A DNA stretch of 64,000 nt from Seonamhaeicola sediminis (GTDB lineage Bacteria; Bacteroidota; Bacteroidia; Flavobacteriales; Flavobacteriaceae). Shown here piece after piece: positions 1-64,000 of this stretch (within the stretch, counting starts at the first letter, position 1; every line of letters begins with the position of its first letter). Location: positions 372,001 through 436,000 of the forward strand of contig NZ_SMZJ02000001.1 in assembly GCF_004358095.2 (NCBI RefSeq), written 5' to 3'. The translations under genes and the position numbers were made by a program. Below the pieces are notes generated by a model. The model made no database searches. It worked only from the letters and a program-made list of their open reading frames with translations, and was not told the DNA's origin.

Positions 1-2348
1 TCTTTTACTGTGTTATCAGATGCAGGATAATTTGTTAAACTCGGTGATTTTTCTGGTTTTGGTCCTAAAATTATTCCGCCTTGTGCCACTAATTGTTCTA
101 ATTTGGTCAATAATTCTGGACGCATGGTTTTAAAAGGAGGTAACACCATGACTTTATAACTCATGCCATCTGGCAATACAAAACGTCCATCCTTAACAGA
201 AAGTCTATCTATAATTACTTCTGCGTTGATATAATCGTACGAATAGCCTTTTGGAATTTCTGGAATTCTACCTCCAGTCATAATAGGCGCATCTTCCCCA
301 ATAAAATAACAAACATCAGCTACGTATTTGCCTTGTTGTAACAAATGCTGACAACGGCGTAAATAATCAAAATACGTATCTGCTTGACTAAACCAAGTAT
401 TGTGACGGTTAAATTCTGTACCAAACCAAGCATTCATTCCTGGTTTTCTGTTATCATCTGGTTGTTGAATGTACAAATGCAGTACAAAATGATTGATACC
501 CTCAGTTAACGCCCAATCACCACGCTTTTTTAACATGGCTGGATGCCTTAAATAGGCTCTTCTTGATGAAGTAAATGCTTCTGCGGAAGTAATGGGTTTA
601 CCATAAGTATGTGCTGTAGAAGATGATGCTTTACATTCGATATTACCTAATGTGCCTTCATTCCAAAACTCGCCAGCAATTAAATCAGACTGTCCTCCAT
701 ACATCATAAATTCACTAGGAAACCCCCAATGCCCGTAATTTTCTAACCAAGTTTTTAAGTTGTGTTTGTTACTTGCTTTTTTAAGGCCTCCTACATATTC
801 ATAGGCCACATCATCTGCAATAGAACGACGTAAATCCCATAGAAAGCGTTCGGATAATTCCACACTTCCTACAATTCTACCAGAAAGTACTGGCAAAAAA
901 GGGACAGGGTCGTAACCGTATTTTTCCTTGAACTTTACTTCATAACCATCGGTCCAGTTTTGAGAGCCTTGTTCGTAGCTATCTGCCACAACATATTTAA
1001 AAGCAGATTTGCTTTCTTCGGGAATACGTTTTAAAAATTCACCTACAAAATTGTCGAAATGATACTGTGCCAAACCACTATTCATTTTATCGATTTCATA
1101 ACCTACACCCTGAGGAGCAGCTGGTGCATTTTTTGTTCCTGTTGGGGTCATTCCCATGCGCATAATCGTCCAATTCCCCTCTGGTGCATCCCAATTAAGA
1201 ACGCCGTTTTCATCCAATTTATCACTCAAATCGATAACTTCATTTGGGTTAACGGTAAAACTCTTGTCTTTAAGAGCTTCTTGTCTTCCAAAAATGTAAG
1301 TATCCCAATCAGGTTTTGGTGTAGAATGCATTTTACCCAATTGTTTCTCTATGTATTTATCTAGAACCGGTGCTTCAGAAATAGTAATTTCGGCAAAACC
1401 AAAGCCTGTATTTCTCTGGGTTATAAAGTTGCTACATTTTAGTACAAACTGCTTCGCTTTCTTTTCTGGAAGTATGGTAGCAAAATCTCCTGTTTCAATC
1501 GAAGCTACATTAGGTGTAATACGAAAACGGTCAAAATGAAATTCTTTGACTAATTTCTCTTTACCATCAATCACAGCAAATAAACTCATATTACATTTAA
1601 ACGCTCTACTTGGAATGATAGTTATAGAACGTGCTGTAATCGCTTCTGCAAGGTCAAAACTAATTTCTAAAGTTTTTCCCTTTTTTGGTTCAAAGCTGGT
1701 ATCTGCTTCCTTGTTGCCATCAGACAAAACACTTACATCAACGTCGTTCCAGTTAGCAGTAATTTTTGTGGGAATAAATTGTGTGCTTCGTTTTTCAACA
1801 TCTGAAGATTTGAACGCGAAGGTATGCGTATCTTGAAACTTTTCTTTTGGCTTCTTTAATGATAATGTTAACGCTTTACCTCCTGAAACCTTTATTTCAC
1901 TATAAGTTAAATAACGCATAGCTTTGGTATAATCTACCCAAGGACCACCACTTTGACTCCAACCAGGGCAATTGAAAATACCAATGTCTACACCAATACG
2001 TTTGCCCTCTACAACAGCGTGTACCATATGACTCCACCAATCTTCACTCAACATAGGCACTTTTCCATCTTTATGTGCCGGGTTTATATTACCAATTAAA
2101 GCGCCACCAATACCTGCTTTTTTCATGGCTTCTAAGTCTTTGGTGATTCCATCTTTTGATATATCATCATTAATCCAATACCAATAACACCAAATGGTAT
2201 TATCTTCTGTTGGTTTTACGAAACCAGATTTTATGATGTCGTAATTCTGTTCTGAAATTTGTTGACTCTTCGATTCATTGCACGAACATAGAAGGGTAAA
2301 TACAAGAAGTAACAACAATTTTGGTTGATAATATGATTTTTTTTTCAT
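1..2348 (-). CDS. GH106-type alpha-L-rhamnosidase, lipoprotein (3' end cut by window)
   Basis: The frame opens at an ATG at 2348 and runs off the window, giving about 782 residues of a family usually near 1,100. The N-terminus is a lipoprotein signal with a lipobox-like LCSC ending at Cys23, so the protein is probably membrane-anchored. It resembles the other GH106 proteins here: an early motif DGITKDLEAMKKAGIGGA, then ADSYEQGSQNWTD (about 456), WLENYGHWGFP (about 534) and TSAEAFTSS (about 589). The glutamates in these blocks are candidate catalytic residues by analogy with the family. It should release alpha-L-rhamnose from oligosaccharides. It is the last visible gene of the operon starting at 23.0 kb, 46 bp after the neighbouring GH106. 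The C-terminal sugar-binding part is not visible. Confidence 0.85.
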   Translation of the reverse strand, partial: MKKKSYYQPKLLLLLVFTLLCSCNESKSQQISEQNYDIIKSGFVKPTEDNTIWCYWYWINDDISKDGITKDLEAMKKAGIGGALIGNINPAHKDGKVPMLSEDWWSHMVHAVVEGKRIGVDIGIFNCPGWSQSGGPWVDYTKAMRYLTYSEIKVSGGKALTLSLKKPKEKFQDTHTFAFKSSDVEKRSTQFIPTKITANWNDVDVSVLSDGNKEADTSFEPKKGKTLEISFDLAEAITARSITIIPSRAFKCNMSLFAVIDGKEKLVKEFHFDRFRITPNVASIETGDFATILPEKKAKQFVLKCSNFITQRNTGFGFAEITISEAPVLDKYIEKQLGKMHSTPKPDWDTYIFGRQEALKDKSFTVNPNEVIDLSDKLDENGVLNWDAPEGNWTIMRMGMTPTGTKNAPAAPQGVGYEIDKMNSGLAQYHFDNFVGEFLKRIPEESKSAFKYVVADSYEQGSQNWTDGYEVKFKEKYGYDPVPFLPVLSGRIVGSVELSERFLWDLRRSIADDVAYEYVGGLKKASNKHNLKTWLENYGHWGFPSEFMMYGGQSDLIAGEFWNEGTLGNIECKASSSTAHTYGKPITSAEAFTSSRRAYLRHPAMLKKRGDWALTEGINHFVLHLYIQQPDDNRKPGMNAWFGTEFNRHNTWFSQADTYFDYLRRCQHLLQQGKYVADVCYFIGEDAPIMTGGRIPEIPKGYSYDYINAEVIIDRLSVKDGRFVLPDGMSYKVMVLPPFKTMRPELLTKLEQLVAQGGIILGPKPEKSPSLTNYPASDNTVK

Positions 2349-2394
2349 GAGTAAAGCTAGTTTTATATTTACTATTTGAACAGGTTTAGTTAAA

Positions 2395-5300
2395 TTATTT
2401 TATGATTATTTTCTTGGTTGTTTTTATTGTAATTGGACCAATTAAACCTGCTGGTAATAAGGTTTTATCTCGTCCGTAAAAATTTGTAATTGTAAACGTA
2501 GAACGTTGTTTTAAAGGCGCTGGCTCATTGTTTAAAAACCAATAAGGCATTACCTCAGCATTACGATCAAAGTTCGTTTCGTTAGGATATTGTTCATCTC
2601 CTATAAGCCGGTTGGTCCATTGGTTGGTCACTTCTAAACTTATGGTATTCTTACCCTTTTTTAACACTTCAGTTATATCCAATTCAAAAGGAGGCATCCA
2701 TAAAACGCCTAGGTCTGTTCCATTAATGACAACTTTGGCCGCAATGCTTATCTTTCCTAAATACAACATAAAACGTTGATTATTAATCAGTTGTTTATTA
2801 GAAAGCTTAAATTCATTTTCATAAATAGCCGTTCCTGAATAATATTTTATGCCTTCCACATCATGTTTAGACCAATCTATCAATTCACTAAATTTAAAAC
2901 TTTTTTCTTCTAATCTTAAACTCGGAAAGGTTACTGTCCAATCATTTTCAAAAGCTAAAGCTATACTTTCTGTTTCCTTTTCTTCCTGTAGCTTATTATT
3001 CACTGTTAAGGAATATGACGCTTTTGCTATTTTATCAATATTAGTAACACCAGACACACCTTTTGATGAAGATCTAAAGATTACGAATACCGACTCTTCT
3101 CCTTCCAAATTAATCCATACTTTTGTTTTTCCATCCTCATGAATAAACTGAGCAGTCTTCACCACTTCACCATTCATAGGGTTCCACAATTCTGGAATCT
3201 TCCCATTCACATTAAAACTACATTCAAAGCGTTGTTTTGACGAATCTGGATTAAAGAAGAAGTAAATATCTAAATTGGCATCAGCACGGTGGATAAATGG
3301 AATATCTTCGCGCCCTTTAATACTAAAGTCAGAACTGATACTTTCTTGTTCCATCATTTGCTGCCAAGCAAAACCAGCATAGACATTAGGTAAAGCGGTA
3401 AGCGAGGCTAAGGTTTGTGCAAACAAGGCTTTTTGCTCAGCTGTATGCAAGTAGCCCGCCGCTTGCTGAGGCATTTCTCCTATCACAGGTACACCCGCCT
3501 GGGCTATTTCGTAAATACGCTGTAAGCTTTTCAAGCTGAGTACTTTGCTGTTTTTAAGCACCAAAGCCTTGTACGTGGTGCCTTCGGGCAATACCATCGT
3601 TTTATTTTTAAGGCTGACACGGTTGATCAACACATCCGCATTGCTACAATCGAAATTGGTTCCTGCAGGAATGGTTGGTTCAAAATCCTTGCGCAAATAT
3701 ACCGAGTTAGGTGATCCGTCGCCTACAAACACCAAGAAATCAGACACTGGCACGCCCTGACGCAACAAATACTGTCCGCGCATCATATAGCTAAACCACG
3801 CAGTACCTGCATTATCCCACCACGGCTGCACACGGTCGAAGTGAAAACCCCAACGCCCCATCGTCATACCAGGTGCCACATTAGGGTTGGCTTGGTGGGT
3901 AAAACGGTGAAACATAAACTCGTTGATACCATAGACCCACGCTAAATCACCCGAGGTCTTGGCCAATGCAGGGTGCCCTTTCCAGTTAATCTGCGGGTTA
4001 GAGGTAAAAGACTCTGCCGAGGTCACCTTTTTACCATAAATATGTGAAGCAGACACGGCCGATTGCACCATGGTCATTTCGCGCCCCATCCAAAATTCAC
4101 CCATATTAATATCGGCTTTCGCACCTACATCCAAATCATTCACAGGGCCAAATCCGTAAGGTTCTATGTAACTCTGAATGCCATCTTCCCTACACAGCTC
4201 AGCAAAATAGCCAAAGTAGTTTTCGGTCATCAAGTCACAGTTAAACTGGCGCACATCCCACAGCACAGCATTAGACACTTCAGGACTCTCCACAAAGCGT
4301 CCCGCATAAAGCGGCAAAAAGTCAATGATATCATAGCCATACTTTTCCTTAAACAGTTGCTCATAGTCATCGGTCCAGTTTTGCCCACCCATTTCGTAGC
4401 TATCGATCTCTGAGTACTGCATCGCATTAGGGGCCAAAGCTTTGGTATTTTCTACCACCTTTTTCACAAAAGCATCATAGTGCTTTTTCAAGGCAGGACG
4501 GTTAAATTTATCACACTCCAAACCACGACCAGAATCTGATGCTGGGTTATTGTAAGCTCCTGTAGAAGTGTATCCAAAACGTAAAATGGTCCAGTCGCCC
4601 TCGGGCAAAGTGGTCTTCAATGTGCCATCGGCTTGTAAGTACTCACTTAAGTCAAGAACTTGCTCTGGATTGATAATCATATCCGCTGAGGGCTGACCGA
4701 TAGGTGTCATTTTCACATCTTCAGTGCGTCCCATACTGATGCGCCCCATCACATTATGGATGCTTTGCGTAGCAGAGAGTTTAGCCTCTTGAAATGACAT
4801 GGTTTGGTTAAAGGTAATTTTAAAATATTTAGCTGTTACGGGCTCAAAACTATCATTGATGGTCCACTCTCGTTTTCCCGTACGAACGGTATATAAATCA
4901 CGTACATCTGTAAAATCAATACCATTATCAGACACTTGTAGAGTGGCTATGGGGTCACGCTGATTACATACGATGAGTACCGAACGAATGGTTTTGGCTT
5001 TAGGATAAGCATACATGAGCCAAGGTAAATCTTTCTCTTTCTTTGAAAGCACCTCACGTCCATCCAATTGATTATCTGTTAATATTTCAGTCTTCAATTG
5101 AGGATTTGAAGAGCTAATGACGGGCTGATTTTTCAGATCGTCCAATTCTGAAGCAAAAGCAGGATAAGCCAATACGGCAATATCTTTATACAAATCATTG
5201 CGCTTGGTAGGCTGCGGTAGTTGCACATCAATATCGCCTCCTTTCACTTGTAACTCATTCCAAACTACCATCTTCATACTTTGCTCAGGGCTAATCCAAG

Positions 5301-5670
5301 GACCTCCACTTGATGACCACCCATCACAGTTATGCACACCAAAACTCAAACCCAAACGTTCACATTCTGCAGCAGCATGCTTTAGCATTTCGTGGTGTTC
5401 GGGACTGGCGTATTTTATTTTTCCATCTGGGATTTTTTGGTCGATATTAAATAATAAAACACCTCCAATGCCCACACGTTGCATGGCTTCCAAATCTTTG
5501 GTGAGTCCTTCTTTGGTCATATTGCCATCTATAGCATGCATCCAAGTACGCGGTTTCACTGATGCAGGTGGGTTTTTAAAGTTTTGCTCTAGTTCGGTTG
5601 ATTCTGTTTGACCTGAAGTTACAAGACAAAAAATTATAGACAAACTAATTAGTAAAATGTATTTTCTCAT
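2395..5670 (-). CDS. GH106-type alpha-L-rhamnosidase
   Basis: Product of about 1,091 residues, full length for GH106. I start at the ATG at 5670; the frame can be extended to a TTG at 5679, but the ATG directly begins the signal peptide MRKYILLISLSIIFCLVTSG. The family block MTKEGLTKDLEAMQRVGIGG is near the N-terminus. EIDSYEMGGQNWTDDY (about 420), YIEPYGFGP (about 500) and TSAESFTS (about 550) hold the likely active-site acids. The C-terminus has a GH2-like sugar-binding beta-sandwich (GVLWMPPFELDITEVLKKG). Likely role: periplasmic or surface exo-acting alpha-L-rhamnosidase. It starts 11 bp after the sulfatase stop, so it is probably cotranscribed. The central part is less AT-rich than its flanks. 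Confidence 0.9.
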   Translation of the reverse strand: MRKYILLISLSIIFCLVTSGQTESTELEQNFKNPPASVKPRTWMHAIDGNMTKEGLTKDLEAMQRVGIGGVLLFNIDQKIPDGKIKYASPEHHEMLKHAAAECERLGLSFGVHNCDGWSSSGGPWISPEQSMKMVVWNELQVKGGDIDVQLPQPTKRNDLYKDIAVLAYPAFASELDDLKNQPVISSSNPQLKTEILTDNQLDGREVLSKKEKDLPWLMYAYPKAKTIRSVLIVCNQRDPIATLQVSDNGIDFTDVRDLYTVRTGKREWTINDSFEPVTAKYFKITFNQTMSFQEAKLSATQSIHNVMGRISMGRTEDVKMTPIGQPSADMIINPEQVLDLSEYLQADGTLKTTLPEGDWTILRFGYTSTGAYNNPASDSGRGLECDKFNRPALKKHYDAFVKKVVENTKALAPNAMQYSEIDSYEMGGQNWTDDYEQLFKEKYGYDIIDFLPLYAGRFVESPEVSNAVLWDVRQFNCDLMTENYFGYFAELCREDGIQSYIEPYGFGPVNDLDVGAKADINMGEFWMGREMTMVQSAVSASHIYGKKVTSAESFTSNPQINWKGHPALAKTSGDLAWVYGINEFMFHRFTHQANPNVAPGMTMGRWGFHFDRVQPWWDNAGTAWFSYMMRGQYLLRQGVPVSDFLVFVGDGSPNSVYLRKDFEPTIPAGTNFDCSNADVLINRVSLKNKTMVLPEGTTYKALVLKNSKVLSLKSLQRIYEIAQAGVPVIGEMPQQAAGYLHTAEQKALFAQTLASLTALPNVYAGFAWQQMMEQESISSDFSIKGREDIPFIHRADANLDIYFFFNPDSSKQRFECSFNVNGKIPELWNPMNGEVVKTAQFIHEDGKTKVWINLEGEESVFVIFRSSSKGVSGVTNIDKIAKASYSLTVNNKLQEEKETESIALAFENDWTVTFPSLRLEEKSFKFSELIDWSKHDVEGIKYYSGTAIYENEFKLSNKQLINNQRFMLYLGKISIAAKVVINGTDLGVLWMPPFELDITEVLKKGKNTISLEVTNQWTNRLIGDEQYPNETNFDRNAEVMPYWFLNNEPAPLKQRSTFTITNFYGRDKTLLPAGLIGPITIKTTKKIIIK

Positions 5671-5681
5671 ATTTAACAATT

Positions 5682-7118
5682 CTATTTTTTTTTCGTTTTG
5701 TTTCCCCCGGCAGCATTGTATGCTCTGTGTCCTGTTGAATTTTCTCCAAGTACAACATGATGTTTCTTAGGTACCTGCTGTTTATGTAAAGCTATTTGTT
5801 CTTTATATATGGGGTTGTTTATTTGGTTATACCATTCTTTAGGATCATCTGCATGGTCGTAAAACTCTTCAGTACCATTATTATAGTTTATATACCGGTA
5901 CTGTTCTGATACTATAGCATAATTACCCGGACCAAAACTTGTTCGGGCATAATGTGACCAATTTGCGTAGGGGTTTCTAAGTAAGGGTACTAAAGAATTC
6001 CCTTCATGTAGAGCATCAGAATCAAGCCCTGTAAGAGCTAGTAAAGTAGGGTAAATATCTATAAGCTCAACCGGTTTTGTGCATTTACCTGGTTCAATTT
6101 CAGGACCAGCAATTATAAGAGGTATTTTGGTTCCATCTTCCCAAATGCTCCGTTTGGCGTAGCGTTCCTTTTCACCCAAATGAAATCCGTGGTCGCTATA
6201 CAAAACAATATAGGTGTTGCTTGTATAACCTCCAGCCTCAATGGCATCCAACACCTTACCTACTTGAGCATCAATAAAGCTTACACAGGCTAAATACGAT
6301 TGCACTAGTGGTTTCCATTCATTATTTTCAAGTGACCATTGGTAGGTAGGAGCCACATGCTTTTTTCGAGTAAGATCAATTCCATATTGAGGGATATCAT
6401 CTAAATCGTTTTGAATGGTTGCAGGTAATTGAAGGGTTTCGATGGGATACATATCAAACCATTTCTGTGGAGCATACTGAGGCACATGAGGCCTGAAAAA
6501 CCCAATACCTAACCACAAAGCTCTGTTGTGTTGCTGCTGAAGTTGTTCTACCGCCCAATTGGCTATTTTATAATCGGGCATTTGTTCATCACTATCAGGA
6601 AAAACACCCCAATCCCAGAGCTTATGTCCCGAAAACGCAGTCAATTTTTCTTTAGGATAAGGACCAAATCCACCAAAGTTACCGCCATAATTTGGAACAT
6701 ATTTTTCATTTATTCCACCTGCATTATGAAACAATTTCCCGGCTCCTGTTACAAAATATCCTTCCTCCTGAAACCTTTGTGGCATTAGTTGGTTCTTTCT
6801 AGCTACCTCCGACTCTGCAAGGTCGGGATTTAAAAAATATATTCCGCTTGTACTTGGGTACAAAGAGGTCATCATGCTTGCTCTTGACGGATTGCAAACT
6901 GGGGACTGACAGTGTGCATTGGTAAAAAGCATTCCTTGAGCAGCCAGCTTATCTATATTTGGTGTTTTTACTTGCGGATGTCCGCCTAAACATCCTACCC
7001 AGTCATTTAAGTCGTCAATTGATATAAGAATAACATTTGGTTTTTTATGGTCTTGAGCCATCACACTAAATGCAACCATTAAAAAACAAATAATAAATAC
7101 TGACTTTTTACTTTGCAT
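5682..7118 (-). CDS. S1 family sulfatase, iduronate-2-sulfatase-like (probably S1_7)
   Basis: A 478-residue formylglycine-dependent sulfatase with signal peptide MQSKKSVFIICFLMVAFSVMAQ. The metal-binding start block is NVILISIDDLNDW, and the maturation motif C75-N-P-S-R79 supplies the Cys converted to formylglycine. Later metal and substrate blocks are GIGFFRPHVP and YSDHGFHLGEKERYAKRS. The opening DDLNDWVGCLGGHPQ style is that of the iduronate-2-sulfatase-like subgroup, often called S1_7; the subfamily is my inference. It should remove a sulfate ester from rhamnose or a uronic acid on an oligosaccharide. Its ATG overlaps the end of the upstream GH78 gene by 11 bp, implying translational coupling. 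No sulfatase-maturating enzyme lies in the window. Confidence 0.92.
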   Translation of the reverse strand: MQSKKSVFIICFLMVAFSVMAQDHKKPNVILISIDDLNDWVGCLGGHPQVKTPNIDKLAAQGMLFTNAHCQSPVCNPSRASMMTSLYPSTSGIYFLNPDLAESEVARKNQLMPQRFQEEGYFVTGAGKLFHNAGGINEKYVPNYGGNFGGFGPYPKEKLTAFSGHKLWDWGVFPDSDEQMPDYKIANWAVEQLQQQHNRALWLGIGFFRPHVPQYAPQKWFDMYPIETLQLPATIQNDLDDIPQYGIDLTRKKHVAPTYQWSLENNEWKPLVQSYLACVSFIDAQVGKVLDAIEAGGYTSNTYIVLYSDHGFHLGEKERYAKRSIWEDGTKIPLIIAGPEIEPGKCTKPVELIDIYPTLLALTGLDSDALHEGNSLVPLLRNPYANWSHYARTSFGPGNYAIVSEQYRYINYNNGTEEFYDHADDPKEWYNQINNPIYKEQIALHKQQVPKKHHVVLGENSTGHRAYNAAGGNKTKKK

Positions 7119-9858
7119 TTTTATATATTAATTGATAAGTACCACTATCTATGTTATCCCAAATTAAGGTATCCCCGTCTATCTCGAACTTTGTGCTTTT
7201 TCCATTAAGTGTTACATCTAGCAAATTTTTACTAAACTTTGGGATTTTGATTTTAGCACTTGTATTTGGTGGTATACTAATATTGTAAATAAAACTATCA
7301 CCTACAAACTTCCACAACGACTCAATCTTACCAAATTGAGATAGATAACTCCCTGAAGCTTCATTCAATTTTAAGTGAGGCATAGGCGCAAATAAAATCT
7401 TTTTATAGCCTGCTTCTAAAGGTGAAATTCCTGCAATGCGCTCGTACATCCATTGCCCAATGGCGCCATAAGCGTAATGATTAAACGATAAAGCTCTATT
7501 GGCAAAACCTTTATCGTGAGTATATCCATCCCAACGTTCCCACATGGTGGTAGCGCCCTGATTGATGCTATAAAACCAAGAGGGATAAGTTTCTTTGAAT
7601 AAAATTTCAAACAATTTATCGGTATGACCTGTTTTATCTAAAACTGGCGCTAATAAAGGCGTGCCTATAAATCCTGTTCTTAGATGATTATCGGTAGCTT
7701 CTATTTCTTTTAGCAAATAGTGTATAGCCTTATCTGCTGTTTCTTGTGACAAAATATCAAACCCTAAAGCTAGTAAATAGCCTGTTTGTGTTGGTGTGTA
7801 AGGTTGTTTTATCTGACCTTCATTATTGAAGTATTCGTTTTCAAAAGCCCTAGAAATTGAGTCTAAAAGTTGCTCGTAATACTTTTTATCTTCTTTGAAA
7901 CCTAGAATCTCAGCAGCTCTCATTGTTAGTTTAACAGACCGCGCGTAAAAGGCCGTAGAAATTAATGTATTTGGCGTATCGCCTCTTCTATCATCTTTTT
8001 GTTGGGAATAGGGTTGTAACCAATCACCTACTGTAGACATGTGACTGATGTAATTTGTAGCTTCAGAAGTATGATAATCACACCAACGTTTCATCATCGT
8101 ATAATTATCTTCTAAAACGCCTTTATCACCTGTTCTAAAATACAATTCCCAAGGTACAATGGCACAGGCATCAGACCACCCTGCTTGTGCAAATTTTCCT
8201 GTAAAATTTGGAACAACAACAGGTATACCTCCATTGGCAAATTGCTCTTCTCTCATACTTGTTAACCAAGCTGACCAAAACGCATGAGTCTCTGATAAAT
8301 AAAGTGAAGTTGGTATAAATACCTGTGCATCTCCTGTCCAACCCAAACGTTCACTACGTTGTGGACAATCTAAAGGCACATCAAAAAAATTGCCTCTCAA
8401 TCCCCATTGAATGTTGCTATGCAATTGGTTGAGTTTAGCATGAGAGGACTGAAACTCACCTTCCATTTCAAAATCGGAATACTGTACAACTCCTGTTACC
8501 CAAGCTTTTTTTGGTTTGAAAGCTGAATTGAATCCACTTAGTTCTACATAACGAAACCCGTGAAAGGTAAATGTGGGTTGCCAAGTAACTACTTTATCTT
8601 CTTTTGAGATGTAATAATCTATTGATTTTGCAGAACCTAAGTTCTTAGTAAATAATGCACCTTTTGAATCCAACATTTCACCATGCCGAAGTTTGATAGT
8701 ATCTCCTTTTTTAACTGGAAGATTTAAACGAACTACGCCTACCATATTTTGTCCAAAATCGAATAACACTTTATCATCCTCTTGCTGCACAATTTCAACA
8801 GGCTGTAACTCCATTTTATTTTTTAAGGTAGCGTGTTTTTTAGGAAACAGTTGAGTTTTCGGATTTATATCTTCGGTTTCAACAGTTTCCCAAGTACTGT
8901 CATCAAATTGAGGTTGACTCCAATTTGGCATTTCAAAATTCGCATCATACACTTCGCCATCATATAAACCTGCAGTTCTAATTGGTCCTTTTCTAGTAGC
9001 TTTCCAGTTTTCATCTGTAATGATGGATTTTACATTGCCTTTTATATCCTCAATTTCTAACTGGCAAATTAATTGAGGGGGCGCAATTACAGTATCCCAT
9101 CTTCTTGTAGGTCCAAATCTCCCTGAATACCAACCTTCAGCAAGCATAATCCCTATAGTATTTTTATCCTTTTGTAAATTTTTAGTAACATCGTAGGTTA
9201 GCGTTTCAATGCGTTTATGATAGGGGGTCCAACCTGGAGTTAATACATCATTTCCAATTTTTTGTCCATTAATTTGTGCTTGAAACACGCCTTTTGAAGT
9301 AATATACAATCGTGCTTTTTTTACTTCAGCATCTAATTTAAAATCGTTTCTTAAATATTGTGGTCTGAATAATCGTGTGCCATATTGTGTAGTATCCCAT
9401 TCTTCTGGGTCTGGAATTTTTATCCATTTGGCTTTCCAATCAGAATTGAATAATAAGCCCATTTCGATTTGGGCTATTTCACTCCAATTTGATGGATTGT
9501 CGTTTTCATCCCAATATTGAACTTGCCAAAATACGTTTTGTCTTGATTTTAAAGGTTTTCCTTCGTATTTTACAAAAGTAGATTGATTTGAGGTGACCTT
9601 ACCTGAATTCCAAATATCTGGTTGATTTGGTAACAATTCAGGTTTTGAAGCTACAGCAATTTTGTATGCTGTTTGCTTTTTAACGTTTTGGGATAATTTC
9701 CACGAAAATGAAGGTGTAGCATCATAAAAACCTAAAGGATTTTGGAACCCTTCAGAAACTCGCAATTGCTCTGGAACTTGAACTGTATTTTTTAGTGTTC
9801 CATTACAGCTTAAGAGCAGACATTGCAAAAGTGCTATGCATATGATGTTAGTTCTCAT
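7108..9858 (-). CDS. GH78 alpha-L-rhamnosidase, lipoprotein
   Basis: A 916-residue protein starting at ATG 9858 with lipoprotein signal MRTNIICIALLQCLLLSC. The layout is the usual GH78 one: N-terminal beta-sandwich domains, the Bac_rhamnosid_N-like block (FQAQINGQKIGNDVLTPGWT), an (alpha/alpha)6 catalytic barrel and a C-terminal beta-sandwich. The signature DCPQRSERLGWTGD is near residue 498 and carries the acidic residues used as general acid and sugar binders in characterised GH78 enzymes. It should release terminal alpha-L-rhamnose. It has the most canonical GH78 signature of the six GH78-type proteins here. It overlaps the sulfatase downstream and follows GH88 by 63 bp. Confidence 0.92.
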   Translation of the reverse strand: MRTNIICIALLQCLLLSCNGTLKNTVQVPEQLRVSEGFQNPLGFYDATPSFSWKLSQNVKKQTAYKIAVASKPELLPNQPDIWNSGKVTSNQSTFVKYEGKPLKSRQNVFWQVQYWDENDNPSNWSEIAQIEMGLLFNSDWKAKWIKIPDPEEWDTTQYGTRLFRPQYLRNDFKLDAEVKKARLYITSKGVFQAQINGQKIGNDVLTPGWTPYHKRIETLTYDVTKNLQKDKNTIGIMLAEGWYSGRFGPTRRWDTVIAPPQLICQLEIEDIKGNVKSIITDENWKATRKGPIRTAGLYDGEVYDANFEMPNWSQPQFDDSTWETVETEDINPKTQLFPKKHATLKNKMELQPVEIVQQEDDKVLFDFGQNMVGVVRLNLPVKKGDTIKLRHGEMLDSKGALFTKNLGSAKSIDYYISKEDKVVTWQPTFTFHGFRYVELSGFNSAFKPKKAWVTGVVQYSDFEMEGEFQSSHAKLNQLHSNIQWGLRGNFFDVPLDCPQRSERLGWTGDAQVFIPTSLYLSETHAFWSAWLTSMREEQFANGGIPVVVPNFTGKFAQAGWSDACAIVPWELYFRTGDKGVLEDNYTMMKRWCDYHTSEATNYISHMSTVGDWLQPYSQQKDDRRGDTPNTLISTAFYARSVKLTMRAAEILGFKEDKKYYEQLLDSISRAFENEYFNNEGQIKQPYTPTQTGYLLALGFDILSQETADKAIHYLLKEIEATDNHLRTGFIGTPLLAPVLDKTGHTDKLFEILFKETYPSWFYSINQGATTMWERWDGYTHDKGFANRALSFNHYAYGAIGQWMYERIAGISPLEAGYKKILFAPMPHLKLNEASGSYLSQFGKIESLWKFVGDSFIYNISIPPNTSAKIKIPKFSKNLLDVTLNGKSTKFEIDGDTLIWDNIDSGTYQLIYKNAK

Positions 9859-9921
9859 AGATTTGATGTGCTATTATATTTTAAAATTTCATAATTCTTG
9901 AATACTTTAATACTTTCAATT

Positions 9922-11085
9922 TTATTCTTCATTAATGTGTTTTAAACGTAAAAGCCCTTCCAAATAATAGTAATCTGCATAATTGATAGGTACATCAATT
10001 TCACTGTTCCTAGGAAAATTACCAACGTTATGCTCTAATATAAAACCGCCATTTTTGCCATAGGCAGAAAAGTAAAGGTCAGAACTTAAGGACTTTAAAA
10101 TGCTTTCTGCCAAGTCTTTATATACTGTGTTTTTTGTATAGCCATATAATTCTAAATATGCAGAGGCATAAACAGCAGCAGCAGACGCATCTTTGTACAT
10201 GATAGCTTTGTCTTTCACATCAAAATCCCAAATAGGCACAAAATCTTCTGGTAAATTTGATTTTACAAATGCAGCAATATTTTTGGCTTGCTCTAAATAT
10301 TTAGGGTCTTTTGTGTAACGATAACACATGATATAACCATATAATGCCCAAGATTGCCCTCTTGCCCAACGGCTTTCATTATGTAACCCTTGGTGTGTTA
10401 GTTTTTTAAATACAGACCCATCTTCTGGATTATAATCTACCACATGCCAAGTACTAAAGTCCTCTCTAAAATGATTTTTTAGTGTTGTATTGGCATGGTT
10501 TATTGCTATGTTTTTATACTTATCATCTCCTGTTAGAATAGAAGCTTCAAACAACATTTCTAAATTCAACATGTTATCAATAATGACTGGAAACGTCCAT
10601 CTGTCTTTACCAAAATCCCAACTTTTAATACAACCAACTATAGAGTCATATCGAGAAATTAAGGATTCTGAAGCATCAATAACCACCTGTTTATAATCTT
10701 CGTTTTTGGTTAATTTATAACCTTCTCCAAAAGAACAATAAAACATAAAGCCCAAATCGTGGGTTGTGTTAATGTCTTTGGCATCAACAAATAGATTCTG
10801 AAAATGGTTTGCGCCTTCCTTCCATTTTGCATCTTGTGTATGCTCATATAATTTCCAACAAGCACCTGGAAAAAACCCTTGCGTCCAATCCATTTTTCGT
10901 TTTGCCCAATCTATTTCTCCATGTTCATCAAGGCTTCTTGGTATTTTATTTTCGGCATAAGACGCATCTAACAAAACCGAAAATTGTTTTTCAGCTTTTT
11001 TTAAGGTTGCATCGACATCAAAATCTTGATTTTTACAGGAGCTCAATCCTGCTAAAACTGTCAACACTATAATTAGTTTCTTCAT
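9922..11085 (-). CDS. GH88 unsaturated glucuronyl hydrolase, lipoprotein
   Basis: A protein of about 387 residues. The frame extends to a TTG at 11100, but the ATG at 11085 begins a clean lipoprotein signal, MKKLIIVLTVLAGLSSC, with lipobox Cys17. The two aspartates expected in GH88 are visible: D110 in THDLGFMFYCSF and D170 in IIDNMLNLEMLF, 60 residues apart, close to the spacing in the Bacillus unsaturated glucuronyl hydrolase. Further blocks are WARGQSWALYGY and SEIDVPINYADYYYLEGLLR. It hydrolyses the 4,5-unsaturated uronic acid that a polysaccharide lyase leaves at the non-reducing end, so it acts downstream of the lyases in this locus. It probably faces the periplasm. Confidence 0.9.
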   Translation of the reverse strand: MKKLIIVLTVLAGLSSCKNQDFDVDATLKKAEKQFSVLLDASYAENKIPRSLDEHGEIDWAKRKMDWTQGFFPGACWKLYEHTQDAKWKEGANHFQNLFVDAKDINTTHDLGFMFYCSFGEGYKLTKNEDYKQVVIDASESLISRYDSIVGCIKSWDFGKDRWTFPVIIDNMLNLEMLFEASILTGDDKYKNIAINHANTTLKNHFREDFSTWHVVDYNPEDGSVFKKLTHQGLHNESRWARGQSWALYGYIMCYRYTKDPKYLEQAKNIAAFVKSNLPEDFVPIWDFDVKDKAIMYKDASAAAVYASAYLELYGYTKNTVYKDLAESILKSLSSDLYFSAYGKNGGFILEHNVGNFPRNSEIDVPINYADYYYLEGLLRLKHINEE

Positions 11086-11122
11086 TTTATATGTTTTCAA
11101 TCGTTTATCTTTTGTTCGTTAT

Positions 11123-12910
11123 TTATTCCGTTTTTATTGATTTTTTTAAATCGTAAATATCGTTTCTAATGTCATTCAATTCTCCTACAATTAAGTAATA
11201 ATCAAACTCATACACCGTATTTTTGTTTAATGTTGCAGGGTGAATTGGAGCCATATACGAAGTTGCACTGTCATAGGCTTCATAACCTGGGTCTTTAGCC
11301 ATACCTGCTAAAAAGTTAGCGCATTTTGGAGAATATACTCCCATTCCCCATAAGTCATCATTTACAAAAGCCATCCAACTTTCGGTAACCATATTGTTTT
11401 TGTATTTGCCCCAAAAACCACTTCGTAGGTTGACTACTTTTGGATTATCTAAAGGTTCACCCGTAAATGGCTTGTCTCCAAAATAGGAATACAAATTATT
11501 TAAGGCCGATATTGGATACACTGCTGGCAACTCTTGGTTGTGCGTTTTTCCTTCTCCATAAATGGAATCGGTTCTGTGACAAGTTAACTTATTTTGAACC
11601 TTAATAACATTACCTTCTAATGTAGTCCATTGTTCCATAATGGCTTCTGCTGCTTTGTTTTTCATATCCCAAAGCATAGGGATACATTTTACATACAGCG
11701 TATTTCCTTCTTGCTTGTATTCTAGAATTTCTGCTCGGTTACGATAGCAATCGCCAACCTGAATGGGATTCCAAGACCAAGGAGACCAAGCTTTTTTTTG
11801 TCCTTCGTTTTGTCTATTGATGATGTTGCCTCCATAATACGATTGCTGAATGTATCTACCTTCATCATGAACATTTACAATATTTCTATCCACATCTGAC
11901 TTAGAAATATAAGCTATGGCTCCTCCTCTTCTTAAATCCAACTTTAAACGAAGTTCATCATTACCTAGTTCCATAAAAGTGGGAATGGTAGGATTTATCA
12001 ATCCGTAAGCCTTTCTCACATTATTAAAAAATAATTGTTCCTCGCTCAAATCATTTCGAGTTTTACAATACTTTTCTAAAATTTGAACTGCATTATTGTA
12101 GGTTCCCCGTAAACTTGACAATGGCCAATTGCTACCAAATAACAATCGATTTGGACCAAAAGCCTCAAGATTAGCATCCAATAAAGGTTTGTAATATTTT
12201 AGTTTTTTAGGAGCGTTATTTTTTCCAGAAAGGGTATGAAGCGCAGATATCTTCATAAATACATTTGGAAAAGACGCCACTTTTTGAAGTGCTTTTTTGT
12301 AATTTTCTTCATTTTGCAGTACGCCATTTTTTAATTTGCCACCTCCAAAATGATTGACTACAATATGCATGTTTGGGTATTTTTTAGCGATAGTTGCTAC
12401 ATGTTTTAACCCATTCATTTCGAGTACTAAATTACGTTTATCTAATTCTCTTAATTGTTTTAAAACTTCAGGATTTGAAAAATCCAATCCTTTATATCTT
12501 GGACGAACGCCTCTAAACCTGGTATTCTTTTTTAAAGCATCTAAATCACTTTTAAAATTAGCATCTAAAGGATTTAAATTCACTGTAAACCCGAGTATGT
12601 TATCAGATTCGCTAGCTATTTTAGACAACCAAAAATTATCTTCTCTTCTACTGCTTGCTTCTACAAGATATGCATAGTTAAACCCTGATGAATTGGCTAC
12701 TTCTAAAAAATCTTTTTGTAAATGCGGACGAAACAAGTCGTGGTTACTTTCCTTTTTCTTGTTATTAAGAAATGCATAGCTACTGTCACGATTCGTATCA
12801 TAAAAATGAATATGTGCATCTATCCGAGCGGTTTTATGTTGACCGTAGGATGCTTTTGTAAACGCTAAAAGCGAAATAAAAACAACGTATATTTTTAAAT
12901 TAATCGTCAT
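11123..12910 (-). CDS. Amidohydrolase_2-type enzyme fused to an unassigned C-terminal domain
   Basis: About 595 residues. The frame stays open to 12946, overlapping the previous gene, but the ATG at 12910 directly starts a signal peptide (MTINLKIYVVFISLLAFTKASYG) and leaves a 14-bp gap, so I prefer it. Residues about 28-300 form an amidohydrolase/lactonase barrel: IDAHIHF (metal ligands H33, H35), VVNHFGGGK (about 183) and FGSNWPLSS (about 258). Many relatives have Asp where this has Asn in GSNWP, though Asn versions also occur. Residues about 310-590 form a second, Trp- and Tyr-rich, probably beta-rich domain (DEGRYIQQSYYGG, WSPWSWNPIQVGD) that I cannot assign. Sugar-lactone hydrolysis plus carbohydrate binding or cleavage is plausible but is inference. 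Confidence 0.72.
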   Translation of the reverse strand: MTINLKIYVVFISLLAFTKASYGQHKTARIDAHIHFYDTNRDSSYAFLNNKKKESNHDLFRPHLQKDFLEVANSSGFNYAYLVEASSRREDNFWLSKIASESDNILGFTVNLNPLDANFKSDLDALKKNTRFRGVRPRYKGLDFSNPEVLKQLRELDKRNLVLEMNGLKHVATIAKKYPNMHIVVNHFGGGKLKNGVLQNEENYKKALQKVASFPNVFMKISALHTLSGKNNAPKKLKYYKPLLDANLEAFGPNRLLFGSNWPLSSLRGTYNNAVQILEKYCKTRNDLSEEQLFFNNVRKAYGLINPTIPTFMELGNDELRLKLDLRRGGAIAYISKSDVDRNIVNVHDEGRYIQQSYYGGNIINRQNEGQKKAWSPWSWNPIQVGDCYRNRAEILEYKQEGNTLYVKCIPMLWDMKNKAAEAIMEQWTTLEGNVIKVQNKLTCHRTDSIYGEGKTHNQELPAVYPISALNNLYSYFGDKPFTGEPLDNPKVVNLRSGFWGKYKNNMVTESWMAFVNDDLWGMGVYSPKCANFLAGMAKDPGYEAYDSATSYMAPIHPATLNKNTVYEFDYYLIVGELNDIRNDIYDLKKSIKTE

Positions 12911-12924
12911 AAAAGTAATTCCAA

Positions 12925-14013
12925 CTATTTTGTAACCACATCCCAAACTTTGGAGCGTATGGATTTGCCTCCTTTATTTTCAACGGTGAGCACAACGGTC
13001 CAATGGTCTCCAGAGCTATATTGATGTACTGGATTTTGTTCATTAGAAGTTGTTCCATCCCCAAAATCCCAAGTCCATTTTTCAACATCTCCCACAGTTT
13101 CATCTTTAAAAGCAAAAACACGACTGTCTCTATCTACCTCAACAAAAGACCAATTGGCTTGAAGCTCTGGTGCTAATTCCTTAATCAATGGCATTAATCT
13201 AAAGGCATTCATAAAATCGCCATCATGAATCATATTAATATTATGCGAAAGACTTGTAAAATCCTTTCTTTCTTTATTATCATTATCATAATCGATAACA
13301 CTCCAAGACATGGCGATAATTTCATTTTCTTTAAGCGTTGAAACAGCAGAACGATTGATACCTTCAATGGCGGCATAATCGAATGGTGTAATCCAAAATT
13401 CCATTTTGAGTGTACCAGGTTTACCTTGTTTTAAATTATGCTGATAAGCAGCATTGGCATAAGGGAAGTCTTTAATCCAAGGCGTATTACCCCAAACCAT
13501 GGCCCAATCTTTATTTACTGCAGGCATAAAAACGTGGTAATTTTGTGCGTGAGCACCATGACCTCTAAAATGTAATTCTTCAATAGGAATATGTTTTTTA
13601 TTGGCATTCCATTTTTTTATGAAATTACCACCCGACACATCGGCATCTACTACCAATTCGAAAATATCTTGTCTAATATCGAGTTGTTCAAATTCCCAGA
13701 AATCATCAAAAACCTCAACATAAAAATATAATCGGTTCAAGTCTTTTACCCACCCTACTTTAACTGAGATATCTAAATCGTTTGCATCAAGATTAAAGCC
13801 ATTGCCATTGATAGCTTCTTTCATTTGGTCTAACCCAATGGCATAAGTATCTGGAACTAGATTCCAATCAGAAAAATCGCCATCAATTCGAGGCATTTTG
13901 TGTTGCGGAAATTGAAAAATTGGGTAAATGGTATCACGACTGGATTGGGCATAAGTTTTCAAAAAACCTAATCCAAAAACAAAAATCCATACAAAACAAA
14001 TCAGTAAACGCAT
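12925..14013 (-). CDS. Secreted CBM9-like and PKD domain protein
   Basis: A 362-residue protein with a signal peptide (MRLLICFVWIFVFGLGFLKTYAQ). Residues about 38-255 resemble a CBM9-type carbohydrate-binding domain: PRIDGDFSDWNLVPD, then NRLYFYVEVFDDFWEFE and a block typical of the family (LKMEFWITPFDYA). Residues about 275-360 are a PKD fold with the hallmark WTWDFGDGTTSNEQNPVHQY. No catalytic signature is visible. It is probably a sugar-binding accessory protein outside the inner membrane. It lies 9 bp after the sulfatase stop and 14 bp before the amidohydrolase ATG, so it is made with both. The bound ligand is unknown. Confidence 0.75.
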   Translation of the reverse strand: MRLLICFVWIFVFGLGFLKTYAQSSRDTIYPIFQFPQHKMPRIDGDFSDWNLVPDTYAIGLDQMKEAINGNGFNLDANDLDISVKVGWVKDLNRLYFYVEVFDDFWEFEQLDIRQDIFELVVDADVSGGNFIKKWNANKKHIPIEELHFRGHGAHAQNYHVFMPAVNKDWAMVWGNTPWIKDFPYANAAYQHNLKQGKPGTLKMEFWITPFDYAAIEGINRSAVSTLKENEIIAMSWSVIDYDNDNKERKDFTSLSHNINMIHDGDFMNAFRLMPLIKELAPELQANWSFVEVDRDSRVFAFKDETVGDVEKWTWDFGDGTTSNEQNPVHQYSSGDHWTVVLTVENKGGKSIRSKVWDVVTK

Positions 14014-14022
14014 ATCTATCTC

Positions 14023-15567
14023 TTATTTATGTTCAATTCTCTTTGCTACACGCAAGCCTCCTTTTTGAACCCCTATGCCTTCTGGGTGATATTTTTCTGG
14101 ATCAAACGCAGGGTTTACAACTGGCACAACAGCATTAGCATCTTTTAAATGCGCTTCAATTAAGGCATCCATGTCTTTTACTCTTTCTGGATACTTTTCG
14201 GCAAGGTTATGTACTTCTCCTATATCTTGCTTTAAGTTATATAAGTAGTATTGATGAGCAAAATCCTGTCCGTTGTGAAATACTCGAATGAGTTTCCAAT
14301 CGCCTTCATGAACTGAAACCGATGGCGGTAACCAATTTGGTATTTTTGGTTGATGCGGAAAATAGGTAATGATTGGTCCCCTATCTTGAGTTTCGCCTTT
14401 CAATGCTTTAGTTATATTGACACCATCAATTTTATGCTTTTTAGGGAATTGAATACCTAGTTGATTCAAAATAGTCGGATAAAAATCGGTAGATTGAATC
14501 ATAACATCTGATGTTGTTCCGGGTGTTGTTAGTTTTGGCCACGCAACAATACAAGGTACCCTTGTTCCTCCTTCGTAAATGGTGGCCTTACCACCACGTA
14601 ATGGACGATTACTTGTGGGTTCTGTAATGAATTCTTCTCCAGATGGTGTTGTTTCACGAATGCCATTATACATGTTTCCTCCATTATCACTAAAGAAAAC
14701 AATAGCGGTTCTATCACTAATACCTAGTCTATCGATTTCATCTAATAAACGTCCAACGGCTTGGTCTAAAGAATGTACCATAGCTGCGTAAGTTGGCGAA
14801 TGTTGTAAGTCTGTAAAATCGATTTTAGACTGGTAATATTTTATCAAACTTTCTTTGGCATCAAAAGGGGCGTGAACCGAAAATTGCCAGTAGTTCATAA
14901 AAAATGGTTTATTTAAATCTATAGAACGTAACCAATTGATGGCTTCATCTGCCATTCGATCTTCAATGTGCTCATTTTCATAATTCGCCTTAAAATTTGG
15001 ATATTTCCATGGTGCCACAAAACTTCCTGCAGGTCCTGGTCCCGGCCAGTGGGGTATGTCAACATCGAATCCATGTTGAAGAGGTGTGTAAGGTTCTTTA
15101 CCTAAATGCCATTTACCAAAATGAGCCGTATTGTACCCATCAGCCTTTAATAATCTACCAAGCGTTGGTATTATGGTATCTAATCTGGTTACTGGTGTAC
15201 AGGCAATTGATTTAGAATCTGGAGCCGCTTTTGTAGGCACTAAAGCTTTTAACTGTACTTTAGGTTGATGTGCTGCAGGTGAAGTAATTCCTGTTCTGGC
15301 GGGTGTTTGTCCTGTTAAAATACTAGCACGCGTTGGTGAGCACAATGGACTTGCAGCATAGGCACGATTAAACGTTACACCACGAGCTGCCAAACGCTCT
15401 AAATTAGGGGTTTCATAGAGCTTAGTCTTGCCATATAATGTTACATCTGCCCAACCCAAATCGTCGGCCAAAATAAACACCACATTCATTTTTTTGTTGT
15501 CTGTTTCTTGTGCTTTGGCAACAACAAATGCCAAACTGAATATTAAAATGTTGATTACTTTTTTCAT
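14023..15567 (-). CDS. S1 family arylsulfatase-type sulfatase
   Basis: 514 residues with signal peptide MKKVINILIFSLAFVVAKAQ. The metal-binding block is NVVFILADDLGWADVTLYG. The maturation motif C76-S-P-T-R80 followed by ASILTGQTPARTG identifies the formylglycine Cys. HFGKWHLG and FFSDNGGNMYNG are the expected active-site blocks. It belongs to the arylsulfatase A-like branch of S1, different from the iduronate-sulfatase-like copies at 5.7 and 25.6 kb, which suggests another position or sugar is desulfated. The ATG overlaps the stop of the heparinase-like gene upstream by 4 bp, so the two are probably translated together. Confidence 0.92.
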   Translation of the reverse strand: MKKVINILIFSLAFVVAKAQETDNKKMNVVFILADDLGWADVTLYGKTKLYETPNLERLAARGVTFNRAYAASPLCSPTRASILTGQTPARTGITSPAAHQPKVQLKALVPTKAAPDSKSIACTPVTRLDTIIPTLGRLLKADGYNTAHFGKWHLGKEPYTPLQHGFDVDIPHWPGPGPAGSFVAPWKYPNFKANYENEHIEDRMADEAINWLRSIDLNKPFFMNYWQFSVHAPFDAKESLIKYYQSKIDFTDLQHSPTYAAMVHSLDQAVGRLLDEIDRLGISDRTAIVFFSDNGGNMYNGIRETTPSGEEFITEPTSNRPLRGGKATIYEGGTRVPCIVAWPKLTTPGTTSDVMIQSTDFYPTILNQLGIQFPKKHKIDGVNITKALKGETQDRGPIITYFPHQPKIPNWLPPSVSVHEGDWKLIRVFHNGQDFAHQYYLYNLKQDIGEVHNLAEKYPERVKDMDALIEAHLKDANAVVPVVNPAFDPEKYHPEGIGVQKGGLRVAKRIEHK

Positions 15568-17525
15568 TTTATCTTTTTAATTTGAAAAGTATACGCTCCT
15601 TCTTTTTGTAACGAATTTGCCGTTAGCGAAATTCTGTATACTTTGTTACCCCAAACATTAGTTAATTTTTCTTCTCGCAATTCAATCAATTCTAAAGTGG
15701 GTGTAAATTGTTTTTTATCGTATACTAATTCTGCATACGCTCCATTAGCTTTTACTTTTATTTTCCCTAGGGTTTTCACATCCACCTCTCCCCAAGTCAT
15801 AAAGTTAATTTGATTTTTTTCTAATATTTCTGATAGTGAAAATTTGTCTTTTATCAATAATCCGTTTTTATTCAATTGATAACTTCTTACCCAAGATTTT
15901 ACGGCTGCATTTTCTGAATATGCTTTAGAAATGTCTGTAGAAAATATTTTTTTGGTTTTATAAAAACGTGTATTTGTAGCTTTAAAAATTGCTCCTGGAC
16001 TTTGTGCTACTCCGTTAATTACTGGTACGTTGTGGTAATTGCTTTGCATCGTCCAAATGGTATAGCGGTCTGGTCCAAAGGTTTTGGCAGTATACGGACC
16101 AACACCAGTATCAATAAAAATTGGGGTGGCATTTACATAAAATATAAATGACCCAACATCATTATGATTATGGTTTTCTTGGTTATACCCTCCTTTAGCT
16201 GCTACAAAAAGCCCCTCTTTATTACTCATAAAACAGTATTCTGTTTTTGGATACCAAGAATATTCAGGGACTTTAAAAACAGGCGTTGTACTTTCTAATG
16301 CTTCTGATATGGTTGCATTTCGTAACGCTCTATCTATATCTCTTTTATAAGCTATTGTCGTTTCTGGGTTTTCCTCTTTCAAATAAGCTGCAAAATGCAT
16401 CATATCTTGACTCGCAACCGCTTTTCCAAAAGCGTAAATAAAATATGGATTTCCTTTTGCTTTTGCTGATGCATCTGAAAAATTAACTACCCAACCTTTA
16501 CCAACATTAGCACGATATACATATTCTGCCATGGCTTTTATTTCAGGCTTATCAAAAATGGAAATTTCACCAGCAGTGAGTTTTTCTAACAAGGATAAAT
16601 AATCGTACATTTTTCCAGAAGCAACACCCCAATAGCCAGGGCCTTCGTCGCAAGCTCCATCTTTATCTTCATTAATAAACATGTCTACAGATTGCATGGA
16701 ACGATACACCGCTTCAGCCAATTTCTCTTTATCGTTTTCCATCAACATAAAACATTGTAGCACATTGGCATTACACCAAGGATTCCAGTTGTTTACTTTT
16801 GGTTTGTTTTTGGTATAGGGAGGAAGTGCTGTCCACCAATAGTTCATATTCATATAAGGTTCTAGAATACGCTTTTTTACTTCAAATTGAATGCGTTCTG
16901 AAATAAGTGGATTGACCTTATCAAACTCATTTTTAAAAAAGTAATATGCCCAAGACAACATAGCTCCCGTTTGCGAAGAATACAACCCAATTAAGTTTTC
17001 ATTTATATCGGGGAAATGGTTTTTAACTTCTTTAGCCGAAATTTTAAAATGAGCCGATAACACCCAACTGGTCATCTCACAATTCATAAAAACACCATCT
17101 ATAATTTGGTCTAAAAAGCGACCTTTTCCTTCAGCCAATTCAGCTAATATTAAAGCGCTTATCGCATCTTGATTATCAAAATATGGGTCTTGCATGGTTT
17201 GACGATTGCCCGTTCTGGAGTAATCTAGGTAATCGGTTGCTTTAACTACTTGCCATTCGTAATCTAAATAGACTTGTCCGTTTTCAATCAAGCTTAGTTT
17301 GTGACTTCCCAAGAGTGTGTCCCATGCTTCTCGATTACTGTAGTCTGGATACTCTACCCACTTTTGATTCATGACTAACATGTCATCAAGCTCTTCAGGA
17401 GTACAAGATGCTGCTAAAAAATCGCGCTGTGCATATGTTGAAAAATGAATCGAAACAAGTATTAAAAACAACAAAATCAATGATGTATTCATCGATTTGG
17501 GTTTAGTATTTTTAACCAAAAGCAT
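15564..17525 (-). CDS. Heparinase II/III-like polysaccharide lyase or oligosaccharide dehydratase
   Basis: About 653 residues. The frame opens to a TTG at 17558, but the ATG at 17525 is the first standard start; the ATG at 17492 is also possible because the hydrophobic core MNTSLILLFLILVSIHFSTYAQ begins there. The N-terminal two thirds look like an (alpha/alpha) toroid (NPWCNANVLQCFML, DEGPGYWGVASGKMYDYL). The beta-rich part starts at NHNHNDVGSFIFY (about 448), the strongest heparinase II/III signature, with metal-ligand-like His and Asp. Relatives cleave uronic-acid linkages by beta-elimination; a dehydratase of a related fold has been reported from an ulvan pathway. Which of these it does is inference. 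It is cotranscribed with a sulfatase and GH78-like enzymes. Confidence 0.75.
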   Translation of the reverse strand: MLLVKNTKPKSMNTSLILLFLILVSIHFSTYAQRDFLAASCTPEELDDMLVMNQKWVEYPDYSNREAWDTLLGSHKLSLIENGQVYLDYEWQVVKATDYLDYSRTGNRQTMQDPYFDNQDAISALILAELAEGKGRFLDQIIDGVFMNCEMTSWVLSAHFKISAKEVKNHFPDINENLIGLYSSQTGAMLSWAYYFFKNEFDKVNPLISERIQFEVKKRILEPYMNMNYWWTALPPYTKNKPKVNNWNPWCNANVLQCFMLMENDKEKLAEAVYRSMQSVDMFINEDKDGACDEGPGYWGVASGKMYDYLSLLEKLTAGEISIFDKPEIKAMAEYVYRANVGKGWVVNFSDASAKAKGNPYFIYAFGKAVASQDMMHFAAYLKEENPETTIAYKRDIDRALRNATISEALESTTPVFKVPEYSWYPKTEYCFMSNKEGLFVAAKGGYNQENHNHNDVGSFIFYVNATPIFIDTGVGPYTAKTFGPDRYTIWTMQSNYHNVPVINGVAQSPGAIFKATNTRFYKTKKIFSTDISKAYSENAAVKSWVRSYQLNKNGLLIKDKFSLSEILEKNQINFMTWGEVDVKTLGKIKVKANGAYAELVYDKKQFTPTLELIELREEKLTNVWGNKVYRISLTANSLQKEGAYTFQIKKIK

Positions 17526-17559
17526 ATCTTTATTTTTTGTAGAAAAACCTAGATTCAAC

Positions 17560-18264
17560 TTAAAGTTCTCTGATTTTTAAGTTTCTCCAATGAATAATGC
17601 CTTGCTTTCCTCCATGAACTTGCAGACCAATAAATCCGCTTGGGAATTCATTTTTTTCATCTATCCAATGTGCAGCAGGAATTCCATTTACCCAAGTTTT
17701 AAACACATTGCCTACTACTTTTATGGTAAGCCTGTTCCATCCACTTCGGTTGATAGCATTTTTTAAGGGCGCATGTTCAGGTGCTTTTAGTGGATAAAAC
17801 CAACCACCACAATTTTGACCATAAATACCTCCAGACCAGCCACGTCCTTTTTTAGCCAAATCTTCCATTTCGGCTTGTGGACCAATTACGGTATTTCTAT
17901 TGGGGTCTTTTCGAATTCGAGAACGAATTTGAACTCCCGAATTGCCGTCAACTTCCCATTTCATTTCACAAGTAAAAATAAAATCGGTGTATTCTTTATC
18001 GGTACACAAAAAAGTACTTGGTCCTGCACTACAGGTTCCTACAATTTCACCGTTTACAACTTCAAATGTCATTGTTCCTTGCTTAGGTGACCATCCGTTT
18101 AAAGTTTTTCCATCAAACAACGATTTGAATTTTTTACTTTTCAGTTTTGGTTCTTTATCTGTATTAAGCAACTGATGTTTTGATTTCTGGTTATTTTGTG
18201 CTATACCTGTAACGGATAGTAAAACTATACTACACAAAAAGATAAATTGTTTTTTAATACGCAT
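17560..18264 (-). CDS. DUF1080 / 3-keto-disaccharide hydrolase-like secreted protein
   Basis: A 234-residue protein with signal peptide MRIKKQFIFLCSIVLLSVTGIAQ. The mature part matches the DUF1080 concanavalin-like fold: FKSLFDGKTLNGWSPKQG at the start, GNSGVQIRSR in the middle, then GWNRLTIKVVGN and GFIGLQVHGG at the end. Family members include 3-keto-glycoside hydrolases and binding proteins, so the activity is open; no oxidoreductase that would make 3-keto sugars is in the window. It sits 12 bp after the GH78-like gene upstream and 34 bp before the heparinase-like ATG. A role in cleaving or binding an oligosaccharide intermediate is inference. Confidence 0.82.
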   Translation of the reverse strand: MRIKKQFIFLCSIVLLSVTGIAQNNQKSKHQLLNTDKEPKLKSKKFKSLFDGKTLNGWSPKQGTMTFEVVNGEIVGTCSAGPSTFLCTDKEYTDFIFTCEMKWEVDGNSGVQIRSRIRKDPNRNTVIGPQAEMEDLAKKGRGWSGGIYGQNCGGWFYPLKAPEHAPLKNAINRSGWNRLTIKVVGNVFKTWVNGIPAAHWIDEKNEFPSGFIGLQVHGGKQGIIHWRNLKIREL

Positions 18265-18276
18265 GGTTTATTTTTT

Positions 18277-20637
18277 TTACTTATAAATAGTTGCGAAATT
18301 CCATTTCCCTTCTTCAACCTCAAATGAAATAAAATCTTCATCTTCATCGATGAGCTTGAGATTTTTTGACTTGGTTTTTAATTTCCCCTTTTTCCAAATT
18401 TCTTTACCATTTACCAAAATTTTTGCAATTGCTTTTTCTTCTTTTGGAAGATATACTGTAGCTCTGGTTTTTGCAGGCGAGTTGAAATTAACTTGATATA
18501 CTTTATCTGTTTTTTCAGCCTCTAAAATGATAACGCCTTTAACAGAAGGGACAATTTGTTTTACAGTAGTTAAGTACGCAAAGTTGGGTTTTACTTCAAA
18601 GGTTTCCCACGCCACACTTGTTGGTTTAACACCTGCAATGTATCTAGACAACACATAATTAGGGGCATTCCAAGCATGGTTGTACGTTCCTCGAAGTTTA
18701 GGTAGAAATTTTTCGTACAGTGTTGTTAACCATTCCATATTTACTTGTTCCTCATAACGCACTTTCATGCGTTCTAACCCCTTCTCATATTGCCCTGTAA
18801 GCATTATGGCTTCTTCTACCATCCATTCCATATGCGGACTAGATTTCTTTACTGGAACTAAAACACTATCAACTAAAATATTGTAGTGTTCTTTTTTTGC
18901 TAGTCCGCTAATAATAGCCAAAGCACTTACACGCTCTTCTATTAACTTATCTTTGGATCCGTAACGATTTCCTTGCCAATACTCTTTTTCAAAATTGGCT
19001 TTAATGCTCTTAATTCTCAGATTTAACCATTCCAAATCTTGCTTTCTATCTAAAGTAATTGCCATTTTTTTTGTGGCGTTCAATGCCATGTAATACAAAA
19101 TAACATTTACAGGAACTTGGTCTGGATCTATGCCCCAATCAATCCAATTGGCATATCCCTTTCGATGTTCAGGTAAACCATTGGGTTGCATATTCCAAAG
19201 TTTTAAATACTTTAAAATAGAGGGATATGCATTTTCTAAAGTTTTTTTATCACCTGTATTGTAGTAATACTGCCAAACAACTTGGTCTATAAATTGTAAA
19301 CTTTGTCCTGTTAGCTCACTACTTTTACCTCGATATGCTCCAAAGCCAGGTGCTAATCCTTGAATAGTATCTCCTTTTCTATAAGCAATAGTATTGTCAA
19401 TTCCTTTTTTTAAGAGTAGTCGTCCTGCATTGTCAAGAGAGTAAAAAACAGCCCCTGTTTGGTCTGCCACATCACCAATCCATAAACCACGTTCTCTATC
19501 TGGGCAGTCCATAAAACCATCTCTGGCACAAACATAAAGTGTATTTCTTGCCATCCACCAAAGTCTGGAAAAATAAGGGTCACTGCATTCAAAATGACCA
19601 GTCATTTCACCCACTCCAGTCCATCTGTATTTTAGCTCTAACACCTCTACTCCAGCAGGAATTGAATATTCCACAAAATGACCATTAATCCAAGAATAAC
19701 TTTCGAATTCCTGTACACCATTTTTAGTAATGTAAGTTCCCTTTAGCATGTTGAAGGGATTATCCATATCTGCTACAATAGTTTTACCAGCTTTACTATT
19801 CACTTTTAAATAGGGCGTTATTTGCTGGTTGAAAGGTAATTTGGCACGAATTATTAGTAAAGAATCTGTTGTGTTCTTAAAAGGTAAATTAACCTTCTCT
19901 TTATTCGATTTTAGTGTGAGAGATTCGTAGTTTACCAAACCTCTATCATTCCATTGTGGAATGGCTCTTTTTACTAAAGTCCCCCAAGGTTTATTATTGG
20001 CAATACCCTTTACGATGGGTTTATTCCAATCTTTATCATCATAATTACTCGTGTACCAAGCTTGGTCAGACCAATCTCCCAAAGCTTTTCTGGCATCAAA
20101 CTTTACGTTGTAAGCATTAACACGATTGGCACTACCTCCTCCCCCGCCGCTTTTGGGGTCGTAAGCAGGGTGTACTTTCATTTTCCAAGTGTTATCAGAT
20201 TCTAGAGCTTGCTGTCCTAAATCCGCATAAAACAATAAACCGCCTTTACCACTATCGTCATGTACTTTTCGGGTTCTACCCCAATACCAAACCAAAATAG
20301 CAATAGTGTTTTTTCCTTCCTTTAGATATGATTTTAAATTGACCTCATCATAATAATTGGTGTCTGGTGCAGCTCCTCGAGCTAAACCGCCTTCAAACAG
20401 GACCATTTCCCCATTAACCCAAAGCCAGTATTTGGTATCTACAGCAATATTTGCCAATGCGTTTTCAGGAATGTCTTTTAGGTTGAATTCTTTTCTAAAG
20501 GCCACCCAAGTATTTGCAGGTCCAGCTTCTTCTTGCCAAATCCATTGGGCATTCCCCCAGCTATTTGAATTTGCTACTGCTGCAATTGAAGTTATAAAAA
20601 CACAAAAAAAAACTACTATCCTTTTTTTAAGTTCCAT
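18277..20637 (-). CDS. GH78-like alpha-L-rhamnosidase (paralogue 1 of tandem pair)
   Basis: 786 residues with signal peptide MELKKRIVVFFCVFITSIAAVA. The N-terminal beta-sandwich begins WGNAQWIWQEEAGPANTWV and contains LWVNGEMVLFEGGLARG. The catalytic (alpha/alpha)6 barrel has MDCPDRERGLWIGDVADQ near residue 375, which keeps the Asp, Glu and Asp of the GH78 signature DCPxRERLGWTGD. The C-terminus is a beta-sandwich. Its neighbour at 20654-23035 has the same layout with near-identical blocks, so the two arose by tandem duplication. The LWIGD form differs from the GWTGD seen in classical GH78 and in the copy at 7.1 kb, so the exact linkage or leaving group may differ. Confidence 0.85.
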   Translation of the reverse strand: MELKKRIVVFFCVFITSIAAVANSNSWGNAQWIWQEEAGPANTWVAFRKEFNLKDIPENALANIAVDTKYWLWVNGEMVLFEGGLARGAAPDTNYYDEVNLKSYLKEGKNTIAILVWYWGRTRKVHDDSGKGGLLFYADLGQQALESDNTWKMKVHPAYDPKSGGGGGSANRVNAYNVKFDARKALGDWSDQAWYTSNYDDKDWNKPIVKGIANNKPWGTLVKRAIPQWNDRGLVNYESLTLKSNKEKVNLPFKNTTDSLLIIRAKLPFNQQITPYLKVNSKAGKTIVADMDNPFNMLKGTYITKNGVQEFESYSWINGHFVEYSIPAGVEVLELKYRWTGVGEMTGHFECSDPYFSRLWWMARNTLYVCARDGFMDCPDRERGLWIGDVADQTGAVFYSLDNAGRLLLKKGIDNTIAYRKGDTIQGLAPGFGAYRGKSSELTGQSLQFIDQVVWQYYYNTGDKKTLENAYPSILKYLKLWNMQPNGLPEHRKGYANWIDWGIDPDQVPVNVILYYMALNATKKMAITLDRKQDLEWLNLRIKSIKANFEKEYWQGNRYGSKDKLIEERVSALAIISGLAKKEHYNILVDSVLVPVKKSSPHMEWMVEEAIMLTGQYEKGLERMKVRYEEQVNMEWLTTLYEKFLPKLRGTYNHAWNAPNYVLSRYIAGVKPTSVAWETFEVKPNFAYLTTVKQIVPSVKGVIILEAEKTDKVYQVNFNSPAKTRATVYLPKEEKAIAKILVNGKEIWKKGKLKTKSKNLKLIDEDEDFISFEVEEGKWNFATIYK

Positions 20638-20653
20638 GCTATTTTCTTAGAAT

Positions 20654-23035
20654 CTATTTATATTCAGCATTTACACTCCATTCTCCTGAAGACAATTTAA
20701 ATTTCAAAAATTTATCATCTTCACCAACATAGCTTACTCCAGCAATCATCTTTTTTGCTTTTCCTTTTTTCCATACTTTTTTTCCGTTTATTTTAATCGA
20801 AGCAACTTGTTTTTCTGATATTGGAATACCAATAATGGCATCAGTTTTATTTGGTGATTCTAAGGTTAATTGATAAGCGCTATCTGTTTTATTCATATCA
20901 ATAACAACATTACCTTTAACTGTTGGAATTGTTTTTTCTATCTTTTTAAAATGCACCAAAGTTGGCATAATTTGAAATTCACTCCAACCCACTTTAGTAG
21001 GTGCTACACCTGCTACATATTTTGATAAAATGGTATTAGAACCGTTCCAAGCGTGATTGTAACTTCCTTTATTACCAAATTTTTCATACAGTGTGGTTAT
21101 CGATTTTTTATCTACCTGACTTTGGTACATCTCTTTCATTCGTTGTAAAGAGGCTTTTGGTCTACCAGCTATAAACATCGCTTCCTCTGCCATCCATTCA
21201 AAATGCGGACTAGAAAATCGGTTTGGCAACAAGACATTATCTACAATTTGATTGTAATATTTTGGGTTTGCAATACCTGAAACAATAGCGATAGCATTGG
21301 CTCTATCGTCTTTAAATTTTTCAGCATTAGTACTATAAAATCCGTTTTTCCAATAAGCCTTTTCGAAAGCAGGTTTCATGGTATTCATTCTGTCATTATA
21401 CCATTTAACATGTTCCTGTTTACCTAATACTTCTGCCATATTTTTAGCTTTTTCTAAAGCCAAATAATAAAACGCCATTTGGATAGGTTCAGCATCGGTA
21501 GTATTGGCTACACCCCAATCTAACCAATCCCATGTATCGGGACTTTTTCTTTTGCGGTATTCAGGCAAGCCATTTTCTTTCATTGGAAACAAATCCAAAT
21601 ACTTGTATAAATAAGGATAGGCTTTTTCTAGTGTTTCCTTGTCGCCTGTATTGAGATAGTATGGCCAAACTACCTGCGAAATAAACTGTAAACTTTGGCA
21701 AACCAATTCACGCACTCTGAGTGGCCCCAAAGCGCCAATAACATCATTTTCGCTAAAAGCAGTGGTTTGCAAAATTGCCTTCTTTAGTAATTGACGACCC
21801 GCATTATCCATAGCATAAAATAAATAGCCTGTTTGGTCTGCTACATCGCCAATCCATAAAGCACGTTCACGGTCTGGACAATCCATAAAATTATCTCGAG
21901 CACAAACAAAAAGTGTATTGTTACCCATATCCCACAAACGGTTGTAAAATGGGTCGTCTATTTGAAAACTACCAGCCATTTCTCCTACGCTCATCCATCG
22001 GTATTTTAACGCCTTCACTTTTACGCCTGCAGGAATGGTGTACAGAACTTCATGCCCATTAAACCATGAGTAACTTTCAAACGTTTGAAGTCCATCTTTA
22101 GCAATATAAGTAGCATGGATACTGTTTCTACTGTTATCTGTAGTAATAAAGATACTATCTCCTGCTTTGGCTTCAATCTCTAAATACGGGGTTACCTGTT
22201 TATTAAAAGGAAGTCTTGCTTTTATGGTTTTACCATCACTTACAAATGGGAATTTCAATTCCTCGTGATTGGCATAATTCTGCAAACCGTGATTCACTAA
22301 ATGAGGTACTATATTTTTTTCGACATTATACCAAGGTGCTACACCTAGTTTTCCTTTTTCTGAAGCGTTTGCCCAATTCGTATCGTTAAAACTTTGGGTG
22401 TACCATGCTTTGTCTGTCCAGTCATTTAAGGCTTTTTGTGCATTAAATTTTACAGAATATTGAACTAAAGATTTACTAGCTGGTGCTATGGTATTATCAT
22501 AACCTGGATGTTGTAATACTTTCCAACTGCTATCAGAAACCAAATGTTGATTTCCTATTTCTGAGGAGAATAAAAAACCGCCTTTACCACTATCGATATG
22601 CGTTCCTTTATGGGTTTCACGACCCCAAAACCACACTAAAATAGCAATGGTGTTTTTCCCTTTTTTTAAATAGGGTTGAATGTTTAAGGTTTCGTACCAA
22701 GAGTTGGCGGGTGTTATTTTTTCTTTACGATTCCATGTTCCTGCTTGACTTGGCCCTCGTGAAAGTCCTCCTTCAAAAATCACCATTTCTCCGTTAATCC
22801 ACAACCAAAACTTACTATCTACTGAAATATGCGCTTCCACTACTTCTGGAATTTCGTCTAGTGAAATTGTTTTTCTAAAACTCACCCAAGCATTCGATGG
22901 TCCATCTTCTTGTTGCCAAATCCATTGGGCTCCTTTCCAATTGGGGTTGGTGGCAAAAGCTGAAGTGCAAAGAATTACGAATAAAAAAATAATTGCATTT
23001 TGTAGCAATTGAATTGGTTTAAATTTTGTTGACAT
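20654..23035 (-). CDS. GH78-like alpha-L-rhamnosidase (paralogue 2, first gene of the long operon)
   Basis: 793 residues, starting at ATG 23035 with a signal peptide ending near TSAFA. The domain order matches the neighbour at 18277-20637: WKGAQWIWQQEDGPSNAWV, LWINGEMVIFEGGLSRG, then MDCPDRERALWIGDVADQ near residue 383 with the GH78 acidic residues conserved. It carries an insertion around residues 98-110 relative to its paralogue. Promoter module 23078-23122 lies upstream, and eleven genes follow with gaps of at most 63 bp, so this is probably the first gene of a 23-kb operon. Its signal peptide and upstream DNA are nearly the same as those of the unrelated protein at 23432-25333. Confidence 0.85.
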   Translation of the reverse strand: MSTKFKPIQLLQNAIIFLFVILCTSAFATNPNWKGAQWIWQQEDGPSNAWVSFRKTISLDEIPEVVEAHISVDSKFWLWINGEMVIFEGGLSRGPSQAGTWNRKEKITPANSWYETLNIQPYLKKGKNTIAILVWFWGRETHKGTHIDSGKGGFLFSSEIGNQHLVSDSSWKVLQHPGYDNTIAPASKSLVQYSVKFNAQKALNDWTDKAWYTQSFNDTNWANASEKGKLGVAPWYNVEKNIVPHLVNHGLQNYANHEELKFPFVSDGKTIKARLPFNKQVTPYLEIEAKAGDSIFITTDNSRNSIHATYIAKDGLQTFESYSWFNGHEVLYTIPAGVKVKALKYRWMSVGEMAGSFQIDDPFYNRLWDMGNNTLFVCARDNFMDCPDRERALWIGDVADQTGYLFYAMDNAGRQLLKKAILQTTAFSENDVIGALGPLRVRELVCQSLQFISQVVWPYYLNTGDKETLEKAYPYLYKYLDLFPMKENGLPEYRKRKSPDTWDWLDWGVANTTDAEPIQMAFYYLALEKAKNMAEVLGKQEHVKWYNDRMNTMKPAFEKAYWKNGFYSTNAEKFKDDRANAIAIVSGIANPKYYNQIVDNVLLPNRFSSPHFEWMAEEAMFIAGRPKASLQRMKEMYQSQVDKKSITTLYEKFGNKGSYNHAWNGSNTILSKYVAGVAPTKVGWSEFQIMPTLVHFKKIEKTIPTVKGNVVIDMNKTDSAYQLTLESPNKTDAIIGIPISEKQVASIKINGKKVWKKGKAKKMIAGVSYVGEDDKFLKFKLSSGEWSVNAEYK

Positions 23036-23077
23036 TACTAATAATCTGTATTAAATATGTTTATTAAGTTTAAGGGG

Positions 23078-23122
23078 GAAAATTAACCAAAGTTTACGTT
23101 TTAATTGTCCTGTAATGTCATG
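23078..23122 (-). promoter_or_regulatory. Direct-repeat operator plus -7 box for the 23-kb operon
   Basis: On the coding strand the operator is CATGACATTACAGGACA (23122 down to 23106), two heptamers 10 bp apart. After 20 bp comes TAATTTTC (23085-23078), close to the Bacteroidota -7 consensus TAnnTTTG. The operator ends 71 bp before the ATG and covers the place of a -33 box, as expected for an activator-dependent promoter. The same geometry occurs before other units of the locus. Confidence 0.7.
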
Positions 23123-23141
23123 GAATAATGTAAAATATGAA

Positions 23142-23264
23142 CTATTTTAATTGGTTTTCAACAATAATATCTAAGTTACCTAAAAGCCAATCGACACTAT
23201 CAATTCGTTTAATTGGAATAACAGAATGAAAAACCAAGGCTGAAGTAAGCCGTAGTGTTTTTTT
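23142..23264 (-). pseudogene. Possible 3' fragment of an unidentified gene
   Basis: This gap (23036-23431, 396 bp) holds the promoter module and, just upstream of it, an open minus-strand stretch of about 40 codons ending in TAG at 23142-23144. It reads ...LTSALVFHSVIPIKR... and ends ...DIIVENQLK. It has no start codon, is preceded in frame by a stop, and its codon use looks like that of the genes here. I do not recognise the family. Nothing else gene-like is visible in the gap, apart from a palindrome near 23.41 kb. It may be chance. Confidence 0.25.
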
Positions 23265-23407
23265 TATTCAAATTAGATTTTATGTGTCTTGATTTTTAGA
23301 AAGGCTGCACATCTATCAAACTTAAGGTTTACCATTTTCTTTTAAATTAGATTTGTTTAAAAACTAAAAGTTTGTCAGATATTAAATTAAATTGTGGTGT
23401 TTACTAG

Positions 23408-23425
23408 CCATATGATACCATATGG
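23408..23425. repeat. Perfect inverted repeat just after the GH88/GH105-like gene
   Basis: CCATATG-ATAC-CATATGG, a 7-bp perfect stem with a 4-bp loop, lies 6 bp downstream of the stop codon at 23432. It lacks a T-tract on the minus strand, so it is at most a weak terminator or a transcript-end hairpin. Confidence 0.35.
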
Positions 23426-23431
23426 GTACGA

Positions 23432-25333
23432 TTATTTGTTTCCATCTTCAGCTAAAACTTTTAATTCTTCTAAAATCGCCATACCAAAAAACCCAGTGGT
23501 ATATGCACAACTCGATGGAAAGTACTCTCTAATACCAACCATAGAATGAGAGGTGCTACCTACCAAACCTCCTACAGCTTCAGGATCTGGACCTGTATAT
23601 TGGTTCTCTAAACACCATAACAATGCCCTGCGGGCCGTTTTTAAATAATCTTTCTTACCTGTAGCTTCATAAAGTTGGTAAAACAATAAACTCCAGAGCG
23701 GTGTGCCTTTTTCTGTAATACTTTCTTCTTTTGGGTCTTTATTAAATATAAATGACCAAGAGCCATCGGCATTCTGGTTTTCCTGAAGATGCTTTGCCAT
23801 TTTTTCAGCATACTCAAGGTAAATTGTATCAGGATACATTCTGTTCATTGCTAATAAGCCTTCCATTGCCCACCCTAAACCACGTGTCATTCTCATGGTT
23901 TCAATAGTCTCTTTGGTTGTCCAATTATAAGCTCTATGCCATAAACCATCCTCTCTTTGAAAAACCTTCATATGCTTATCCATAAATCTTTTACCACTCT
24001 CTCGAAATCGCTCATCTCCCGTTGCCTCATATAGAGCCGCATGCCCTTCTGGGTCCCACCCGGTCTCATCCAGAATTTTTTCATTAAAACGATTGTCATC
24101 ATAACGATAGAAGTGTGGTAACACCTCAAATTTGTCAAGCATTTCATCTTTTTGAAGACACCAATATTTAGAAGCTTCTAAATAAGTACTATCTCTAGTA
24201 GCTTGAAATAAAGGCATTAATGCCCAACGAATCATAACACCAGAATCTGAAGTACCAATCCATTTTGAGTAGCTATGGAATCTACGCATCCATATAACCA
24301 AAAACGACCCTTCACCTGGATGGCCTTCTTCTTTTAATTGATATTTTAGAATATTACGTCCTATTTTGTCTGCTGACTCAATCAAATCTTGCGTATTGTA
24401 TAATTTTTGAATTTCAGGTATATTTATGGCATCCAGTACCATTTTCACATATTGAGTACTTGCCCAATTCCAGTAACTAGTGCGGTGCAATTTCGCTTCC
24501 ATATCATAAAAAGCATAAAGGCTACCATAAGTAGGACTGGATGTATTATTATTTTGTCTGCGAAGGCCATCGGCTATTACTAAATCTAATGCCGCAATGA
24601 GTCGTTCCCGAGATACGGGCCCGCCCTTCATTTTTTCCACTTCTACAGCTTTCTTTGAGACAATTGGCGAGTTTTCTATCAGAGCGGAAGCAATTTCAAT
24701 CGCCTTGTTATCATTGTAAATTACAATACTCACCTTACCTGACCAATCTTCAGATAAAAGACGAAACGAATGTGTAAATTCCCTTAGAATAACCGGAAAG
24801 GTTTTTCGTAAATAAACCTTCTCAATTTTTGGTGTTGTATGGTCAAGCATCAATGAGTTTTCCCAATGCTCCAGTTTATAGGATGGCAATACTATTTCCT
24901 TTTTTAAGGGTGAGCTTTCCCTGTAATAAGGCCCTCCAAAGATATAGTCACCTGTAGGTTCTTTCTCAAAAACACAAACGCCATCCATACCTTGTTCCAA
25001 TTCAACATCTACCACGGGGTATCTTGTATCCAGAGGGGACTTTTGAAAATTTTTGGCAGTACCCTCCGGATTTGGATCATTATGGTAAATCTCCCGGGCG
25101 CTGGAAACAGGATTGTTTCTATCGGACTCAATTCTAATTTCGAATTCTGTGATTCCCTTCGGAATGTAGGCCTCTACTAACAATTGTTTGCTGTTTTTTG
25201 TTAGTTGTAATTTAGCATCTCCATTGCCTGACAAAGCTTGATAGTCCTGTGAAAAAGCTGAAGTGCTAAGAATTACGAATACAATTAATGTTACATTTTT
25301 TAGAAATTGATTTGTTTTTGCTGTTATTGACAT
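23432..25333 (-). CDS. (alpha/alpha)6-barrel protein related to GH88/GH105
   Basis: 633 residues with a signal peptide ending near TSAFSQ. Residues about 25-230 look like a beta-sandwich; residues about 240-630 are helical and toroid-like: RTSYWNWASTQYVKMVLDA, GWDPEGHAALYEATGDERF, DGLWHRAYNWTT and MTRGLGWAMEGLLAMNRMYP. The last two blocks parallel the GLWxH and WSRGNGWV blocks of GH105, which remove unsaturated uronic acids, but the match is loose, and a related glucuronidase family is possible. It is a single-gene unit with promoter module 25376-25420. Its promoter and signal peptide are nearly identical to those of the GH78-like gene at 20654-23035, although the mature proteins are unrelated. 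Confidence 0.65.
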   Translation of the reverse strand: MSITAKTNQFLKNVTLIVFVILSTSAFSQDYQALSGNGDAKLQLTKNSKQLLVEAYIPKGITEFEIRIESDRNNPVSSAREIYHNDPNPEGTAKNFQKSPLDTRYPVVDVELEQGMDGVCVFEKEPTGDYIFGGPYYRESSPLKKEIVLPSYKLEHWENSLMLDHTTPKIEKVYLRKTFPVILREFTHSFRLLSEDWSGKVSIVIYNDNKAIEIASALIENSPIVSKKAVEVEKMKGGPVSRERLIAALDLVIADGLRRQNNNTSSPTYGSLYAFYDMEAKLHRTSYWNWASTQYVKMVLDAINIPEIQKLYNTQDLIESADKIGRNILKYQLKEEGHPGEGSFLVIWMRRFHSYSKWIGTSDSGVMIRWALMPLFQATRDSTYLEASKYWCLQKDEMLDKFEVLPHFYRYDDNRFNEKILDETGWDPEGHAALYEATGDERFRESGKRFMDKHMKVFQREDGLWHRAYNWTTKETIETMRMTRGLGWAMEGLLAMNRMYPDTIYLEYAEKMAKHLQENQNADGSWSFIFNKDPKEESITEKGTPLWSLLFYQLYEATGKKDYLKTARRALLWCLENQYTGPDPEAVGGLVGSTSHSMVGIREYFPSSCAYTTGFFGMAILEELKVLAEDGNK

Positions 25334-25375
25334 TACAAATTAGTTACAGAAGATGCTTTTCTTCGATTTAAGACG

Positions 25376-25420
25376 AAAAATTAACCAAAGTTTGCATTTT
25401 AACTATCCTGCAATGTCATG
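25376..25420 (-). promoter_or_regulatory. Direct-repeat operator plus -7 box for the GH88/GH105-like gene
   Basis: The operator reads CATGACATTGCAGGATA on the coding strand (25420 down to 25404), then 20 bp, then TAATTTTT (25383-25376). The operator ends 71 bp before the ATG, exactly as at the 23.0-kb promoter, with which the surrounding DNA is also similar. Confidence 0.68.
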
Positions 25421-25581
25421 GAGCATAAGAAAATATTAATAACTATTTAACCCAAAATTTTATTTGTTTTACTAGTTTATCTTGTTCTTTCAAAAAATGA
25501 ACTAAATGATAATGATAATAATACCCGTTGTGCATTTTAAATAATGCTGATTTTAATATTGTTAATATTTCAATTCTTGAA

Positions 25582-27012
25582 TTAATGCAATTTGGTATTT
25601 AGAATTTGTTTAAGCTCCTCAACCAATGCCGGATTTTCGTCAGCGATATTCGTCGTTTCCCCATCTGCTGCCGTGTGATCGTATAATTCCACAAATCCAT
25701 CCTTATGAAGTGTCATTCTATGTGTTGCCGTTCTAATGGTTGAAGCTTTACTTGTGTATGCTATGGCTGCATGACCAGAGGTATTGGGATTTACCAAAAT
25801 TTCTTTCAGTGATTCACCTTGTGTATATTTAGGAATTTCAATTCCTGTTAAATCACATAAGGTCGGAAAGATATCGAGTGTCTCCACAACGGCATTGGTA
25901 TTAGTACCTTTATGTGTCATTTCAGGATAGTGAATGATTAGAGGAGCATGCAACGATTCTTCGAACAAACTATGTTTTCCCCATATGGCATGTTCTCCCA
26001 GATGCCAACCATGGTCTCCCCAGAGCACAACAATGGTATTTTTATCGGCTCCAGTCCTCTTCAATTCTGACAGTACTTTGCCAACTTGGGCATCAGCATA
26101 ACTCACACATGCAGCATAATGGCGACGCACATCATTAGCAAAAACAGTATCTGTATTTGGGTTTTTACCCCAGCGGTTATACCCCATAAACTCACTCGAT
26201 CCGTGCCATGTGGTTTTCCCTTCTGGTTTTTGGGGATGCTTTATTACTGGCAGGTTAACACCCTCATACCTGTCATAGTAAGATTTAGGGGCACCAAAAG
26301 GCAAATGTGGTTTGATAATTCCGATGGCAAGAAAGAATGGGTTTTCTTTATTACTAGTAAGTTCTTCTATTTGCTTCACGGCTTCATCTGTAATCGCTCC
26401 GTCCGGATAAATGTTGTCATCCCCTTCTACTGTTTGAAAAACGTCCATGTCTCCTCTTGTTACACGAATCTCTCCGTTAGCTAGTCCATGCATCATACCA
26501 CGTGGATGTTCCCATTCCGCCACTGGCATAAGATGCTTATCCCATGCATTGGGCATTTCTATTTTTGTACTATCATTCCAATTCTTACCACCTCTACCTC
26601 CGGGATGATGAGATACTTTACCCACGGAAACAGTCGTATAACCATTAGTTTTAAACCATTCAGGCATGCTCTTATCAATTTTTATGGTGCCTTCATTGAT
26701 TTTTTTTGCCCGAAGAAAAAGAGCATTATTACCAGGAGACCCATACTGACCAGTCAATAAAGTATAACGAGATGGTCCGCAACTTGGCGCATTCACAAAA
26801 TGGTTCTGAAATGCAACACCCTCTGCAGCTAAAGCATCAATATTTGGCGAGTGAATATAATCCATACCAAAACTATTCAATTCTGGACGTAGGTCATCCA
26901 CACAAATAAGTAATACATTAGGTTTTTTCGCGGGTTGCTCTTTTTGACAACTCATTGTCATGAATAAACAAAACATGGTACAAAAAACTAGTATTGTATT
27001 TTTTAGGCTCAT
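25582..27012 (-). CDS. S1 family sulfatase, iduronate-2-sulfatase-like, lipoprotein
   Basis: 476 residues. The signal [22 protein letters not shown] has lipobox Cys22, so it is probably membrane-anchored. The metal site begins [18 protein letters not shown]. The maturation motif C78-G-P-S-R82 followed by YTLLTGQY supplies the formylglycine Cys. [12 protein letters not shown] and [18 protein letters not shown] are the later active-site blocks. It is of the same broad subgroup as the sulfatase at 5.7 kb but clearly a different member. Upstream there is no copy of the direct-repeat operator, only a 291-bp gap holding two gene remnants, so its control may differ from its neighbours. Confidence 0.92.
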
Positions 27013-27065
27013 TATTTTATAATTTTTATTAGATGGGAATTATTTTCAATAATATGTTGGAGCAA

Positions 27066-27163
27066 CTAACAAATCTGAATTACTCGTAAATCGAGCAGGT
27101 TTCCCAATTTCTCAATCTTATCAGCAATATGTCCTACATCTATGGCACAATGATGGTAGATAA
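27066..27163 (-). pseudogene. 3' remnant of a second sugar isomerase gene
   Basis: The minus strand here encodes YHHCAIDVGHIADKIEKLG followed by NLLDLRVIQIC and a TAG stop. It aligns without gaps to the last 30 or so residues of the isomerase at 30809-32218 (HHCAIGVGHIANKIEKLG, SLLNLRVVRIC), including the stop position, with only a few substitutions. The rest of the gene is missing. It appears to be the leftover tail of a deleted paralogue, on the far side of the GH106 gene from the intact copy. Confidence 0.8.
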
Positions 27164-27165
27164 TT

Positions 27166-27276
27166 TTATACTCTTAATATTGTTTCTGTTTCTGCAATTA
27201 TATTTATGTTTTTCACTTTCATTGTAGCGACTAAACCGCTTTTATTTTTATCCAATATTGTGGTGTTGTATTCCAT
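27166..27276 (-). other. 36-codon open frame, possible 5' gene fragment
   Basis: An ATG at 27276, 27 bp after the GH106 stop, opens a frame of 36 codons (MEYNTTILDKNKSGLVATMK...) that stops 2 bp before the isomerase remnant. I do not recognise it. Position and length suggest the start of a gene whose body was deleted together with most of the isomerase copy, or a chance frame. Nothing else gene-like is seen in 27013-27303. Confidence 0.25.
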
Positions 27277-27303
27277 TGTTATAAACTAGAAAATATCGGC
27301 TAA

Positions 27304-30300
27304 TTATTTATTCAGATTTAAATCAATATTTTTTAAGACTTCAATTTTTACCGGACCCAATAAACCCGAAGGAAATAAGGTGTCATTGGCTTTATAAAAA
27401 GTATATGCAGCAAATGTTGTTCTCGGACCTTCTGGCATCGGTAGGTTTTTTCTAAACCATTCTGGCATAGTATCATCTATTCTTCTGTCTCTTAATTCAT
27501 AACCCGTTTGGTTTGGGAGTTTTTCATCACCAATAAGACGGTTTCCCCATTGATTGGTTAGTTCTATAATTAATTCATTGTTACCAGCTTTTAAGTGCTT
27601 TGTTATATCGACGACAAAAGGTTCTATCCATTTGACTCCTAAATCAGCTCCATTCAGAGTTACCTTTGCTACGACATGTACCTGACCTAAGTTGAGTGTA
27701 TATGTTTTATCTTCACTTATAAAATCATCATTTACAGTAAACGTTTTTTTATAAATAGCCGTTCCTGAATAGTGCTTGATTTGTTCCAATGGGTGGGTAC
27801 GCCAATCAAATAAACTATCTATTTTCAAACGCGTTTCATAACCATCTTCTTTTCTGAAAGAAAGGTTCCATGTTCCATCAATTACAAATGGAGGGTCAAT
27901 ATCCGTTATTTTTAATGTTTTTTGTTTTTTCCCTTTTTCAGTGTATTCCAAAGTCTGATTTTTATCAACAATCGCTTTTATATTTTTTAAACCATTGTTG
28001 TAAACAAATAATGGATACGCATCTTTTTTATCTGGATTGTACTCTATTAATGGATTATTGTTAGAAGCTTGTCTAAATACCATAAATGCAGATTCCTGAG
28101 GCTCTAAATAAATAGGCACGATGGTTCTGCCATTTTCGTGTTTATACTCAGCAATTTTAACAATTTTTCCAGTAGAAGGATACCAAATTTCAGGCACTTT
28201 GCCATCAACTAGAAAGCTACTATGAAATAATTTTCCTTTTTTCTTATGCTCGTTGTATATAAAATATATATCTGTTTTATTTTTTCGCCTGTGATTGAAT
28301 TTAAAATCAGGTATACCTTCAACAATTACATCTTTTTGAATATTGTGTTTTCTGAATATATTATCCCACTGAAATGTATCGTAGCAGTTAGGAAGTTGCC
28401 AAGTCTGGCGAACCAGTGCTTCAAATTCTAAAACTTCATCTTTAGTATTAAGGTAGCCCGCAATTTGGCTTGGTTTTTTACCAATAATTATAACGCCCTG
28501 TTTGGCTAATTTGGTGATACTACGTAACGTTTCTAAAGTCATTACTTCCTGTTTTGGCAAAACTAATGCCTTATACTCTATACCCTCAGGTGTTTTTAGT
28601 TTACCTTCAACAGCCGACAAACGATTTTGAATGACATCTGCATTTACGCAATCATAGCTAAAACCTTTAGGAACTAAGTTTTTGTTATATTTTACTTGTA
28701 TTGGTGCGGTTTCTCCTGTAAACACAAGAAAATCTCTAACTGGGATACCCTGTCTTAACATATACTGTCCACGTGATAAATATTTGAACCATGCTTTACC
28801 TGCATTATTCCACCAGGTTTGTGTACGGTCTATATGTGTGCCAATAAGATGCATTGACATTCCCGGTTTTACGTGCGTATTGGACTGATGTGTAAATCGA
28901 TGGAAAATAAACTGGTTAAAACCTTTAGACCAATTATAATCACCAATTGTTTTTATTAGGGCTGGATGAACACTCCAATTATAATCTGTACTCGTAAACG
29001 ACTCAGAAGCAATTATATTTTTTCCGTAAATATGAGCTGTTGAAATTGCGGCTTGTGTAAAATCCCAGGGTCTTCCAACCCAAAATTCGCCCATTGCAAC
29101 ATCGGCATTTCTTGCTACATCCATATCATTGGTAAAACCGTTTGGGCCATAAGGTTCTATGTATGAAATGAGGCCATCTTTATGACAAAGTTCCGTAAAA
29201 TAGTCGTAGTAATTTTTTACCATCGTTTCATTTAATAGCTTGCGCATATCCCAAAATACAGCATCTATGTCAACCCCGCTTTCAACAAACTTACCTGCAT
29301 ATACTGGGAGAAAGGGTATTATATCATACTCATAAGTTTGTCTAAAAATACTATCGAGATTATTTGTCCAGTTTTGCGGTCCTACCTCATAACTATCTAT
29401 TTCTGCATATTGTGTGGCATTTGGAGCAACTGCCTTTGCTTGTTCCGTTACCTTACCTACGTAAGCATCGTAATGCACTTTCAAAGCGGCTTTACTAAGT
29501 TTATCAACTTCAAGACCAGTACCTTTTTTTGATGCTGGTACATTTGTTGCTCCCGAAGCGGTAAAACCGAATCTTAAGATAGTCCACTTCCCGTTTGGTA
29601 AATTGGTGGTAAGACGTCCGTTTTTATCTACTTTTTTAGTGAGGTTAATCATTTTTTGTTTATCAATAACCATAGAGGGGTCTGCCTTACCTGAGTTACC
29701 ATGTAATCTTCTGTACGATTTTAAACCAATCATATTATCTGGACAATCTGTTGAGAGGAGATTTATATTATAAATACCTAATGGCTTATCTACTTCAATT
29801 CTAAAAAATCTTGAAGTTATAGGTTTTATTCGACTGTGTATATGTCCTTCGTGTTTCCCTATTCTTGCTAATTTTGATGTATAAACTGCAGTAAAATGTT
29901 CACCATCATCTGATTTTAAAAGTCGAATATTTACCTTGTATTGATTTGCTAATAACTCTAAGGTTCTAATAGTAAAAGGCTTTTTAAAATCATATTGTAT
30001 CCAGGCTTTTTCACTATTTGTAGGGTTAAGATTGCTAAACTTGTCAATGTGTTTATCCGTAGCAATTTCGATATTAAAATTGGGGTCTGATGCAGTTATG
30101 GATGGTAAAACGGTAGCATCTTCGTACTCAGATGCCATAGTTGGATAAGCTAATACAGCAATTTCCTCGTAATAACCATGGCGTGAAGGTGGTTTTGGTA
30201 ATTGTATGTTTATGTTGTTCCCGCCTTCAATAATTTTTTCACTATGAACAACAATTTTCATTGCTTGTTCTGGTTTAACCCATGGCCCACCACTTGCAGT

Positions 30301-30672
30301 CCATCCATCAGAATTATGAATTCCAAAACTCAGGCCTAATCGTTCACATTCTTTCGCAGCGTGAGCAAGTATTTCTCTATGTTTTTCAGAGTTAAACTCA
30401 ACATCACCTTTTGGTAGCCCATAGGTGACATTAAAAACAAGGATACCGCCTATGCCAACCTCTGCAATTGCTTCAAGGTCCTTGGTAAACCCCTCCTTAG
30501 TCATGTTTTGATTCATAATAAAATACCAAGTCTTGGGCTTGTATTCATCTGTAGGATTTTTAAAAATTTCTTCAGATAAGTGATAAGCCTTTACTTCTTC
30601 TTTACAAGAATTTAACCCATACATCAAAAGCGTAAAGAATAAAAAGAATATTATTTTATTGTTTATTTTCAT
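27304..30672 (-). CDS. GH106-type alpha-L-rhamnosidase, lipoprotein
   Basis: About 1,122 residues. I use the ATG at 30672 (MKINNKIIFFLFFTLLMYGLNSC, a lipoprotein signal) rather than the TTG at 30687. GH106 blocks in order: MTKEGFTKDLEAIAEVGIGG, EIDSYEVGPQNWTNNLDSIF (about 424), YIEPYGPNG (about 507), ASESFTS (about 557), and the C-terminal beta-sandwich LGVKWIEPFVVDITKHLKAG. It is closest in layout to the copy at 2395-5670. It should release alpha-L-rhamnose at the membrane. It follows the isomerase gene by 136 bp containing a hairpin, so it may be expressed partly on its own. Confidence 0.9.
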   Translation of the reverse strand: MKINNKIIFFLFFTLLMYGLNSCKEEVKAYHLSEEIFKNPTDEYKPKTWYFIMNQNMTKEGFTKDLEAIAEVGIGGILVFNVTYGLPKGDVEFNSEKHREILAHAAKECERLGLSFGIHNSDGWTASGGPWVKPEQAMKIVVHSEKIIEGGNNINIQLPKPPSRHGYYEEIAVLAYPTMASEYEDATVLPSITASDPNFNIEIATDKHIDKFSNLNPTNSEKAWIQYDFKKPFTIRTLELLANQYKVNIRLLKSDDGEHFTAVYTSKLARIGKHEGHIHSRIKPITSRFFRIEVDKPLGIYNINLLSTDCPDNMIGLKSYRRLHGNSGKADPSMVIDKQKMINLTKKVDKNGRLTTNLPNGKWTILRFGFTASGATNVPASKKGTGLEVDKLSKAALKVHYDAYVGKVTEQAKAVAPNATQYAEIDSYEVGPQNWTNNLDSIFRQTYEYDIIPFLPVYAGKFVESGVDIDAVFWDMRKLLNETMVKNYYDYFTELCHKDGLISYIEPYGPNGFTNDMDVARNADVAMGEFWVGRPWDFTQAAISTAHIYGKNIIASESFTSTDYNWSVHPALIKTIGDYNWSKGFNQFIFHRFTHQSNTHVKPGMSMHLIGTHIDRTQTWWNNAGKAWFKYLSRGQYMLRQGIPVRDFLVFTGETAPIQVKYNKNLVPKGFSYDCVNADVIQNRLSAVEGKLKTPEGIEYKALVLPKQEVMTLETLRSITKLAKQGVIIIGKKPSQIAGYLNTKDEVLEFEALVRQTWQLPNCYDTFQWDNIFRKHNIQKDVIVEGIPDFKFNHRRKNKTDIYFIYNEHKKKGKLFHSSFLVDGKVPEIWYPSTGKIVKIAEYKHENGRTIVPIYLEPQESAFMVFRQASNNNPLIEYNPDKKDAYPLFVYNNGLKNIKAIVDKNQTLEYTEKGKKQKTLKITDIDPPFVIDGTWNLSFRKEDGYETRLKIDSLFDWRTHPLEQIKHYSGTAIYKKTFTVNDDFISEDKTYTLNLGQVHVVAKVTLNGADLGVKWIEPFVVDITKHLKAGNNELIIELTNQWGNRLIGDEKLPNQTGYELRDRRIDDTMPEWFRKNLPMPEGPRTTFAAYTFYKANDTLFPSGLLGPVKIEVLKNIDLNLNK

Positions 30673-30757
30673 TATGTTTTTAGACAAGTTTAAATATGAG
30701 TTTGTTGACTTGTTGCTCAGGCCTAATTATGTTCAATATGTAACATGTCAAAGTTGA

Positions 30758-30796
30758 AGTCTCAGTTTTGATGATTTTTAACCTAAAACCGAGACT
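30758..30796 (-). terminator. Hairpin between isomerase and GH106 genes
   Basis: Arms AGTCTCAGTTTT (30758-30769) and AAAACCGAGACT (30785-30796) can form a 12-bp stem with one G-T pair. It lies 12 bp after the isomerase stop. The T-rich tract following it is weak, so it may only attenuate transcription or stabilise the transcript end. Confidence 0.4.
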
Positions 30797-30808
30797 ATTT
30801 TTAAAATT

Positions 30809-32218
30809 CTAACAAATCCTAACTACTCTTAAGTTCAATAAACTCCCTAATTTCTCAATTTTATTAGCAATATGCCCTACTCCAATTGCACAATGATGTG
30901 ATGGTCCTTGCTTAGACCATTCGTTCATAAAAGCACGTGCACCAATAGAAAAACGATAACGGCTGTTAGTATTACCAATATGAAGCACTGGTCCTTCAAC
31001 CGATTCGCCTTCTGCAACTAATAAAAACACATCGTCTTTACCTTCAACCACAGAAAGCAAGGTAACTGGACCATGTTGCACCGTCATTTGAATAGACAAC
31101 CCTTTTCCTGGTTTACCATGATACACAGGTAGCGGCACTAGCTGCACTCTACCTTCTGCAATGGCAAAATGCGCTGGACCGTCATGACCAAGCATCACGA
31201 TATCATCATTGAAATCCATAGCGTAAAACTCAGAGAACGACCCACCAACACCAAAAGCATCCATAATCTTCATAGCTTGGGCATTTTTCACTTCGTACTC
31301 GCCTGCTACTGGTATATTTTTACCCGTTAATAAGGTATTTCCTGCAATAACAGAGGTCACAATATTTTCATATTCGTTAGCTGTTTCGCCTTCATAATAA
31401 TACGCCATAGACCCTAAATTGTGGTTTTCAACCAATTTATCTAAAGCTATGGAAGTTTTTGCGGCTCTTACCAACTCGGGTTGTTCGCAGGCATCAATTA
31501 CGTCGAAGGCGTTTCTAAATTCAGTGATTTTCGATTCTATTTCTTGCTCTGTGACTGCATCACGGTATTTTTTAACTTCACACATTTCAACAATTTCGAT
31601 GTGTGTGCCAAATGCCGAGGCTTGTTTGGTTAAATCTGAATATACATCCAACATACCGCAATAATAATGACCTAAAACGCCAAGTCTGTTACTACGCATT
31701 ACAGCAGCAACTTTAGCGGCATCAATCCAGTCTTGGATATCATCCCAAACGGCTTGTTCATCTAAATAACCGGTTACAAACTCATAATCAATTCCTGAAC
31801 GATTGAGTACATTAGCAAATTCAGGTACCGAACAGGCTTGACAATGTGCCAACCATTCCCCTGTCATTTTACCTCTATCACCCAGTTTATTGAATCTTTC
31901 ATAATCTATGGCCGCTACAGGTTGGATATTTAAAATTATTACAGGGCATTTCACTTTTTGCACCACAGGTAATATTGTAGATGACAAAGCATAAGTAGAT
32001 ACATATAAAAATAATATATCCACATCTTCGGTTTTTAAAACTTGTGCTTTCTCACGGGCTACCACAGGCGAATCTACCAAACCTACATTTACAACTTCGG
32101 CACCAAAACCTTCCATTTTATCGGCTATTTGCTGCTGATAGCCTTCTAATCGTTCTAATAAACCTTCAAACTGAGGCCAATACGTATCTAAACCGATACC
32201 AAATAATCCTACTTTCAT
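30809..32218 (-). CDS. Sugar isomerase of the L-fucose/L-arabinose isomerase superfamily
   Basis: 469 residues, starting at ATG 32218, with no signal peptide, so it is cytoplasmic, unlike its neighbours. The start MKVGLFGIGLDTYWPQFEG and the core blocks DVDILFLYVSTYALSS, GVLGHYYCGMLDVYSDL, YYEGETANEYENI, LGHDGPAHFAIAEG and HHCAIGVGHIANKIEKLG fit the arabinose/fucose isomerase-like group. It would convert an aldose released by the PUL enzymes to its ketose. Rhamnose, fucose, arabinose and xylose cannot be told apart from sequence alone; context favours a sugar of the target glycan. It starts 10 bp after the GH78 stop. A decayed second copy of its 3' end is at 27066-27163. Confidence 0.78.
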   Translation of the reverse strand: MKVGLFGIGLDTYWPQFEGLLERLEGYQQQIADKMEGFGAEVVNVGLVDSPVVAREKAQVLKTEDVDILFLYVSTYALSSTILPVVQKVKCPVIILNIQPVAAIDYERFNKLGDRGKMTGEWLAHCQACSVPEFANVLNRSGIDYEFVTGYLDEQAVWDDIQDWIDAAKVAAVMRSNRLGVLGHYYCGMLDVYSDLTKQASAFGTHIEIVEMCEVKKYRDAVTEQEIESKITEFRNAFDVIDACEQPELVRAAKTSIALDKLVENHNLGSMAYYYEGETANEYENIVTSVIAGNTLLTGKNIPVAGEYEVKNAQAMKIMDAFGVGGSFSEFYAMDFNDDIVMLGHDGPAHFAIAEGRVQLVPLPVYHGKPGKGLSIQMTVQHGPVTLLSVVEGKDDVFLLVAEGESVEGPVLHIGNTNSRYRFSIGARAFMNEWSKQGPSHHCAIGVGHIANKIEKLGSLLNLRVVRIC

Positions 32219-32228
32219 CTACTATTAT

Positions 32229-35200
32229 TTATTTAAAAATTTTAATTTCTTTAATTGAGGGGGCTTTATCTGCTTCTTCAATAAATACCCTACACTTATT
32301 AGAAGTTACCGCATCAAAAACGTGCTCTTTATTTGCGCCACATTTAGAGCCGTTAGCCAAAATAACCCATTCATCATTTTGAAAATACTCAATGGTATAT
32401 TTTGAAATATTCTGTCCGTATTCATCAATAACTACTTTATTAAATGTTTGAGGCTTTACCCATTCTACCTCTAAATACTGATTCGTGTTACCATTGGCGA
32501 GCCATCTAGTTTCTTCATTGTCATCATTAGCCTTGAAGGCTTCAAATCCTGGTAATTTTTCTGTTTCAATAAACATGGATGACGCATTCATTCTTCCAAT
32601 TAATGCTAAATTGCTTGGTGCATGTATTGGGTCTGGAAATTTTGTTTTTGGTAAGGCATTCACTTTAAAATCATAAATACCCGACGATACATTGTATATG
32701 ATGTAATTGCCAACCGCTTTATTTATTTCTGAACCGATATATTCAACACCTTCAGATGTTTCAGCTAATTGTTCCGCTTCGTAAATATCATTTTTATCAT
32801 TTGCTGGTAAATACACCTTAGCCGAAGTGTTTACTGGAATTTCAATATAAAACGAAGCTCTGTTATCCTGTGTTTCCCAATTCACGACCACATTGCCATA
32901 CATGGATTTGTATTCGGTATTGGCGAATTTTAAATCGCCTACAACTGCAGGTTTAATCAACATCTCCTGCATACCCGGTTGCTCCGGATTGGGACGAATA
33001 CCGCCAAATCCTTTTATAAAATAGCCTCCAATACCGGTGTAACAGGTGTGTATTTGACTATTACCAACAGCAGACCAACGCTCTGGCCATGTGGTATGCC
33101 CCTGCTCTAAAAAGTAGCCATAACTTGGGTGATGTTTGTCTTTTAACAACTCGTAAACTAAATCCATACGTTCGCCTGATTCAATAAAATAGCGCGTGTA
33201 AAGCGCCTGCCCAGAACTCCCTGTATCGTAATACGGAAAATCATATAACACATTGTTTTCCAATTGGGAGGTTACTTTTTCTCTCTCTGTTTCTGGAGTC
33301 ACACCTGTTAACAATGCAAATGCTTGATTCACCTGAATACCATCTAAATACTTTCCAGAATCTGCATTATATGACAACGCATGTGTTGCTTTTTGTTGCA
33401 CTTCTAATCGCTTCGCATATTCCTTTTCATCGTCCGTTTTACTCAAAGCCTTAGCCACACCCTTAGCACATTGTAACATATAAGCATATAGGCAATTATT
33501 GAAGTGAGCTGCTCCCGGAGAATTACTGCTATCCCAAAAATTACCACGTGGCGTACACCAATCGCCTAATCCAGGCATTTCTCGTTTACCGCGCTCACCA
33601 ATTTTTAGAGCCCCTCCTTGACTAAAATTAGAATTCTCATATAACCAATTCATCCATTTTTGCATGGATTCGTAATTGTCTTCCAGCACCTTTTTATCAC
33701 CTAACATGCGGTAGGTTTCCCAAACGGTTAATGGACTGTTAGCCTTCCACATTAAAAATGGGCGGTCTTCTTCATTTAATACGGCTCTTACTTGTCCGTC
33801 AAGAAGTTGCGCATCTCTGGTGTATTGAAGGTACTGATCCATGTAAGCGCCACTTTCAAAATTAGGTAATGCATCTCCGTACATAGCAGCAACCGTTACT
33901 TCTCCCCAACCGCGACGCTCACGATGCGGACAATCAACCAAAATACCATCCATAGTATTGGCCAAATAGGTATCAAGATTTACTTTGTAAATTCTGTTTA
34001 ATAAAGAATCTGAAGATTTAAATTGACTAATTTGTTTTCTATCATTGGTTACCACATACCCTTTAACATCATACACTCTTGGTTCATACTTTAAACCATA
34101 TACGGTTATATAACGACCTCCAGCTACATTAAAACGATTGGTAAATGTGCCTTTTCCTGACTTCCCAAAAATGTATTTACTTTTTTGTTTCCAATTCATC
34201 ACCACTTCTTTTTGGTCGCTTATTTCAAAAAGCACCGAGTCGCCTTCCACTCCATTTTGTAACTTCATTTCGAAGAAGCCTGTATAGTTGCGTCCCATGT
34301 CTATACGGTAAGTGTCATCTCTATTATTTCGGATAGCCTTAGCCCTAAATTCTTCAAATTTTACCTGAGGCTCCACCATTTGCGCACTTAATTTGGCTTT
34401 TATGGGTTCGTATAAAGACCGCAAACTTCTATCTTTATTACTATTTAAAGCAAAACTAATGTTATTACCTTTGGGAATGTTTTTGTTGAGTTCTTCATGA
34501 TTGTAAACTGTGGCATTTATCCAATCGCTATCGTCATAATCGGCATTACACCAATCGTCTTCCCTTTTTCTATCGTCAATAGTTTCGCCACCAAATCGTA
34601 GAATATCCCAATCGCCATAATATTCGGAATGACTTTTTTTGGTTTTCCAAGAGGTATCAGTTTTCAAAGTGATATGCTCATCGCCAACAACAATTTCTGC
34701 CTGTGCTTTAAACACAAATGGAATATTTCGGTACTCTCTAATACGGCGCCATCGAGACCAACCCGCGGCATGCCAAATGGCTATCACATTATCACCTTTC
34801 TTCAATTTATCAGCAACATCATAAGTGAGGTAAGGAATCCGTTTTTTCATGTATGAAGACACTGGGTTCAATACATTTTCTGTAATTTTTTCACCATTTA
34901 CATATAATTCGTGATAGCCAAAAGAGCCAACAAAAACGAAAGCCGAAGACGGATTTTCTTTTAATTCAAAATTCTTTCTGTACCAGTTATGGTCTGTCTT
35001 TTTTTGATCGGGCTTCAAAATCCAATCGCCTTTCCAATCAGATTGGTTTAATAAGCCCATTGAAAATTTGGCTGGTGTACTCCAGTTTGAAACTAATTCA
35101 TCTTTATCCCAAATTTTCACCTTCCAGAAATACTGTTTAGCCGATTCTAATGTTTTTCCTTGATAGTTGACATTTACCGATTGGTTAGTTTCAATTTTAT

Positions 35201-35477
35201 CAGAATCCCAAACATCGCCATTATTGCTTTCCAAATTTTCTAAACTACTTGCAACCAATATTTGGTATGCGGTTTGTTTTTGACCTCTAGTTATGGTATC
35301 TCCAACCAATTTCCAACTAAATCTTGGGCTTGTATTATCAATACCTAAAGGGTTCGATTTATAGTCACATTTCAGCTCCGTAACCTTTACTTCGGAAGGT
35401 TTAGTAATACAACTGCTAAACAGATTAATAACCAATACAATGATTAAATATGTTCCAAAATTTCTTAGATGCTTCAT
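32229..35477 (-). CDS. GH78 alpha-L-rhamnosidase with C-terminal discoidin-like domain, lipoprotein
   Basis: About 1,082 residues. The frame extends to 35555, overlapping the upstream gene, but the ATG at 35477 begins a lipoprotein signal (MKHLRNFGTYLIIVLVINLFSSC). GH78 domains: N-terminal Fn3-like part (SNPLGIDNTSPRFSWKL), sugar-binding domain (YHELYVNGEKITENVLNPV), the barrel, and a beta-sandwich. Residues about 960-1080 look like an F5/8 type C (discoidin) carbohydrate-binding domain. The active-site block is VDCPHRERRGWGEVTVAAMYGD (abridged form DCPHRERRGWGEV, near 511), in which the last Asp of the usual GWTGD is missing. Its paralogue at 38046-41312 shares this change and the whole layout. 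Confidence 0.88.
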   Translation of the reverse strand: MKHLRNFGTYLIIVLVINLFSSCITKPSEVKVTELKCDYKSNPLGIDNTSPRFSWKLVGDTITRGQKQTAYQILVASSLENLESNNGDVWDSDKIETNQSVNVNYQGKTLESAKQYFWKVKIWDKDELVSNWSTPAKFSMGLLNQSDWKGDWILKPDQKKTDHNWYRKNFELKENPSSAFVFVGSFGYHELYVNGEKITENVLNPVSSYMKKRIPYLTYDVADKLKKGDNVIAIWHAAGWSRWRRIREYRNIPFVFKAQAEIVVGDEHITLKTDTSWKTKKSHSEYYGDWDILRFGGETIDDRKREDDWCNADYDDSDWINATVYNHEELNKNIPKGNNISFALNSNKDRSLRSLYEPIKAKLSAQMVEPQVKFEEFRAKAIRNNRDDTYRIDMGRNYTGFFEMKLQNGVEGDSVLFEISDQKEVVMNWKQKSKYIFGKSGKGTFTNRFNVAGGRYITVYGLKYEPRVYDVKGYVVTNDRKQISQFKSSDSLLNRIYKVNLDTYLANTMDGILVDCPHRERRGWGEVTVAAMYGDALPNFESGAYMDQYLQYTRDAQLLDGQVRAVLNEEDRPFLMWKANSPLTVWETYRMLGDKKVLEDNYESMQKWMNWLYENSNFSQGGALKIGERGKREMPGLGDWCTPRGNFWDSSNSPGAAHFNNCLYAYMLQCAKGVAKALSKTDDEKEYAKRLEVQQKATHALSYNADSGKYLDGIQVNQAFALLTGVTPETEREKVTSQLENNVLYDFPYYDTGSSGQALYTRYFIESGERMDLVYELLKDKHHPSYGYFLEQGHTTWPERWSAVGNSQIHTCYTGIGGYFIKGFGGIRPNPEQPGMQEMLIKPAVVGDLKFANTEYKSMYGNVVVNWETQDNRASFYIEIPVNTSAKVYLPANDKNDIYEAEQLAETSEGVEYIGSEINKAVGNYIIYNVSSGIYDFKVNALPKTKFPDPIHAPSNLALIGRMNASSMFIETEKLPGFEAFKANDDNEETRWLANGNTNQYLEVEWVKPQTFNKVVIDEYGQNISKYTIEYFQNDEWVILANGSKCGANKEHVFDAVTSNKCRVFIEEADKAPSIKEIKIFK

Positions 35478-35493
35478 TTTAAAACTTTGTTTT

Positions 35494-38019
35494 TTACTTT
35501 GAATTTGATATTCGTATGATGTGTTTACCTGATGATACATTAAATACATTTGCATGCACTGATGTATTATTTAATGTGATTTTTTGTTTTTGATAATGCG
35601 GTAGCTGAACAATCCCTTCAGAGTTCTCAGGTACTGTAATCGTCCAAATAGTTTCTTCACCCTCTTTTTTCCATGAACTTTCTATAATACCCTGTGGTGA
35701 TTTATGGGTTACTTCTACCCAATTTAGACCTTCAAGGAATGTTGGCTGTAAATAGAACTTTTTAAATCCAGGATAGTCCTCATTAGGTCTTATGCCTCCT
35801 AAACTTTCATGAAACGACGCAGCAAACCCACTTTGCATGGGGTGATTGAACGAGTTACGGTAATAGCGTTTCTTTTTATCCCAATTTGCTAAATGTTCTG
35901 GCCATACCGTTAAATCATGCTCTTCGGTCATGAAACCTAAACTAGGATAATCGGTAATACTCCATAAGTGCTTTGTAACCGCCTCATGTCCGTAATCATT
36001 CAGCACCGTGTATAAAGGACGGTGCCCAAAAATACCGGTACTGTAATGCCCTTTTTTAGCTTTCATGATAAGGTTTGCCAAATCATCAGCAACCATCTCC
36101 TCTAAACCTTCAGGAACCAAACCGGAATACAACGCAAAGGCATTACCTGTTTGGGAACCATAGGACTTCGTTTTTGCATTAAAAAAATTCTGATTAAAAG
36201 CCTCCTTAACCAATTTGGCTTTATCAGCATAATTACTCGCAGCTTCCTTTTTATTGAGCACCAATGCCATTTTTTCCATAGCTACTAAAGACTGATAATA
36301 CAACGCCGTTGACGTTAATGCGGGTGGCGTATCCATTTCTGGATTACCTCCAGGAGGACACCAATCTCCAAAACCACCATTAATAATACCATCTACTTGT
36401 ACCTTTTCATCTAGGTAATCCATCCATCCTTCCATCATATCCCAAGCGCCTTCAATTATGGCGGTATCACCATAATACACATACGAAAACCATGGCACCA
36501 TAATAGTGGCGGCTCCCCAATCTGGTCGCGCTTGTAAACAAAGTCGTTTTCCAACAGAAATATTGGAGGGCGTGCGTGCATCATAAGGAAAAGGGTCTTT
36601 AAAATGTGCTTTAGAAACTCCTAAAACTGTTTCCATATCTGAAGATGTTTTTTGCCACAAACGTTTTAAATCAAAATTAAAACTAGCGGCTTCAGCTACC
36701 ACATAAGCATCACCCATCCACGCACAACGTTCGCGGTGCGGACAATCACTCAACAAGCCTTGAATATTATCTTCGATAGTCCACATAGACACCTCATAAA
36801 ACTTATTTATGAGTGGGTCTGAACATTTAAAGGTCCCTATTCTTTCTGCATCTGTGCGCACCAACCAACCTGTAAATTGACTTAAATCTGGTTCTTTACT
36901 CAACCCTTCAATTTGAACATATCGAAAGGCATGATAGGTAAAACGCGGCTCCCAAGTTTCAACACCATCGCCTTTACAGATGTACACATCGGTTTGGGTA
37001 TTTCCCGTAACGTGAATACCCGTAGAGGCTGGGTCTATATTTTGTTTATTGGGCATGAGGTGTTCGGCAAAACGCATTTTTACAACAGTACCTTCTTTTT
37101 CTTTTACAGAAATGGCTAACCAACCCGTCATGTTTTGACCCATATCTAATATCCAACCGTTTTCTGCAGGCCATAGGGCAATAGGATGCACTGGTCTAAT
37201 TTTCCGCATAGGTTCCAATTCTTGCTCTAATAAATTATTTGTGGGCGCTTCCAATAATTCTGCCGTTTCCCATGAAGTATCATCAAAACTAAAGCTACTC
37301 CAATCGCTTAGTTCTTGACGTGCATCATAAGTTTCACCTAAATAGATATTATCAAAAAGGATTGGACTGTTATTTGCTTTCCAACTTTCATCGGTTACTA
37401 TCTGCTCCTTGGTTCCATCTTTGTAAACTATATTAACTACCAACATTGCTCGAGGTTTCCCGTATGAAAGTCCCGGAGAAAATGCCATATTCTGCCCATA
37501 AAAACCATTACCTAATATTACCCCAAGACTATTGTTTTCATTTAGAAGTTCTGTGACGTCGTGAAGCACATAAAAAGCACGTTTATCATAGGATGTCTGC
37601 GCAGGGTCCAGCACGTGGTCACCTACTTTTTGTCCGTTTAAATAGAGTTCATACAATCCCAGACCGCAGACTGCTATTTGCGCCGATGCAATATCTTTTG
37701 ATATTGAAAACGATTTTCTCAAAAGCATGGAAGGATGGGTTTTGCGTCGGGTTACTTTCAAGTCTTCTTCCGTTGGCTCCCAAGTATTAATATTCATGGG
37801 TGGTTGGTTGCGAACCAAATCTCTAGCTGCCCATTTTTCGGGACGGTTATCTTTAGTATAACCAATCCATTTTGCATTATCCCACTGTATTGAAGGAGAT
37901 ATATCTTCACTTAAGGCAATCTCAGAATCTTTTTTGTTTGATTGCTGACAACCACTTAAAAAAAAGTATATTGCTCCTAAGACTATTAATAAAATTGAAT
38001 TTTTCTTTATAAATCTCAT
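35494..38019 (-). CDS. GH78 alpha-L-rhamnosidase, lipoprotein
   Basis: 841 residues with lipoprotein signal MRFIKKNSILLIVLGAIYFF ending in a LSGC lipobox. GH78 blocks: YELYLNGQKVGDHVLDPAQT in the N-terminal domain, a Bac_rhamnosid-like middle (DMGQNMTGWLAI), SDCPHRERCAWMGD near residue 423 with all three acidic residues present, GGFGDWCPPGGN and the final beta-sandwich. It should remove alpha-L-rhamnose. It sits between two mutually paralogous GH78 genes but is not the same subtype: it has no discoidin domain and keeps the WxGD motif. Gaps of 16 and 26 bp on either side indicate cotranscription. Confidence 0.9.
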   Translation of the reverse strand: MRFIKKNSILLIVLGAIYFFLSGCQQSNKKDSEIALSEDISPSIQWDNAKWIGYTKDNRPEKWAARDLVRNQPPMNINTWEPTEEDLKVTRRKTHPSMLLRKSFSISKDIASAQIAVCGLGLYELYLNGQKVGDHVLDPAQTSYDKRAFYVLHDVTELLNENNSLGVILGNGFYGQNMAFSPGLSYGKPRAMLVVNIVYKDGTKEQIVTDESWKANNSPILFDNIYLGETYDARQELSDWSSFSFDDTSWETAELLEAPTNNLLEQELEPMRKIRPVHPIALWPAENGWILDMGQNMTGWLAISVKEKEGTVVKMRFAEHLMPNKQNIDPASTGIHVTGNTQTDVYICKGDGVETWEPRFTYHAFRYVQIEGLSKEPDLSQFTGWLVRTDAERIGTFKCSDPLINKFYEVSMWTIEDNIQGLLSDCPHRERCAWMGDAYVVAEAASFNFDLKRLWQKTSSDMETVLGVSKAHFKDPFPYDARTPSNISVGKRLCLQARPDWGAATIMVPWFSYVYYGDTAIIEGAWDMMEGWMDYLDEKVQVDGIINGGFGDWCPPGGNPEMDTPPALTSTALYYQSLVAMEKMALVLNKKEAASNYADKAKLVKEAFNQNFFNAKTKSYGSQTGNAFALYSGLVPEGLEEMVADDLANLIMKAKKGHYSTGIFGHRPLYTVLNDYGHEAVTKHLWSITDYPSLGFMTEEHDLTVWPEHLANWDKKKRYYRNSFNHPMQSGFAASFHESLGGIRPNEDYPGFKKFYLQPTFLEGLNWVEVTHKSPQGIIESSWKKEGEETIWTITVPENSEGIVQLPHYQKQKITLNNTSVHANVFNVSSGKHIIRISNSK

Positions 38020-38045
38020 AGTATTTATATCAATTTTGAATTATT

Positions 38046-41000
38046 TTAGTTTGTATGATATATTTCTAATTCTGAAATTCCAGGAATAGCATCAGAAGCT
38101 TCTATTAGAATTCTAAATTTTGAAGCTGTTACGGTTTGAAATTGATGTATTTTATTTGAACCGCAAGATGTATCCACTGCTAAATCTTCCCAGATTTCAT
38201 TTTCAAAATATTGAATTTTATAATTTGTAATATGATTACCTTTTTCGTGAATGACAATTTTGTTAAATGTTTGGAGTTTAAACCATTCTACTTCCAACCA
38301 TTCGTTGGTTTTAGAACTAGCTTTCCAATGCGTTTCTAACTTTTGATCATTTGCTCTAAACGCTTCAAAAAGTGGTAGTTTTTCAGAATCGATAGTCATT
38401 GAAGACGCATTCATTCGTCCTATTAATGCCAAATTACTAGGTATATTTAAAGGCTCTGGATAACTTACTTTTGGTAATTCAGATACTTCAAAATCATAAA
38501 CACCCGATACTACTTCAAAAATAATATAATTACCAACCGCGTCGCTGTTCTCCGAACCAATATGTTTAATTCCCTCTGATTTTTCAATACTCATTCCACC
38601 TTCAAAAACTGAGTTCATTTCATTAGCTGGAATATAAATCTTAGCAGAAGTATTAACGGGAATTTCAATATGAAACGTTGCTGTTTTATCAGCAATTTTC
38701 CAATTGGAAACGACCTCACCATAAGGCGATTGGTAACTTGCATTTACATAGTTTAAATCACAAACAGGAGCTGGTTTTACGATAAATTGTTGCATTCCTG
38801 GTTGCTCTGAGTCTGGTCTGATACCAGCAAAACCTTTAATAAAATAACCACCAATACCCGTGTAACAGGTGTGAATTTGACTGTTACCAATAGCAGACCA
38901 GCGTTCTGGCCACACGGTTTTGCCTTGTTCTAAGAAGTAGCCGTAACTAGGATGACGTTTGTCTTTTAGCAGTTCATAAATTAAATCCATGCGCTCACCA
39001 TGCTCTATAAAATAACGCGTGTAAAGGGCTTGCCCCGAACTACCCGTATCGTAATACGGAAATTTATATAAAACTTGGTCCACTAAATTATCGTAAACCT
39101 TTTGTTTTTCTGACTCGGGAGTAACGCCAGAAAGTAAAGCAAAAGCCTGATTTACCTGATGCCCTTCACCATATTTCCCAGTTTGCGCATCATATATCTT
39201 TTGATGTGTTGCCTTTCGTTGTACTTGTAAACGGTCTGAAAATAGTTTTACATCCTCCGTTTTATCTAAAGCCTTGGCTATTTCTAATGCTGACTCTAGC
39301 ATAAAGGCATATACACAATTATTAAAATGCTCGGATTCTGGTGAATTACTAGAACTCCAAAAATTACCTCTCGGGGTACACCAATCACCCAATCCTGGGA
39401 ATTCCAATGTACCGCGTTCACCTATTTTCAAGGCATCTTGGGTATCAAAATTAGAATGTTCATATAACCAATGCATCCACTTTTTTAATGTTGGGTAATG
39501 ATTTTCTAGCAATTGCTTATCGCCCAACATACGGTAAGTTTCCCAAATGGTTATTGGACTGTTTGCCATCCACATTAAAAACTCAAAATCGTCGCCATTT
39601 ATTACGGCTCGCATTTTACCATCATCGGCCTGAGCATCTTGCATAAATTGCGCATATTGCATCATGTAGGAGCCACTTTCAAAATTAGGTAGAGCGTCAC
39701 CGTACATAGCGGCCACGGTAACTTCTCCCCAACCTCTGCGTTCGCGATGGGGGCAATCTACCAAAATACCATCTATCGTATTAGCGATGTAGGTATTTAG
39801 ATTTACTTGGTATATCTTATTTAACAACTCGCTTGAGCTTTCAAACTGGCTAATTTGCTTGCGGTCGTTTGTAATTACATAACCTTTTATATCTTTTAAT
39901 TCAGGTTTGTAATTAATACCATAAACCGTTACAAAACGACCTCCTGCCAAATTGAATCGGTTGGTAAAATGGCCTGTGCCGGTTTCATCATAAATGTATT
40001 TACTGCGCTGTTCCCAAGATGTGGACACCTCTTTATGGTCGGCAATTTCAAAAGTAACGGTATCACCCGCTTTACCATTATAAAGGTTTATTTCGAAATA
40101 ACCGGTGTAGTTTTCGCCCATATCAATCACATAATGGCCATCTTCATTTTTAGTGACACCAATAGGTTTCACTTCCTTAAATTTCACTTGAGGTTCTACC
40201 ATTTGTGCACTTAAGGTCGCTGTGATTTTACTTGTCGGCGGATTAGCATCTGTACTCGGTGCTCTTACTGCGCCTTTTGGTCCCAAATTAATATCGGCCA
40301 CAGCAACATCTTGCATTTCGGCTTCATCAAAAACAACGGCATTTTCCCAATTACTATCATCGTAATCAGCAGCATTCCAATTGTCTTCACGTAAACGTTC
40401 ATCTATAATTTCACCACCAAAATCCAATATATCCCAAGAACTGTTGTAAGAACTGTAGCTTTTTTTGCATTTCCAAGAGCTATCTGAAACTAAGGTTATA
40501 GTTTCTTCACCTAAACTGATATTAGCTTGAGCTTTGAATACAAAAGGTGGGTCGAAATAATCTTTTACACGTCCCCATCTTGCCCAACCTGCTGCATGCC
40601 AAATTCCGATGACGTTATCTCCTTCTTTTAAATAATCTTTAATGTTATAAGTGAGATAGGGTAAGCGCTTTTTAAAGAAAGAGTTCACAGGATTCATCAC
40701 CTCATCACCCACTTTCTTCCCATTTACATACAATTCATGATACCCAAAGGAAGCCACATGAATGAATGCAAATTCTGGTGTTTTATCTAAAGACACATTC
40801 TTTCTGTACCAATTGTGGTCTTTTTTGTTTTGGTCTTTTTTATAAATCCATACGCCTTTCCAATCATTTGGCAATAGTAATCCCATGGAAAAATGCGCAA
40901 CTTCACTCCAATTCGATACTAAACCATTAGCATCCCAAATTTTCACCTTCCAAAAATACTGCTTACCAGATTCTAAAGTATTCCCTTCAAACTTAACATT

Positions 41001-41312
41001 TACAGATTCATTAGTTGCCATTTTACCAGAATCCCAAACATCACCCTCGTTATTGTTTAGAGCCCCTAGACTGTTAGCCACTAAAATTTGATATGCCGTT
41101 TGTTCTTGCCCTTGTTCTTGACTTTCATCAACTAATTTCCAACTAAATCTTGGAGTCGTATTATCAATACCCAAAGGATTTGTACGGTACTCGCACTTTA
41201 ACTCAGTAATTTTCAAAAGAGATTGCTCACAAGAGACACATAGCAGTCCACAAATTAGCATTAAAATCAACAAAGAATTTGAAAAAATGTTACTGGCTCG
41301 CTTTAGCTTCAT
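38046..41312 (-). CDS. GH78 alpha-L-rhamnosidase with C-terminal discoidin-like domain, lipoprotein
   Basis: 1,088 residues, starting at ATG 41312 with a lipoprotein signal ending LLCVSC. It is a close paralogue of the protein at 32229-35477 over its whole length: NPLGIDNTTPRFSWKL, YHELYVNGKKVGDEVMNPVN, DCPHRERRGWGEV (about 517, again without the usual GD), GLGDWCTPRGNFWSSSNSPE, and a discoidin-like C-terminus (SNLALIGRMNASSMTIDSEK). It is the first gene of the GH78-GH78-GH78-isomerase-GH106 unit, behind promoter module 41345-41389, and divergent from the AraC gene. Confidence 0.88.
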   Translation of the reverse strand: MKLKRASNIFSNSLLILMLICGLLCVSCEQSLLKITELKCEYRTNPLGIDNTTPRFSWKLVDESQEQGQEQTAYQILVANSLGALNNNEGDVWDSGKMATNESVNVKFEGNTLESGKQYFWKVKIWDANGLVSNWSEVAHFSMGLLLPNDWKGVWIYKKDQNKKDHNWYRKNVSLDKTPEFAFIHVASFGYHELYVNGKKVGDEVMNPVNSFFKKRLPYLTYNIKDYLKEGDNVIGIWHAAGWARWGRVKDYFDPPFVFKAQANISLGEETITLVSDSSWKCKKSYSSYNSSWDILDFGGEIIDERLREDNWNAADYDDSNWENAVVFDEAEMQDVAVADINLGPKGAVRAPSTDANPPTSKITATLSAQMVEPQVKFKEVKPIGVTKNEDGHYVIDMGENYTGYFEINLYNGKAGDTVTFEIADHKEVSTSWEQRSKYIYDETGTGHFTNRFNLAGGRFVTVYGINYKPELKDIKGYVITNDRKQISQFESSSELLNKIYQVNLNTYIANTIDGILVDCPHRERRGWGEVTVAAMYGDALPNFESGSYMMQYAQFMQDAQADDGKMRAVINGDDFEFLMWMANSPITIWETYRMLGDKQLLENHYPTLKKWMHWLYEHSNFDTQDALKIGERGTLEFPGLGDWCTPRGNFWSSSNSPESEHFNNCVYAFMLESALEIAKALDKTEDVKLFSDRLQVQRKATHQKIYDAQTGKYGEGHQVNQAFALLSGVTPESEKQKVYDNLVDQVLYKFPYYDTGSSGQALYTRYFIEHGERMDLIYELLKDKRHPSYGYFLEQGKTVWPERWSAIGNSQIHTCYTGIGGYFIKGFAGIRPDSEQPGMQQFIVKPAPVCDLNYVNASYQSPYGEVVSNWKIADKTATFHIEIPVNTSAKIYIPANEMNSVFEGGMSIEKSEGIKHIGSENSDAVGNYIIFEVVSGVYDFEVSELPKVSYPEPLNIPSNLALIGRMNASSMTIDSEKLPLFEAFRANDQKLETHWKASSKTNEWLEVEWFKLQTFNKIVIHEKGNHITNYKIQYFENEIWEDLAVDTSCGSNKIHQFQTVTASKFRILIEASDAIPGISELEIYHTN

Positions 41313-41344
41313 GTGGTTTAATATTTAGTTTAGTTTGGAAGTAA

Positions 41345-41389
41345 TAAATAAAATGAAAAACGTGGTGATTACCATCCTGCCCTCTCCCG
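41345..41389 (-). promoter_or_regulatory. Direct-repeat operator in the divergent AraC/GH78 promoter region
   Basis: The operator reads CGGGAGAGGGCAGGATG on the coding strand (41389 down to 41373), heptamers 10 bp apart, ending 61 bp before the GH78 ATG. The -7 box is poor at the standard position (TTTATTTA, 41352-41345); TATTTATT 2 bp further is an alternative. It is also 101 bp upstream of the AraC ATG on the other strand, so it could serve both genes. Confidence 0.5.
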
Positions 41390-41489
41390 TAAGATTTCAG
41401 TTCACTCTAATTACAACTTGTTTGTAAATTTCTTTTAATTTATACAAATTCACAATTAACAAATTGATATATTAGTTGCACAAAATGAT

Positions 41490-42365
41490 ATGAAAAATAA
41501 ATATAGAAAATATTTAATTACCAGTAATATAGAAATATTATGGGGTTTTTATATTAATAATTTAGGACGAAATGTTATTGAAAAAAACACAGAATACCCT
41601 TCTATGGATCATCCTGACCAGTATATATTTACTTGGGATAAAGGGCGCGTTTTAAATGAATTTCACGTTGTTTTAATAACCAAAGGCGAAGGCGTTTTTG
41701 AGAGTAAAGCTACAGGAAAAGTAAACGTATCTGATGGTGATGTTTTTTTATTATTTCCTGGTATTTGGCATAGGTACAAACCAAAAAAAAGTACGGGTTG
41801 GACAGAACGATGGGTAGGCTTTTCAGGACAGATTGCATCTCAGTTTCTATCTAATGGTTTTTTTAATACAAACGAACCAGTGATATCAAAATGTAACAAA
41901 CCATCGATATTACAACATTTTAATTCGCTTTTTAAATTATTTGATGAAGAACCTTACGGTTTTCAACGTTTAGCATCTGGTATTTGCCTACAGCTTATGG
42001 CAGATTTATACAATATTAAAAGTGGTGGCAGTAATGTTGAAAGTTTAAATTCGCTTGTAGCACAGGCCAAAAGGACTATGTATGACCACCTTGATTCAAC
42101 TTTAAATTTGAAGAAAATAGCTCAAGAATTAGGTGTAAGTTATTCTAAATTTAGAATCGATTTTAAAAGGCAAACGGGTATCTCACCATTGCAGTACCAT
42201 CTTCTTCTGAAAATAGAAAAATCGAAAGAATTACTTTTAAACACGAACAAAAGTCAAAAAGAAATTGCCTTTGAACTCGGCTTTGAATCGGATGTGTATT
42301 TTAATCGTTTATTTAAACGTAAAACAGGTTTGGCTCCTGGACAGTTTCGAAATTCCACACACTAA
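41490..42365 (+). CDS. AraC family transcriptional regulator
   Basis: 291 residues, no signal peptide. Residues about 30-110 look like a cupin sugar-sensing domain (HVVLITKGEGVFES, VSDGDVFLLFPGIWHRYKP). Residues about 190-288 are the double helix-turn-helix of AraC proteins: LNLKKIAQELGVSYSKFRID and KEIAFELGFESDVYFNRLFK, ending KRKTGLAPGQFR. The ATG at 41490 is used; an ATG 5 bp earlier stops after two codons. It is the only plus-strand gene in the window, divergent from the GH78 unit and convergent with the gene at 42367 (1-bp gap between stops). It probably senses a released sugar and controls part of this locus; its two HTHs would fit a site with two contacts one helical turn apart. Confidence 0.92.
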   Translation: MKNKYRKYLITSNIEILWGFYINNLGRNVIEKNTEYPSMDHPDQYIFTWDKGRVLNEFHVVLITKGEGVFESKATGKVNVSDGDVFLLFPGIWHRYKPKKSTGWTERWVGFSGQIASQFLSNGFFNTNEPVISKCNKPSILQHFNSLFKLFDEEPYGFQRLASGICLQLMADLYNIKSGGSNVESLNSLVAQAKRTMYDHLDSTLNLKKIAQELGVSYSKFRIDFKRQTGISPLQYHLLLKIEKSKELLLNTNKSQKEIAFELGFESDVYFNRLFKRKTGLAPGQFRNSTH

Positions 42366-42366
42366 T

Positions 42367-44280
42367 TTAACTTACTGAAATTATTATTTCCAACGCCTTG
42401 TTATCCTCAAAAAAGATTTCAAATGGTAAAGCCTCCACCCCAGGTACCATATTAAAGGTTCTTTTACCTTCAAGAGCTTTCATTTTAATTGGTGCGCTTG
42501 CTTTAATCGTAACTAAGCCTTCAGGTTTTTGAATGGTGATTTCATTTTCACTAACATTTGTTACAACTTCACTTGAAGGAGAAACAATTGGCAACACAAA
42601 GGCAGTTTGCTCTTTAATATCTTGTTTTGTACTTACCTTAATCTCTGTTTTATCAGCAGTACAATTGTAGGCAATATCGAATGTAGAAGCAGTCCCCTCA
42701 ACTTCTTGTCTGCCACCATTTTTTAGTTTTACATCCGCCATCAACTCTATACTTCCGTTTTCATCACTAGAAGTAACTGTGGCTGGTAAATCGTATAAAT
42801 TGGTATACCAAATCTCATTTTTAAAAGTTTCTATACGAGGCGTTAAACAGATATCCTTTTCTGGTTGTACTTGTTGGTTGTTTTTTTCAACCATTTCATA
42901 TTTAGCCATACTAGCAGCACAGATCAAGCCAACTTTGTTGTGATATAATATTCCTAAAGCACCACCTGAAGCTTGCCTAAAATCTTCCTTATAATGATAT
43001 TCTGCATCGTAGGCACTTACCGTTCCTCTCCAATCGCCCCTGGCGAACAAAAACACATCCAAATCCTTAAAATGTTTGACGCCATCTGCAGTTGCTCTAG
43101 GTAAGGCTGCATTTACATTTATTTCTGGTAAATGGTCCCAATGATCTAATAAGGCTGCTAAAGGTTTGGCGTGTGTAAATGTATGGTGTACACAAGGTGG
43201 AATTCCTGCTTCAATAAAACCAGGACCTCCATGAATTAACCCATCTGCTGTGCAACGTTGTAATAATTCTGTATTTTTTACGGCTGCTGTTCCAAAAGCA
43301 GGATTAATATGAGCCATCATTCCAAATGCAGGTTGACTACCATCACAGGTTCTACTGCCCCAATAACTCCACTTATACATGCGGTTACCCCAACTGTTGT
43401 CCCAACCACCATCAGGCAACATAAATTCTAAATGGCTGTTGAGAGATTTGGTTAAGATTTGTAATAACTCATCATCTTTTTCCTTAAGCGCATACATCAC
43501 TAAACTGTTGAGGGTTTCTTCTACATTGTATCCTAAGTCTACACCGTGTAATCCTTTTTCGCTTAACTTGCTTGAGCTCTTTTTACACTCGCCAAATAAC
43601 AAACCTTCATTGGGTGTAAAATAAGCTTTTACTTGAGATGCTAATGTTTTACTCTTGGCTTTAAAATCATCTCTATTGACAACGTTACCAATTAAGTTTA
43701 GCCCATAAACCGCTGTTCCCGGATAATTGATATTTGTAAAATCTATGGTAAATTCGTCATATATATATTGACCCGCTTTTTCTAGACGTACTGTCCATGC
43801 TTTTCGAGTTTCTTCATCTAAAACATGACCATGATAATGCAATGCTTCAGCTAGAGCTATCGCTCCAAAAACGGTAATACCTTTCCACGATTTTGGATTT
43901 TTGATCACTGTCCAAGCGCCATTTTCTTGAGAGACATTATTTTCAGCCCAAGTCATAACCAATTTAGCTCCTTCAACATATTTATCATCACCGGTTTTAT
44001 CCGCCATAAATAAAAACGGATACACAGCATCCATACAACGCCCATGAATATGAGAACATGACGGACACCCTAAAGCACCGTGAACCTCTAAATTTGACGG
44101 ATTGTTAATTTGTACTTTTAACATGCCATCACTCCAATCTTTTAACAAACTTGTAATCAAGTTTTTGAATTCTAAAGAGTGTTCTGGATGGCTTTCACAT
44201 GCATTTAGCAATCCTGCCATTGGTAATGATAAACCAACACCGGCAATCGTAGATAATTGTATAAAGTTTCGTCTTTTCAT
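42367..44280 (-). CDS. Tat-exported lipoprotein with predicted toroid fold, possible lyase or hydrolase of unassigned family
   Basis: 637 residues. The N-terminus MKRRNFIQLSTIAGVGLSLP has the twin-arginine motif and is followed by a lipobox (LLNAC, Cys28), so it is exported folded and anchored. Residues about 40-400 look like an (alpha/alpha) toroid: CPSCSHIHGRCMDAVYPFLF, GITVFGAIALAEALHYHG, HGVDLGYNVEETLNSLVMYA, LPDGGWDNSWGNRMYKWSYW, and HHTFTHAKPLAALLDHWDHL. The last part (about 420-637) is beta-rich. This architecture is common in polysaccharide lyases and some hydrolases, but I cannot place the family. It has its own promoter module (44300-44344). Confidence 0.6.
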   Translation of the reverse strand: MKRRNFIQLSTIAGVGLSLPMAGLLNACESHPEHSLEFKNLITSLLKDWSDGMLKVQINNPSNLEVHGALGCPSCSHIHGRCMDAVYPFLFMADKTGDDKYVEGAKLVMTWAENNVSQENGAWTVIKNPKSWKGITVFGAIALAEALHYHGHVLDEETRKAWTVRLEKAGQYIYDEFTIDFTNINYPGTAVYGLNLIGNVVNRDDFKAKSKTLASQVKAYFTPNEGLLFGECKKSSSKLSEKGLHGVDLGYNVEETLNSLVMYALKEKDDELLQILTKSLNSHLEFMLPDGGWDNSWGNRMYKWSYWGSRTCDGSQPAFGMMAHINPAFGTAAVKNTELLQRCTADGLIHGGPGFIEAGIPPCVHHTFTHAKPLAALLDHWDHLPEINVNAALPRATADGVKHFKDLDVFLFARGDWRGTVSAYDAEYHYKEDFRQASGGALGILYHNKVGLICAASMAKYEMVEKNNQQVQPEKDICLTPRIETFKNEIWYTNLYDLPATVTSSDENGSIELMADVKLKNGGRQEVEGTASTFDIAYNCTADKTEIKVSTKQDIKEQTAFVLPIVSPSSEVVTNVSENEITIQKPEGLVTIKASAPIKMKALEGKRTFNMVPGVEALPFEIFFEDNKALEIIISVS

Positions 44281-44299
44281 TTAGTAAAAATTAACAGGT

Positions 44300-44344
44300 T
44301 GAATTTAAAAATATAACCGTTATAAACCATCCTGTTTTGTCCTG
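44300..44344 (-). promoter_or_regulatory. Direct-repeat operator plus -7 box for the Tat-exported toroid protein
   Basis: The operator reads CAGGACAAAACAGGATG on the coding strand (44344 down to 44328), then 20 bp, then TAAATTCA (44307-44300). The operator ends 48 bp before the ATG. A strong terminator of the upstream gene lies only 17 bp upstream of it, so this gene is transcribed independently. Confidence 0.7.
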
Positions 44345-44352
44345 TTCAAAAA

Positions 44353-44386
44353 ATCAAAAAAAGCCAGAATCAAATTTGTTCTGGCT
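44353..44386 (-). terminator. Intrinsic terminator of the PL28-like lyase gene
   Basis: On the minus strand, AGCCAGAA-loop-TTCTGGCT (44386 down to 44362) is an 8-bp perfect stem followed by a run of seven T. It lies 30 bp after the stop codon at 44417. Confidence 0.85.
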
Positions 44387-44416
44387 TCATCAATAGTCTG
44401 TAAATGTTTAAATGTC

Positions 44417-45988
44417 TTATTTAACTACGAGTTTGGGATGGAATACATTGTTTTCATCTGTAACAGCCCTTACAAGGTAAATACCCGTGTTTAACCTGCC
44501 TCTGTTATTAACTTCAATATTCTCTGCACCTGTTGAATTTTTATAAACAACTTTACCAAGAATGTTAAACACTTCTATTCTTTTTACACCAGAAATATTT
44601 TTAAATGCAATTGTAAAACTATCAGTTGTTGGGTTTGGATAAATTTTCATTGAAGATACCTTGAGATCTATATCAGAAATACTCAATGACTGGCTTGTTG
44701 GTATAGCCTCCCAACTACCTCTATCATCGGTTTCTAAAACATTTAATTTATGATAAACGCCCCCATCAGCTTCATGATATAAAATTCTACCACTAAACCT
44801 TGATTCAAATCTGTAAGTATCCTCCAATTCGTCATAATGAATTGTCCAAGATTTATCGGTATCTGTAGTTGGAGCATCTTTACCTGTACTTACTACAAGA
44901 AAAGGGTCTGTACCTACTGCCCTTAGTACATCAATATTATTACCCTTATCTTGACTGTCAATATTGTGATAAGCGCCACTTTCTACAAATTTCCAATGGG
45001 TATTGAAGGGCTCACCTGAATCGGTCATGGTTACTGGAGTGGCACTATTCCCAACGGCAGTTAAAAATTTACCGGTTGCTACATTTCGCAACCTATAAAT
45101 ATCGTCTGACGGAACTGGGTCACCAGTATCTACAACCTCCATCTTCTGGTATGTTGTATTTGCCCATCTTATTTGAGCACGACCTCCTTTAACTCTATAG
45201 GCACCATACCTAATACCTGATTCCGTTCCTCTTTCCGGATCTGGGATGTTCCAAGGAAAAGATACACCATCAATTACCGCATCACAATAATGAATTTTTT
45301 TAGTGGCATCGTTTGGGTCTTCCCTGAAACCAACCTCTAGCTCAAAAGTAATTTCGGCATCTTTGTCTACCTCAATTAGCTCCACAACTTCTCTACCACT
45401 TCCCGATCCACCACGTTCTAAAATACGCTCAGCAAATATTTTGAAGGCTACCTGCTTGCCTGCGTTGGCGCCTGTGCCAAAAATAGGTTTTGCTAGATAT
45501 AGACAAATTGCAGGATCTGGAGGTCCACCACCGCCTGTATGCTTTCCTTTAGCTTGAGCAATATAGCTACCGTCTTGACTCTCAATACCCGTGTAGCCAG
45601 CCTCCAAAATCCTAAATGTCCCCGTAAATCTTGCATAACTTCCAACACCTGTTTCCTGAGATCTTGGTAATGAGCGCTCTATTCTTGGTTGTAAAGTGTT
45701 AGGTGCATCCCAGTGGTTAGACCCATCGGTGATATTATAAACGCCCCAAGTTTTTCCATAGACATCACGTTCTGAATAATCGGAATAACAACTTCTATCA
45801 TCAACAGTACCCACATTGACAGGGTTTGTTATGTCTACATTTCTGGTACTATTGTTTTCAAATTCACCAGAAGCTGGGCAACTTAAGTCTGGGTTCGTAT
45901 CTTCATCAGGTGCTGTTTGTGCTATTAAACAAACAGAAAAAAGTGCAAAACTAAATAGCAATATGGATTTAAAAGTATTCTTTTTCAT
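44417..45988 (-). CDS. Probable PL28 ulvan lyase with binding module and T9SS sorting domain
   Basis: 523 residues with a signal peptide ([24 protein letters not shown]). Residues about 24-285 look like the beta-jelly-roll PL28 catalytic domain: [78 protein letters not shown] and [19 protein letters not shown]. The family call rests on my memory of the Nonlabens and Formosa lyases. Residues about 295-440 look like a beta-trefoil-type binding module, where an ulvan-binding domain has been reported in such lyases. The last 80 residues are a T9SS sorting domain ([15 protein letters not shown] to HPKLVVK). It should cut the sulfated rhamnose-uronate backbone outside the cell by beta-elimination. 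Confidence 0.75.
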
Positions 45989-46029
45989 AGCTGTACTGAA
46001 TTATAGTTTAAAGCAATTTTTATTTCTCA

Positions 46030-46074
46030 CAAAATTGCTTTAAACCCTGTTTGCAACTATACTGTACAATGCTG
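46030..46074 (-). promoter_or_regulatory. Diverged direct-repeat operator plus -7 box for the PL28-like gene
   Basis: CAGCATTGTACAGTATA on the coding strand (46074 down to 46058), then 20 bp, then CAATTTTG (46037-46030). The heptamers are more diverged than elsewhere, but the 10-bp and 20-bp spacings are kept. The operator ends 70 bp before the ATG. Confidence 0.5.
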
Positions 46075-46148
46075 AGATTACGACGAAAAAAACTATCTAT
46101 TCGGTAAAGCGTGAAAATTCAATAATTATCAGACTACTTTAATGATTA

Positions 46149-49100
46149 CTAATTAATTACCTTTAAAACAACAGGCCCAATTAAACCCGAAGACTCCAAT
46201 TCGGTTTCATGAGGTTTTGGTCCCGCTGTAGTCCAAGTTTTCTTTTGATCTTTTGGTCTAGAATTATCATAAATCAATTGATTGCGCCACGTGTTCGTCA
46301 CTTTAATTTCTAAGCTATTGTCTCCTTCTAACACATAATCAGTAACATCAAATTGGAATGGTGGTGCCCATTTTACTCCTACTTTTTTGCCATTGCACCA
46401 GAGTTCTGCAATATTGGCAACTTCACCCAAATCCATTACAGTATTTTTACCTACACTTTCAATATGTATAACTTTTGAATAGGTTGTTGTTCCTGAGTAA
46501 TGTTTTATAGCATCGTTTTCAAACTCAGTTAAAGATTTTAACTCAGAAGCCTCGATTGTTTGCGGTGTATCCCAGCCATCGTCAAACTCTAATTTCCAGT
46601 TGTTTTGCAATGGAATATCTTCTAAAGAAACAGTTCTTTTAGTAATTGTTTTTTCTTTGTTATAAAAAATATAATCTCCTGCTATTGAAGGGATAAACTC
46701 TCCATTTTTCCAAGACACTTTTGGATAATCATTTGTTTTATGAATTTTATACCAACCTATTTTAGCATCTAAAATGGTTTTATCTTCCAATGTGATTTTT
46801 GTTTCTAAAGGTTTTGCATCACTTTTTGAAAAAACAACAATGGCGCTCCCACTTGCTGCTAAAGACAATGCAACATTTGTTCTATTATTTTCTGTTTGCC
46901 AAATATTCGCTTCTTGTATTTCACTTGTAAAAGCATCCCAAATTTGAGGTGTTCTGTCTGACACTCTGAAACTTAAAGACACATCTAAGGGGTGGTTTTC
47001 TTTTGAAGCTACAAAATAAATATCGGCATCTTGGGTTTCACGATGTATCCAATTGATATTTAGAGACTCTGGCACAATTACATCTTGTGCAATTTCTTCT
47101 TCTTGTAAAACCTCTTCTAAAGTTTTACCCCAATACACGCGCCCTTTAGCAACTTGTTTTGCACCACTTTCGGTATCATCCCATAACTCATTGGCAATAT
47201 CAAGTAATTGTTTTACATCATTTTCATCATCCATCAAACTAGGAGAATCTTTGGGCTTGTTACCTAAAACAACCGCACCATTTTCGACCAACTCTTTAAG
47301 TTTTTGGGCTGTTGATAACAACATCTTTTCAGAGTCTCTAAGCTTAATAACTCTGTAATCACCTCCGTTTTCCACATGAATTTTTCCATTTTGAACACTT
47401 AACTTTTCTTGAAGAATTTCAGAATTTAAATAATCAAATCTATAGCCTTTTGGAAATGTATCTAAATCGAAAGGAGGGCGCTCATAATGATCGCCGTAGT
47501 ACCAAAGCACGTCAGCTACATACTCTCCTTGCTGTAATACATACTGGTTTCTACTTAAATAATCAATCCAATTTGGCATATATTGCCACCATGTTTGCTC
47601 TCTAACCAAAGGAAAACCAATATTACCTCCAAAACTAGAACCTGGAGCAACATCAGTTTGTGGGGTGTGTGAAAACGTATGAAACACCAAATGATTAACA
47701 CCTTTGGCAAAATTATAATCGATTAAATATTTTACTAAAAAGGGATGTTCGTTCCATTTTACCCCCACTTGTGTACACGCTTCTGCTGCTAATTTTGGTT
47801 TATTATACAAATGTGTCGCAGATGCTGCATTAAAAATAGGTTTTGCATATTCGTTTTGATCAGATGGTGCTTTTGGGTACCAAAACTCAGTCATTGGAAT
47901 ATCACTAACCCCATAATAACGCATAGGGTCTACAGGTAATACTTCGCCTCCAGCCCCTTCGGTATACACTTCAGCTCCCATATCATGAGCAACAGTGGCA
48001 AAATGTTTAAAGAAATTATCGATGAATATCTCATCCATTGTGTGGCGTAAATCCCTTAAAAACTTGGTAGTCGTCTCTTTATCATCTACAATATAACCCA
48101 TAGTAGCAGGTAAATAGGTTTTCATACTATAGCCTCTTCGGGTTTCAAACTCCGTAAACATGTCCTCAGAATTCATCGTCCACGTAGGCACATGACTTTC
48201 CCAACTATCAATTAACAAACCTTGCAATTTCCCATCGCCTATGGGGCCACCATCTTTTATTAGATTCCCAATCATTCCCTTACGCAAATGGTTTTCTATG
48301 GTAATTTTATCGAGTTTACTCGACTCCCAACCAGTTGCCTCTGGCACTGCAGGTTTATTGGTTAAGCGCATGTTTATATGCCCAAAACGCACGATGGTCC
48401 ACTTACCTTCCGGAACATCCCAGATAAGTCTCCCATCAGCAGATAATTTATCGGTGAGATTGACTATATATGCCCCATCAATAATTGTGTTTTCAGCATA
48501 ATCAATCTCTACATCCTTTTCTAAACGACGTAACACTTTAGCTGCTTTTGCTTCATGATTATGTAATCTTGGTTTTGCACTTAATCTTATAAACTCTGGA
48601 GCAATTGCATGTGTTCCTTCAAATGTAAAAGTAAATTCTGATGATGTAGTTTCAGGAATTGTTAGAGTTAGGTATTTTCGTCGGTCATTCCAGTTTGCAT
48701 CAGGTAAATTAAGTGTTGTAATATTGGTTAATTTATTATCAATTAATGCTTCAACTTTAACAACAACATCTACAACAGGGTATTCGGTACCCATAATCAT
48801 ATGTCGCGACTGCGGAAAGGTGATAGTTCTTAAGGTTACAGGGGTGTCAAAACTAGTTTTCACCCAAGTATCTTGATTATTTACTTTTGAAATACCGTTA
48901 GCCCTGTATACGTCTAATGGCATGCTTAAGCGGGTTGTGGTTCTAGTAACGATGAGTTTAGAATTCGGGTTGAAAATGGCCTCCCAAGGCACTACGGTGT
49001 TATTGGTTTCAATTTTTGCAGGGTTTAAGGGTTCCAAATCATCACCTTCAACTGTTGGAAAAGCGAGTACTTGAATATCCTTATAATCGTAATCAGGAGT

Positions 49101-49616
49101 ATGGTACAAGGAATCGATTTCCAAAACCTCATCGAAGTTCTTCCCTCCTGAAATATGATAGGTAGTTTCTACCACTTCACGTTGTGCTTCTTCAACAGGC
49201 ACCCAAGGGCCACCTGTCATAGACCAACCAGGACAATTTTGCATGGTAAATTTTAACCCTAAACGTTTGCATTCATCTGCTGTATGACGAATCATATCTT
49301 CCCATTCAGGAGATAAAATTTTAATGGGCTCTACATTTGGATAAAGACGACCTGCCTTATTAAATAAATGAATGCCTTGTAAACCTGCGGATTTTATGGC
49401 TTCCAAATCTAAGGTTAAGCCTTCTTTACTTATGTTATTACCCATTAAGTGAAACCAAGTTTCAGGGTGGTATTGTCTTTCTGGCGCTTTAAAACCTTTA
49501 GATAATTCTTGAAGTGTTGGAGAGGTGTCAACTAAGGAAACATCTTCACCTTCCTTGGAATTACAACCAAAAATTAATACTAAAAAAATACTATAAACAA
49601 TAGTTAACAATCTCAT
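46149..49616 (-). CDS. Divergent GH106-type glycoside hydrolase, lipoprotein
   Basis: 1,155 residues with a lipoprotein signal MRLLTIVYSIFLVLIFGC. The family start is present (ISKEGLTLDLEAIKSAGLQG, CPGWSMTGGPWVP), as is the C-terminal beta-sandwich (VGVKWAPPFQFDVTDYVLEG). The central blocks differ from the other three copies: LLIDSWESHVPTWT near 472 instead of EIDSYExGxQNW, VYTEGAGGE near 552 instead of YIEPYG, and AAEACTQVGVKWNEHP near 608. The candidate catalytic glutamates remain, but the pocket is likely different, so a different rhamnosidic linkage or sulfation pattern is plausible. It is a single-gene unit with its own promoter module at 49642-49686. Confidence 0.82.
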   Translation of the reverse strand: MRLLTIVYSIFLVLIFGCNSKEGEDVSLVDTSPTLQELSKGFKAPERQYHPETWFHLMGNNISKEGLTLDLEAIKSAGLQGIHLFNKAGRLYPNVEPIKILSPEWEDMIRHTADECKRLGLKFTMQNCPGWSMTGGPWVPVEEAQREVVETTYHISGGKNFDEVLEIDSLYHTPDYDYKDIQVLAFPTVEGDDLEPLNPAKIETNNTVVPWEAIFNPNSKLIVTRTTTRLSMPLDVYRANGISKVNNQDTWVKTSFDTPVTLRTITFPQSRHMIMGTEYPVVDVVVKVEALIDNKLTNITTLNLPDANWNDRRKYLTLTIPETTSSEFTFTFEGTHAIAPEFIRLSAKPRLHNHEAKAAKVLRRLEKDVEIDYAENTIIDGAYIVNLTDKLSADGRLIWDVPEGKWTIVRFGHINMRLTNKPAVPEATGWESSKLDKITIENHLRKGMIGNLIKDGGPIGDGKLQGLLIDSWESHVPTWTMNSEDMFTEFETRRGYSMKTYLPATMGYIVDDKETTTKFLRDLRHTMDEIFIDNFFKHFATVAHDMGAEVYTEGAGGEVLPVDPMRYYGVSDIPMTEFWYPKAPSDQNEYAKPIFNAASATHLYNKPKLAAEACTQVGVKWNEHPFLVKYLIDYNFAKGVNHLVFHTFSHTPQTDVAPGSSFGGNIGFPLVREQTWWQYMPNWIDYLSRNQYVLQQGEYVADVLWYYGDHYERPPFDLDTFPKGYRFDYLNSEILQEKLSVQNGKIHVENGGDYRVIKLRDSEKMLLSTAQKLKELVENGAVVLGNKPKDSPSLMDDENDVKQLLDIANELWDDTESGAKQVAKGRVYWGKTLEEVLQEEEIAQDVIVPESLNINWIHRETQDADIYFVASKENHPLDVSLSFRVSDRTPQIWDAFTSEIQEANIWQTENNRTNVALSLAASGSAIVVFSKSDAKPLETKITLEDKTILDAKIGWYKIHKTNDYPKVSWKNGEFIPSIAGDYIFYNKEKTITKRTVSLEDIPLQNNWKLEFDDGWDTPQTIEASELKSLTEFENDAIKHYSGTTTYSKVIHIESVGKNTVMDLGEVANIAELWCNGKKVGVKWAPPFQFDVTDYVLEGDNSLEIKVTNTWRNQLIYDNSRPKDQKKTWTTAGPKPHETELESSGLIGPVVLKVIN

Positions 49617-49641
49617 AAAAAAACTTTTTAAAAATTAAACT

Positions 49642-49686
49642 CGAAGTTATACAATATCTAATAATAATATATCCTTTATTATCCTG
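49642..49686 (-). promoter_or_regulatory. Direct-repeat operator plus -7 box for the divergent GH106 gene
   Basis: CAGGATAATAAAGGATA on the coding strand (49686 down to 49670), then 20 bp, then TAACTTCG (49649-49642). The operator ends 54 bp before the ATG. It lies directly after the terminator of the preceding operon. Confidence 0.7.
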
Positions 49687-49689
49687 AAC

Positions 49690-49716
49690 AAAAAAGGCAA
49701 CTTACTTAAAGTTACC
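49690..49716 (-). terminator. Intrinsic terminator of the sulfatase-GH2-beta-helix operon
   Basis: On the minus strand, GGTAACTT-TAAGT-AAGTTGCC (49716 down to 49696) makes an 8-bp stem with one G-T pair, followed by six T. It lies beyond the GH2 remnant, about 160 bp after the beta-helix stop. Confidence 0.7.
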
Positions 49717-49742
49717 CTAAGTATTTCTTAAGATGTAAAATA

Positions 49743-49860
49743 TTAATTCACCCGCCATAACTTCATACCTCTTAATCGAGTTTGGCCTTTTCTGACTTAA
49801 ACAGTTTAACACCTTCATTATTTACCAAAGTAACTAAAAAGCATTTGGACACGTCCTTAT
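49743..49860 (-). pseudogene. 3' remnant of a GH2-type gene (malectin-like end), frameshifted
   Basis: The minus strand encodes CFLVTLVNNEG, matching RFLITVEDNKG near the end of the GH2 protein at 52246-54846. After a frame change it encodes QTRLRGMKLWRVN and a TAA, matching DTRLSGIKLRKVNY and its stop. DNA similarity continues over about 120 bp, with small deletions. The fragment has no start, is interrupted by an in-frame stop, and sits just downstream of the beta-helix gene. It is the tail of a lost paralogue that ended in the same malectin-like domain. Confidence 0.75.
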
Positions 49861-49876
49861 ATTTTACATAATCCTT

Positions 49877-52180
49877 TTATTTCTTTACCAATTTTATAAA
49901 ACTTGGTTCCTCAGAATTTACTCTTAAAAAATAAATCCCGTTTGGCTTGTCACTTATATCTAGGCGAACCACACCGTTATTAACTTTATGTATTTTAGAT
50001 AGAATTAATTGTGATTGTGTGTTATAAACCTCTAAATGAATTGATGTAAGATTTGCAGGTATAAACAATTCAAATTCACCACTTGACGGATTAGGATAAG
50101 CTTTAAGATTTTCTAATAAATTGATTTGCTTTTCAAGTTTTCCTTGACACGCTGCCTTACTTGTTATTTGTAGGTCATCACCATGTTGAATATCTATTTC
50201 AAAGCTTGCATTATTAGTTTCTAAAACGGCAACACCATTCTTTAAAACAGTGTAAGGCGCTGTACCTTTTGTAATATTAACAGTAGCTTTTTTCTTATCT
50301 ATATTGATTTTACCTGTTAAACTAGCTCCACTTTCTATAGTTGCTTGATAACATTGATTAAAAGTATCTCCATCTACAGAAATACAAAAATCATATACGC
50401 CAGGGCTTAAACCCTCAATAGTTGCTGTATTTGTAAAATTAACAGTTTGACCATCTACAGTAACTACATAATCGCTACCCACTAATGCATTTATAGTAAT
50501 ACTTCCGTTCTTTTTATCTAAACATGTTTCACCTAAAGTTTCTATTGTAAAGTTATTTGCTATTGTAGGAGAACTTCTTCTATTTAATTGTGCGATGAAT
50601 AAATCTGGTTGTGCTATACTTTCGCCAACACCAGCAACTTCAACCAGTTGGCTATTCACCTTATCCAGAGGCGCGCTTTGTTTACGAGCTCCCTCAACAC
50701 CTATGTAGTTTAGAAAAGCAAAACCATCAGTACTCGCCGGTTCAATTTCAATATCAGGTACTACATTTTCATAAGTAATATTCCAATAGGTAGTTCTAAA
50801 TCCTGCATTAGGCCCTCTTTCCCTTCCAGGAACACCTATTTGATTAGAACCACTGTTAAACCATAATCTTTCTGGTCTTCCAATATCTATGTTTGTCCAA
50901 AGATTAGCATAAGGTGCATTTCTGTGATTATCAAAGGCTATTGCAATACCTTTTCCATTTCTAAAAACATTAAAAGCAGCGACACCTTCAACAGATAATT
51001 CGTGCCAATGAATATCCTTAAACTCAAAATCTTCAAAAAGATTATAAAATCCTTGAAAAACCTCTAAAGGATGATGGCCTCCTCCTGCTCTTTGTTTCAT
51101 TCTGTTAATAAATGTACTCTTGGGCTCTACCGCGGGTAGCGGAACATTTCTTTGTTCATCTCTTATTAAAACGCCACTTACTGTATTATGTGCACTTTTT
51201 CTGTGTATACGGATACCATATTCTAAATCCACCAATTCAACATTCTTTACCCAGCAATTAATGACTTCGTTTAACTCCATAATTCTAAAGCCCATATAAT
51301 CATTATGAACAAAAACCACATCATTATTACATACAAAGGAAATATTTTCAACTCCCATTTCTGAGGTAGTCGTATCCATATTCATTTTTCTAATGAAGGG
51401 GTTCCACTCTGTTTTAAGTTCTATTGGTAAAGGTCTGTCGAACGTAATTGTATTTCCATTTACTGAGGTAACGTATGCATACCAATAGAAAATTTTAGGA
51501 TAAATAAAAAGATCTTTGGTGCTTGGGCCAATAGCATCTATATTTCCATGAATATAAGATGAGAAAGAATCATCTGCAGAGTCTTGTTGCTCTAGTTGAA
51601 TAAAATCTCCTACATTTAACGAACTTCCACCAGTTACGTTAAACACATTTTCACCTTGCTCAACATTAGAACTTACGTTTCCAACATCAATGGTTTCAAA
51701 TTGCCCGCGCATTCTTATGTGAAAAGACGTTGTTGAGGCCGTACCATCTGGGAAGTAGAATGTAGTTAGTGGCTTACCATTTGAATCAACCTCACCTCTC
51801 AGTACTACTCCCGAAACATTTAATTCTAACTGATTATCAATTACCCACCTTCCCTTTGGAATAAATATGGCTCCTCGCTGATTTCGTGGTAGAGTGGCTT
51901 GCTGATCAATTAAGCTTTGTAAGGCACTTGTATCATCTATATTGTCATCTGGTAACGCACTTGTTGAATTTAGGTTAGCAACTACTGGTACATTTGGTAT
52001 ACTTACATTTGATGACTTATACCCAGCATATGAAAAATCTGGAAGACGCCCTGCTGGATCCCAATTAACTCCGTTAGGCCCCCATAAAGAACTCTCCTTT
52101 ACTTGTCCATAAGTTAACAAAACACATCCAAACATAAAAAGCAGCATACTTACATATTTAGCAAAAAATATCTTTTTCAT
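49877..52180 (-). CDS. Secreted right-handed beta-helix protein with T9SS sorting domain, candidate lyase
   Basis: About 767 residues; the ATG at 52180 begins the signal peptide (MKKIFFAKYVSMLLFMFGC), and an upstream TTG at 52207 is less likely. Residues about 60-540 look like a pectate-lyase-type beta-helix: DNIDDTSALQSLIDQQATLP, RGAIFIPKGRWVIDNQLELN, GVVLRGEVDSNG, ENISFVCNNDVVFVHNDYMG, and RIHRKSAHNTVSGVLIRDEQ. Conserved-looking His/Lys/Arg-rich coils (RAGGGHHPLEVFQGFYNLFE, IHWHELSVEGVAAFN) may form the active site. Then come small beta domains, and the last 80 residues are a T9SS sorting domain (AYPNPSSGEFELFIPANLTS to SFIKLVKK). The family is unknown to me; lyase or hydrolase activity on the polymer is inferred from fold and context. 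Confidence 0.65.
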   Translation of the reverse strand: MKKIFFAKYVSMLLFMFGCVLLTYGQVKESSLWGPNGVNWDPAGRLPDFSYAGYKSSNVSIPNVPVVANLNSTSALPDDNIDDTSALQSLIDQQATLPRNQRGAIFIPKGRWVIDNQLELNVSGVVLRGEVDSNGKPLTTFYFPDGTASTTSFHIRMRGQFETIDVGNVSSNVEQGENVFNVTGGSSLNVGDFIQLEQQDSADDSFSSYIHGNIDAIGPSTKDLFIYPKIFYWYAYVTSVNGNTITFDRPLPIELKTEWNPFIRKMNMDTTTSEMGVENISFVCNNDVVFVHNDYMGFRIMELNEVINCWVKNVELVDLEYGIRIHRKSAHNTVSGVLIRDEQRNVPLPAVEPKSTFINRMKQRAGGGHHPLEVFQGFYNLFEDFEFKDIHWHELSVEGVAAFNVFRNGKGIAIAFDNHRNAPYANLWTNIDIGRPERLWFNSGSNQIGVPGRERGPNAGFRTTYWNITYENVVPDIEIEPASTDGFAFLNYIGVEGARKQSAPLDKVNSQLVEVAGVGESIAQPDLFIAQLNRRSSPTIANNFTIETLGETCLDKKNGSITINALVGSDYVVTVDGQTVNFTNTATIEGLSPGVYDFCISVDGDTFNQCYQATIESGASLTGKINIDKKKATVNITKGTAPYTVLKNGVAVLETNNASFEIDIQHGDDLQITSKAACQGKLEKQINLLENLKAYPNPSSGEFELFIPANLTSIHLEVYNTQSQLILSKIHKVNNGVVRLDISDKPNGIYFLRVNSEEPSFIKLVKK

Positions 52181-52245
52181 AAATTTATTTTTTATTTCTT
52201 TATTCAAATAATAAACATGTGGAAAGTAAAATTAATTATAGTTTC

Positions 52246-54846
52246 TTAATAATTCACCTTTCTAAGTTTAATACCACTCAATCGAGTATCTCCTTTTTTA
52301 GCGTTGAATTCAACATTAATACCCTTATTGTCCTCGACAGTTATTAAAAAGCGTTTGGTAACACCGCGGTCAGGTCCGTATGTTTGTTTTAAATTAATAG
52401 CATTCCAAATCTGTTTTCCATTCACCGAAATAGTCATCACATTCTCACCTTTGGATTTTAATTCAGCCATCAATAAGGACAATTCATAAGTTCCATCGGG
52501 CACATCAAACTTGTAAGCCTCTATGCCAATACGTTGCGTTTGGTAAATAGGGTCATTTTCTGTTCCTTTTACACTTACGTCGGTACCAATATTATTTCTT
52601 CGACTGCTTTTGAATCTTAAAAAATCGCCCCCTACATAACCAAAACTTCCTTTTTCATAAGGCTTGTCAGGCATCCATAAATGATCTACATTATCGGTTT
52701 CGATGAAATAACAGTAAGAACCCACATTAATGGCTATTTCTTTAAATGGATTGGTTTTACTTTTTAGGTTTTTAGGCTGAAGTGTAAAATCTATAAATGC
52801 GACATCTTTTAAAGTTACTCCATCTTTTTCTGAAACTACTTCAATTAAATTTTGACCCTGCTGAAATGGTATGTTGAATGTTGCAGTTGAAAAATCGAAG
52901 GCTTGTTTCCCTAATGATTTACCATTTGCAAACAATTCTACCTCTTCAGTGTTACCTACTACAGTTATTGGTTGGGTAGCAATATTGGCACCATCGCTAT
53001 CTTCAATACCAGATCGATTAGTCCATCCTTTGGATGCAATAGCCAAAAAGGGTGTTTTCTTTAAGAGCGCTTGGTACAAATAGTAAGCGTCTTTTTTCTC
53101 TCTTGTTGCCGACACCAAACCTTTATTATTGATATGAGGCACCGCATCCTTTCTGTGTTCTACCTGAAAATCGGCATAGTTCCATACATTGGCACCAACT
53201 ATTTCTGGGATATTGAGAATGGCTTTCATATAAGCTTTGTGTAATAAAAACTGATATTCTACACTAAAGTCGAAACGAGTAGGATTGTATGTTCTTAATC
53301 TAGGGTCTGCACCACCCCCATATTCACTTAAAATAAAGGGTTTGTCTGGATCGAGTTCCAACGAGCGTTTCACCAAATCTCGTAGGTTTTTATCTATATC
53401 TTCTAATTCTTCAATATACCAACCGTAATATTTGTTGTAACCGACTATTTCTGTTACTCTAATACCTAATTTATCTTGGTAGGCAGGTTCTCTAAAAAAC
53501 ACGGTATAGGAATATCTTGTTTTGTCCTCTTCCTTAATAGTTTTTGCTAAGGCCTCGTGGGTACTTTTAAAATGTTTTACATAGTCTTCTCCTAAACTTT
53601 CAGGGGCTTTCATAGTGGTTTCATTACCTAAATTCCATGCTACAATAGCGGGATTGTTGTAATTAAAACGAATAGCTTCCTTTAGCATATTAATACTGTT
53701 TTGTTTTCCTGCTTCATTAGCCGCCGCTTTATCTACAAACGGAATTTCTAAGGTAGCTACAAACCCTAACTTATTACACATTTCTAGAATGGCGGGATCT
53801 TGCGGATAGTGGGCTATACGTAAAAAGTTAGAACCCATGTCTTTTAAAAGCTTCATATCGTTACGGTGAATTTCATCACTCACCGCATTGGCTTTACCAT
53901 AAAAATCTTGATGACGACACGTTCCAATTAACTTGGTTTGTTTGCCATTGATAAAAAAGCCTTTATGAGCATCAAAACTAAACCATCTAAAGCCCACTGG
54001 GTTTTCAATTTTATCATAAACAACTCCTTTTCTATCTACAATTTCTGAAACGAGTTTATACAAATACGGGCTTTCAGGCGACCATAAATTTGGATTGGCT
54101 ATTGCAAATTCAGTGTAGGCATCCTTCCCGAAAGTGGATTTAGATTTTACCTGTTTTACCAAGTTATTATTAGCATCATATAAAGATTGCCTTACATAAT
54201 AACTTCCTTTTTTAGGTTGCACTAATTTAGATTGCACCGAAACCTTTGCAGATGCTTCAGAAACTTCGGGAGTTCTCACAAAAGTGGCATTGGCACCTAA
54301 ATTGGCCACTTCAAAATGTACAGGTTTGGTTATGATTAAATGTACATCTCTGTAAATGCCCCCGTAAAATGAAAAATCGGCTGCTTGTGGCACAATTTCG
54401 TCGTTATGGGCATTATTAACTTTTACAGTAATTTCGTTGTTACCTGTCTTTATAGCTGAAGTAATATCTCTCGCAAAGGTAGTATACCCGCCAATATGGT
54501 CTTCACCAATAGGCTTACCATTTATATAAAGAGAGGTGACTTGATTGGCTGCTTCAAATAGTAAAAATACTTGTTGGTTATCATACACTTGAGGTATGGT
54601 AAGCGTTTTTTTATACCATCCTTCTCCCCTATAATAACCATCTTCGTCATCTAAAATATCTTCGGTATTCCATGAATGCGGAATGGTAACATTTTCCCAA
54701 ACAACAGTCTCATCTGTATTAAAAGGTGTCTCTAAACTTCCTTTGTGAAAATACCACGCTTCATTAATTGTTTCAATATGCCTTACTTGTTGGGCATAGC
54801 TGGATGCTGTAAGGATTAGTGCAAGTAGTGATAGTAGTTTTTTCAT
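52246..54846 (-). CDS. GH2 glycoside hydrolase with C-terminal malectin-like domain
   Basis: 866 residues with signal peptide MKKLLSLLALILTASSYAQ. GH2 domain order: sugar-binding domain (WENVTIPHSWNTED, YYRGEGWYKKTLTIP), an immunoglobulin-like domain, and the TIM barrel with acid/base Glu in AWNLGNETTM (about 402) and nucleophile Glu in FILSEYGGGADPR (about 505). Residues about 700-866 look like a malectin-type carbohydrate-binding domain ending GIKLRKVNY. The family covers beta-galactosidases, beta-glucuronidases and related enzymes; in an ulvan-type pathway a beta-uronidase or xylose/galactose-specific role are options I cannot separate. It lies 30 bp after the sulfatase and 65 bp before the beta-helix gene. 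A decayed copy of its tail is at 49743-49860. Confidence 0.9.
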   Translation of the reverse strand: MKKLLSLLALILTASSYAQQVRHIETINEAWYFHKGSLETPFNTDETVVWENVTIPHSWNTEDILDDEDGYYRGEGWYKKTLTIPQVYDNQQVFLLFEAANQVTSLYINGKPIGEDHIGGYTTFARDITSAIKTGNNEITVKVNNAHNDEIVPQAADFSFYGGIYRDVHLIITKPVHFEVANLGANATFVRTPEVSEASAKVSVQSKLVQPKKGSYYVRQSLYDANNNLVKQVKSKSTFGKDAYTEFAIANPNLWSPESPYLYKLVSEIVDRKGVVYDKIENPVGFRWFSFDAHKGFFINGKQTKLIGTCRHQDFYGKANAVSDEIHRNDMKLLKDMGSNFLRIAHYPQDPAILEMCNKLGFVATLEIPFVDKAAANEAGKQNSINMLKEAIRFNYNNPAIVAWNLGNETTMKAPESLGEDYVKHFKSTHEALAKTIKEEDKTRYSYTVFFREPAYQDKLGIRVTEIVGYNKYYGWYIEELEDIDKNLRDLVKRSLELDPDKPFILSEYGGGADPRLRTYNPTRFDFSVEYQFLLHKAYMKAILNIPEIVGANVWNYADFQVEHRKDAVPHINNKGLVSATREKKDAYYLYQALLKKTPFLAIASKGWTNRSGIEDSDGANIATQPITVVGNTEEVELFANGKSLGKQAFDFSTATFNIPFQQGQNLIEVVSEKDGVTLKDVAFIDFTLQPKNLKSKTNPFKEIAINVGSYCYFIETDNVDHLWMPDKPYEKGSFGYVGGDFLRFKSSRRNNIGTDVSVKGTENDPIYQTQRIGIEAYKFDVPDGTYELSLLMAELKSKGENVMTISVNGKQIWNAINLKQTYGPDRGVTKRFLITVEDNKGINVEFNAKKGDTRLSGIKLRKVNY

Positions 54847-54876
54847 TTATTTTGAATTGTTTTTTTAAAAAATGAT

Positions 54877-56607
54877 TTAGTTAAATTCTACAACTTCGCT
54901 TGGCATAAAGCCAATGCGATGTGCTTGAACTATGAGTTTAGAACTTTCAGGTAATTGAATAGGATTTTGATACACTTTCCATGAATTTGGTGCTTTACCA
55001 TCTACACCAACAATTTTGTAGCCTATGGAAGCACCCTCGGTTTCACAAGTCATTTTTACAAAGCTATTTTCAGATGTAATAATGGGTTGTGATGTTACTG
55101 GTTGTGTACTTTTACCAGACCACAATTGTTCAATGAGTTTTGCTTCATCAAGGTTTGGTTGATCTCCAATCGCTGCCAACCATCGATCCATTTCTGCACT
55201 TAATTCTTTCAATTTTTCTTGATTTTCTGGGTTTGCTGCAAGATTATTGAGTTCATATGGATCTGTTTGGCAATCAAACAATTCTTCTTTCGGTTTTTGT
55301 TCTCTAAACCATTGCATTTGAATATCGTTTAATTTACCTTCTGCTTTCAATTTTAACAACTCCTGCATGGTTGGAATACGTTCTCTATATGCTACTGGTA
55401 AATAATAGCCTTGTTCTGGTCTGTAGTTACGGATATATTTGAATCTACTATCTCTAACAGCTCTTATGGCATCGGTAAAGCCATCAAACCTGTCGGCTGC
55501 TGCATGAATATATGTTCGTTCTTCTGCCTTGTACTTGCCTAAAAAAGCTTGACCTTGCATATAGGGTTTTGGTGCTTCACCAGTTAAAGACAATAATGTT
55601 GGTGCAAAATCAACAAAACTGATAAGTTGGTCGTCTTTCGTACCTGCTTTTAATTTATTTGGAAAACGAATAATCATGGGGGTGTTTAAACCAGAATCGT
55701 AAATCAAACGTTTTTCTCTAGGTAACGGACCGCCATGGTCTCCATAGAAAAATATGATGGTATTTTCTAACAAACCATCTTCCTCAAGCTGTTTTAAAAT
55801 GGCTCCCACTTGATGATCCATTTCACCAATATTGTTATAAAGTTTCCACATATCTCGCTTTACAACATCGGTATCTGGAAGGTATGGTGGAATATTAAAT
55901 TCGGTATCTTTTGGAAGATATACAGATGTTTCTTCTTCCGTTTTATTGCCTCTACCCCATTGATAGCTTCTATCGCCAGCTTTATAATGTCGTGTTTCTA
56001 TATACCTATGTCCATAGGGTTCAAACAGACCCGATTCGTGCGTGTCGGTAAAATTAAATACTGCAAAAAATGGTTGATCTTTTTCACGGTTTCTCCAATG
56101 CGCGTAGGGACTACTTTCGTCCCATGCCGTAACAGGGTGTTTAAATTGATAATCTGTTTTAAGATTATTGGTACAATAGTACCCTTGTGTGCGCATCCAC
56201 TCACTTATCATTTTAACATCTGCTGGTGGCACCGCTTCATATTTGGGCAAACCTGTTACTTCGGTATACGAATTGGTACGCATATGGTTGGCACCAATAC
56301 TGGAAGGATACATACCGGTAGCTATGGCCGCTCTACTAGGTGCACAAACACCAGAGGTGGAGTATACATTTGGATAAATAACACCTTCACTCGCCAGTTT
56401 ACTTAAATTGGGTGTTACTACGGTTGAATCGCCAAAAGGAGGGATATAAGCCCCCATATCCTCGGTAACTAACCAAAGTATGTTTGGGCGTTCTGGAAGA
56501 TTTTGTGAAGTTTTTACATTTTCTGAACTAGGGCTATTATTAGTAGTTTTACCACAACTTAATGTAAGCAAGCACAGTAAAAGAATAGCTAATTTTATAG
56601 TTTTCAT
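54877..56607 (-). CDS. S1 family sulfatase, lipoprotein (possibly S1_8)
   Basis: 576 residues with lipoprotein signal MKTIKLAILLLCLLTLSC (Cys18). NILWLVTEDMGAYIPPFGD is the metal-binding start; the Glu-Asp-Met start is unlike the Asp-Asp of the other three sulfatases. The maturation motif is C88-A-P-S-R92 followed by AAIATGMYPSSIGANHMRT. FFYGDHGGPLPREKRLIYDS is a later active-site block. The sequence style recalls the S1_8 group, which includes N- and O-sulfatases, but I hold this loosely. The C-terminus extends past the sulfatase core with a short beta-rich part (about 490-576). It is first in an operon with GH2 and the beta-helix protein, behind promoter module 56626-56670. Confidence 0.9.
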   Translation of the reverse strand: MKTIKLAILLLCLLTLSCGKTTNNSPSSENVKTSQNLPERPNILWLVTEDMGAYIPPFGDSTVVTPNLSKLASEGVIYPNVYSTSGVCAPSRAAIATGMYPSSIGANHMRTNSYTEVTGLPKYEAVPPADVKMISEWMRTQGYYCTNNLKTDYQFKHPVTAWDESSPYAHWRNREKDQPFFAVFNFTDTHESGLFEPYGHRYIETRHYKAGDRSYQWGRGNKTEEETSVYLPKDTEFNIPPYLPDTDVVKRDMWKLYNNIGEMDHQVGAILKQLEEDGLLENTIIFFYGDHGGPLPREKRLIYDSGLNTPMIIRFPNKLKAGTKDDQLISFVDFAPTLLSLTGEAPKPYMQGQAFLGKYKAEERTYIHAAADRFDGFTDAIRAVRDSRFKYIRNYRPEQGYYLPVAYRERIPTMQELLKLKAEGKLNDIQMQWFREQKPKEELFDCQTDPYELNNLAANPENQEKLKELSAEMDRWLAAIGDQPNLDEAKLIEQLWSGKSTQPVTSQPIITSENSFVKMTCETEGASIGYKIVGVDGKAPNSWKVYQNPIQLPESSKLIVQAHRIGFMPSEVVEFN

Positions 56608-56625
56608 TTGCTTGTTTTAATGTGT

Positions 56626-56670
56626 TAAAATTACCTCTATTCCTATAAATTACTGTCCTGCATTGTCCTG
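56626..56670 (-). promoter_or_regulatory. Best direct-repeat operator plus -7 box, sulfatase-GH2-beta-helix operon
   Basis: CAGGACAATGCAGGACA on the coding strand (56670 down to 56654): two identical CAGGACA heptamers separated by 3 bp. After 20 bp comes TAATTTTA (56633-56626). The operator ends 47 bp before the ATG. It is the most perfect copy and a good reference for the consensus. Confidence 0.75.
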
Positions 56671-56682
56671 ACACTTCTAAAC

Positions 56683-56718
56683 AAAAAAACAGCCAGATTT
56701 AAAAAAACCCGACTGTTT
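56683..56718 (-). terminator. Intrinsic terminator of the jelly-roll lyase-like gene
   Basis: On the minus strand, AAACAGTCGGGT-loop-ATCTGGCTGTTT (56718 down to 56687) can pair over 12 bp with three G-T pairs and is followed by further T. It lies 31 bp after the stop at 56750. Confidence 0.75.
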
Positions 56719-56749
56719 TGGTATAAAAAACTACTTTGACTTTTTAATC

Positions 56750-58324
56750 CTATCTTTTAATAATTTTTTTAGTTATAATAGACCGTTCCCCAGATAATAT
56801 AACCAAGTAAATACCGTTTGATAATACACTAGCATCTAAGTTTAATGAAGAAACGCCTTCCGTTTGTTTTACTATGAGAGATTTACCTAACAAATTAAAT
56901 ACCTCAACTTTATTTATATTGCTTAATAAACCTTTAATTTGAATTGTATTATTAACCGAGTTGGCTACAAAAACTGAACTTTTATCAAATTCCAAACTAC
57001 TAAGTGAATTAACACTTTCTAAAAACCATTTTGTATTAGTTCCAAATGAAGTTATATACCTAACATTACCAGAATCATCAAAGGAAATTCTTGGAGTGGT
57101 TGTTTGCGGAGTATGAATATCATAGGCACCAGAACCATTAGAAATAAATTCAAAAATTCTTGTATTATTTGTATCAGAAGTTGGTGTTAAAGTTGTTGTA
57201 GGATACACATTTTGCCCTTCAAACCTTACAGCATCCCAATTAGCATCTGAACATGAAATATTGTAATAACCAGCAGTTCCAACAGATTTTATCTCAAAAA
57301 TTTGTGTTTCACTATCTGGTAAAATCTCATCTGCGGTGATTATATTTTGATTTGGAGATGCCGCTACCGTCCAGTACTTACCAGTTACGCTATGTTTTAT
57401 TTTATAAAGCCCTTCAAGTCCTTCTGATCCATTATTACCGGCAGAATCATCAGGTAAAGCAGATTCTAAAGTAGTTGTGACGCGCATATCATCAAAATCT
57501 GTTATCACCTCAAAATTACATGCGTTTTCATTGTAAGAACCCCACTTTGGGTAAACTTCAACACCATCAAATGTTTTATGATAGGCTCTTTTATCAGAAT
57601 CTGCCAAAACCACTTGATATTCATTAAAATTAAGATTTGAAAGTGTTTGCTGTACTCCATTAAACCAGAACTCCAAATAGCCTTCATATCTATTATTAAC
57701 CACATCAAAATTATCATCAACCTTGACTTTTATAACAAAAGTCACCCATTCATCTTCGGGAATTACATGTTGCCATAAGGTTGTTCTTCGCTGGGTTATA
57801 GACCCTGGCCTGTTCCAATTCGGTTCTGCTGGTCCGAAGGCATTTAAACTTAAAATTGTACCATCATAAGCCATACTGAAGGGATAATTCTGTTTATTGG
57901 TATCAATATCTCCACCATCAGCAGTTTTCCATTGAAAAACTGCAATACCAGCATTTAAATTTGGTTCAGAATTAAATCTCCAACGCCAACCATAATAATA
58001 AGTTCCGCCTTTTTGAGGGGTAAATGTATTTACGTCTCCTGTAGTTCTGGCAAACTCAGCCCGCTTTCTAGAAACAGGTTTAGTTATACGCCAAAATTTG
58101 CCGTATTCTGCGTCTGTTGGTGTAGTGACAAAAGGTGGATTATTGGGATCATCAACACAATCATCACCACTTGGGTTGCTATTGCCATTAGGGTCTAGGC
58201 GTCTAAAATTGTCATTAACTGATAAATTTGGATCTCCGTACCATAATACTTGTGCATTTAATGTATTTGACAGGAATATAACAATTAAATACAACAAATA
58301 GGTATTAATGCTTTTAGTTTTCAT
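56750..58324 (-). CDS. Secreted jelly-roll lyase-like protein with binding module and T9SS sorting domain
   Basis: 524 residues with a signal peptide ending near TLNAQ. Residues about 30-285 look like a concanavalin/jelly-roll polysaccharide lyase domain: GTYYYGWRWRFNSEPNLN, AGIAVFQWKTADGGD, PEDEWVTFVIKVKVDDNFD and YEGYLEFWFNGVQQTL, a pattern shared by heparinase-I- and glucuronan-lyase-like proteins. The subfamily is not certain. Residues about 300-440 form a beta-trefoil-like module (YKIKHSVTGKYWTVAASPNQ), similar in layout to the PL28-like protein's second domain. The last 80 residues are a T9SS sorting domain (SSVFVANSVNNTIQIKGL to TKKIIKR), closely similar to that of the neighbour at 58530-59276. 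I infer extracellular cleavage of the polymer. I see no copy of the direct-repeat operator upstream. Confidence 0.65.
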   Translation of the reverse strand: MKTKSINTYLLYLIVIFLSNTLNAQVLWYGDPNLSVNDNFRRLDPNGNSNPSGDDCVDDPNNPPFVTTPTDAEYGKFWRITKPVSRKRAEFARTTGDVNTFTPQKGGTYYYGWRWRFNSEPNLNAGIAVFQWKTADGGDIDTNKQNYPFSMAYDGTILSLNAFGPAEPNWNRPGSITQRRTTLWQHVIPEDEWVTFVIKVKVDDNFDVVNNRYEGYLEFWFNGVQQTLSNLNFNEYQVVLADSDKRAYHKTFDGVEVYPKWGSYNENACNFEVITDFDDMRVTTTLESALPDDSAGNNGSEGLEGLYKIKHSVTGKYWTVAASPNQNIITADEILPDSETQIFEIKSVGTAGYYNISCSDANWDAVRFEGQNVYPTTTLTPTSDTNNTRIFEFISNGSGAYDIHTPQTTTPRISFDDSGNVRYITSFGTNTKWFLESVNSLSSLEFDKSSVFVANSVNNTIQIKGLLSNINKVEVFNLLGKSLIVKQTEGVSSLNLDASVLSNGIYLVILSGERSIITKKIIKR

Positions 58325-58432
58325 AGCTATTTTTTAAATCGATTATTGGAGTTACATGGAGCTATTCACTTAGATTTATTAAACTTCCCGAAGCGCGTAT
58401 TAAACATCACTTGTTTAGCCCCACTTAGACTC

Positions 58433-58465
58433 AAAAAAGGCTCGGTTTATAAACCAAGCCTTTTT
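58433..58465. terminator. Bidirectional intrinsic terminator
   Basis: AGGCTCGGTTTA and TAAACCAAGCCT (58438-58461) form a 12-bp stem with one mismatch or G-T pair, flanked by six A on one side and five T on the other. It ends transcription of the 58530-59276 gene on the minus strand and would also work on the plus strand. Confidence 0.85.
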
Positions 58466-58529
58466 ATCATTATTAATCCGAGTTGTTCTAATTGCTTAAG
58501 CAAAAAACTACACCCAGTACTTTAGTATG

Positions 58530-59276
58530 TTATCTCTTCACAATTTTTCTTGTTGCAAATGTATTTGTTCCAATAAACTTAACAACATAAACACCGCTTG
58601 ATAAGGCTGTTGCGTCTAAATTTAAAGATGACAAACCTTTTGTATCTCTAACAATTAAAGACTTACCAACTAAGTTATACACCTCAACTTTATTAATGTT
58701 TGATGTTAGCCCACTGATTTCAATTGCATTGTTAATTGGATTTGACACAAAAATTGAACTTTGATTAAACTCTTTATTGCTTAATGGGTTGGTGGATGTA
58801 AAAATCCACTGTGTTCTGGTAAAATTACTACCCGAATAGCCTATGGCGTCTGTACTATTATTGTAAACTAAAAATCTTCCAGAACTGGTATTTGGTGTCC
58901 ATACATTGTATGTAGGTTCTCCATTTGGTCCTGTACTAGCCGTTACGGTAACAGTCCAAACATTAGGGTTTGAAGTAGATGGCGTACCACTGTAGGATAC
59001 TACAGGGATTTCTGAAGTACTATTTGCTCTAAGTATACCATCGTCTGTGTTAACAACAATATTATACTGATCTGCAACTCCTGTTGAAACAAAATCAAAT
59101 TTTGTAGCCTCTGCAGAATTGGCTGTTGCTCTAACAGCCTTAGCTCCATCATGTGACAAATAGACAACGCCATTTGTGGTGAAATTATTTAACAAATAAT
59201 ATTCTCCTGCTCCGGAAAATTGTGCAAAAGTAAATGTTGCACTAAATAAAAATAGAATAAAAGTAATTTTTTTCAT
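58530..59276 (-). CDS. Small secreted beta-trefoil-like protein with T9SS sorting domain, no catalytic domain
   Basis: 248 residues with signal peptide MKKITFILFLFSATFTFAQ. The mature part before the tail is one module of about 145 residues (GEYYLLNNFTTNGVVYLSHD, QYNIVVNTDDGILRANS, YNVWTPNTSSGRFLVYNNST) with the repeated tyrosine/tryptophan strands of a beta-trefoil-like fold, resembling the binding modules of the two neighbouring lyase-type proteins. The last 80 residues are a T9SS sorting domain (SSIFVSNPINNAIEISGL to ATRKIVKR), nearly the same as in 56750-58324. A surface polysaccharide-binding protein is the simplest reading. A terminator lies 68 bp downstream; upstream is a half operator and a perfect -7 box. 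Confidence 0.75.
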   Translation of the reverse strand: MKKITFILFLFSATFTFAQFSGAGEYYLLNNFTTNGVVYLSHDGAKAVRATANSAEATKFDFVSTGVADQYNIVVNTDDGILRANSTSEIPVVSYSGTPSTSNPNVWTVTVTASTGPNGEPTYNVWTPNTSSGRFLVYNNSTDAIGYSGSNFTRTQWIFTSTNPLSNKEFNQSSIFVSNPINNAIEISGLTSNINKVEVYNLVGKSLIVRDTKGLSSLNLDATALSSGVYVVKFIGTNTFATRKIVKR

Positions 59277-59311
59277 GAATACGTGTTTTAGGTTTTTAGT
59301 TAAATTTTATT

Positions 59312-59346
59312 CAAAATTATTGACTAACGAGTATTTAAAAATCCTA
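59312..59346 (-). promoter_or_regulatory. Half operator plus consensus -7 box for the small secreted protein
   Basis: TAGGATT (59346 down to 59340), 20 bp, then TAATTTTG (59319-59312), a perfect TAnnTTTG. The second heptamer 10 bp further upstream is not recognisable. The half-site ends 64 bp before the ATG. Confidence 0.45.
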
Positions 59347-59435
59347 AAAACGTGGACAAAACTCCTTTTTAACAACATTTAAAAGCTATTACAACTAAAG
59401 AATTGAGTTGAATGCGGTGCAGATAGCTTAATGCA

Positions 59436-62400
59436 TTACTCTATAAAGGAATTAGAGTATTCTCGTGGAGATTTACCAAACTTGGCCTTAAAACTTCTAC
59501 TAAAGTATTTTTGATCTTTAAACCCAACTTTAGCACTTACTTGATTGATATTAGCTTTTCCTATTTCTAATAATTGGGCTGCTCTGGTAAGCCTTATGTG
59601 CTGAATAAATTGTTTAGGCGAAAAGTCTGTCCAAGCCTTAACTTTAGTAAATAATACTGATTTACTTACTCCCAATTCTTCACAAAAGAAGGGGATATCA
59701 AAATCATAATTACCAATATTACTCTCTATGATATCTAATGCCTTTTTGTATAAGGTTTCATCAAGAGATGACATTTTTATGTCCTCGGCACTAAATACCT
59801 CATGTGTATTTAGCTTAGATTTTAGATTTTGTATAGACGTCAAGGAATTATTAATACGCAACTTTAACTCCTGAATATCAAACGGTTTACTAATATAGTC
59901 GTTGGCACCACTTTCTAATCCTTCTATTTTATGTACTACATCTGATTTTGCCGTTAATAGAATAACCGGAATATGACTTGTTCTAATATCATTCTTAATT
60001 AAATTACACAGTTCGGTTCCTGTAGTAACTGGCATTATTACATCGCTCACAATTAAATCTACAGATTCTTGTATTGCCTTTTTAAACCCTATTTTACCAT
60101 TTTCTGCCTCAAAAACATTGTATTCTTCAATTAAAACAGTACGCATAAACGTTCTAAGTTCCTCGTTATCTTCTACCAATAAAACAGACATTTTTTTATT
60201 TGAACGAATTTTTGAAGAGAAATTTGGTTCAATTTCAATATCAGAGACTTTTAATTGATTCTGATGATAAACCATATATTCTTTTGGAGACTCATCTTCA
60301 GAAAACTCGTGTGCCTTGAAGTGCGACTTTCCTTTTAGTAGTTCAACTTTGAAAATAGAACCTTGTTCCTCAATATTAGGTGTTACACTAATGTTTCCTT
60401 GATGAAGCTCCACTATATTTTTTACAATAGCCAAACCTATTCCTGTTCCTTTTTTAAGAGCTCTATCAGCAGCATTATTATCAACTAACTCAAAAAAGCG
60501 GTCAAATATTTTTTCCCTATACGTTTCAGGAATACCAATACCATTATCTTCAACCAGAAGCAATACCATTTCTCCTTCCTCCTTTATTTTAACGGTTATT
60601 TGACCTTGACTATCTGTATATTTAAAAGCATTAGAAATTAAATTAAAGAACACGCGTTCTAACTTATTTTCATCAAAGTAAAGCCGTATTTCATTTGAAG
60701 GAGTTTCAAAATTATATTGATAGCCTTCACTAATAGCATAATCTGAAAAAGATTCGAAAACCTTCTTTAAGACATCTACTACATTATGCTCTGCTACTTG
60801 CAATGCCATTTGATTACTTTCATATTTCCTGAAATCCATTAACCTATTGATAAGTTGATACAGATGATTACTATTTCTTTTAATAACCTGAAGTTTTTTA
60901 TATATACTGCTACTCCCCTGATAGTTATCTATAATTTGTTGTAATGGCCCTAAGATTAACGTTAAAGGTGTTCTAAACTCGTGAGATATATTGGTAAAAA
61001 ACTCAAGTTTAGCTTGGTTTATCTTTTTTATTTGTTCTGCTTCTAAATGCTCTAATTCTAATTCGTGTTTTAATTTGGTTCGAGATTTTGAAATACTATA
61101 TAAGTAATAAATTATTGAAATAACTATTAATATATATATAGCATATGCCCACCAAGTAAACCAAGGCGCAGGCCTAACAGAAATATTTAATGTTGTTGGT
61201 GTTTCATTAATAACACCATCGCTATTAACACCTTTAACTTCAAAAACATAGTCTCCCGGCTTTTGTATGGTATAAGATACTTCATTATTAGGTGTTTCAT
61301 TCCAATCGGTTTCTAAACCCTTAAGACGGTATTTATAATTATTACTTTTTGAATTCACAAAACTTGGTATAGAGAACGACAGACTAAAATTTCCTTGATG
61401 GTGTTGCAATTCTATACTTTTGGTATAACTTATTGTATTTTGAAGCACCTTATGTGTATCATTCACCAAAACCGACTGATTATTAATTTTGAAATCAGTA
61501 AGTATCACTTGTGGTGCATAATGGTTTTTCACAATTTTACCTTCATTAAATACAGTTACCCCTGATGTACCTCCAAAATAAAAGTCATCACCCAATCGCA
61601 AACCGGCATCTCTATTAAACTCGTTACTTGGTAAACCTTCTTTTATTGTATAATGCGCTACTACGGTCTTACTCGTAAAATTATATTTCACAATACCTTG
61701 TGTAAAGGTACTCATCCAAAAGCTGTTATCATCAGCTCTAACAATGCTTCTTATACCATCAATTTTTTCGTTACCTACTTTTAGATCTATATATTCAAAC
61801 TGGTTGTTTGTAAATTTAAATAAACCGTCTTCAAAAGTACCAATCCATAGGTCTTTATTAACATCTTCATAAATGGTGTTTATTTCAAACTTAATTTTAG
61901 AATCATTCTCATAAACAAAATTTTTTACTTTATTATTAGGAGTAATACAGTTTAAACCGCGTACTGTTCCTAACCAAATATTTTTATCGCTATCTACCAT
62001 TATAGTCTTGATATTACTATTGGTAAGACCAACGGGCTTTAATCTGGAATTAAAAATCTTAAATGTATGGTCCTTGAAATTGAACTTAATCAGCCCTTTA
62101 CCATTGGTACCAATTAACATGGTATCATCAGAATATTGGGTGATTTTTAGAACTCCAGAATCGTCGAGATATTGAATTAATCTCTCTGGCAACATTTTTT
62201 TGACAAATCGTTTTGTTTGTATGTTATATACAAATAATCCTTTATCAAAAGTACCTATCCACAAATCCCCGTCATTACTCACACATAATGATTTTATGTT
62301 ATCGCTTTTTAATTCTGAATGGTTTTTGGATGTTAAATGAACCGTTGTATTTGTATCTTTATTTAATATGGAAACTCCACCTCCTTCTGTACCAAATAGC

Positions 62401-63494
62401 ATTAAATTTTTATAATTTTCTATGGAGCTTACAACCCTAAAACTTAACCCTTTTTGATAAGAATTCTGATTGATATTACTAAAGTTGGCATTAAATTTAT
62501 TGTAAACATTTAACCCTCCGTAATAGGTACCCACCCATATTGTACCTACTTTATCCTTAAATAACGTTTTTATAAAATTATCGTTTAAAGATTTAGAATC
62601 ATTCCCATTATGATAGATGGCACTGATCTTTCTTTGATTGTCTACAATGTGAAGACCGTTAAAGGTTGCTAACCACAAAGCCCCATCATCATCATAAATA
62701 AGTTTCCTTACGTTTCTACTTTTTCCTGTTAGCTCTCTCTCAGTAAAATATGGTTTAATGCTTTTAGTGTCTAAATTAAATTCTACTACACTCTGAGTTT
62801 TTGTTGCTAAAAGAATGTTACCGTTATGGGATTCTAGTAAATCATTAATATAAAAACTTTTAGATTGTGGTACTAATATAACTTTATACGTGCCATCGCT
62901 TTTCTTAAAACAGTGGTATAATCCTTTATTTGTGCCAATATAAATCGCTCCTTTTTTGGTTTGGATAAGAGATGTTGTTATTTGTAAGTTGATAATTTTT
63001 GTAAAAACATCTGTAGAAGGGACATATATTGAAACCCCACCAAAATGACACACCCAAATATCTTTGTTAGAAAGTTCTTTTACTACTCCTATCATGCTAT
63101 TACCTAAGGGAGCATTAGAATTGTTTAAAAAATAGGTTTTAAATTCGTTGCTTTGAGGATTAAATTTATTTAACCCAAAAGATGTACCAACCCAAATAAA
63201 ACCAGAGCTATCTTCTTCTATACATAAAATACCATTATTACTTATGGAGTTGGGGTTATCTTTTTCATGACGATAAATTTTAAAATCAGTACCATCATAC
63301 TTATTTAAGCCATCTTTTGTACCAATCCACATCTGACCCAAATTATCTTGATGAATAGCCATAATGGAGTTTTGAGACAATCCGTCTGCATCAGTAATAT
63401 GACTGAAATTATAATCTGTATGTTGTGCTTGCCCTAAATGCAACAAAACAAGAGCGAACAAAAAACAAATATTTCTAAGTTTAAATAGTTTCAA
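59436..63494 (-). CDS. Hybrid two-component system regulator (HTCS)
   Basis: 1,352 residues. Signal peptide MKLFKLRNICFLFALVLLHL, then many Reg_prop beta-propeller repeats (MWIGTKDGLNKYDG, IWVGTSFGLNKFNP), a Y_Y_Y domain (about 690-770), one membrane segment (WFTWWAYAIYILIVISIIYY, about 785), a HisKA with phospho-accepting His in NISHEFRTPLTLILGP (about 836), HATPase (DNGIGIPE, GTGIGLAIVKNIVELH), a receiver with Asp in DLIVSDVIMPVTTG (about 1149), and a C-terminal AraC-type HTH (VSAKVGFKDQKYFSRSFKAK). The start is a TTG at 63494: no ATG or GTG lies upstream in frame, and the next ATG is 44 codons inside and would remove the signal peptide. It senses an oligosaccharide in the periplasm and activates PUL promoters; the direct-repeat operator is its likely target. 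Confidence 0.93.
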   Translation of the reverse strand: MKLFKLRNICFLFALVLLHLGQAQHTDYNFSHITDADGLSQNSIMAIHQDNLGQMWIGTKDGLNKYDGTDFKIYRHEKDNPNSISNNGILCIEEDSSGFIWVGTSFGLNKFNPQSNEFKTYFLNNSNAPLGNSMIGVVKELSNKDIWVCHFGGVSIYVPSTDVFTKIINLQITTSLIQTKKGAIYIGTNKGLYHCFKKSDGTYKVILVPQSKSFYINDLLESHNGNILLATKTQSVVEFNLDTKSIKPYFTERELTGKSRNVRKLIYDDDGALWLATFNGLHIVDNQRKISAIYHNGNDSKSLNDNFIKTLFKDKVGTIWVGTYYGGLNVYNKFNANFSNINQNSYQKGLSFRVVSSIENYKNLMLFGTEGGGVSILNKDTNTTVHLTSKNHSELKSDNIKSLCVSNDGDLWIGTFDKGLFVYNIQTKRFVKKMLPERLIQYLDDSGVLKITQYSDDTMLIGTNGKGLIKFNFKDHTFKIFNSRLKPVGLTNSNIKTIMVDSDKNIWLGTVRGLNCITPNNKVKNFVYENDSKIKFEINTIYEDVNKDLWIGTFEDGLFKFTNNQFEYIDLKVGNEKIDGIRSIVRADDNSFWMSTFTQGIVKYNFTSKTVVAHYTIKEGLPSNEFNRDAGLRLGDDFYFGGTSGVTVFNEGKIVKNHYAPQVILTDFKINNQSVLVNDTHKVLQNTISYTKSIELQHHQGNFSLSFSIPSFVNSKSNNYKYRLKGLETDWNETPNNEVSYTIQKPGDYVFEVKGVNSDGVINETPTTLNISVRPAPWFTWWAYAIYILIVISIIYYLYSISKSRTKLKHELELEHLEAEQIKKINQAKLEFFTNISHEFRTPLTLILGPLQQIIDNYQGSSSIYKKLQVIKRNSNHLYQLINRLMDFRKYESNQMALQVAEHNVVDVLKKVFESFSDYAISEGYQYNFETPSNEIRLYFDENKLERVFFNLISNAFKYTDSQGQITVKIKEEGEMVLLLVEDNGIGIPETYREKIFDRFFELVDNNAADRALKKGTGIGLAIVKNIVELHQGNISVTPNIEEQGSIFKVELLKGKSHFKAHEFSEDESPKEYMVYHQNQLKVSDIEIEPNFSSKIRSNKKMSVLLVEDNEELRTFMRTVLIEEYNVFEAENGKIGFKKAIQESVDLIVSDVIMPVTTGTELCNLIKNDIRTSHIPVILLTAKSDVVHKIEGLESGANDYISKPFDIQELKLRINNSLTSIQNLKSKLNTHEVFSAEDIKMSSLDETLYKKALDIIESNIGNYDFDIPFFCEELGVSKSVLFTKVKAWTDFSPKQFIQHIRLTRAAQLLEIGKANINQVSAKVGFKDQKYFSRSFKAKFGKSPREYSNSFIE

Positions 63495-63508
63495 AACTGT
63501 GTATAGCC

Positions 63509-63535
63509 AAAAAACGGGAACAACATGTTCCCGTT
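63509..63535 (-). terminator. Intrinsic terminator of the GH105 gene, just before the HTCS start
   Basis: AACGGGAACA-ACA-TGTTCCCGTT (63513-63535) is a perfect 10-bp stem, followed on the minus strand by six T. It lies 22 bp after the GH105 stop and ends only 14 bp before the HTCS start codon. Confidence 0.85.
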
Positions 63536-63557
63536 CTATATTATGAAAATTATAGTT

Positions 63558-64000
63558 TTAATCCAAATTTAAAACTTCGCTACCTGCCATTAAAAAGGCA
63601 CCAGTACCAAAGTTTTGCCAACTATCTACCGATGCTGGCTCTGGGAAGGCACCAATATTTTGTACCCAACCTACACGACCATCCTCATGCTGACAGGCTT
63701 TTAAAGCGTTCCATGCTTTTTTAACTGCTGGTGTATGCTTCTTATCCAATAAACCATTATTTATACCCCAAGCTAAAGCAAAGGTATGGAAACCACTACC
63801 ACTTACTTCACCGTGATCATAAGACTCCGGACACAACAAACTAGTTCGCCATAAACCGTCTTCTGGTTGTATTTCTAGTATTTTATCAGCCATTTCTTTG
63901 TATAATTTTTCGTAAAACGGACGGTGTTCATAATCTGTTGGCATATCATCTAAAATTAAGGCTAAACCAGCAAATACCCAACCATTACCTCTAGACCAAA
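63558..64000 (-). CDS. GH105 unsaturated glucuronyl/rhamnogalacturonyl hydrolase (5' part outside window)
   Basis: The frame enters from the right edge (first full codon at 63998) and ends with TAA at 63558, showing about 147 C-terminal residues. [40 protein letters not shown] and [20 protein letters not shown] are typical GH105 blocks of the (alpha/alpha)6 barrel, and GVWVQN-type end strands follow ([17 protein letters not shown]). Enzymes of this family remove the unsaturated uronic acid left by lyases; several act on ulvan oligosaccharides. An internal ATG at 63944 is not the start, since homologous sequence continues upstream. It lies just upstream of the HTCS gene. Confidence 0.88.

Follow-up and report, generated by a model that had tools for sequence, protein, structure and literature searches.

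GH174 endo-1,3-α-L-fucanases act on a polymer of a 6-deoxy-L-hexose, and in one of them, Fun174A, mutagenesis singles out residues D119, E120, and E218 (PMC11943901). In the amidohydrolase superfamily, an Asp of the kind found in the GSDWP motif deprotonates the attacking water, as described for deaminases (PMC12828455). Both families bear on a gene that we analysed in a 64,000-nucleotide stretch of the Seonamhaeicola sediminis genome (hereafter the window), where a secreted protein joins an Amidohydro_2 barrel to an unnamed C-terminal domain (C-domain) within an ulvan PUL. We tentatively propose, at a likelihood that we place a little short of even, that the C-domain is the working part of this protein and represents an exported carbohydrate-cleaving β-supersandwich family with a GH174-like fold, which in the ulvan PUL would cut L-rhamnose-containing oligosaccharides, the barrel being accessory; the family is new with respect to Pfam, NCBIfam, and PDB sequences, and may correspond to a very recent CAZy family.

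Gene organization and genomic context

The open reading frame of the fusion spans 11123-12946 on the minus strand and, from the ATG at 12910, encodes one intact protein of 595 aa that begins with a clear predicted signal peptide, MTINLKIYVVFISLLAFTKASYGQ (Table 1). The whole two-domain protein is also found in Seonamhaeicola aphaedonensis, Hyunsoonleella jejuensis, and Algibacter pacificus (3 of 79 distinct loci), and because the fusion recurs in these three other genomes, a sequencing artefact or frameshift is ruled out as its source. The secreted two-domain fusion reported in the preliminary description is thereby confirmed in full, and the motifs DEGRYIQQSYYGG, WSPWSWNPIQVGD, and GSNWP are all present as written there. 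The window's genome carries one copy of the C-domain. In an AlphaFold2 model of the full-length protein, the barrel is confident only in part (residues 20-80 low, pTM 0.57), and therefore we make no claim on the packing of the two halves.

Table 1 Features of the fusion gene and its surroundings. Positions refer to the window unless a locus is named.
Feature	Position	Strand	Basis or remark
Whole fusion gene	11123..12910	-	595 aa + stop; orthologues L028, L029, L032
Signal peptide, residues 1-24, without lipobox Cys	12839..12910	-	Read from sequence
Amidohydro_2 / cog3618-type barrel, residues 29-305	11996..12826	-	Pfam 9.5e-26; phmmer 4dlf; VIA Z 20.8
Linker, residues 306-312	11975..11995	-	Stand-alone relatives start with the same NPTIPTFMEL stretch
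Unnamed C-terminal β-supersandwich domain (predicted), residues 313-595, 283 aa	11126..11974	-	No family match; AF2; GH174 Z 23.3
HxH motif (H33, H35), retained	12806..12814	-	Alignment
H187 (VNHF), retained	12350..12352	-	Alignment
N261 in GSNWP; Asp in 28/28 unfused homologues	12128..12130	-	Alignment
DEGR (D349, E350, G351, R352); D, G, R invariant	11855..11866	-	Candidate catalytic acids
WNPIQVGD (W380-D387); P382, Q384, G386 invariant	11750..11773	-	Conservation
Q459-E460; E invariant	11531..11536	-	Second candidate catalytic residue
PL28 ulvan lyase	44417..45988	-	7.1e-115
GH106 α-L-rhamnosidase, runs off the window	3..2348	-	Type adjoining the C-domain elsewhere
PKD-domain protein, conserved C-domain partner (8 loci)	12925..14013	-	Neighbourhood count
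Separate Amidohydro_2 genes	L059 1581-2936; L060 10130-11485; L066 1332-2687; L070 10079-11437		
Separate Amidohydro_2 genes	L071 10253-11611; L076 1472-2818; L079 2869-4233		

The surrounding genes encode a PL28 ulvan lyase, several GH78 and GH106 proteins, a GH2 protein, a GH88/105-like protein, and four sulfatases, together with a heparinase II/III-type protein and ulvan-lyase β-trefoil proteins. The PL28 gene indicates that the locus is directed at ulvan, and what had been described as a sulfatase/lyase operon can be specified as an ulvan PUL with PL28, GH78/GH106, and sulfatase genes. Several other products of the locus are unusual. Two tandem paralogues (18277-20637 and 20654-23035), which are ~47% identical, give weak GH78-type matches and are possibly a divergent rhamnosidase subgroup, while a 637-aa protein adjoining the PL28 lyase (42367-44280) has no Pfam match at all. 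A 3-keto-disaccharide hydrolase domain protein (PF06439, 17560-18264) in the ulvan operon is a hint of oxidation-based glycoside cleavage, and a lone ulvan-lyase β-trefoil domain with a T9SS tail is encoded without a catalytic domain at 58530-59276. The N-terminal part of the PKD-domain protein is without assignment; this protein is missing in L032 and L089, where its signal peptide has seemingly passed to the neighbouring C-domain gene.

Distribution and conservation of the C-domain

As a single protein, residues 313-595 match no Pfam, NCBIfam, or PDB sequence, in agreement with the preliminary description, which could not assign this part. Searches with alignments of the C-domain alone likewise found no family above the cut-offs, in Pfam for the 79-member set and in both Pfam and NCBIfam for the 31-member set, and neither alignment matched a PDB sequence. 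Weak profile matches, including Thrombospondin and Peptidase_S13, were discarded as chance.

A scan of GTDB genomes yielded 229 stretches encoding C-domain relatives, of which 79 distinct loci were retained. The domain does exist as a separate protein elsewhere, and in the great majority of loci: its usual form, seen in nearly all of them, is a stand-alone secreted protein of ~310 aa. Some members carry Big_2 and galactose-binding-like repeats or a T9SS sorting tail, and elsewhere the C-domain is often the only enzyme-like domain beside such modules and tails. One member (L077) is fused to a SUEL D-galactoside/L-rhamnose-binding lectin domain. Additionally, a purple-acid-phosphatase-type metallophosphatase is fused to the C-domain in L099 (2500-4950). 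The domain is rare in Bacteroidota, being present in 5/299 genomes from the family of the window and in 5/395 from its phylum; in Verrucomicrobiota it occurs in 28/289 genomes (~10%) at a loose limit, 27 of the 28 matches being strong. A search of a plasmid collection with the C-domain gave no match, and a search of viral contigs gave one distant relative only.

Over 31 divergent members, residues D37, G39, R40, Q43, P70, Q72, G74, E148, P150, and G210 of the domain are invariant (312 is added for full-protein numbering, so that D37 is D349 and E148 is E460). This set includes D349, R352, Q355, Q384, and E460, whereas E350 is conserved within the subfamily only, and no conserved His was found in the family alignment. 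Judging from this alignment, the invariant set is an active-site pattern of two carboxylates with no conserved histidine. The domain also has many conserved aromatic residues, among them the near-invariant Tyr359. The rich aromatic content noted at the outset therefore holds but understates the conservation, since Asp, Arg, Gln, and Glu residues are invariant as well.

Predicted fold of the C-domain

The AlphaFold2 model of the C-domain, built from the 79-sequence alignment, reached a mean pLDDT of 95.1 and a pTM of 0.92. Among solved structures, its nearest folds are the GH174 endo-1,3-fucanases 8jd7 (Z 23.3, rmsd 3.2, 257 aligned) and 9k1g (Z 22.7, rmsd 2.6, 245 aligned), followed by the PBCV-1 capsid protein (Z 18.0), a PL26 lyase (Z 17.7), and mutarotases (~15-16); a search with the full-length model gave the same order with GH174 first. 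The predicted fold is thus the β-supersandwich common to GH174, PL26, and mutarotases, as the "lyase-type sandwich" of the preliminary description had anticipated. GH174 was not reached by sequence when five ever-broader profiles (A1, A3, A5, A8, and A9) were run against PDB chains at E values up to 10; the identity of the C-domain to GH174 is 10-13%, and the kinship rests on the predicted model. The positions of D119/E120 and E218 of Fun174A are compatible with D37/E38 and E148 of the C-domain, as derived by range arithmetic (chain 74-376 versus model 1-280) rather than by residue alignment. On this model, the C-domain may work like GH174 without necessarily belonging to it.

A Foldseek search of BFVD returned nothing but proteins of chloroviruses and other large viruses, at low identity. 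Two large viral proteins, A7RAY6 and A7K9Q9, one of them from Chlorovirus heliozoae, contain a domain that is predicted to fold similarly (Foldseek E values of 8e-10 and 8e-9, 10% identity).

The supersandwich fold also serves non-catalytic domains and epimerases. An unlikely alternative to our proposal is that the C-domain binds glycans or serves as a structural module without catalysis, or that it is an epimerase resembling the mutarotases: galactose mutarotases have the same fold at Z ~15-16, and the conserved aromatics are many, but in most loci the domain makes up a whole secreted protein by itself, its Asp/Arg/Glu cluster is invariant, and GH174 stands 7 Z units above the mutarotases. 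Moreover, mutarotases use a conserved His, which is absent from the C-domain.

The amidohydrolase barrel

The Amidohydro_2 match of the N-terminal barrel covers residues 30-277 (Pfam, 9.5e-26). The closest function with a name is that of L-fucono-1,5-lactonase, but the score of 96.6 bits falls short of the NCBIfam equivalog cut-off of 400. The closest structure is the cog3618 protein 4dlf (VIA Z 20.8; phmmer 4.5e-14). In cog3618 proteins the Asp of the GSDWP motif is the usual water-activating residue. The preliminary description was right that GSNWP lacks this Asp: every fused protein (window, L028, L029, and L032) has Asn at the position, and all 28 unfused homologues have Asp. Furthermore, RPRY in the fused barrel replaces the RHxxQ stretch of nearly all of these 28 homologues. 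The site reads GSDWP in 4dlf and SSNWP in 6uvz, an Amidohydrolase 2 from Bifidobacterium infantis; since 6uvz likewise carries Asn, the change need not mean a dead barrel.

The barrel is dispensable, because Polaribacter septentrionalilitoris, whose C-domain is 86% identical and lies in a comparable locus, has no Amidohydro_2 gene in its genome. In the tree, the four fused and three unfused sequences form one clade (100/100); one and two origins of the fusion are not separated (AU p 0.217), and the tree is compatible with a barrel that was gained twice or lost. At the DNA level, the unfused genes of H. flava and P. aquimarinus have a leader resembling that of the fused genes, followed by the same linker, which is what either a clean excision or a clean insertion would produce. 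In L030 and L031, the stand-alone proteins retain a leader of the fused-gene type (QKDSARI in L031) joined to the linker (NSAIPTF), a junction that, as read from the sequences, could equally reflect an insertion or a deletion in a fused ancestor.

Amidohydrolase and C-domain also meet in a second arrangement. In seven loci, which carry GH2, DUF4838, or GH67N-like genes (L059, L060, L066, L070, L071, L076, and L079), the stand-alone C-domain gene is directly followed by a gene for a separate secreted Amidohydro_2 protein (~452 aa) with a signal peptide and an intact Asp. The earlier statement that such enzymes are normally cytoplasmic is therefore true in part only. Because the two meet in two different arrangements, a functional link between amidohydrolase and C-domain is plausible, and the barrel is not to be written off.

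The preliminary description had raised the idea of a periplasmic step on a lactone or ester of the glycan, which would be new to such pathways. In its full form, this reading makes the barrel a lactonase or esterase that works in the periplasm on a lactone or uronate ester derived from ulvan, with the C-domain as its carbohydrate-binding module, and we judge it slightly less probable still than a non-catalytic or epimerase C-domain. The HxH motif and third His are kept, the cog3618 fold is recognisable, the barrel is in frame in four genomes, 6uvz shares the Asn, and the adjoining Asp-bearing Amidohydro_2 proteins in seven loci suggest a working partnership. Against this, no lactonase evidence was found, the Asp base and RHxxQ are lost relative to the 28 homologues, three sister loci from close relatives have the C-domain but no barrel, and the C-domain is far commoner than the fusion and usually a whole protein, unlike the usual binding module. 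A literature search for ulvan plus amidohydrolase found nothing relevant. On these sequence comparisons the lactonase reading is weakened by the lack of the Asp base and by the dispensability of the barrel, and the interpretation first given to the gene is supported in part only. Since the usual water-activating Asp is absent, the barrel is probably accessory, either as a binding or scaffold module or as an enzyme of altered chemistry.

Gene neighbourhoods of the C-domain family

A GH106 α-L-rhamnosidase lies within 9 kb of the C-domain in 21/80 loci and is immediately adjacent in 15. The chance rate is ~3% of loci, given 0-15 GH106 matches per genome in 25 host genomes of 2.8-7.6 Mb; the binomial probability for 21/78 at 3% is 1e-14, as calculated over loci that are phylogenetically non-independent. 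In seven freshwater-type loci, the C-domain neighbours GH2, DUF4838, GH30, and DUF2961 genes instead of rhamnosidases, and a few loci are without carbohydrate genes beside the C-domain, such as L100 and L104 with Peptidase_M3 neighbours. Because of these loci, the substrate of the C-domain may vary. The least probable alternative, and a very unlikely one, is a C-domain that attacks uronic-acid bonds as a polysaccharide lyase or dehydratase, with a PL26-like use of the fold. In its favour, the PL26 exo-rhamnogalacturonan lyase ranks third among the fold groups (Z 17.7), ulvan contains uronic acids, lyases are plentiful in the locus, and Tyr359 is near-invariant and Arg352 invariant. Against it, the Z gap to GH174 is 5, and the genes that recur beside the family encode rhamnosidases, sulfatases, and GH2 proteins rather than uronate lyases.

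Proposed role of the fusion protein

Returning to a catalytic C-domain, we suggest that its most likely reaction would be the periplasmic hydrolysis of a bond in (sulfated) oligosaccharides that contain L-rhamnose, a specificity to which the GH106 neighbours, the SUEL lectin fusion in L077, and the ulvan PUL point. D349 and E460 would be the catalytic carboxylates, and R352, Q355, and Q384 would line the site. In the pathway, the domain would take its place between two sets of enzymes, the PL28 lyase with the sulfatases and the GH106, GH78, and GH88/105 proteins, with the cog3618 barrel placed between signal peptide and C-domain in one clade. A more specific version, which is possible but rather doubtful, holds that the C-domain founds a new GH family with the fold and catalytic layout of GH174, cutting the L-rhamnosyl bonds of ulvan or rhamnan sulfate, and that the reshaped barrel, also outside the cytoplasm, either acts on this sugar or presents it.

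This secreted domain, which is nameless in Pfam and NCBIfam, occurs in at least a few hundred genomes, most of them from Bacteroidota and Verrucomicrobiota. Should it prove to cleave glycans of algae or plants that are rich in rhamnose, it would fill a gap in ulvan and rhamnosidase loci, GH174 would gain a sister family, and a recurrent unannotated gene beside GH106 would be explained. The fusion with an Asp-less barrel offers a small example of how an enzyme may have evolved into an accessory part.

Comparison with known systems

The locus resembles the ulvan PUL H of Formosa agariphila, which includes the dehydratase P29_PDnc, in its marine Bacteroidota host and in its PL28, GH78, GH105-type, and sulfatase genes; it differs in that the available part of that report names neither an amidohydrolase fusion nor a protein of the C-domain family (PMC8511951). 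With the cog3618 and L-fucono-1,5-lactonase group (4dlf), the fused barrel shares the fold, the HxH motif, and the third His, but it is secreted and fused, has Asn for Asp, and is without RHxxQ. The PL26 exo-rhamnogalacturonan lyase (5xqo) likewise has a supersandwich domain (Z 17.7), but it is a multidomain fungal lyase with a lower structural score and no sequence link to the C-domain. Although the C-domain resides in ulvan and rhamnosidase loci and gives no profile match to GH174 at E 10, GH174 (Fun174A, 8jd7; Fun174Sb, 9k1g) provides its closest solved fold, and by range arithmetic an acidic pair and a Glu of the C-domain may correspond to the Fun174A residues.
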